Part shown: piece by piece, positions 1 to 25,566 of the stretch | Position numbering within the stretch: position 1 is the first letter of the stretch | How the letters are laid out: each line of letters opens with the position of its first letter | Source: a virus | Strand: one strand, 5' to 3' | Length of the DNA stretch: 25,566 nucleotides | IMG/VR virus record: IMGVR_UViG_3300021961_000573 | Location: 1 to 25,566 of that record | Made by a program: the position numbers and the translations under genes | The notes under the pieces: generated by a model | The model's database searches: none | The model's input: only the letters and a program-made list of their open reading frames with translations | What the model was told of the DNA's origin: nothing

Positions 1-284
1 AAATTAACTCCATAAAAACCACCAGAGGCATATCTAAAGGGCAGAACAAATGGGAATCTATCCCAATATGGAAGTTTGTCTTGCCATTTTGCTTCATAAA
101 CATACATGTAGAATTTACCTAATTCTACCGATTCTGCATAATCACCAGATTGTGCTATGAGATTATTGTATGGAACACGAATTTTTCTTAATTGTTCTCT
201 AAACCAATTTAAACTTTCTCTACTTCTACTTTGTAGTTCAGATGGTTTCTGATTTTTTATTTCCTCTAGAACACTTAATGCCAT
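1..284 (-). CDS. Partial conserved phage protein downstream of gp4 (function not recognised)
   Basis: This frame is open from ATG 284-282 to the window edge, giving at least 94 residues with no stop; the C-terminus lies outside. The product begins MALSVLEEIKNQKP and contains the aromatic-rich stretch KLPYWDRFPFVLPF around residues 71-84. It has no signal peptide or obvious membrane segment. It follows gp4 on the same strand, 14 nt after the gp4 stop, and a late-promoter box (290-297) ends six positions before its ATG. In T4 the neighbour of gene 4 is gene 2 (DNA end protector), so a packaging or head-completion role is possible from position alone. I see no motif that proves it. The coding call is firm because of the long open frame, the promoter and the position. 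The function is unknown. Confidence 0.75.
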   Translation of the reverse strand, partial: MALSVLEEIKNQKPSELQSRSRESLNWFREQLRKIRVPYNNLIAQSGDYAESVELGKFYMYVYEAKWQDKLPYWDRFPFVLPFRYASGGFYGVN

Positions 285-289
285 CCATC

Positions 290-297
290 TATTTATA
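290..297 (-). promoter_or_regulatory. T4-type late promoter (TATAAATA), leaderless geometry
   Basis: The minus strand reads TATAAATAGATGGATGG. The box begins just after the gp4 stop codon. In T4 the box spans -13 to -6, which would place the start of transcription at 284, the A of the ATG of the leftmost gene. The match to the consensus is exact. The leaderless reading is inferred. Confidence 0.75.
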
Positions 298-298
298 C

Positions 299-739
299 TT
301 AAGTTAGGTGATCTTCAGTTAAAATTCTAAATTCATATCGTCTATCTTTACAATATTCATTAGCCGCTTTAAACTTTGCCTGATTGATCATGTAGGTTGC
401 AACTTCATTCATCCATCGTTGTGTTCTTCGTTTAGGTTCAGGTGGTGGTTTGAGTTGTTTCTTTGGTTTAACTTCTATGATAACTCTGCGTGATTGACCT
501 TTGTTGTCTACATACTTAATATAGAAATCAGGAAAATATCTATGAACTCTTTTATCGAGTGGTGACTTGTAAGGTATGATAACTTCTTCACTTCCCCATT
601 CTATGATATTTGGATTATTGTCGCAATAAACCATGAATCGCCTTTCCCATAAACTTCTGTATATGATGCTTGTAGGATCGCCTTTATATTTCTTATAATT
701 TTTCGGTTTGAACTTACCGCTATATGGTTTTTTGGGCAT
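299..739 (-). CDS. gp4: Head completion protein gp4 (PD-(D/E)XK nuclease fold)
   Basis: The 146-aa product matches T4 gp4 (also called gp50, 150 aa) in length and character; gp4 acts on DNA-filled heads before tails attach. The PD-(D/E)XK (TnsA-like) core is visible: E32 in the LWERRF helix, then FPDFYI with D71, then IIEVKPKK with E89 and K91. The N-terminus is very basic, fitting DNA binding. I chose ATG 739 (MPKKPYSG) because the upstream TTG at 748 adds only three residues and no ribosome site. A late promoter at 764-771 on this strand would start transcription near 758, leaving a leader of about 19 nt. The gene is divergent from gp48 at 773. The family assignment is confident. Whether cleavage is active in this phage is inferred from the intact motif. 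Confidence 0.9.
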   Translation of the reverse strand: MPKKPYSGKFKPKNYKKYKGDPTSIIYRSLWERRFMVYCDNNPNIIEWGSEEVIIPYKSPLDKRVHRYFPDFYIKYVDNKGQSRRVIIEVKPKKQLKPPPEPKRRTQRWMNEVATYMINQAKFKAANEYCKDRRYEFRILTEDHLT

Positions 740-744
740 AAATA
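737..744 (+). promoter_or_regulatory. Late promoter candidate (CATAAATA) for the gp48 operon
   Basis: CATAAATA differs from the T4 late consensus only at the first base, and the same variant occurs at 24525. The predicted start of transcription is near 750, which leaves about 23 nt of leader containing AAGAG (759-763), a modest ribosome site 9 nt before ATG 773. The box overlaps the first codons of gp4 on the other strand. Confidence 0.6.
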
Positions 745-763
745 ACAATAAACACTTTAAGAG

Positions 764-771
764 TATTTATA
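764..771 (-). promoter_or_regulatory. T4-type late promoter (TATAAATA) for gp4
   Basis: The minus strand has an exact TATAAATA ending at 764, with predicted initiation near 758 and the gp4 ATG at 739. It faces the rightward box at 737-744, so the first 8-9 nt of the two transcripts would be complementary. Confidence 0.75.
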
Positions 772-772
772 C

Positions 773-1912
773 ATGGCGTCCTTCAAAGAAATCATAAACA
801 AAATCAACAAAGCGAAACAAGCGGTCAATTCGTTAAAAGGTATTGCATCAAAATTAAGTAATCTAAATTATGAAGGCGTATTCAGCAGTGATGTACTTAG
901 AGAACAATATAATATCGCCAGAGATCGTTTAGATGCAAGACGAGAATCACTGCAATCCCAATTAGATGCTTCAAATAGATCATTTTATGAGGCTAGAAGA
1001 GATCCATCTACAACTGTTCGATATTTAACATATCCTTTATCTGATCCATGCAATAACTGGATTGCCTTCACTTCTAGGTCTAGAGTGAACGGAAATATGG
1101 ATGATTTGTTTGACATACAAATGTATATTCCTGATGGTTCTATTGTAAGTGATACTACAGTTGAATATAGTAAACAAGGAATGAGCAGAGCAAAAAGAGA
1201 AATAGATAGAGTCATATCTTCTTTTATGACAGAGGGTGCAGGTGCTGGATTTGAACAAGGGTTGGAATCTGCTGGAACCTTGGTAACTACAGGACTTCAA
1301 GCATTAGGAAATGAATTGACAGGTGGTTATACCAACTTCAAGTTTGGTCGTGCAAAAAATCCACTAGAAGAACAAACTCTTGTTGGTCCGAGTTTTAGAG
1401 AATTTAATTTTTCATTTGTTATGCACCCAAAAAGCGCAGATGAGGCGAGAGAGATTGAAGAAATATGTCGTAATTTTAAAATACTCATGTTGCCTGATTC
1501 ATACACTGATAATTATATCGAACTTTTTAATACAGAAACTAATCAAATGGAACGAGGTGAGGGAGAAGCAGAACAATACTTTAGATATCCAAATGTCTTT
1601 GATATAGAATGGCGTGGACCAATTGCTAACAGAGTTGACGGATTTATGCCATCTGTTTTAACAACTTGTAAGGTTTCTCATAGTACTGAAAGAACAGGTG
1701 TATATCATGACGGTTATCCTCTCTATACACAATTAGATTTAGGTTTTAAAGAAATCAAAATTATCACACAAGGTGGTTATAAGACATATATTGATCCTAA
1801 AACAAAAAGTGGTTCTCTTGCTATGGTTGCTCAAGACCCTAGTCAGAGAGATGCATGGTTGCAGAATCAAACTAGTTCACCAGGAAATCCAAACGGTAAT
1901 ACAGGCGATTAA
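773..1912 (+). CDS. gp48: Baseplate tail tube cap/initiator protein gp48
   Basis: The 379-aa product matches the gp48/gp54 family, which caps the hub and starts tail-tube polymerisation (T4 gp48 is 364 aa). The N-terminal ~70 residues are helical and charged. The C-terminal half carries the tube-protein-like beta domain: FNFSFVMHPKSADEAREIEEI, a helix seen in tube-fold proteins, then YFRYPNVFDIEW near residue 267, then a strand-rich end with HDGYPLYTQLDLGFKEI. A Gly/Asn/Pro tail closes the protein. It is the first rightward gene, opposite gp4, and gp53 begins two bases after its stop, so the two are co-transcribed. The choice between gp48 and its paralogue gp54 rests on length and position beside gp53. 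No second copy lies in the window. Confidence 0.85.
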   Translation: MASFKEIINKINKAKQAVNSLKGIASKLSNLNYEGVFSSDVLREQYNIARDRLDARRESLQSQLDASNRSFYEARRDPSTTVRYLTYPLSDPCNNWIAFTSRSRVNGNMDDLFDIQMYIPDGSIVSDTTVEYSKQGMSRAKREIDRVISSFMTEGAGAGFEQGLESAGTLVTTGLQALGNELTGGYTNFKFGRAKNPLEEQTLVGPSFREFNFSFVMHPKSADEAREIEEICRNFKILMLPDSYTDNYIELFNTETNQMERGEGEAEQYFRYPNVFDIEWRGPIANRVDGFMPSVLTTCKVSHSTERTGVYHDGYPLYTQLDLGFKEIKIITQGGYKTYIDPKTKSGSLAMVAQDPSQRDAWLQNQTSSPGNPNGNTGD

Positions 1913-1914
1913 AT

Positions 1915-2622
1915 ATGAGTAGTGAATATTTTAAGAATTTTCCATCAATCAATTACACTATGCCTGATGGCAAAAATATAAAGATAAAAGATATTTTTAG
2001 AAAGGTCGAAATCGAACCTGCAGTATTTGATAGTATTGTTGAATATAACTTCTATGAGATTGAAGATGGCGAAAGACCAGATGTTGTTGCATCAAAATTG
2101 TATGGTGATTCACATCTCTATTGGACTTTCTTTTTGGTAAATCAAATTGATTCATATTTAGATTGGCATAAAAGCAATTCAGAGTTTAACGAATACATAA
2201 AACAAAAGTATGAGGGTTATTGGTTAAATGCAACTCTTACTTCTGATATCATAACATCTTCTTCTAAGTTCTTATTAGGCGAAAGAATCACCAGTTCTTC
2301 TTCAGAAGGTAATGTTATATTAATTGATCCGACTTTTAAAAGAATTGGTGTTACTGGTGGTTCTTGGTCAGCAAATGATGTTGTAACAGGCGTGTTAAGT
2401 AATAAATCATTTACAGTGAATTCTGTTCAAAACAGAGTAGATGGTATTATCTACTATCAAAATTCAGATGGTCTTAAGAGAAATAGTTCAGCTTCTGGTT
2501 TTAATCCAGTGACATACTTTGATCATGAATACGAACACAACGAAGAAAAAAGGAAAATAAAAATTATAAAACCACGACTTATTAAGACAATCGTTTCTGA
2601 AGTCGCAAGATTATTATCATGA
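1915..2622 (+). CDS. gp53: Baseplate wedge protein gp53
   Basis: gp53 clamps adjacent wedges and joins them to the hub. The signature lies at residues 63-80: YGDSHLYWTFFLVNQIDS, the LysM-like helix-strand stretch of the family, preceded by FYEIEDGERPDVVASKL. The protein is 235 aa against 196 in T4. The extra length is a beta module at about residues 115-180 (FLLGERITSSSSEGNV, then NDVVTGVLSNKSF) that recurs in three other baseplate proteins here. A basic C-terminal tail (EEKRKIKIIKPRLI) follows. The stop overlaps the start of the next gene by ATGA, showing translational coupling. The assignment is confident. The role of the inserted module is unknown. Confidence 0.9.
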   Translation: MSSEYFKNFPSINYTMPDGKNIKIKDIFRKVEIEPAVFDSIVEYNFYEIEDGERPDVVASKLYGDSHLYWTFFLVNQIDSYLDWHKSNSEFNEYIKQKYEGYWLNATLTSDIITSSSKFLLGERITSSSSEGNVILIDPTFKRIGVTGGSWSANDVVTGVLSNKSFTVNSVQNRVDGIIYYQNSDGLKRNSSASGFNPVTYFDHEYEHNEEKRKIKIIKPRLIKTIVSEVARLLS

Positions 2623-4079
2623 CAGATGTAAATTTCAAGGCAGGTGAATTCGTAGTTGAATCATTTACCTTAGTCAATCAATATGGAGATTCTATCGATC
2701 TTAGAGGATTGGTATTGAATTTTCGTCTCTACGAAAACATTTATCAAAATTTTTTAACAGGAGACATTACAGTTCTTGATGGTTTAGATATCATAAAAAA
2801 CTATCGTATGACTGGTCAAGAAAACATTCGTATATCATTTAAGTCAAAAGAAGGTCTTGGTTATGTAACAGACAAAGAATTTACCATTGATAAAACATTT
2901 AGAATTTATAAGATAATCAATGTAAGTAGAAATGGTGCAGGCATACAAACACAAACTTATCAAATGAAAATTTGTGACCCTAGACTTTTCTATGCAAGAA
3001 AACAAAGAATAAGTCAAGTGTTTAGAGGTTCATGGTCAGCAATATTACAAAATGTTCTTATCAACAAGGCAAAATTTAAGATAGAAGAATTTGATCATTT
3101 CGAAGATTCATTACGAGACAATTATCAGTTCATATGTCCAAACTGGAATGTGCAACAACTTATTAACTATTGTACAAACAATGCTCAATCTTCAAATTCA
3201 GAATCATTTAAGAGAAGTATGTTCTTTTTTCAAACGCTGAATGGTGGTTTTAGATTTAAATCTATCGAAAAAATGTTCCATGATGAATTTCCTTTGTCGT
3301 TTTCTTTTACGCCTAGAAGTAATCTTGATACACAAGAAGTACCACTGGATAGTCCTCACGGTTTAAATACTCAAATATTAAGTGTTGTAAGAAGTCAGGT
3401 CTTTGACACATTACAAGGTTTGTCAGGTGGTGCGTACTCTTCATCTATGAGTGTGTATGAACCTTATACTAAAGAAGAAACTGCAAGACAGTTTGATTTA
3501 ACTGAAGTTTTTGCAAAAAAGGAAGATCATGCATCTGGATATCCAATGGTTCATGTAGATGAAGATGAGATATGGCATAGTGCAGGTAATTTAGTGTCTT
3601 CAAGTCATTCGCCAGATATCAATCAAGTTGATGTGGACTTTCCTTTAAATAAAAGTTTCTTATCATCTAAGATATATGACTATCACATAGAACATAATTT
3701 TGATAATAGACAGTTAGACCAAGAACAACAGTTTAGAGGTCGTGATAATGATGATAACAGTAGACTTAGACGAAGAGCGCTATTAGAGACTTTACAACAA
3801 AATAGAATAACAGTTCAGATACCATTGAGAACAGATTTGTCTGTCGGTCAAATGATTAAATTAATTTTACCGCCAGCAGAATCAACTGGTAATAGACAGA
3901 TATCTGATAAACTAAACGATCATAGATATCTTATAACAGATATAATGTTAGAGGCAAGTCCAGGCGAAGGCGTAGGTGTTTTAAACTTAGAATGTGTAAA
4001 AGAAAGTTTTGCAGATAAGATTAAAGACATTAGACCATTGACTGAAGTAACGAGTGGTTCACCACATATGGATGATTAA
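2619..4079 (+). CDS. gp27: Baseplate hub protein, gp27-like
   Basis: The 486-aa product is most likely the hub protein that sits beneath the tail tube and holds the spike (T4 gp27, 391 aa; also the gpD/VgrG N-terminal fold). It opens with a strand-rich tube-like domain (VESFTLVNQYGDSIDLRGL, then FLTGDITVLDG). A mixed segment (CDPRLFYARKQRISQVFRG, then NWNVQQLINYCTNNAQSS) follows, and a long C-terminal beta region contains VQIPLRTDLSVGQMIKLILPP near residue 404, typical of hub proteins of the gpD/gp27 class. Its start overlaps gp53 by 4 nt and gp5 begins one base after its stop, matching the physical gp27-gp5 contact. T4 sequence similarity is probably low, so the name rests on fold-type motifs and order. 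Confidence 0.75.
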   Translation: MTDVNFKAGEFVVESFTLVNQYGDSIDLRGLVLNFRLYENIYQNFLTGDITVLDGLDIIKNYRMTGQENIRISFKSKEGLGYVTDKEFTIDKTFRIYKIINVSRNGAGIQTQTYQMKICDPRLFYARKQRISQVFRGSWSAILQNVLINKAKFKIEEFDHFEDSLRDNYQFICPNWNVQQLINYCTNNAQSSNSESFKRSMFFFQTLNGGFRFKSIEKMFHDEFPLSFSFTPRSNLDTQEVPLDSPHGLNTQILSVVRSQVFDTLQGLSGGAYSSSMSVYEPYTKEETARQFDLTEVFAKKEDHASGYPMVHVDEDEIWHSAGNLVSSSHSPDINQVDVDFPLNKSFLSSKIYDYHIEHNFDNRQLDQEQQFRGRDNDDNSRLRRRALLETLQQNRITVQIPLRTDLSVGQMIKLILPPAESTGNRQISDKLNDHRYLITDIMLEASPGEGVGVLNLECVKESFADKIKDIRPLTEVTSGSPHMDD

Positions 4080-4080
4080 T

Positions 4081-5064
4081 ATGGATTATTTTTATGGTAT
4101 AATCGAAGATAGAAACGATCCCCAAAAACTTGGTAGAGTTCGTGTTCGTGTCTTTGGTATTCATTCAAGTGATAAGTCTATGATTGCAACTCCAGATTTG
4201 CCATGGGCTCAAGTAATGTTACCAACAACTACGGCAAGTTTGTCAGGTTTTGGTATTCAACACGGTCTAGTTGAGGGGTCTACTGTACTTCTATTCTTTA
4301 GAGATAAAGAAACAAAACAAGATCCAGTTGTTATCGGTTCTGTTCAAGGATTCAATGTTCAAAAAAGACGAAAAGATGCAGAAGGTAATCCTTTAGGTTT
4401 TAATGATCCTAGAAGACTTACAAAAAGTGCATATGACGGCACTTTAGACGGACCAGGTTCTGCAGCTGATCGTACTAGAACATTTGGTTTAGAAGGATCG
4501 CTAGAAAAATCACCAGTTGTACCTCAAAGTATCAGTGTAGATTATACAAAAAACGGTAAATCTAAAATCACAAATCCTACACCATTAGAACAACATTTCA
4601 ACATTCCCTATTATCCGTTAAGAGAATATATCAACTCTTCAGACATATCTGGTTATGCGACAGGTGATGCAGATTACTCAGCATTACTTGATGGCCCTAC
4701 AAAAGCTTCTGGTGAATACCTTGGTCCTCATCCCAAAACAAAAGCAAAACCTGAGTACCCATACAACAAGTCATTGTTTACAGAATCAGGTCACTTAGTC
4801 GAATTAGATGATACAAGAGATAAAGAAAGAATACTTGTGTATCATAGATCAGGTACATTTACAGAGATACAGCCTGACGGTGATAGACACACTAGAGTTG
4901 TACAGAGTGATTATGAAGTTGTTTGTGGTGATAAAGAAGTTACAGTATGTGGTAATGTAAAAGTTGTTGTGAAAGGAAATGCACAAATAGATATATCTGG
5001 TACAACAGATATCACATCAGTAGGTAATCTTTCTATTATAGCACCAAATATAAGATTGAACTAA
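4081..5064 (+). CDS. gp5: Baseplate central spike protein gp5-like, without lysozyme domain
   Basis: Residues 1 to ~100 form the OB-fold domain of gp5/VgrG proteins (GIIEDRNDPQKLGRVRVRVF, then PWAQVMLPTTTA, then VEGSTVLLFFRDKETKQDPVV). The middle is a Pro/Gly-rich linker. The C-terminus is a triple-stranded beta-helix: five consecutive octads of the VxGxxxxx type at residues 281-320 (VCGDKEVT, VCGNVKVV, VKGNAQID, ISGTTDIT, SVGNLSII). The length is 327 aa against 575 in T4 because the lysozyme domain is absent. I chose ATG 4081, one base after the gp27 stop, since homologues begin right before GxxEDRNDP. Starts at 4054 or 4072 would only add residues encoded inside gp27. The product is the membrane-piercing needle at the baseplate centre. 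Confidence 0.88.
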   Translation: MDYFYGIIEDRNDPQKLGRVRVRVFGIHSSDKSMIATPDLPWAQVMLPTTTASLSGFGIQHGLVEGSTVLLFFRDKETKQDPVVIGSVQGFNVQKRRKDAEGNPLGFNDPRRLTKSAYDGTLDGPGSAADRTRTFGLEGSLEKSPVVPQSISVDYTKNGKSKITNPTPLEQHFNIPYYPLREYINSSDISGYATGDADYSALLDGPTKASGEYLGPHPKTKAKPEYPYNKSLFTESGHLVELDDTRDKERILVYHRSGTFTEIQPDGDRHTRVVQSDYEVVCGDKEVTVCGNVKVVVKGNAQIDISGTTDITSVGNLSIIAPNIRLN

Positions 5065-6707
5065 TGGCTATAACACTGCCTAGAATTCCTAACGAGATTC
5101 CTTGTCCAGAGGGTGACATATTTAATTTCCCAACTGCGGCTGATCTTACAAATCTTTTAAACGAAATCGGTGATATACCCAATAAGTTGAGGGTATGGAT
5201 AGTTCAAGCGGGTGATGAAATCTCACAAGAAGTAAGAGATGAGATAAATGAAGTTATCAAAACTATAGAAGAATGGCGAGAGAGACTTGCCGATTTATTA
5301 TCACCTTACTGGAATAAAGGACTTGTAACTGCAGAGATTAGAGCAAAGTACAATGAATTAATTGCAGAACTTGTTGATGCAGTCGGTGAAAGAAGACAAC
5401 AGATTATTGATGAGATCAATAAATTAAGAAGTATGTTTGTTGTTAGAGATTGGCAGAGAGAGTGTCGACAAGCAATTACAGAATTTATCCAAGAACTTCA
5501 TATCTATGTACCAATGAAAGTTGCTGAATTGATCAGTAAGATAACCTCATTCAGTTTTAAACTTACTCTTTTTGGTATCACTATTGATGTTCTAAAGATC
5601 GCTACACGAGAAGAACAAGAAAGAATCAAATTACAAATATGTAAGAAAGTGGATTTTCTCTATAATTCAATGCCAGAGGCATATCAAACTTACGATGGTA
5701 CTTTTGGTGTAGATGATGAGAGAGCAAGATGTCAAGCAATCTGGAGTTGGTTCAAATCTGAAATACAAGATTGGTTGACGAATGGTATATTTAAACTTAT
5801 TAAGTCATTAATCAAAATCTTTAAAATTATATGGAAACTTTTAGGACTTCCTGATTTGTCAGGTCTGTTTGAGTTTGATGTTGCAGGTTTTATTAGTGCA
5901 GCTATTGGTAAATTTAAAGATAAAATTAATCAAATTAGAGAAGATTTAAAAAAGGATAACCTGAGTCAACAAGTAAGAGATTCACTTAATAAACAATTAC
6001 AATCTCTTAGAGAACAAGTATGTAAAACATTAGAGAGTTTAAATATTTTAGGTTTTGGTGTATTAGATTTACTTGGTGGTGAAATCAGAAGTACAGTGAA
6101 ATCATGTGATGAAACTATTCAGACATATATAGAAGCATTCAGAGATTTTGCAATCAATTGGAAAAAGAAATTACTCTTTGATTGGATAAAGATTATCAAA
6201 AAATTCTTTGATAAGATTGGACTTGGTTCAATCTTTAAACCTATCACAATAACTTTTTGTGACATCCTCAAACTAATAGGTTTTGACTTCAGTATACCAA
6301 GTGGTATTAGTGTTGGTCTTGCAGGTCTTGCCGCTAAAGAGATTATTGATGTTGATGACACACAAGTATTCAACAGAAATGTAACTGTAAGAGGATCAGG
6401 AACAATTTTTGAATATTTAGAGATCGAAGATAATAATGGTGCAAAGAGAAGAGTTACAAGTCAAGCAGAATTAGATGCAATACAAGAAAGAGCCGACAAG
6501 GTCAATGTTGCATATTATAAAGCAGATGGTCAGACTGATACTTTTATCGTACCAGGCGGAAAAGGAAACTTACAGGTATACATTAACAATAAGAGAGTCG
6601 TCAATGCAGCTGCTCTAGGTTTAAGTTCATATAGATTGTTTAAAAATTACATACGATTTGTTGAAACACCAAAAGAAGGTGATAATATTTCACTGGTTAG
6701 GATATAA
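5064..6707 (+). CDS. Helix-rich virion protein between gp5 and gp25; hub or tape-measure candidate
   Basis: I do not recognise a named family for this 547-aa product. Residues 1 to ~420 are almost wholly helical with charged heptads (residues 60-130 and 285-335) and three hydrophobic amphipathic stretches: ~164-181 (FSFKLTLFGITIDVLKIA), ~240-262 (GIFKLIKSLIKIFKIIWKLL) and ~366-430, ending in a Gly/Ala-rich segment (SVGLAGLAAKEI). Residues ~480-547 form a small beta module (DGQTDTFIVPGG, then LQVYINNKRV) of a kind seen in fibre and wedge proteins. It overlaps gp5 by one base (TAATG). Its length resembles T4 gp29 (590 aa, tape measure), and no other gene here fills that role. That function is inference; a membrane-active hub component is an alternative. 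Confidence 0.8.
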   Translation: MAITLPRIPNEIPCPEGDIFNFPTAADLTNLLNEIGDIPNKLRVWIVQAGDEISQEVRDEINEVIKTIEEWRERLADLLSPYWNKGLVTAEIRAKYNELIAELVDAVGERRQQIIDEINKLRSMFVVRDWQRECRQAITEFIQELHIYVPMKVAELISKITSFSFKLTLFGITIDVLKIATREEQERIKLQICKKVDFLYNSMPEAYQTYDGTFGVDDERARCQAIWSWFKSEIQDWLTNGIFKLIKSLIKIFKIIWKLLGLPDLSGLFEFDVAGFISAAIGKFKDKINQIREDLKKDNLSQQVRDSLNKQLQSLREQVCKTLESLNILGFGVLDLLGGEIRSTVKSCDETIQTYIEAFRDFAINWKKKLLFDWIKIIKKFFDKIGLGSIFKPITITFCDILKLIGFDFSIPSGISVGLAGLAAKEIIDVDDTQVFNRNVTVRGSGTIFEYLEIEDNNGAKRRVTSQAELDAIQERADKVNVAYYKADGQTDTFIVPGGKGNLQVYINNKRVVNAAALGLSSYRLFKNYIRFVETPKEGDNISLVRI

Positions 6708-6722
6708 AACACTTAAAAAGTT

Positions 6723-6730
6723 TATAAATA
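6723..6730 (+). promoter_or_regulatory. T4-type late promoter (TATAAATA), leaderless geometry, for gp25-gp6
   Basis: The sequence reads TATAAATAGTTAAATGG. The predicted start of transcription (six positions past the box) is 6736, the A of the gp25 ATG. No Shine-Dalgarno-like purine run precedes the ATG. The box is the only signal in the 28-base gap after the previous gene. Confidence 0.8.
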
Positions 6731-6735
6731 GTTAA

Positions 6736-7152
6736 ATGGTTGACATAGTAAACGAAGGAAAAACAGTTGCAGTCAAAGAAAGTTTTGCCGATTTAAACAT
6801 TCTTATGACTCCTCACCCGATCACTGGTGATATAACACTGAAAACAGACGCTGAGGCGATAAAAAGATCAGTTAGAAACATAGTGATGACTAATTTTTAC
6901 GAGAGACCATTTAAACCTAGTTTAGGAACTTCTTTGAGAAATCAACTTTTTGAGTTGAATGATCTGAGAGTAAGATCGGTAGTATCAAAGAGAGTTAAAA
7001 ACTCTTTAGAGAAGTTAGAACCTAGAATTTCAGATGTACAAATGTCGTTTGGTGAAATGGACAGTAATAATTTGTATGTAACTATTTTCTATACTATTAG
7101 AAATAGTCAAAGGACACAAGAAGTAGAATTCACAGTTAAAAGGGTAAGATAA
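6736..7152 (+). CDS. gp25: Baseplate wedge protein gp25
   Basis: The 138-aa product is a GPW/gp25-family wedge protein (T4 gp25 is 132 aa), a sheath-initiator element at the inner baseplate. The family signature is clear: HPITGDI near residue 26, then AIKRSVRNIVMTNFYERPFKPSLGTSLRNQLFE at about residues 43-75, and strands near the end with FYTIRNSQRTQEVEFTVKRVR. The start directly follows a late promoter with no leader. The next in-frame ATG is at residue 24, which would remove part of the family N-terminus. The stop overlaps the gp6 start by one base (TAATG), so gp25 and gp6 are translated together, in keeping with the known gp25-gp6-gp53 complex. Confidence 0.93.
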   Translation: MVDIVNEGKTVAVKESFADLNILMTPHPITGDITLKTDAEAIKRSVRNIVMTNFYERPFKPSLGTSLRNQLFELNDLRVRSVVSKRVKNSLEKLEPRISDVQMSFGEMDSNNLYVTIFYTIRNSQRTQEVEFTVKRVR

Positions 7153-9026
7153 TGGCAATAAAAAGTTCACTATTAAATGTTTCTGATTTAGATTTCGAAA
7201 AAATCGCTTCAAATCTAAAAGTTTATCTCAAAGGACAAGATAAATTTAAAGATTATAACTTTGAAGGATCCACAATGTCATTGTTGATCGATCTTTTAGC
7301 ATATGCATCTCATATAAGCGCCTTCAATACAAACTTGGCAGCTTCAGAAATGTTTTTAGACTCAGCACAAATAAGAAAAAATGTTGTATCAAGAGCAAAA
7401 GATTTAGGTTTTGTACCTGCATCTGAAACATCTTCTATAGCAAAGGTTGAACTTATTATGTCAGATGTTAGAAATCCAGATGGCACATATCCAACTGCAA
7501 CAGAGATGACTATCTTGAGAGGGTCAATATTCTCAACAGTGTTTGATCGTTTAAATGTACAATTTGTTGTAACAAACTCAGTTAAACCAATTCAAAATGG
7601 TAATGAATATAGATATGAAAATATAGAAATTGCACAAGGCACTTATGTTACTGATACATTCATCAATGATTTACAAGTTAAGAACTCTAAGTTTGTAATA
7701 TCAAATGAGAGAGTTGACAGATCAACTTTAACAGTTGCAGTTACTTCAAATGGTGTTACAGAAACATACAATCTTTCAACAGATGTATCAACCATTACTA
7801 CAACTTCTAAAGTATACTACACACAAGAAAATGAAGAAGGTTTCATAGAGATTTATTTTGGTGATGGTATTCTAGGCAAACAACTATTAGATGGTGATCA
7901 AATTGATGTCACATATATTGTTGTTGATAAAGAACATGCAAATGGCGCTAATATCTTTTCATTGTTGACTTCTATTAATGGTTTCTCATCATCTACAGTT
8001 ATCACAAAACAAAAAGCAACAGGTGGTGGCGAAAGAGAATCTATAGAGTCTATTAAGTTTAAAGCAAACAAATTCTTCACTTCTCAAAACAGACTTGTGA
8101 CACTTAACGACTATAAAGCGAAAGTGACAGAGTATTATCCAAATGCTGATGCTGTTGCTGTTTGGGGTGGAGAAGATAACGATCCACCAGAATATGGAAA
8201 AGTTTTTCTTGCAATCAAACCAGCAAATGCAGATTATTTAACTGTAGAAGAAAAAAGAGTTATAACACAGAATTTAAGAAAACTTAACATGTTAACAGTC
8301 AGACCTACAATTATTGATCCAGAAATTATCAAGATATTGGTCTCAACAACATTCAAATACAACCCAAATCAAACACAATTAACATTAGGTGAGATTGAAA
8401 CTTTAGTTTCAAACTCTATTATAGATTTTGATAAAAATAATCTAAACAACTTTGATGCAATCTTTAGACATTCAAAATTAGTGAGAGCAATTGATGATGC
8501 TAATTCTTCAATTCTTTCAAACATAACTAATATCAGATTAAGAAAACAAGAAGATATGTCTACAAATATAGGTCAATCAAAAGGTTTCTCAGTTGAGTTT
8601 GGTAACAGTCTTTACAATCCTCATTCAGGTCACAGTGGTGCAACTGGAGGAATTTTATCAACAACAGGTTTCTTATTAGATGGTGATACTAGTTCATACT
8701 ATTTTGATGATGATGGCATGGGTAACATTAGACGATACAAGTTATCAGCATCTACAAGAATATATACAGATTCACAGGCGGGTACAATAAATTACTCGAC
8801 TGGAAAACTAACAATTGATGCATTGACAATTGCTTCTACAGCAAACAGCAATACATCTATTGACTTTACCGTGATACCGAATAGTTATGATGTGGTAGCA
8901 ACTAGAGGTTCTCTAATTGATATCTCTTCTGAAAATATATCGGTTAAGGGTGAAGTAGACACCATCGCAAGTGGTGAGTCTAGTGCAGGTGTAGGATTCA
9001 ATTCAACACCTTCAACTAGTTACTAG
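7152..9026 (+). CDS. gp6: Baseplate wedge protein gp6
   Basis: The 624-aa product is the baseplate J-family wedge protein that forms the inner ring (T4 gp6 is 660 aa). Typical features are the N-terminal FEGSTMSLLIDLLAYASHISAFNTNLAASEMFLDSA stretch (residues ~37-72), the QIRKNVVSRAKDLGF helix (residues ~73-87), the central EIYFGDGILGKQLLDGDQIDVTYI strand set (residues ~234-257) and NRLVTLNDYKAKVTEYYPNADAV near residue 315. The last ~130 residues are Ser/Gly/Thr-rich (SGHSGATGG) and beta-predicted; they look like a marine-phage extension rather than the T4 dimerisation end. It is coupled to gp25 by TAATG. A 71-base gap with a structured leader follows. Confidence 0.92.
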   Translation: MAIKSSLLNVSDLDFEKIASNLKVYLKGQDKFKDYNFEGSTMSLLIDLLAYASHISAFNTNLAASEMFLDSAQIRKNVVSRAKDLGFVPASETSSIAKVELIMSDVRNPDGTYPTATEMTILRGSIFSTVFDRLNVQFVVTNSVKPIQNGNEYRYENIEIAQGTYVTDTFINDLQVKNSKFVISNERVDRSTLTVAVTSNGVTETYNLSTDVSTITTTSKVYYTQENEEGFIEIYFGDGILGKQLLDGDQIDVTYIVVDKEHANGANIFSLLTSINGFSSSTVITKQKATGGGERESIESIKFKANKFFTSQNRLVTLNDYKAKVTEYYPNADAVAVWGGEDNDPPEYGKVFLAIKPANADYLTVEEKRVITQNLRKLNMLTVRPTIIDPEIIKILVSTTFKYNPNQTQLTLGEIETLVSNSIIDFDKNNLNNFDAIFRHSKLVRAIDDANSSILSNITNIRLRKQEDMSTNIGQSKGFSVEFGNSLYNPHSGHSGATGGILSTTGFLLDGDTSSYYFDDDGMGNIRRYKLSASTRIYTDSQAGTINYSTGKLTIDALTIASTANSNTSIDFTVIPNSYDVVATRGSLIDISSENISVKGEVDTIASGESSAGVGFNSTPSTSY

Positions 9027-9097
9027 TTATGTGTAAGTGATCGTGAGTCCCACGAGTAGTTTCCCATTTATTTGGATTATATTGGAGGATATAAAAA
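9027..9097 (+). promoter_or_regulatory. Leader of the 157-aa gene: small hairpin and strong ribosome site
   Basis: This is the longest gap inside the baseplate cluster. It holds a 5-bp hairpin (TCGTG 9041-9045, loop AGTCC, CACGA 9051-9055), an AAGTGA just before it, and a strong GGAGG (9084-9088) 9 nt before ATG 9098. I find no TATAAATA, so the gene is probably read from the gp25 promoter and translated efficiently from its own site. The hairpin is too weak, and has no T-run, to be a terminator. Confidence 0.5.
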
Positions 9098-9571
9098 ATG
9101 GCAGATAAAAAAATAAGTGCATTAACAGCAGTAGCAGATTCAGACATAGGTGCTGATGATCTTCTACATATTGTTGACAATCCTGGTGGCACGCCAGTAA
9201 ACAAAAAAATGACCATTGGTCAGTTGTTCGAGAATATCCCAACTCACCTTGCAGTTGACGATATAGCATCACTAACAGCAACCGCTTCAAACTTAGCATC
9301 TACATTTGCTACAGCATTTGATGGCGGTTCTTTCAGTGCTAACACATCTTTTACATTAGATGATGGTACCGACACTGGTCAAATTAAAGTGATGTACATG
9401 AGTTCATTTCACGGGTCTTCATACCAAGCACAAGTGACAGTATCATCATGGGGTTATTCTTCAACTACTTCAAACCAATTAGTATTTGATGCTTTAGGTG
9501 AAGCAGTCATTCTATTCTGGAATGGTTCAAACTGGTTCCCAATTGGTTCAGTTGGAGTAACTATTAGTTAA
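9098..9571 (+). CDS. Small virion structural protein with DKKISALTA N-terminus
   Basis: The 157-aa product starts MADKKISALTAVADSDIGADDLLHIVDNPGG, a fold-initiating segment common at the N-termini of tail-fibre and other virion-surface proteins of marine phages, followed by NKKMTIGQLFE. The rest (residues ~55-157) is Ser/Thr/Gly-rich and beta-stranded, ending with FWNGSNWFPIGSVGVTIS. No enzyme motif is present. A strong ribosome site at 9084-9088 suggests high expression compared with its coupled neighbours. The next gene starts two bases after the stop. Its position between gp6 and the large wedge protein suggests a baseplate decoration or short-fibre part. The family type is recognised from the N-terminus; the exact role is inference. 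Confidence 0.8.
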   Translation: MADKKISALTAVADSDIGADDLLHIVDNPGGTPVNKKMTIGQLFENIPTHLAVDDIASLTATASNLASTFATAFDGGSFSANTSFTLDDGTDTGQIKVMYMSSFHGSSYQAQVTVSSWGYSSTTSNQLVFDALGEAVILFWNGSNWFPIGSVGVTIS

Positions 9572-9573
9572 TC

Positions 9574-12500
9574 ATGTCACACGAAAAATATGTCATAGAT
9601 AGCTTGTCGCAAAGATTGCCAGGTCTTCTACCTGAATTTATCAGAGAAGAAGCACCAGTCTTTGAACAGTTTCTAAAAGCATATTTTGAGTACTTAGAAC
9701 ATGAGATTTTAACATTAGAATCTCAAAGTGATATTGATGGCGTACTATTAGAAGACGGCGATGGTTCTATATTATTAGAACCATCGACTGTTTTACCTGA
9801 TCCAGATGCAGAAAATTCTAAGTTAGTTTTTGAAAGAACTGCAACAAATTCAAATTCAAATGCAGATCCTTTTAAACCAGGCGAATACATTTATGGAAAA
9901 ACAAATGGTTCAGTCGCAAAGATTGATCTTGTAAATGGCAACACACTTTTCATAACAAGTATTTCAGGAATAGGTTTCTCAAACGGAGAAATCGTTGAAG
10001 GTAGAGACGGTGGTCAGACTGGTACTGTTTCAACTTACAAACAAAACACAATTGTTGCCAATAATAGATTATTGGATATGGGAGATATCGACCATACTTC
10101 AGAAGAATTTATACAATATTTTCAAAAAGATTTTGTACCGTCATTAGACTTAACTAATGTACCAAACAAAAGACTAGCAATCAAACACATCAAAGAACTT
10201 TATCAAACAAAAGGCACAGAAGAGTCAGTTAAGTTCTTAATGAGAATACTTTTCGGAGAAGATTCTGAACTTAGATACCCTATAAACGAAACAATATTTG
10301 TATCGGACTCAGAATATAGGGAACAACGAAGACTTGTTGTAGTGATGGACAAAGATACATTACCACAAGCAACAGACAAAATTACAAAATTTGATACAGA
10401 CGGAAAAACTGTATTAGCACAATCAATTGTTGAAAATGTATATGTAGAAGATGTTGCATCATACACATATTCAATTCATATAAAGAACAATCATTACGGA
10501 ACATTCTCAGATGGAGATGCCGTAACATTTTTAGATAGAGACGACAAAACAACATTCACTGGTACTATCAAAGGTATTATATCAGATATCAATTTTAACA
10601 ACTCATCTGTTTATGTCGAACATGATGATGATGGTGTTATTCTTTTAGAAGATGGCGCTGGTCTTACATTAGAGACTTCTTCAACAGGTTCAATGTATCT
10701 TTTAAATGATAAGATACATTTTAGTGGTGCTAAAGGTGATAATGATGTTGTTAAGTCAGAGTCAGTAGTTGACGGACTCACTTATGGACCTATAACTCAC
10801 ATTTATATTGAAGATGATGGTCAAGATTATGATGCAGGTGATCTAATTGTATTTGAAGATAATCTACAATCAGGTGGTGCAGAAGCAGTAATTGGTTCTG
10901 TAGGCGATGAACTTCTTTTAGAAAACATAGTCGCATGGGGACAATTTGAAGTCACTGCAAGCGCTGGTCAAACATTGTTCAATGGTGTAGACGATAACGG
11001 CAACAGAATATTCTTTAATGATAACATAGTCAGAGTCTTTGTAGATGGACTAGAAAAAACTAGAACAACAGATTTCACATTTCAAAACGATAGAATCACA
11101 TTTTTAACTCCGTTATCAGGCGGTGAGTTGGTTGAAATCTATACATCATTTAATAGATTGATGTATGAAGATGGTACTCTTATCAACCAAGAAACAACAG
11201 TTGGTAATATTAGATCAATACAAATCAATGATGGTGGTTGGTACAATAGTGTACCAAGAGTATATCCTGGCGGTTACATTTACTTTGATGACATAACAGG
11301 TTTCCAAGAAGGTGAAGTTGTTACAGGAACAAACTCATCTGCAACTGCAACTATTTTAAGACTTGAATCAAAGAAAAATAGAATCGTTGTTAAAAGAGAG
11401 TCAACAGACACAGGTGTGTTTATTGACGGAGAACAAATTACAGGTGGTACATCAAATACACAAAAATTAAATAAGAATACAACTGTTTCATCAGGAACAG
11501 GCGCTAAGATATTTGCATATGGTGAAAACATTGGTGGTGTTCAATCTATCAATGTACAAGATCAAGGTTACAACTTCAGTAGTGATGGTGTATTATCATC
11601 ATCATCTTTTGTGCCAATGTTGATTAAAACACCAACTGCAAATTTGACAAGAGATATAACACTTACAGGTAATATCTCAGGTGCAACTGCTACAGTTGTG
11701 TCTTATGATGCAGATAGACACATATTAACTGTTAAAAATTTAGATGGTTGGTTCTTAGATAACGAAACTGTTTCTTACAATAATGTAGATAAATTTGATG
11801 TAATTAAATTTGATCCGTTCACTGGCCGTGGTACACGAGCTGGTGAAGGCATTATGCAAAAACAATTCTTAGATGTTAAATCTTTCCTTGATGAAGATGC
11901 ATCTAATATACATGATGGTAGATACTATCAAACACATTCGTATGTTGTTAAAGTTGGTGAATCTATCAACAAATGGAGAGGTGCATTAAAAGACTTAATT
12001 CACCCAGCAGGTCATATATTCTTCGGTGAAGTTGCAATTAAAAATGAAATAAATGCATCTATCGTAGAAACTAAATTTAGACCTACAATCATAATTGGTT
12101 TAGAAGTTGTACCTTATGTAGTCAATGCATTTACAAACTCAATGAGAGAGGTTGAAATTTACACGAATGCAGATGAGATGAATACACCATTGATTGTATT
12201 GAGAGATGCAGGTGTTCCTTCTATCTTTAGAACAACTCCTTTTACAGAGTTTGGTGATTCATCACATAGAAATAGACACTTAAACATTCATATCATTAAT
12301 ACCTTTGCAAGTACAACTACACTTACAGGAACAAGACTACAAGGTGGTAATGGAACAGTTACATCTTTATCACTTGAATCAGCAGACAATGGTTGGTTAT
12401 CAATTGAAACAGAAAGAAGACCTGCAAGACATGGTAAAGTTTACACATCATATGATTTGATAGATGAACAACTTTTACTTGAAGATGGTGGTCTTATAGA

Positions 12501-13041
12501 ATTAGAAGAAGAAGTATCTGTATTGAGAATGGAACCTTCAAAAGATGCAAGAGTCAAGGGTGATTTTGGTGATACATTCATACTAGAGTCAGGTGAGACA
12601 CTTCAATTAGAATCTGCAACAACAGACGAACCAGTTCATTACTTCACAACAGAAAGATCAATCGAACTTAAAGACAAATACTTCTTATATGAAGATGGAA
12701 ACAGAATCATCTTTGAAGATGGCGATGCAATCTCAGACGAGGATGCAGGTAGCCACAGTTATACTTCTTTTGTTCCATTAGGGTCAACTTATAGAACAAT
12801 AAATACAATATCAAGTCAACAGACTTACAAAATCTCCTATTACTTGAGAGATGAAACAGATGAAGATGGTTTGTTACTTGAAGATGGTACAGGTAATGTT
12901 CTAAGTGAAGAATCACAACCTGAAGGAATTAGAATATCTGATATGGAATACTATCTACCAAAAATGTATGTTGCAGATTTACCTCTGCACGAAAGAAGAC
13001 GAACAAATTTAACATTTAATGCTTACATAAAGTCAGCATAG
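9574..13041 (+). CDS. Large baseplate wedge protein (gp7/VrlC-like)
   Basis: The 1155-aa product lies where T4-like marine phages carry a VrlC/gp7-type wedge protein (T4 gp7 is 1032 aa). The N-terminal ~230 residues are the best-conserved part: LPEFIREEAPVFEQFLKAYFEYLEHE (residues ~18-43) and LYQTKGTEESVKFLMRILFGE (residues ~209-229), then YPINETIF. The remainder is a string of beta modules: three FxxGExVxG-type modules (near 9874, 11286 and 11655), one GQTLFNG-type module (~10960-11150), and six LLEDG-type repeats. A conserved segment KWRGALKDLIHPAGHIFFGE (residues ~799-818) precedes the C-terminal third. No catalytic motif is visible. It probably spans the wedge and connects hub to periphery. 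Gp7 equivalence is inferred from size and order. Confidence 0.8.
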   Translation: MSHEKYVIDSLSQRLPGLLPEFIREEAPVFEQFLKAYFEYLEHEILTLESQSDIDGVLLEDGDGSILLEPSTVLPDPDAENSKLVFERTATNSNSNADPFKPGEYIYGKTNGSVAKIDLVNGNTLFITSISGIGFSNGEIVEGRDGGQTGTVSTYKQNTIVANNRLLDMGDIDHTSEEFIQYFQKDFVPSLDLTNVPNKRLAIKHIKELYQTKGTEESVKFLMRILFGEDSELRYPINETIFVSDSEYREQRRLVVVMDKDTLPQATDKITKFDTDGKTVLAQSIVENVYVEDVASYTYSIHIKNNHYGTFSDGDAVTFLDRDDKTTFTGTIKGIISDINFNNSSVYVEHDDDGVILLEDGAGLTLETSSTGSMYLLNDKIHFSGAKGDNDVVKSESVVDGLTYGPITHIYIEDDGQDYDAGDLIVFEDNLQSGGAEAVIGSVGDELLLENIVAWGQFEVTASAGQTLFNGVDDNGNRIFFNDNIVRVFVDGLEKTRTTDFTFQNDRITFLTPLSGGELVEIYTSFNRLMYEDGTLINQETTVGNIRSIQINDGGWYNSVPRVYPGGYIYFDDITGFQEGEVVTGTNSSATATILRLESKKNRIVVKRESTDTGVFIDGEQITGGTSNTQKLNKNTTVSSGTGAKIFAYGENIGGVQSINVQDQGYNFSSDGVLSSSSFVPMLIKTPTANLTRDITLTGNISGATATVVSYDADRHILTVKNLDGWFLDNETVSYNNVDKFDVIKFDPFTGRGTRAGEGIMQKQFLDVKSFLDEDASNIHDGRYYQTHSYVVKVGESINKWRGALKDLIHPAGHIFFGEVAIKNEINASIVETKFRPTIIIGLEVVPYVVNAFTNSMREVEIYTNADEMNTPLIVLRDAGVPSIFRTTPFTEFGDSSHRNRHLNIHIINTFASTTTLTGTRLQGGNGTVTSLSLESADNGWLSIETERRPARHGKVYTSYDLIDEQLLLEDGGLIELEEEVSVLRMEPSKDARVKGDFGDTFILESGETLQLESATTDEPVHYFTTERSIELKDKYFLYEDGNRIIFEDGDAISDEDAGSHSYTSFVPLGSTYRTINTISSQQTYKISYYLRDETDEDGLLLEDGTGNVLSEESQPEGIRISDMEYYLPKMYVADLPLHERRRTNLTFNAYIKSA
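9759..9786 (+). repeat. Perfect 11-bp inverted repeat inside the large wedge gene
   Basis: CGATGGTTCTA (9759-9769) is followed by the 6-nt loop TATTAT and the exact complement TAGAACCATCG (9776-9786). It encodes part of the first LLEDG-type repeat, ~185 nt into the gene. There is no T-run after it. It could be a chance product of the GAT/GGT/TCT and TTA/GAA codons or an mRNA structure. Confidence 0.6.
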
Positions 13042-13042
13042 T

Positions 13043-13050
13043 TATAAATA
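13043..13050 (+). promoter_or_regulatory. T4-type late promoter, upstream copy of a tandem pair
   Basis: An exact TATAAATA starts two bases after the stop codon of the large wedge gene. Predicted initiation is near 13056, inside the second box. Confidence 0.75.
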
Positions 13051-13053
13051 GTA

Positions 13054-13061
13054 TATAAATA
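13054..13061 (+). promoter_or_regulatory. T4-type late promoter, downstream copy of a tandem pair
   Basis: A second exact TATAAATA lies 11 bases (one helical turn) after the first. Predicted initiation is near 13067, leaving a 14-nt leader that is mostly the ribosome site AGGAG (13067-13071), 9 nt from ATG 13081. The pair and the strong ribosome site suggest high expression of gp8. Confidence 0.78.
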
Positions 13062-13080
13062 ATCTGAGGAGATTAAAAAA

Positions 13081-14541
13081 ATGGCAGCAATTATAACAGA
13101 AAAGTTTAGAGTACACAACGCTAAACAATTTAAAGAAGATTTTGGTGAATCCGCATCATCATCTTATATTTTCATAGGAAGACCATGGGCATGGACAGAC
13201 GATAATAATCCACCCTCACCTGCAAACGGTATTGGTGAAGAAGTAGATGCATGGTCAGACATGATCGCAATGAAGAAGGTTTCTTCTTCAGATGTATCAC
13301 ATGGTTTAACAAGATACGACTGGACTTCAGGAACAACTTATGACGAGTATGCACATGATTACTCATCATCAAATACTACACCTGCTACAGCACAAAACAG
13401 TTTGTTTGATGGAAGATTTTATGTCATAACAGACGAGTATAATGTTTACAAGTGTATCAGAACAGGTAGAGATGCAAGTGGCGCTGTAGTCGCTTCAGAT
13501 GTAAAACCAACAGGTACAAGTTCAACATCTATTGTTACAACCTCAGATTCAAATGCTGCCTCAGGTCGTGGTTATCAATGGAAATACATGTATACAATAT
13601 CTGCCTCAGACACAATCAAATTTGTAACTAACGACTTCATTCCAGTAAAAACACTTGGTGCTCAAACCGAAATAGACGGAACAGGAACAAGTGGTGGAAT
13701 GGGTTCATCTGCAACCGATGATGGTTCTTCTCAATGGGATGTTGAAAATGACGCCGTTGACGGTGCAATCTATCATATAAGAGTAGATGCTGGTGGTTCA
13801 GGTTATAATGACGGTTCATACACTTCAGTCGCAATTGACGGAGATGGTTCGAGTGGTGCATGTACAGTTGTGGTGGCATCAGGTGCAGTTTCTTATGTAA
13901 CAGTAACAACAGTAGGTTCTGGTTATAAAAGAGCATCAGTTGACATTGCAGGCATAACAGGTATCGGTTCAGGTTCAAATGCAGTTGTAACACCTATCAT
14001 TTCACCAATTATTGGTCATGGTGCAGATCCAGTACAAGAACTTGGTGGTAACTATGTAATCGTAAACTCAAGACTTGAGTTTGCAGAAGGTTCAGGTGAC
14101 TTCCCAACAGATAACGATTTCAGAAGAATTGGTATCGTTCAAGATCCATTTACAGTAGGTACAACAACAGTTGCAACAGCAACAACATTATCTGCTTACA
14201 AAAAAATGACATTATCTTCCGTTTCAGGTTTATCAGTTGATGATATAATCTTAGATGCTTCATCTGATGGTGCTGGTGTTGCAGTAGGAAGAATTCTATC
14301 AATAACAGGTAGTGTAGTTTCTTATATTCCAGTTGCAAATAGTGAAGGTGGTTATGCCGACTTCGCAGCTGCTGATACAGTTTATAAGGGTGGTTCATCA
14401 ATTGGTACAGTATCTTCAGTTGACGCTAATTTCCCAGAAGTTGAAAAATATTCTGGTCAAATTATGTACATTGAAAATAGAGGTGCAGTATCAAGAGCTG
14501 CTGACCAAATTGAAGATATTAAGTTAATTATTGAAATGTAA
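13081..14541 (+). CDS. gp8: Baseplate wedge protein gp8
   Basis: The 486-aa product is recognisable as marine gp8 from its N-terminus: ITEKFRVHNAKQFKEDF, then YIFIGRPWAWTDDNNPP (residues ~30-46), DAWSDMIAMKKVSSSDVSHG and YDWTSGTTYDEYAHDYS. YNVYKCIRTGRDASG and GYQWKYMYTISASD near residue 165 follow. T4 gp8 is 334 aa. The extra length is C-terminal beta material: two GSGY segments (residues ~238 and ~279), then a module with LSVDDIILDASSDGAGVAVGRI and a repeat-like AAADTVYKGGSSIGTV. The gene has its own tandem late promoters and an intrinsic terminator, so it forms a separate unit. Identity is confident; the role of the C-terminal extension is not known. Confidence 0.87.
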   Translation: MAAIITEKFRVHNAKQFKEDFGESASSSYIFIGRPWAWTDDNNPPSPANGIGEEVDAWSDMIAMKKVSSSDVSHGLTRYDWTSGTTYDEYAHDYSSSNTTPATAQNSLFDGRFYVITDEYNVYKCIRTGRDASGAVVASDVKPTGTSSTSIVTTSDSNAASGRGYQWKYMYTISASDTIKFVTNDFIPVKTLGAQTEIDGTGTSGGMGSSATDDGSSQWDVENDAVDGAIYHIRVDAGGSGYNDGSYTSVAIDGDGSSGACTVVVASGAVSYVTVTTVGSGYKRASVDIAGITGIGSGSNAVVTPIISPIIGHGADPVQELGGNYVIVNSRLEFAEGSGDFPTDNDFRRIGIVQDPFTVGTTTVATATTLSAYKKMTLSSVSGLSVDDIILDASSDGAGVAVGRILSITGSVVSYIPVANSEGGYADFAAADTVYKGGSSIGTVSSVDANFPEVEKYSGQIMYIENRGAVSRAADQIEDIKLIIEM

Positions 14542-14544
14542 TTT

Positions 14545-14564
14545 AAGGGGATTTATCCCCTTTT
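14545..14564 (+). terminator. Intrinsic terminator after gp8
   Basis: AAGGGG (14545-14550), loop ATTTAT, CCCCTT (14557-14562) and two further T form a GC-rich hairpin that stands out in AT-rich DNA, starting three bases after the gp8 stop. The T-run is short (four, two of them in the stem), so termination may be partial, letting some transcription reach the next gene. Confidence 0.72.
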
Positions 14565-14572
14565 AAAAAGAG

Positions 14573-14577
14573 AAGGA
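14573..14577 (+). promoter_or_regulatory. Ribosome binding site of the 2203-aa gene
   Basis: AAGGA lies just 3' of the terminator hairpin, with 2 nt before ATG 14580. This is short spacing. No late-promoter box lies between terminator and gene, so its mRNA must come from read-through or from an unrecognised promoter. Confidence 0.5.
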
Positions 14578-14579
14578 AT

Positions 14580-17500
14580 ATGCAGAAGACTGATTTAAAT
14601 ATCACTCCATACTATGATGATTTTAGTGAAGATAAGAACTTTCAAAAAGTATTATATAGAGCTGGTAGACCTCTTCAAGCAAGAGAGTTAACACAAACTC
14701 AATCAATACTTCAAAATCAAATAGAAAGATTTGGTAATCACTTCTTTAAAGAGGGTTCTATTATTCAAGGAGCTCAGACAGATGTTAGTATGGATTACTA
14801 CTATGTCAAAGTGTCATCTGCAAACCCTAACTCACTTGGTGATTCAAATGTAGAAACATACAGAACATCATCACATTTATCTTTTATAAGAGGTAAAACT
14901 TCAGGTGTAATTGCTCAAATCTTCGCATCATCAGCTGAAACTTCAGATGATCCACTTACACTTTTTGTGAAATACTATTCACAAGGTACAGACTCAACAA
15001 ACTCAACTTCTTTTGTAGCAAATGAAGAATTAGAATTTGTAACACTAGATTCTAATGGTAGTGCTACTGCAACTTCAAGTAATAATGAATTTTCAGTCTT
15101 AGCAAGTACAGAGACACCAAATGGTCGTGCTTCAATCGCAAACATTTCAGAAGGTGTGGTGTTCTTAAGAGGTTTCTTCTGTAAAGTAGAGGCACAACAA
15201 TTAATCTTAGAAAAATATTCTGGTAAACCATCATATAGAGTTGGTTTAAAAATAACAGAACAGATTATTACATCAGCAAATGACAGTTCACTTTTAGACA
15301 ACGCAACAGGAACAAATAACGAAAATGCTGCTGGTGCAGATAGATTAAAACTATCATTAATTCTTTCAAAATATCTTTTAACAGATACAGATGATGTAAA
15401 CTTTGTAGAGTTTGTAAGAGTTAATAATGGTACTATCGAATTATCAATTCAAAATCCAATCTACAACGAAATAGAAAACACACTTGCAAGAAGAACTTTT
15501 GATGCAAACGGTGACTTTGTTGTTAGACAATTCACTCACTCACTTAGAGAACACTTAGACGATACAATAAACAGAGGTTATTATACTTCTACAAATGGTG
15601 GTGACGAAACAAAAGTAGTCATGCAAGTATCACCAGGTAAAGCATATGTAAAAGGTTACGAAATAGAGAAGATTGGTACGACACCTATTACATTAAACAA
15701 GGCAAGAACAACAGTTTCATTAGATAATGCAAACACACCTATTAGATTAGGAAATTTTTTACGAGTAACTAATGCACACTCATTACCTGAGTTTGGTAAC
15801 GAAACAGGTACAGATGCACAAAGTCCATTTCAATATTGCAAATTATGGCCAAGTGTTATATCAAGTGCAGGTACAGAAAACTCAGAAGATCATATCGGTT
15901 TTGCAAGAGTTAGAGACATCACTTTAAATACAGGAACAGATACATCAAATGTTTATGATAATTCTTCTAAATGGGAATTATCAATGTTTGACATTAAGAT
16001 GTTTACTAAGATATCTTATTCTGGTCATTCAGGAACAGCACAAGTTGGTGATAAGATAACAGGTTCATCTTCTGGTGCAACAGGTATACTTGCATACGAT
16101 AATAATTCAAATGCCATATATTTGCACGATGTTGTAGGAAACTTTACAACTTCAGACGCTTTATCTTCTGAAGGTGCTGGTAATTTTTCAATCACTTCTG
16201 GTCAGAATACTGCAGTTAGAGACTACAACATTGATAGAGTAAGATCGATCACACAAAATCCAAAAGAGACAAGTAGAGAAACATTTACTGCTGATTTAGT
16301 AGTTGATGCAGAATTTTCACTTGCTGGTACTATTACATTTACAAATGCAAGTGCAACTGTTACAGGTTTTGGTACAAGATTTGCAGCTCAAATAAAAGAA
16401 GGCGATAAGATTTATAATCCTGGTAATTCAGAATACTTAATAGTATCATCTGTAACAAGTGATACATCTCTTACTCTTACAGGTAATGCTGGCGGTGGTT
16501 ATCAAGGTAAATCAACTAGATTTAGAACACAATTATACAACCAAGATCAAACAGCAAACATATTTGCATGGCCAAGAGACTTTGTAAAATCACATACTGC
16601 AGAATCAGTTACCATTAGAAGACAACAAGTATTAACAGTTGATGGATCTGGCACATTTACATTAAGCACAGGTTCAAACGGAACATTTGGTTCAGTTAAT
16701 ACAGATAACTTCACTCTTGCTGTTATCGAACAAAAATCTTCAGGCACACCTGATTACAGTAATGGTGATTTATTAAACATAGAAGATTTTACAATATCAG
16801 GACCTACCTCTTCAGGTACAGGTCAAACTTTAACAGTTCAAGGTTTAACCAATGACGATGGTGCAATTATTAAAGCAACATTTACTGTTACTGTAACTGA
16901 TCCTGTTAATAGATCAAAAACACTTAGACAAGGCAGATTACTCAAAGTTGGTAGTAGTAGAACTGCAGGTGGTTTTTATGGAACTGCATATAATGATTCT
17001 GAAATATCACTTGGTGTTTCGGACATTCATAAAATTCGTGCAGTTTACATGGGTACAACACCATTACCACCTAGTGCAACACTAAACAGTATCAGTGGCA
17101 CTTTCACGCTATACGAAACAGTCGTAGGACAAACTTCAGGCGCAAGAGCAACATTAATTGATTATAATGGTTCAAGTGCAACATCATATTGGTATTACAC
17201 AAACGCAGAAAAATTTGTAGATGGTGAAACAATTGTTGGTCAAACTTCATCAGCATTTTGTACAATAAGTGGTGTATCACAGGGTTCACAAAATATTGTA
17301 AGTCGTTATTTCTTTGATGATGGTCAAAGAGATGGTTACTATGATTTAGGTAAATTAATTAGAAAACCAGGCAATCCTGCACCTAATGAGCCTATTTTAA
17401 TCGTATTTGATTACTTCACATCAACAGGAAGTGGGGACTTTTATGATATCAATTCTTATGGTTCAATAGACTATGATGATATTCCTGTATATTCACCAAA

Positions 17501-20500
17501 CAAAGTCGATTTGGGTGGTTTAGAACCTGATGGCACATTTGAATTATCTGATTGTGTAGATTTTAGACCAAATGTAGGACAAATTTTAGGTACTACAACA
17601 TTCTCATCTGATACACCAGATGTATCATCACCTATTGATTTGAGTAATAGTACGAGTGGTGCAGTTTACTCACCATTCTCATATGTAGATGGTAGATCGT
17701 TCTTATCATCTAGATCAGGTATTACAGCAACAGGTGCAAATGCAGTGGACACACCAGTTAATCAATCAAGTGTCATTGGTGACATTGATTTTTATGTGAG
17801 CAGAATAGATAAAGTATATCTACATAAATCTGGTAAATTTCAAATTGCAACTGGAGACCCAGCACTTACACCAACAAAACCAAAATCAGTTGATGATTGT
17901 ATAGAACTATTTGAAGTAACAATTCCTGCTTACACAAAATCTTTAAATGACATTAAAGTAAGATCAAAGGATCATAGACGATTCACAATGTCAGACATTG
18001 GTAAGATTAATAACCGTGTAACAAACCTTGAAAGAATTACATCTCTTTCTCTTTTAGAAAAAGATGTACAAGGTAAACAAATTTTAGATGCCGATGGTTT
18101 CGATAGATTCAAATCAGGTTTCTTAGTAGATAACTTTAGAGGTCACAAAGTTGGCGATGTATTCCATCCAGATTATAATTGTAGTATTGATGGTAAGAAA
18201 GGACATTTGAGACCAAAATCATTTCAACAGTTTTTTGATGTCTCTTTAGACACTTCTACATCAAGTAATTACACAAAAACAGGTGATTTAATTACATTGC
18301 CTTATACTCAATACTCTTGGATAAATCAAAGTAAGGCATCTAGATCAATCAATGTAAACCCATATAATGTTTACGCTTTTGTTGGTAGTGTTAAACTAAC
18401 TCCTGCTACAGATATATGGCAAGACACTGAAAGATTGCCAGATGTAAGAATCAATAGAGAAGGTACCTTTGACGCTATGAAAGCGAAAAACGATATTGGT
18501 ACTGTATGGAACGATTGGCAAACAACATGGATTGGTGAACCTACAGTTACATCAACCGAAACAGTATCACAAGAAAATGGATATTGGGAAGGTGACCCAA
18601 CACAAGGTGGTCAATGGGTTGCAGGTTCAGAAACAAGAAGAGAAATTACTGAAACACCAGAGAATCAAACAAGAACTGGTATTATAACATCAGTAGTTGA
18701 AGACTTTGTAGAAACAAGAAACGATAGAACCGTTTCAGTTTCAATTGTTCCATTTATGAGAGCAAGAACAATTGAAATTGATGCAAAAGGTTTGAAACCA
18801 AGTACAAACCACTATTTCTTCTTTGATGGTATCAGAGTTGATGCATATGTAAGACCATACAGTGCAACTTACTCACAAGATGGTGGTGTAACAGTTTCAT
18901 CTGGTGTTAAAACAGATGGTAACGGTAGACTTCGTGCATACTTTGAATTACCGAATAATACATCTCAAAGTTTCCCAACAGGTTCAAGAAAATTACAAAT
19001 AACTTCAAGTTACTATGATTTACCAGCGCCTGCATCACACGGTAGTGCTATCTATCAGGCACAAGGTTTATTACAATCTAACCAAACAGAAATTACTTCT
19101 ACACGAAATGGTAGAGTTATATTTGAAGCAATATCAGATTCAAGACAAATTATTAAAACAGGTGAACAATTAAATCAATATGCTTGGGATACAAATGCAC
19201 CTGCAGTAGATCAAAATCCACCAAACAATGGTGGTGTAGATGATCCTATTGATCCACCAGATGTTGATGATCCAAATCCTAGAGATAGAGGTTCAGATCA
19301 AGAAACTCCACCATTTAGAAGAGGTAGAGGGATAGATATAGATGGTGGTTACATGGATCCCCTTGCACAATCATTTATGGTTGATGCAGCTACAGGTATT
19401 ATGTTAACATCTATTGATGTTTACTTTAGAACAAAATCAGATAGTTTACCTGTAACAGTTGAAATTAGAAACATGGTGAACGGTTATCCAGGTCAAATTA
19501 TTCTACCGTTCTCACAAACAACACTTACACCTGCTGAAGTTAATGTATCAGAAGATGGTGCAACTGCAACAACATTTACATTTGAATCGCCTGTCTTCTT
19601 AGAAGAAGGTAAAGAATACTGTTTTGTGGTTCTCTCAAATTCAAACGATTATGAAGCATTCATTTCTAGAATGGGTGAAACTGATCTTAAAACAGGACAA
19701 ACAATCTCAGGTCAACCATATGCTGGTTCACTATTCTTATCTCAGAATGCATCAACTTGGACTGCAGAACAAACAGACGATTTGAAATTTAATTTAAAAG
19801 CTGCTAAGTTTGATACTTCAAAAACATCAAATCTTGTTTTTGAAAATGATGCACTATCTTCAAGTAGATTGCAAGAAAATCCAATTCAAACATTTAGTGG
19901 TCAAACATATGTGAAAGTATTTAATTATTCACATGGTATGTACTCAACATCATCTAATGTTATATTAACACAGGTAGAGGGCGATAAAGAAGGCGTGATA
20001 TTAAACATATCTCACACTTCTTCAGGAACATTACCTGTTGCTGGTACATATTCTAGTCAGTCAACCACAGATACAGTTGGTACTGGTACAGGTTGTACAG
20101 TAGAAATTGTAATCAGTGGTACTGCTGGTAATGAAGTTATTGATAGTGTCAAAATAGAGAATGGTGGTTCAGGTTATACAACATCATCTTCATTAACAAT
20201 CACAAACTTAGGTGGCGAAACTAATACGATCACTATAGATGTAGATACAGTTGGTAACACACTAGGTGGAATACCAGTTGATGCAATTAATGCTACATAT
20301 ACTGCTATTGCAAATATTGGTATGGATTCATTTACAGTAATACCTGATCTTTCATCATATGACTTTGTATCAGGTTATTCTGCCTCATCTTCAACAATAG
20401 GTGGCGGTAGAAATGTTAGATCAACCAGAAACTATTACTTTGATGTCATTCACACTATAATACCTAATATATTATTTGCAGATACAAGAATATTCTCATC

Positions 20501-21191
20501 AATATATGGAACATATATGGATACACCAGAGGGAACAAACTTTGGTACAGTTTATAACAGACAAACAAGTTTAACAAAGATTACATTGAATGATAATTCA
20601 TTCTTAGGAAGTCCTAGAATAGTTGCATCACCCATCAATGAAACTAATGAGATGTCTTCAAAGAAATCATTTAAAATTGATTTACAGTTGAAATCTTTTA
20701 ATGCTAATGTGTCACCAATCATTGATGTTGCAACAATAGGTTGTTTAGGTATTATGAACAGATTGAATAATATAGATTCATCTAGTGATGTACCAACAGG
20801 CACAACTTATATTGCATCAACTGAACCTGATGGTGATAACAATGCATTTGTTTACTGTACTAAGAAAGTAAACCTAAAAACACCTGCAACTGCTATTAGA
20901 GTAGCTGCAGATATTTTCAGACCATCAGGAAACGAAGTTAAGTTATTATATAAAGTGTTAAAGAATGATGACAATACACCTTGGGATGATATTGGCTGGA
21001 ATTATTTTAACTCAGATGGTTCTGCAGATGTTTCAATACCTGCAGATGGCAAAAACTTTAAAGAATACGAATTTACTGCAGAAGACTTGGCAGAGTTCAG
21101 TGCATTTGCAGTTAAGATAGTAGGACAAGGAAACAATACAAGTAGAGTACCAGTGATATCTGCTTTAAGATGTATTGCACTTGCAACATAA
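14580..21191 (+). CDS. Giant DUF4815-type baseplate/virion protein (2203 aa)
   Basis: The N-terminus is the DUF4815 signature of marine T4-like virion proteins: ITPYYDDFSEDKNFQKVLYR (residues 8-27), then QARELTQTQSILQNQIERFG (residues ~33-52). Several beta modules follow: GDKITGSSSGATGIL (near 16040), a GTITFTNASATVTGFGTRF module (residues ~583-645) and ETVVGQTSGARATLI (near 17120). A conserved block with YNVYAFVGSVKLTPATDIW lies near residue 1264. An acidic Pro-rich linker at residues ~1540-1585 (DDPIDPPDVDDPNPRDRG) separates a C-terminal half opening MDPLAQSFMVDAATGIMLTSIDVYF (residue ~1592), which resembles a lectin-like jelly roll. A GGSGY segment sits at ~1862. The position after gp8 fits a peripheral wedge or pin role like T4 gp9-gp10. 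This is inferred, not proven. Confidence 0.82.
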   Translation: MQKTDLNITPYYDDFSEDKNFQKVLYRAGRPLQARELTQTQSILQNQIERFGNHFFKEGSIIQGAQTDVSMDYYYVKVSSANPNSLGDSNVETYRTSSHLSFIRGKTSGVIAQIFASSAETSDDPLTLFVKYYSQGTDSTNSTSFVANEELEFVTLDSNGSATATSSNNEFSVLASTETPNGRASIANISEGVVFLRGFFCKVEAQQLILEKYSGKPSYRVGLKITEQIITSANDSSLLDNATGTNNENAAGADRLKLSLILSKYLLTDTDDVNFVEFVRVNNGTIELSIQNPIYNEIENTLARRTFDANGDFVVRQFTHSLREHLDDTINRGYYTSTNGGDETKVVMQVSPGKAYVKGYEIEKIGTTPITLNKARTTVSLDNANTPIRLGNFLRVTNAHSLPEFGNETGTDAQSPFQYCKLWPSVISSAGTENSEDHIGFARVRDITLNTGTDTSNVYDNSSKWELSMFDIKMFTKISYSGHSGTAQVGDKITGSSSGATGILAYDNNSNAIYLHDVVGNFTTSDALSSEGAGNFSITSGQNTAVRDYNIDRVRSITQNPKETSRETFTADLVVDAEFSLAGTITFTNASATVTGFGTRFAAQIKEGDKIYNPGNSEYLIVSSVTSDTSLTLTGNAGGGYQGKSTRFRTQLYNQDQTANIFAWPRDFVKSHTAESVTIRRQQVLTVDGSGTFTLSTGSNGTFGSVNTDNFTLAVIEQKSSGTPDYSNGDLLNIEDFTISGPTSSGTGQTLTVQGLTNDDGAIIKATFTVTVTDPVNRSKTLRQGRLLKVGSSRTAGGFYGTAYNDSEISLGVSDIHKIRAVYMGTTPLPPSATLNSISGTFTLYETVVGQTSGARATLIDYNGSSATSYWYYTNAEKFVDGETIVGQTSSAFCTISGVSQGSQNIVSRYFFDDGQRDGYYDLGKLIRKPGNPAPNEPILIVFDYFTSTGSGDFYDINSYGSIDYDDIPVYSPNKVDLGGLEPDGTFELSDCVDFRPNVGQILGTTTFSSDTPDVSSPIDLSNSTSGAVYSPFSYVDGRSFLSSRSGITATGANAVDTPVNQSSVIGDIDFYVSRIDKVYLHKSGKFQIATGDPALTPTKPKSVDDCIELFEVTIPAYTKSLNDIKVRSKDHRRFTMSDIGKINNRVTNLERITSLSLLEKDVQGKQILDADGFDRFKSGFLVDNFRGHKVGDVFHPDYNCSIDGKKGHLRPKSFQQFFDVSLDTSTSSNYTKTGDLITLPYTQYSWINQSKASRSINVNPYNVYAFVGSVKLTPATDIWQDTERLPDVRINREGTFDAMKAKNDIGTVWNDWQTTWIGEPTVTSTETVSQENGYWEGDPTQGGQWVAGSETRREITETPENQTRTGIITSVVEDFVETRNDRTVSVSIVPFMRARTIEIDAKGLKPSTNHYFFFDGIRVDAYVRPYSATYSQDGGVTVSSGVKTDGNGRLRAYFELPNNTSQSFPTGSRKLQITSSYYDLPAPASHGSAIYQAQGLLQSNQTEITSTRNGRVIFEAISDSRQIIKTGEQLNQYAWDTNAPAVDQNPPNNGGVDDPIDPPDVDDPNPRDRGSDQETPPFRRGRGIDIDGGYMDPLAQSFMVDAATGIMLTSIDVYFRTKSDSLPVTVEIRNMVNGYPGQIILPFSQTTLTPAEVNVSEDGATATTFTFESPVFLEEGKEYCFVVLSNSNDYEAFISRMGETDLKTGQTISGQPYAGSLFLSQNASTWTAEQTDDLKFNLKAAKFDTSKTSNLVFENDALSSSRLQENPIQTFSGQTYVKVFNYSHGMYSTSSNVILTQVEGDKEGVILNISHTSSGTLPVAGTYSSQSTTDTVGTGTGCTVEIVISGTAGNEVIDSVKIENGGSGYTTSSSLTITNLGGETNTITIDVDTVGNTLGGIPVDAINATYTAIANIGMDSFTVIPDLSSYDFVSGYSASSSTIGGGRNVRSTRNYYFDVIHTIIPNILFADTRIFSSIYGTYMDTPEGTNFGTVYNRQTSLTKITLNDNSFLGSPRIVASPINETNEMSSKKSFKIDLQLKSFNANVSPIIDVATIGCLGIMNRLNNIDSSSDVPTGTTYIASTEPDGDNNAFVYCTKKVNLKTPATAIRVAADIFRPSGNEVKLLYKVLKNDDNTPWDDIGWNYFNSDGSADVSIPADGKNFKEYEFTAEDLAEFSAFAVKIVGQGNNTSRVPVISALRCIALAT

Positions 21192-21192
21192 T

Positions 21193-21405
21193 ATGGGTGA
21201 TTATGCAAAAGTTGATGGACATTCATCTCTAATTAGAGATAACGAATCAACTGCTGTTATTAATACAGATATAGAAGCATATTATTTAGCAAGAAAAAGA
21301 AAAGAGATGTTTAAGACTCAAATAAATGAAATAAATACACTAAAGGAAGAAGTTAACAATATTAAAAACATTCTTCTGCAACTAGTAGAGAAAATAAATG
21401 GCTAA
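21193..21405 (+). CDS. Small coiled-coil virion-associated protein (70 aa)
   Basis: The product starts MGDYAKVDGHSSLIRDNES, then a short Thr/Asn turn and a helix from residue ~30 with the heptad pattern KEMFKTQINEINTLKEEVNNIKNILLQLVEKING, a likely trimeric or dimeric coiled coil. Proteins with the VDGHxxLxRD start and coiled-coil end are common in T4-like marine phages next to fibre genes; I know no proven function. I chose ATG 21193, one base after the previous stop, over 21175, which lies inside the upstream gene. It overlaps the following gene by 8 nt, so the two are coupled. It could act as an oligomerisation adaptor or fibre chaperone (inference). Confidence 0.85.
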   Translation: MGDYAKVDGHSSLIRDNESTAVINTDIEAYYLARKRKEMFKTQINEINTLKEEVNNIKNILLQLVEKING

Positions 21406-22492
21406 GACAGTAGACAATTTCAGTACTATAGAAAACTTCAGAACGAAGTATAACGAGCTCGCTACAGATGTAGGTGATATTTCTGGTCTTAGAGATACTA
21501 TAAAAAATCAGAACGGCGGAACACTTGTTGATGCCGTTAATGCTATAGAAGATAAAGTATTTTTCTTCCAAGAATATCAGTATACTGCAACTTCAAGTCA
21601 GACTCAATTTACAGGCGATGATTTATCAGGCAATTCTCTGCAATTCAAACAAAATAGAATTCAAGTATTTAAAAACACCAATCACTTAATAGAAGATGTA
21701 GACTTTACAATTGGTACACCTTCTGGTAGTTTCTATACATCAATCACCTTAACTACAGGTGCAACCGCAGGTGATAAAATTGTAATCTACTCATTCACAG
21801 GTTCATTTGAAGGAACAGCAACAGCACAAGGTTCAGTAGGATACTTTGTAGAGTCAGCACAAAACACAATTTATAACTCAAATGATAATGGTATCATTCT
21901 AAATGGTGATAACTCAACACCAACAACTGTATTACAATCAGGTTTTACAATTCAACTTGCAGGTAAAACATATGCAGAAGATAACATAGAACTTGCAAGT
22001 GGTAAAAGTTTTGTAGGTAATATAACTGGTAATGTAACAGGTACCGTATCTAGTATTGCAAACCATGATTTAGGCGCTTTAGGTAATGTTTCTTCAACTG
22101 CAGCTTCTAATGGTCAATTGTTGATCTATAATTCTTCAACAAGTCAATGGGAACCTGATGATCAACCTGCAAACTATACTAATGAACAAGCACAAGATGC
22201 AGCTGCATCTATGATCACAAGTGCTACTCACAGTAACATCACTGTTACATATGATGATAATGCAAACACACTTTCGTTCTCTGCAGCTGCCCAATATGGT
22301 GACTCAGATGTTCAATCTTATCTTTCAGGAGGAGATGGTCTTACTTTAGGTGGTTCTGGTGAATTTAGCGTAAACACAAGTAACGGCGTAAAAATAAGTA
22401 GTGATAGTGTTGTATTAGACTATGAAACAACTAGCACTACACCCTCAAGTGTGGGATCAACAGCCACAGGTCATTTGTGGTTTGTGATTTAA
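21398..22492 (+). CDS. Tail-fibre-like structural protein (364 aa)
   Basis: The N-terminal ~60 residues are helical (NFSTIENFRTKYNELATDVG, then DAVNAIEDKVFFFQEY), a segment seen at the start of fibre-like proteins of marine myoviruses. Residues ~60-140 carry a beta module with SQTQFTGDDLSGN, IQVFKNTNHLIEDVDFTIG and AGDKIVIYSFTG. A repeat-like SFVGNITGNVTGTVSSI follows, then LGALGNVSSTAASNGQLLIYNSSTSQW (near residue 225), a shaft motif shared with the 71-aa protein at 24875. The end (STATGHLWFVI) is compact and hydrophobic. It overlaps the coiled-coil gene by 8 nt. It is probably a virion fibre or baseplate-attached shaft; receptor specificity cannot be read. Confidence 0.82.
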   Translation: MAKTVDNFSTIENFRTKYNELATDVGDISGLRDTIKNQNGGTLVDAVNAIEDKVFFFQEYQYTATSSQTQFTGDDLSGNSLQFKQNRIQVFKNTNHLIEDVDFTIGTPSGSFYTSITLTTGATAGDKIVIYSFTGSFEGTATAQGSVGYFVESAQNTIYNSNDNGIILNGDNSTPTTVLQSGFTIQLAGKTYAEDNIELASGKSFVGNITGNVTGTVSSIANHDLGALGNVSSTAASNGQLLIYNSSTSQWEPDDQPANYTNEQAQDAAASMITSATHSNITVTYDDNANTLSFSAAAQYGDSDVQSYLSGGDGLTLGGSGEFSVNTSNGVKISSDSVVLDYETTSTTPSSVGSTATGHLWFVI

Positions 22493-22508
22493 TGAAAAAT
22501 GGTGAATA

Positions 22509-23621
22509 ATGGCAGACGAAATTTATATAAACACAGGAAGCACATTTCAACAACCTTATAATGCTAGGCAACCTGCTAATGCTCAACAACCATATATAGC
22601 AAACGCTCAACAGCCTTATCCTTATATTGCTAATGCACAACAGCCATACATTGCTAATGCACAACAGCCTTATCCATATATTGCGAATGGACAGCAACCC
22701 TATATAGCAAGTGCTCAACAACCGTATCCGTATATTGCTAATGCACAACAACCGTATATTGCTAATGCACAACAACCTTATCCATATATTGCGAATGGAC
22801 AGCAACCCTATATAGCAAACGCTAGATCGCCATTTACTTATTCTAGACAGGCACAACAACCATATCCTTACATAGTAAATGCTAGATCACCGTTTACTTA
22901 TCAGGTGCCATTTATAACTCAGCAACCATACACTTTTAATGCTAGAACGCCATTTACTTATCAGGCACAGGGTCGTGTGCCTGCAAGTGCCCAACAACCA
23001 TACACCTTTAGTGCGAGAAGACCTGCAGTAGGTAGAGTACCTTACATCTATGCAGGTGATACAAGTTATATTGGTTCGAGTGGTTTAATTATAGATGATT
23101 GGGCTGAAACAAGTTCTGGATCTGTTACTTCAGTTGCTGGTGTTGTAATTTATGCTTTCTACAGTAGTGCTAGTGAAATTCAACTAAAAGCACACATTTA
23201 CTCTGCTGAGGATACTAGTTGGTACGACACTTCAAATGTGATTCAGGATCCTACTGCAGGAATTGATTTACCAACAAACAATTTATTATACAAAATAGAA
23301 GATGTTGCAAGTGGTTATACTGTTAGATTCTCTGTAAGTGGTGGCACTACAACTACAGGAGATGGTATAGCTTCTGTAACAGGTTATCCTAATAGTCCTG
23401 CAACTGCTTCCATGAGTACTGTTATAGGATCAATTTCAACAACAGTTATAAGAGGAGTTCTCTTTAGATTTTCATCTCTTGCTGGTGATGGTGAATCTAC
23501 AAGTGGTGATGCTCTATTTGATAATGTTCAATTTATTTTTGAAAAATCAGGTTCAACAACTTTTACAAAAACCTTTGATATCTTCTGTAACACTAGTGCA
23601 GATTCTTATGGAGGGCAATAG
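22509..23621 (+). CDS. Gln/Pro/Tyr repeat protein with beta-rich C-terminal domain (370 aa), putative adhesin
   Basis: I recognise no named family. After MADEIYINTGSTF, residues 14 to ~180 are repeats. Residues 26-97 are four 18-residue units, each an 8-residue QQPYIANA followed by a 10-residue QQPYPYIANA (N/S and A/G vary). Later units shift to RSPFTYSRQA and RTPFTYQAQG. The repeats contain no Cys, Trp or acidic residues. Residues ~185-370 are a Ser/Thr/Gly-rich beta domain (GLIIDDWAETSSGSV, ending TFDIFCNTSADSYGG). GGTGA lies 3 nt before the ATG. It is followed after two bases by a small gene and then a second repeat protein. The likely role is a proline-spaced fibre stalk with a C-terminal binding head; this is inference from composition and location. 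Confidence 0.85.
   Translation: MADEIYINTGSTFQQPYNARQPANAQQPYIANAQQPYPYIANAQQPYIANAQQPYPYIANGQQPYIASAQQPYPYIANAQQPYIANAQQPYPYIANGQQPYIANARSPFTYSRQAQQPYPYIVNARSPFTYQVPFITQQPYTFNARTPFTYQAQGRVPASAQQPYTFSARRPAVGRVPYIYAGDTSYIGSSGLIIDDWAETSSGSVTSVAGVVIYAFYSSASEIQLKAHIYSAEDTSWYDTSNVIQDPTAGIDLPTNNLLYKIEDVASGYTVRFSVSGGTTTTGDGIASVTGYPNSPATASMSTVIGSISTTVIRGVLFRFSSLAGDGESTSGDALFDNVQFIFEKSGSTTFTKTFDIFCNTSADSYGGQ
22584..22799 (+). repeat. Four tandem 54-bp units coding 8+10-residue QQPY repeats
   Basis: Each 54-bp unit encodes QQPYIANA plus QQPYPYIANA. Codons vary between units (CAA/CAG; CCA/CCT/CCG/CCC; GCT/GCA/GCG), so the protein pattern is better kept than the DNA. Two blocks 108 bp apart are nearly identical, pointing to one recent duplication. 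Degenerate repeats extend on both sides (about 22548-23050). Confidence 0.9.
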
Positions 23622-23623
23622 AT

Positions 23624-23872
23624 ATGGCAGTAACATTTACTATTGATAATGTAGAATTGATAAGTACAATACATACTACAAAAAATGAAGATGGTGTTGT
23701 AATAAACACTTTTGAAAAGGATAAAACCTCTGCAACGGTAACTTTTACAGATGGTACTAATTCTGTTACTAGAACTTATAGTATTCGTTCTGGTTATGAA
23801 GATTCTGATAATTTCAATGAAAGATTACAAACTATTGCAAGTTTTTTAGAAACAGAGGTGTGGAGTAGTTAG
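23624..23872 (+). CDS. Small unknown protein between two repeat-protein genes (82 aa)
   Basis: I do not recognise this product. MAVTFTIDNVELISTIHTTK and SATVTFTDGTNSVTRTYSIR are amphipathic beta strands, and the C-terminus (DNFNERLQTIASFLETEVWSS) is a likely amphipathic helix. It has no signal peptide, Cys or metal motif. The upstream stop is overlapped by a good ribosome site (GGAGGG, about 23611), and the spacing is two bases on either side, so it is co-translated with both repeat proteins. It could be a small structural partner or an assembly factor for them; nothing in the sequence decides. Confidence 0.8.
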   Translation: MAVTFTIDNVELISTIHTTKNEDGVVINTFEKDKTSATVTFTDGTNSVTRTYSIRSGYEDSDNFNERLQTIASFLETEVWSS

Positions 23873-23874
23873 AG

Positions 23875-24519
23875 ATGCCTACAGGTCAACAACCATATAT
23901 CTATCAACAACCTTACATTGCTCAAGGAACAACTCCTATTATTGTTCAGCAACCATATCCTTATATTGCAGATGCTAGACAACCCTATATTGCTCAAGGT
24001 AGAACACCAACATCTGCTAGATATCCTGCTGATGGACAACAACCCTTTACTTTTCAGGCACAAGGTCAGACACCTTATCCGTATATTGCAGATGCTCAAC
24101 AACCATTCACCTATAATGCGAGATCACCATTCACATATACAAGACAAGGTCGAACACCTTTCACATATCAAAACAGACAACCGTTCACTTATGCTACACA
24201 AGGTAGAACACCATTTACCTATCAAAATAGATCACCTTTCACATATGCAACACAAGGTAGAACACCATTTACCTATTCAAATAGAGCACCGTTTACTTAT
24301 GCTAGACAAGGTCAAACACCTTTTACATATCAGAACAGGCAACCTTTCACATATCAAAATCCTTACATTGCAACCAGACCAATAGGTCCACTTGCAAAGG
24401 TTAAAGGCGTATATGTAAACCAAGGTGGGTCTGTAGTACAAGTTGATGAAATCTATGTCAATAATTCTGGTACAATAGAAAAAATACATCAACATCCATC
24501 TCAACCGTTTGACACCTAA
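23875..24519 (+). CDS. Second Gln/Arg/Pro/Tyr/Phe repeat protein (214 aa)
   Basis: Residues 5 to ~92 are mixed QQPY, RQPY and GxTP repeats (QQPYPYIADA, RQPYIAQG). Residues 93 to ~164 are four regular 18-residue units of the form RTPFTYQNRQPFTYATQG, again 8+10 residues as in the upstream gene. The C-terminal ~45 residues change character: LAKVKGVYVNQGGSVVQVDEIYVNNSGTIEKIH, two copies of an EIYVNxxGT-like element that also opens the 22509 product (DEIYINTGST). The repeats are rich in Arg, Thr and aromatics and free of Cys and Trp. No enzyme motif is seen. It probably forms an extended shaft or coat linked to the virion through the C-terminal element. The function is inferred. Confidence 0.85.
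   Translation: MPTGQQPYIYQQPYIAQGTTPIIVQQPYPYIADARQPYIAQGRTPTSARYPADGQQPFTFQAQGQTPYPYIADAQQPFTYNARSPFTYTRQGRTPFTYQNRQPFTYATQGRTPFTYQNRSPFTYATQGRTPFTYSNRAPFTYARQGQTPFTYQNRQPFTYQNPYIATRPIGPLAKVKGVYVNQGGSVVQVDEIYVNNSGTIEKIHQHPSQPFDT
24151..24366 (+). repeat. Four tandem 54-bp units coding 8+10-residue xxPFTY repeats
   Basis: The units encode RTPFTYQN plus RQPFTYATQG with changes at the second position (Q/S/A) and near the end. The DNA of the units is very similar, for example two exact copies of ACACAAGGTAGAACACCATT, about 54 bp apart, which indicates expansion more recent than in most of the 22584 array. Confidence 0.88.
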
Positions 24520-24524
24520 AATTG

Positions 24525-24532
24525 CATAAATA
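24525..24532 (+). promoter_or_regulatory. Late promoter (CATAAATA), leaderless geometry, for the Ig-like gene
   Basis: The sequence reads CATAAATAGTTATATGG, almost the same as the box before gp25. The predicted start of transcription is 24538, the A of the ATG. No purine-rich ribosome site precedes the ATG. Confidence 0.7.
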
Positions 24533-24537
24533 GTTAT

Positions 24538-24870
24538 ATGGCTATTATTGCAAACTTATACATAGATCAAGGAACAGACTTCTCAGTAACAGTAGATGTA
24601 ACTGATTCTGCTGGTGAGGTTTTAGAACTAAGTGGATATACTGCATCTGCACAAATTAGAAAAACATACAGTTCTTCTAGTGTGAGTGCAACATTCTCAA
24701 CTTCTATCGCTGAACTTGCAGGACAAGTAACATTAAGTCTTACTGATACACAGACTTCTGCATTAGAATCAGGAAGATATGTATATGATCTAAATATAAC
24801 AAGTGGTGCAGGACTAATTACAAGAGTAATTGAAGGTCAGGCAATTATAACTCCAGGTGTAACGAGGTAA
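24538..24870 (+). CDS. Ig-like small virion protein (110 aa)
   Basis: The product is a single beta-sandwich-like domain: ANLYIDQGTDFSVTVDVTDSAG, LELSGYTASAQIRKTYSSSS, LAGQVTLSLTDTQTSALESG, RYVYDLNITSG and VIEGQAIITPGVTR. The DQGTDF start, the GYTAxAQIRK strand and the xGRYVYDL strand mark a small structural protein found near fibre genes in many marine myoviruses; it resembles the N-terminal domain of some receptor-binding or upper-baseplate proteins. It follows a late promoter with no leader, and the following gene starts four bases after its stop. Its role is probably fibre attachment or capsid/baseplate decoration (inference). Confidence 0.83.
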   Translation: MAIIANLYIDQGTDFSVTVDVTDSAGEVLELSGYTASAQIRKTYSSSSVSATFSTSIAELAGQVTLSLTDTQTSALESGRYVYDLNITSGAGLITRVIEGQAIITPGVTR

Positions 24871-24874
24871 CAAC

Positions 24875-25090
24875 ATGGCAAATGTAAAAGCGAGAATACT
24901 ACAAACAAATACCATTCGTGCAAAACAAGTCGCAATTGGTAACTCATCAACTAATGTAAACCTTTCTGCAAAATCTATCAACGAACTTGCAGATGTTAAT
25001 GTTACAGAAACAGACGATGGACTTCTTGCATATGATGCTGCTACCGACAAATGGGTTACCAAAACTGTCTTAGACGGTGGAACATTTTAG
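24875..25090 (+). CDS. Small fibre-associated protein with shaft motif (71 aa)
   Basis: The product reads MANVKARILQTNTIRAKQVAIG followed by a Ser/Asn-rich stretch and ELADVNVTETDDGLLAYDAATDKW (about residues 38-61). That second part is the ELxDVxxxxxxDGxLLxYDxxxxxW motif widespread in phage fibre shafts and also present at ~22075-22155 in the 364-aa protein. It lacks any larger head, so it looks like a minimal shaft module or adaptor. It is co-transcribed with the Ig-like gene and ends four bases before the next late promoter. The function is not established. Confidence 0.8.
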   Translation: MANVKARILQTNTIRAKQVAIGNSSTNVNLSAKSINELADVNVTETDDGLLAYDAATDKWVTKTVLDGGTF

Positions 25091-25093
25091 TTT

Positions 25094-25101
25094 TATAAAT
25101 A
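25094..25101 (+). promoter_or_regulatory. T4-type late promoter (TATAAATA) for the last fibre gene
   Basis: An exact box lies three bases after the stop of the 71-aa gene. Predicted initiation is near 25107, giving a leader of about 131 nt, much the longest in the window. Confidence 0.78.
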
Positions 25102-25106
25102 TTCAT

Positions 25107-25237
25107 AACAATCAAGGTGTCATTCAGTGAGACACGACCCACATAGTGAGTGGACTGATATATAATGTAATCTTCTAGGGATAGTGAACTAGAAATAAGC
25201 TTATTAATAAATTAAATTCATTTTTTAGGAGAAAAAA
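25107..25237 (+). promoter_or_regulatory. Structured late-mRNA leader with three hairpins sharing AGTGA loops
   Basis: Hairpin 1 is GTGTC/GACAC (25117-25121 and 25131-25135) with loop ATTCAGTGA. Hairpin 2 is CCAC/GTGG (25139-25142 and 25150-25153) with loop ATAGTGA. Hairpin 3 is TTCTAG/CTAGAA (25173-25178 and 25189-25194) with loop GGATAGTGAA. An AT-rich stretch and the ribosome site AGGAGA (25227-25232) follow, 5 nt before ATG 25238. No open frame starting with a good ribosome site lies in the leader. Confidence 0.55.
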
Positions 25238-25566
25238 ATGGCAACAGTTATTCAAATTAAAAGATCAACTGGCGTATCCGCTCCAACGACTTCAGACTTA
25301 TCTGAAGGCGAATTAGCGTATGTGCAGGATAGATCAAATTCAGGTGCTGGTGCAAAACTTTACATTGAGTCAGTAGATTCTGATAACAGTACTCCCCTTA
25401 TTCACGCAATTGGTGGTAAGTACTTTACAGACATGCTTTCTGGTTCAACTGCTACTCCTGCAAACTTCAAAGTATCTAATGGTTCTACCTCAGGTGGTTC
25501 TGTTCAGTTCTTAGAAGATTCAGACAACGGATCAAACTTCGTTGCTTTGAAATCACCAGATTCAGT
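25238..25566 (+). CDS. Partial tail-fibre/virion protein beginning MATVIQIKRSTG
   Basis: The frame is open from ATG 25238 to the window end (109 full codons). It opens MATVIQIKRSTGVSAPTTSDLSEGELAYVQD, the N-terminal segment typical of large phage fibre and other virion proteins (xxIQIKRS, then LxEGELAY), followed by GAGAKLYIESVDSD, HAIGGKYFTDMLSG and a Ser/Gly-rich start of the shaft. A strong ribosome site (AGGAGA) and a dedicated late promoter with a long leader suggest high or controlled expression. The C-terminal part, where host specificity would lie, is outside the window. The fibre class is confident; whether it is a proximal fibre, distal fibre or a capsid decoration is not decidable. 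Confidence 0.85.
   Translation, partial: MATVIQIKRSTGVSAPTTSDLSEGELAYVQDRSNSGAGAKLYIESVDSDNSTPLIHAIGGKYFTDMLSGSTATPANFKVSNGSTSGGSVQFLEDSDNGSNFVALKSPDS

Follow-up and report, generated by a model that had tools for sequence, protein, structure and literature searches.

Late promoter boxes five bases before virion-gene start codons, and putative leaderless late mRNAs, in T4-like phages

The window, its relatives and its late promoter boxes

The window, meaning the whole stretch of DNA analysed here, is the entire 25,566-base IMG/VR virus record IMGVR_UViG_3300021961_000573, a fragment of a T4-like phage. Its gene families include gene 2 (DNA end protector), gene 4 (head closure) and gene 48 (tail tube cap), together with a baseplate wedge family, tail lysozyme, gp25 and gp6. 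Two open reading frames (ORFs; 22509-23621 and 23875-24519) contain many short repeats (QQPYPYIAN, RSPFTY) and are perhaps fibre-like, and a sequence at 14545-14564, AAGGGGATTTATCCCCTTTT, resembles an intrinsic terminator directly ahead of the ORF at 14580.

Judged by its gp6 protein, the window is nearest, within the phage collection, to methylophage Melnitz (43.0%) and to the Pelagibacter phages Mosig (39.6%) and HTVC008M (38.7%), while its closest relative is a 70-kb IMG/VR contig (L003, handle G001) whose gp6 is 96% identical. Homologues of gp55, the late sigma factor, were found in HTVC008M, in contig G001 (piece L135) and in others; none was seen in the window, which is a fragment. IMG/VR relatives were fetched mainly by gp6 homology, so that the adjacent gene 25 is over-represented in the site counts. 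Before counting, two copies of the window (L001, L002) and a piece of the same contig as L003 (L084) were left out, and boxes sharing an identical 50-base context were counted once. Throughout, s denotes the number of bases between the 8-base late box and the start codon.

Three late boxes of the window, each a TATAAATA-like 8-mer with T at -13 as in T4-type promoters, precede start codons at s = 5 (Table 1). They belong to gene 25, to gene 2 and to a gene matching phrog_1084 and phrog_3304, the latter annotated as L-shaped tail fiber protein assembly. The identical spacing noted for these sites by the first-pass annotation of the window was confirmed at all three. The common pattern it had drawn from them, [TC]ATAAATAG-NNNN-ATGG, describes these sites and is general only in part, G following the box in 14 of 28 families and A in 10 of 28; a G at this place is common and not needed, and was rejected as a requirement. 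The minus-strand site of gene 2 also holds an out-of-frame ATG at 288, absent from the first-pass annotation. Of the ten NATAAATA boxes in the window, three lead at s = 5 into an ORF of at least 90 codons (binomial P ~6e-7). Sequences within one mismatch of TATAAATA are not enriched in the window (59 found, 72.5 expected), so the signal lies in the spacing and not in the number of boxes.

Other late boxes of the window stand further from their start codons. The first three bases of the gene 48 box are the start codon of gene 4 on the opposite strand. The boxes of this divergent pair lie across or beside the opposite start codons, and the predicted leaders overlap head to head. At 25094-25237, a TATAAATA box and 136 further bases precede the start at 25238, which bears a Shine-Dalgarno (SD) sequence; the interval may be a long late leader or a small gene.

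Table 1. Late boxes and genes of the window, with the s = 5 genes and the bS21 gene of HTVC008M
Sequence	Feature	Position	Strand	Remarks
Window	Late-promoter box TATAAATA	6723-6730	+	s = 5, spacer GTTAA, gene 25 ATG at 6736
Window	Gene 25, baseplate wedge	6736..7152	+	GPW_gp25 PF04965, E 3.3e-12; predicted +1 = A at 6736
Window	Late-promoter box CATAAATA	24525-24532	+	s = 5, spacer GTTAT, ATG at 24538
Window	Gene matching phrog_1084 (unknown function) and phrog_3304	24538..24870	+	predicted +1 = A at 24538
Window	Late-promoter box TATAAATA	297-290	-	s = 5, spacer GATGG, ATG at 284
Window	Gene 2 (DNA end protector, phrog_429)	3..284	-	cut by window edge; predicted +1 = A at 284
Window	Two tandem late boxes	13043-13050, 13054-13061	+	s = 30 and 19; GAGGAGA, then ATG 13081
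Window	Gene 4 box	764..771	-	s = 24, ATG at 739, no strict SD
Window	Gene 48 box CATAAATA	737..744	+	s = 28, ATG 773, no strict SD
HTVC008M	2OG-Fe oxygenase	6280		s = 5
HTVC008M	CsgF	7562		s = 5
HTVC008M	Putative tape measure	16007	-	s = 5
HTVC008M	DNA end protector gene 2	18916	-	s = 5
HTVC008M	Tail tube cap gene 48	19456		s = 5
HTVC008M	Gene 25	31132		s = 5
HTVC008M	Baseplate wedge initiator	49760		s = 5
HTVC008M	Hypothetical protein	75559		s = 5
HTVC008M	Transcriptional regulator	142360		s = 5
HTVC008M	Ribosomal protein bS21 (PF01165)	91228-91428		L532:41228-41428

Spacing between late boxes and start codons

Box-to-ATG distances were counted over the window and its relatives, the count that the first-pass annotation had named as able to refute its reading, and they displayed a sharp excess at the distance it had given. 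The window and 86 loci related to it (1.14 Mb) hold 132 distinct TATAAATA boxes. An ATG that opens at least 50 codons follows 56 of them at s = 5 and one at s = 6, and s = 0-4 is empty. The profile is flat when the letters are rearranged: their 55 further permutations yielded 5330 boxes, with 27 at s = 5 and 8 to 37 at other spacings from 0 to 44. An enlarged set, comprising the window and IMG/VR relatives in 107 pieces (1.49 Mb including overlaps; ORFs of at least 40 codons), placed 93 of 364 NATAAATA boxes at s = 5, none at s = 4 and six at s = 6. Boxes at s = 5 were also found in the cultured relatives HTVC008M (9/45), Mosig (7/56) and Melnitz-1 (3/43), and in P-HM2 (3/34), whereas none of the 65 boxes of T4 or the 37 of Syn9 was so placed before an ATG ORF of at least 40 codons. 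The shortest box-to-ATG spacings in T4 are 12-14, and its late mRNAs should consequently have leaders.

Counted by gene family, 29 of 108 families have a member at s = 5. Thirteen of the 29 are represented by a single site, and some of these are probably chance. With the three cultured relatives included and ORFs of at least 60 codons, 28 of 79 families appear at s = 5, the other spacings from 0 to 17 averaging 1.5 (Poisson 4e-26). Leaderless (TA-led) genes are marked by a promoter -10 box some 10 bp ahead of the start codon, and the s = 5 sites share this feature.

The spacing of late boxes has two modes: about 5, mostly without an SD, or at least 15, mostly with one. In the family set that includes cultured relatives, with SD-like cores (GGAG, GAGG, AGGA or AAGG) in brackets, starts number 3 (2) at s = 0-3, 116 (18) at 4-6, 8 (0) at 7-9, 7 (1) at 10-14, 9 (7) at 15-17, 29 (24) at 18-22, 74 (53) at 23-30 and 85 (48) at 31-45, so that the interval of 7-14 pools only 15 starts (one SD-like), against 197 (132) at 15-45. 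The near-empty interval implies that a box either adjoins the start codon or leaves enough distance for a leader to accommodate an SD.

As the first-pass annotation had observed, the three s = 5 genes of the window lack a strict SD core and the starts at 9098, 13081 and 25238 have one. The lack alone says little, given that 15 of the 21 listed window starts, a list that includes a few doubtful ones, are without a strict core. At s = 5, moreover, the box itself fills the place of the SD; SD absence was for this reason rejected as independent support for a leaderless reading. Strict cores occur at 15 of 93 s = 5 starts in the window's clade, compared with 77 of 150 leadered ones, the corresponding figures being 2/9 and 6/9 in HTVC008M, 0/7 and 11/22 in Mosig, and 0/3 and 13/20 in Melnitz-1.

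In T4 late numbering the first base of the box, a T, is at -13, as reflected in the wording 'A(-13) in place of T' (PMC2988020), which makes the sixth base after the box +1, and hence the A of each ATG at s = 5. The placement of +1 by T4 geometry in the first-pass annotation agrees with this published numbering. Base profiles were taken from -17 downstream. In the leadered, SD-bearing promoters of these phages (39 families), the sixth base after the box is A at a frequency of.72, G at.18, T at.10 and C at 0, and the 32 leadered promoters of T4 have A at.53 and G at.22 at the same offset. The 90% purine content at this position in leadered promoters supports its reading as an independent mark of +1 there. 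The mark is only relative, as adjoining offsets have a weaker skew and purines, frequent elsewhere in leaders, still reach 80% at offset 8. At the s = 5 sites, 22 of the 28 families carry a T at -1. Taken together, the s = 5 starts of the window, its relatives and the phages HTVC008M, Mosig and Melnitz-1 comprise 112 ATG, no GTG, no TTG and one CTG; GTG ORFs at this spacing number one in T4 and one in P-HM2.

In other viral contigs the rule is nearer to 5 +/- 1. Among the matches listed, counted as distinct sites, the pattern TATAAATAG..ATGGC falls on an ORF of at least 60 codons at 60 of 96 sites with s = 4, 110 of 115 with s = 5 and 73 of 105 with s = 6, and the other boxes of those loci (1,272 boxes, likewise among the matches listed) include 19, 66 and 21 at these three spacings. 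A rigid T4 +1 combined with s = 4 would drop the A of the AUG, so that initiation either shifts by one base there or the model fails; probably initiation has one base of play, or some such mRNAs carry an extra base. The bare pattern, taken without an ORF test in 16 cultured phages beyond the three relatives, gave 24 sites at s = 5 and 5, 9 and 18 at s = 4, 6 and 9, hence no strong s = 5 mode; HTVC008M has nine at s = 5, against one at each of the other three spacings. Three of the four pattern sites at s = 5 in P-HM2 seem to be matched in P-HM1 by position, strand and motif (unaligned), two with changed spacers, and these cyanophages may have a small number of leaderless-type sites as well.

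Gene preference, conservation and phage bS21

The s = 5 spacing is concentrated on particular genes. In a larger set that includes motif-selected loci (matches listed), boxes stand at s = 4-6 before 105 of 116 starts of gene 25 and equally 105 of 116 of gene 2, 23 of 27 of the tail-fibre assembly gene, 22 of 30 of the tail tube gene and 8 of 10 of the portal gene, whereas s = 18-45 holds for 117 of 124 starts of gene 48 and 71 of 97 of gene 4. HTVC008M departs from this scheme in having gene 48 at s = 5 and the tail-fibre assembly gene at s = 18 with an SD.

Gene 25 was followed through 94 hits, less 30 duplicate upstream sequences and one edge case. Of the resulting 63 homologues with distinct upstream sequence, 56 have the box at s = 5; the exceptions are Melnitz-1 (s = 16) and P-HM2 (s = 26), both with an SD, Mosig (s = 8) and contig piece L082 (s = 6), and no box was found before gene 25 in L088, T4 or Syn9. 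Gene 25 thus switches between the s = 5 and leadered modes across lineages. Across 39 gene-25 pairs of 75-97% identity, differences affect 47% of the positions above the box, and almost none fall in the box itself.

Start codons of divergent genes can lie very close together. Genes 2 and 4 of HTVC008M are divergent with start codons 26 bp apart, gene 2 having an s = 5 box and gene 4 a one-mismatch box, TCTAAATA, at the same spacing; in contig L315, the boxes of two divergent starts 21 bp apart overlap, one at s = 5 and the other at s = 4. Gaps of 21-26 bp are too short to hold both a promoter and a leader with an SD, except where the promoter is placed within the facing gene, an arrangement that is possible since the gene 4/gene 48 pair of the window has such boxes. 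At about 4214-4236 of L315, a near-palindromic box, TATTTATAAATA, appears to be shared by both divergent start codons.

HTVC008M also encodes ribosomal protein bS21 (Table 1). By tblastn, bS21 was found in Mosig (61%), in Melnitz-1 (40%) and in the motif-selected contigs L279 and L506. Contig piece L149 (relative contig G009) gave a weak match to part of the protein, over 32 residues, and the pieces of T4, Syn9 and P-HM2 searched gave none. The bS21 loci in cultured phages with the s = 5 spacing are L532, L109 and L118. Matches in the phage collection amount to 35 records, including HTVC008M, Mosig and four Melnitz records as well as other Pelagibacter phages and jumbo Pseudomonas phages; none of the 35 carries the name of a Synechococcus or Prochlorococcus phage. 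In Flavobacterium, bS21 together with other proteins conceals the anti-SD (PMC10783764), and Escherichia coli 61S ribosomes without bS1 and bS21 favour leaderless mRNA (PMC12186496). A late programme in which leaderless virion mRNAs are combined with a phage bS21 that adjusts the balance of host ribosomes between SD-led and leaderless starts is conceivable and rather doubtful: co-occurrence of bS21 and the s = 5 spacing is confounded by kinship, and an effect in either direction is speculation.

Proposed late start mode, rival readings and known systems

In the mechanism that we propose, T4-type late boxes would be read by phage gp55 with host RNA polymerase and the start codon would be set at the point of initiation, so that the late mRNA would begin on the A of the AUG, give or take a base. 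Translation of such an mRNA would need no SD sequence, the 5'-terminal AUG being recognised directly. The genes concerned would be a largely fixed subset of the late genes, namely gene 2, gene 25 and the tail-fibre assembly gene, joined in many contigs by tail tube and portal, with gene 48 and gene 4 mostly keeping leadered promoters. From the sequence data we consider it quite probable that late promoters start mRNA at the AUG and that this set of virion genes is translated leaderless. A second mode of translation start through leaderless late mRNAs, as the first-pass annotation had proposed, gains support from the spacing peak and from the purine signature in leadered promoters; the actual 5' end, the dependence on gp55 and leaderless translation we infer from these features.

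The main competing account holds that the box is a genuine late promoter with a leaderless or nearly leaderless transcript, but that this transcript is minor, most protein coming from polycistronic read-through late mRNA with translational coupling. Where a neighbour was called at the s = 4-6 sites (by a crude ORF rule, motif-selected loci included), the upstream gene is co-directional at 383 of 441, and a leadered read-through mRNA may accordingly exist as well. The remaining 58 sites are divergent, 50 of them within 120 bp, which speaks against read-through, but only 3 of these 50 lie outside motif-selected loci. The exact spacing and the near-invariant box of gene 25 suggest selection on the promoter-to-AUG distance, for which a by-product would have no need, and we regard this account as unlikely.

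Much less probable still is that the s = 5 element acts as an A/U-rich translation enhancer beside the start codon and not as a promoter. It does occupy the SD position, and strict SD cores are mostly absent there, as given above; its 8-mer, however, is identical to that of leadered late promoters 15-45 nt upstream, its spacing is base-exact in the window's clade, with only 15 of 331 starts at s = 7-14, and gene 25 has an SD in the phages with its box at s = 16 and at s = 26. The gap at s = 7-14 is predicted if genes choose between leaderless and SD-led initiation, and is predicted neither by an enhancer nor by chance. Least credible of all is an origin of the s = 5 sites in chance, mis-called starts or stop codons within ATAAATAG. 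A/T-rich sequence and the number of single-site families would suit it, but no peak arises from the permuted 8-mers, which have equal composition, and an SD-preceded in-frame alternative start within codons 2-31 was found in 2 of 110 s = 5 genes, compared with 1 of 103 leadered controls. In the gene-25 pairs, codon position 2 is least and position 3 most variable already in codons 2-12, less clearly than in codons 13-25, and in HTVC008M the s = 5 ATGs coincide with the GenBank starts in nine of nine cases.

If leaderless initiation is indeed used in this way, the T4 family would have a second, SD-independent late start mode in lineages infecting ocean bacteria such as Pelagibacter, with promoter position tied to translation mode gene by gene and predictable from sequence. 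Annotation of start codons in these phages would benefit, and the phage bS21 copies would gain a testable role. A literature search covering titles and abstracts, with most subscription journals outside its coverage, found no description of leaderless late mRNAs in T4-like phages.

The cI gene of phage lambda is a single repressor gene, unlike the multi-gene late class with fixed spacing considered here. Its mRNA is leaderless, with a 5'-terminal AUG (PMC9031893; lambda phage is also named in PMC3160421). Phage transcripts are described in a passing remark as 'often leaderless' in a source that gives leaders of 26-491 nt for phage AR9 (PMC5312081). Kasugamycin allows leaderless translation to continue (PMC4929434). 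In bacteria, TA-led genes lack an SD, have a -10-like signal some 10-12 bp ahead of their start codon and have been read as leaderless (Zheng et al., 2011; PMC3160421); their box is of the sigma70 -10 type and they belong to cellular genomes, whereas the box described here is that of a phage late sigma factor and precedes virion genes. A -10 motif about 6-7 bp before the ORF is likewise known from Deinococcus-Thermus, where eGFP reporters and transcript profiles support leaderless mRNA (PMC12340547); that case concerns a bacterial RpoD promoter, and the main text of the article has no word that starts with 'phage'. The T4 late promoter, dependent on gp55, gp33 and gp45 (PMC2988020), has the same 8-base box and a purine peak at the same offset; T4 differs from these phages in that no box at s = 5 precedes an ATG ORF of at least 40 codons, the one ORF so placed starting with GTG. 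Promoter boxes adjacent to ORFs are thus known in bacteria, and their counterpart in a T4-type late class would, as far as we have seen, be new.

Follow-up and report, generated by a model that had tools for sequence, protein, structure and literature searches.

The window analyzed here, 25,566 nucleotides from an uncultured T4-type ocean virus, has a tail-fibre gene region in which two genes encode repeat proteins, P1 and P3. These probably represent a modular tail-fibre or adhesin pair that combines a dyad beta shaft with an exchangeable tip and belongs to a T4-like marine phage. The pair probably helps the virus attach to its host. P1 (type D, 370 aa; 22509..23621, plus strand) is the first protein of the pair and P3 (type C, 214 aa; 23875..24519, plus strand) the second; between them lies P2 (82 aa; 23624..23872, plus strand), an optional small gene. 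The three ORFs and the 2-nt gaps separating them were exactly as described in the initial annotation of this DNA.

P1 starts with MADEIYINTGST (aa 1–12; 22509..22544, plus strand), a signature nearly invariant among type D proteins (alignment A2) and presumed to be the virion anchor. It is followed by the dyad repeat of about 173 residues (aa 13–185; 22545..23063, plus strand; delimited by parity counts) and by a C-terminal non-repeat domain of ∼185 aa (aa 186–370; 23064..23618, plus strand; sequence comparison and model), presumed to be the tip. This domain, missing from the initial annotation, contains W198, W238, and C360, so that the absence of Cys and Trp stated there applies to P3 and to the repeat parts of both proteins but not to P1 as a whole. 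The dyad repeat of P3 comprises about 164 residues (aa 4–167; 23884..24375, plus strand; parity counts) and is followed by the 47-residue C-tail RPIGPLAKVKGVYVNQGGSVVQVDEIYVNNSGTIEKIHQHPSQPFDT (aa 168–214; 24376..24516, plus strand), which alignment, AlphaFold2, and dN/dS set apart from the repeat as the best-conserved stretch of type C. The tail was modeled as hairpin-like; when compared with PHROGs, it matched phrog_13729 alone (E 2e-3), a family of unknown function. On the minus strand, antisense ORFs lie opposite the repeats (22437–22859, 140 aa; 23869–24102, 77 aa); they are a mechanical result of the repeat codons, and any sign of real genes is absent.

In both proteins the repeat consists of units of 4, 6, 8, or 10 residues, [QR]xP[YF...], with even spacing of proline, as the repeat is defined. 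The 18-residue (8 + 10) superperiod noticed at the outset was real: lag-18 identity was 0.445 for P1 and 0.417 for P3, about twice the best shuffled value (maxima of 0.227 and 0.226, respectively, in 2000 shuffles, taking the largest value over lags 8, 10, 18, and 36). However, it is merely one phrase among the possible combinations of units. Pro–Pro spacings were even in 25 of 25 cases in P1 and in 22 of 23 (aa 6–160), or 22 of 24, in P3, and all Tyr/Phe residues (29/29 in P1; 31/31 in P3, aa 6–160) were on the face opposite proline. The same was observed family-wide, where 3783 of 3861 Pro–Pro spacings (98%) were even compared with 47% in shuffles (115 non-redundant members), spacings of 8 (1790) and 6 (1131) being followed by those of 2 (407), 10 (336), and 4 (101). 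With the phase fixed by proline across each whole repeat region, 4437 Tyr/Phe residues were opposite proline and 44 on its parity (99% on one parity); Ile was mostly on the proline side (1180 versus 68). The order of the units was non-random, a unit of 10 being followed by one of 8, and units of 6 occurring within 8-6-6 or 4-6-8 phrases; steps from 6 to 10 and from 10 to 6 occurred at only 0.14 and 0.09 of expectation.

A beta strand alternates every two residues, whereas a polyproline helix has a period of three. Both a proline-spaced beta and a polyproline shaft had been considered in the initial annotation; even spacing and two-residue alternation favor the former and clash with the latter, and a polyproline-II or collagen-like shaft (GXY or PPII) was rejected on the basis of the parity and of the low lag-3 identity (0.02 in P1, 0.06 in P3). 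Judged by this pattern, the repeats would form an extended amphipathic beta fibre, the dyad being that of a beta strand. In some members (L053, L130, L068, L065, and L146) the repeat is written in a dialect that has QEPNIR units, which is found in both cassettes of some genomes. The repeat dialects of the two pairs of one genome were slightly closer to each other than those of different genomes (cosine 0.415 versus 0.341; permutation p 0.003, with kinship uncontrolled).

Repeat searches of viral contigs, as suggested initially, assigned P1 and P3 to one widespread family of about 115 non-redundant members at about 145 viral-contig loci (68 loci matched by P3, and 76 loci matched by P1 that were kept from 191 matched stretches); some of the 115 non-redundant repeat ORFs collected are truncated at their ends by contig borders. 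By their ends they were sorted into four types: type A with the N-terminal domain KVKTPTGW...QGAWVKTG...QIYVKTPTGWN, type B with the C-terminal RWDxxLxQxWPATPVxS, type C (P3) with the tail KVKGVYVN...EIYVN...EKIHQ, and type D (P1) with MxDEIYINTG. No model of Pfam, PHROGs, or NCBIfam matched P1 or P3 above its cut-off (P1 had no hit at all), no solved homolog was present among PDB sequences, and no convincing match was obtained in cultured phages, which agrees with the earlier view that the proteins are outside the known fibre and adhesin families. Kinship with the “c-type lectin” of Salmonella phage SEN22 was rejected (SAATNTG repeat, another frame, a non-fibre gene); Pseudomonas YA3 and other weak hits were set aside (weak similarity, non-fibre regions). 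The repeat peptides did not occur in the literature searched either. As far as databases and literature were searched, the repeat, its parity code, the paired genes, and their Hint ends are undescribed. The family probably constitutes widespread fibre shafts with exchangeable ends, and there is a real chance that the repeat adopts a new fold.

The family members occur in pairs of fixed order: in the non-redundant cases that could be scored, A was followed by B 41 times out of 41 and D by C 10 times out of 10; in five further cases the next repeat gene was too incomplete for typing, and one contig from a genome collection (L155) had the reverse order, B–A. Moreover, single-chain fusions were found for D + C (L053, L130) and for A + B (L069, L156), which indicates that the partners of a pair work together. 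The common fold proposed for P1 and P3 in the initial annotation is backed by these D + C fusions, the same parity grammar, and membership in one family.

In one T4-like clade, a D–C pair and an A–B pair border the tail-fibre cluster, the gene order being VrlC – 76 aa – fibre-like – [D – (small) – C] – L-shaped-fibre-assembly homolog – 71 aa – four to five fibre-like genes – [A – (small) – B] – glycosyltransferase-like – 188 aa – 2OG-Fe(II) oxygenase – ... – gp13 – gp14 – gp15. Both pairs were present in nine of nine contigs assembled from two loci. Profile searches of the window revealed a T4-like module of head-closure, tube-cap, wedge, and hub homologs, gp8, and VrlC/DUF4815, followed by fibre-like genes. 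The VrlC/DUF4815 virion protein (14580..21191, plus strand; profile match and synteny) is a conserved neighbor and places the P1–P3 cassette in the T4-like baseplate/fibre module. Conserved within the clade, too, are the fibre-like gene 5′ of P1 (364 aa; 21398..22492, plus strand; synteny) and the 110-aa gene 3′ of P3 (24538..24870, plus strand), annotated as “L-shaped tail fiber protein assembly” (phrog_3304, E 6e-24). The gene layout of the clade contigs thus supports the location in a tail-fibre region given earlier. Elsewhere in the window (4054–5064), a 336-aa protein of the hub/lysozyme family (phrog_430) is far shorter than the 868-position family profile.

In L031 (8729–13186), the gene directly 3′ of A–B is glycosyltransferase-like, and two genes for 2OG-Fe(II) oxygenases come next; about 97 loci have this arrangement at the corresponding position. 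The products of these neighbors might glycosylate or hydroxylate the repeats; 2OG-Fe(II) oxygenases also occur near the fibres of phages lacking the repeat, e.g., HTVC008M. Regarding the host, the cyanophage marker psbA was absent from nine long, possibly partial, contigs. A search of genome contigs yielded two family matches in metagenome-assembled genomes labeled Sphingobacteriales and Flavobacteriales (L155, 7420–9215, order B–A; L156, 4811–5947, A + B fusion). These may be a host clue or mis-binned phage contigs; since phage contigs are easily mis-binned, the labels are too weak for a host call.

Modular tips as such are already known from phage fibres. In the family, the first protein ends in one of three ways: with a globular domain, with a short tail rich in Gly, or with a Hint domain. 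The globular end FNPTGGDFTIKFIK was found on both a D (L011) and an A protein (L062), which argues that ends move between pairs. Hint domains were detected in 12 typed members plus L060 and L155 (for example, in the genes at L031 6730–7992, L112 374–2053, L012 6268–7953, L060 2–952, and L155 8001–9215). They are marked by a Cys after poly-Gly (GGGGC-F), by [TS]xxHP, and mostly by a C-terminal HN; a second group has a C-terminal HLVDS. Hint, Vint, and intein models of Pfam (below curated cut-offs) and intein_Nterm of NCBIfam matched them, and the L112 domain aligned over its whole length with PDB 6tmm/6y75 (E 9e-5). From these motifs, the Hint ends are predicted to be self-processing domains. 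The catalytic-site motifs are also those of the BIL/Hedgehog-type Hint, which differs from the family's ends in that the latter, with an activity that is putative, are joined to a repeat protein of a phage. Neither P1 nor P3 contains a Hint domain (Cys1, TxxH, HN), but the A protein of the nearest relative (L031) does. The D protein of L012 carries a globular and a Hint domain together, which shows the position that a Hint domain would take in a P1-type protein.

The presence of an intervening small gene is also associated with the kind of end in A–B pairs, where one was present in 11 of 11 cases with a globular A end and in 0 of 28 others (Hint ends, 0/11; short tails, 0/17), the cases being related by descent. 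The small genes of A–B pairs belong to several dissimilar sequence groups, and homology between them and P2 was not detected (hhalign probability 0.5%). Among D–C pairs, two of 10 globular D proteins, those of the window and its nearest relative, have a small gene, whereas it is absent beside the other eight. As P2 has a relative in the nearest contig only, the three-gene cassette first described reduces to a conserved P1–P3 pair with P2 as an optional, lineage-specific insert. An assignment of P2 as a Gp77-like fibre-tail adaptor was rejected, because its E-value of 0.02 in the profile search fails the cut-off. Small genes beside variable fibre ends have been described as tail-fibre chaperones or caps in Alteromonas phages (PMC7289586, PMC10579305); in the present family, the association is strict in A–B pairs only. 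P2 is presumed, though weakly, to be a cognate chaperone, cap, or partner of the P1 tip. A chaperone role is weakened by the eight globular D proteins lacking a small gene and by the unrelatedness of P2 to the A–B small genes; given the tie of small genes to globular ends in A–B pairs, the preferred reading of P2 is that of an optional partner of the tip.

With the nearest contig (L073) as the reference, dN/dS was 0.04 for the P1 repeat, 0.12 for the P3 repeat, 0.05 for the P3 tail, and 0.38 for the P1 end domain. By these estimates, both repeats are under strong purifying selection and the P1 end domain under looser constraint; that the latter differs between relatives is seen from dN/dS and the comparison with one relative. 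Since codons were diverse inside identical peptide units, the repeat did not arise by a recent expansion of DNA. The P1 repeat's high dS and low dN may be due in part to gene conversion among its units. AlphaFold2, run on one P3 chain together with 20 related sequences, returned a mean pLDDT of 37.5, with ∼32 for the repeat and without secondary structure there. Disorder alone was thus predicted for the repeat, an outcome named initially as speaking against an attachment system, in a single-chain run that cannot probe an obligate oligomer. As AlphaFold2 gives the repeat no fold, its fold is unproven. The P1 end domain was modeled as all-beta at low confidence (pLDDT 38), which is probably its nature, and a fold search with this model found no structural relative below E 0.001.

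Among the closest known systems is gp127 of the Synechococcus phage S-SCSM1 (YP_010669938.1; L151 8641–9906), annotated as “short tail fiber” and, like the window, from a T4-like marine phage. It has an RQPRNFR/APFNFR repeat in which 25 of 26 Pro spacings (those up to 20 residues) are even, but this repeat is Arg-rich and inserted between two halves of a collar-type fibre domain. A type A member matched gp127 weakly (E 9e-3), and the likeness reflects either remote kinship or convergence. An isolated phage carries the same code in one of its fibre genes. In the published virion proteome of S-SCSM1, 45 proteins are listed, but gp127 is not mentioned in the main text (PMC9602691). Among cultured phages, Pelagibacter phage HTVC008M matches best at gp8 (40% identity); it has the window's order of wedge, gp8, VrlC, a virion protein of 73 aa, and an L-shaped-fibre-assembly homolog, but includes nothing P1–P3-like between those genes. 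A phage shaft built from an even-length short repeat, VxGxxxxx, is the C-terminal triple-stranded beta-helix of T4 gp5 (PMC4576200). It has no sequence similarity to P1 and P3 and differs in motif and in unit-length variation; its octad was absent from the repeat-unit tables of the family.

The main rival explanation sees the repeats as disordered linkers, sticky or elastic in the manner of gluten or mussel foot proteins, i.e., a flexible tether or sticky brush, with binding left to the end domain. The disorder-like output of AlphaFold2, the low complexity of the repeats with their high content of Gln, Pro, Tyr, and Ala, and the varying repeat number would all fit. Yet a disordered linker has no need to keep a two-residue phase over hundreds of residues, nor does it account for the non-random order of units or for a dN/dS as low as that of the P1 repeat, and a sticky tether, being less compatible with parity and selection data, is considered unlikely. 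As to the glutenins and mussel foot proteins to which the repeats had been likened, the resemblance is in composition alone and was not supported; neither is known to have a strict dyad.

An amyloid- or silk-like decoration, in which cross-beta stacks form between many virion or cell-surface copies and the Hint domain of the A partner releases or links subunits, would make use of the amphipathic dyad and of the Hint domains with their catalytic-site motifs. P1 and P3 themselves lack Hint, however, and their location among fibre genes of the single-copy type suits a defined fibre better, which makes such a decoration improbable. Even less credit is given to a role outside the virion, as intracellular scaffold or host-modifying proteins with a fortuitous late-region location, for every contig that spans the region has both pairs inside the conserved fibre block, with fibre-like genes on either side. 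A bolder extension of the fibre reading, put forward only tentatively, is a new class of two-protein fibre shafts in which evenly spaced prolines set the register of the 4/6/8/10-residue units, and in which the first partner bears interchangeable ends, among them Hedgehog-like self-cleaving Hint domains that might link the fibre covalently (Gly–Cys thioester) to another molecule.

The repeats and their parity, the conserved pairing and gene order, the fusions, the exchangeable ends, and the contrast in selection were observed directly; for the modular tail-fibre or adhesin pair, we infer a beta fold, an oligomeric state, a virion location, receptor binding, and the role of P2. P1 and P3 would be co-encoded subunits of one appendage, their repeats adopting an amphipathic beta structure with a Tyr/Phe/Ala face and a Pro/Gln/Arg/Thr/Asn/Ile face. 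The shaft would form by oligomerization, or by P1 pairing with P3, and its length could be adjusted via repeat number. Fixation to the virion might be provided by the short N-terminal segment of P1 or by the hairpin tail of P3. The C-terminal domain of P1 would be the exchangeable, faster-evolving tip, probably binding the host surface, perhaps with P2 as its folding chaperone or cap.

Host recognition by the abundant uncultured T4-like phages of the sea is mostly unknown, and the family offers a searchable signature for unannotated probable fibre genes, namely, evenly spaced proline, Tyr/Phe on one parity, and paired genes. If the partner Hint domains are active, they would represent hedgehog-like self-processing in phage fibres, of which no case was found in the literature searched. 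If the dyad shaft is true, it would give fibres a new fold that follows a simple code in the sequence and is usable in the design of protein fibres, and the exchangeable tip modules may mark host range.
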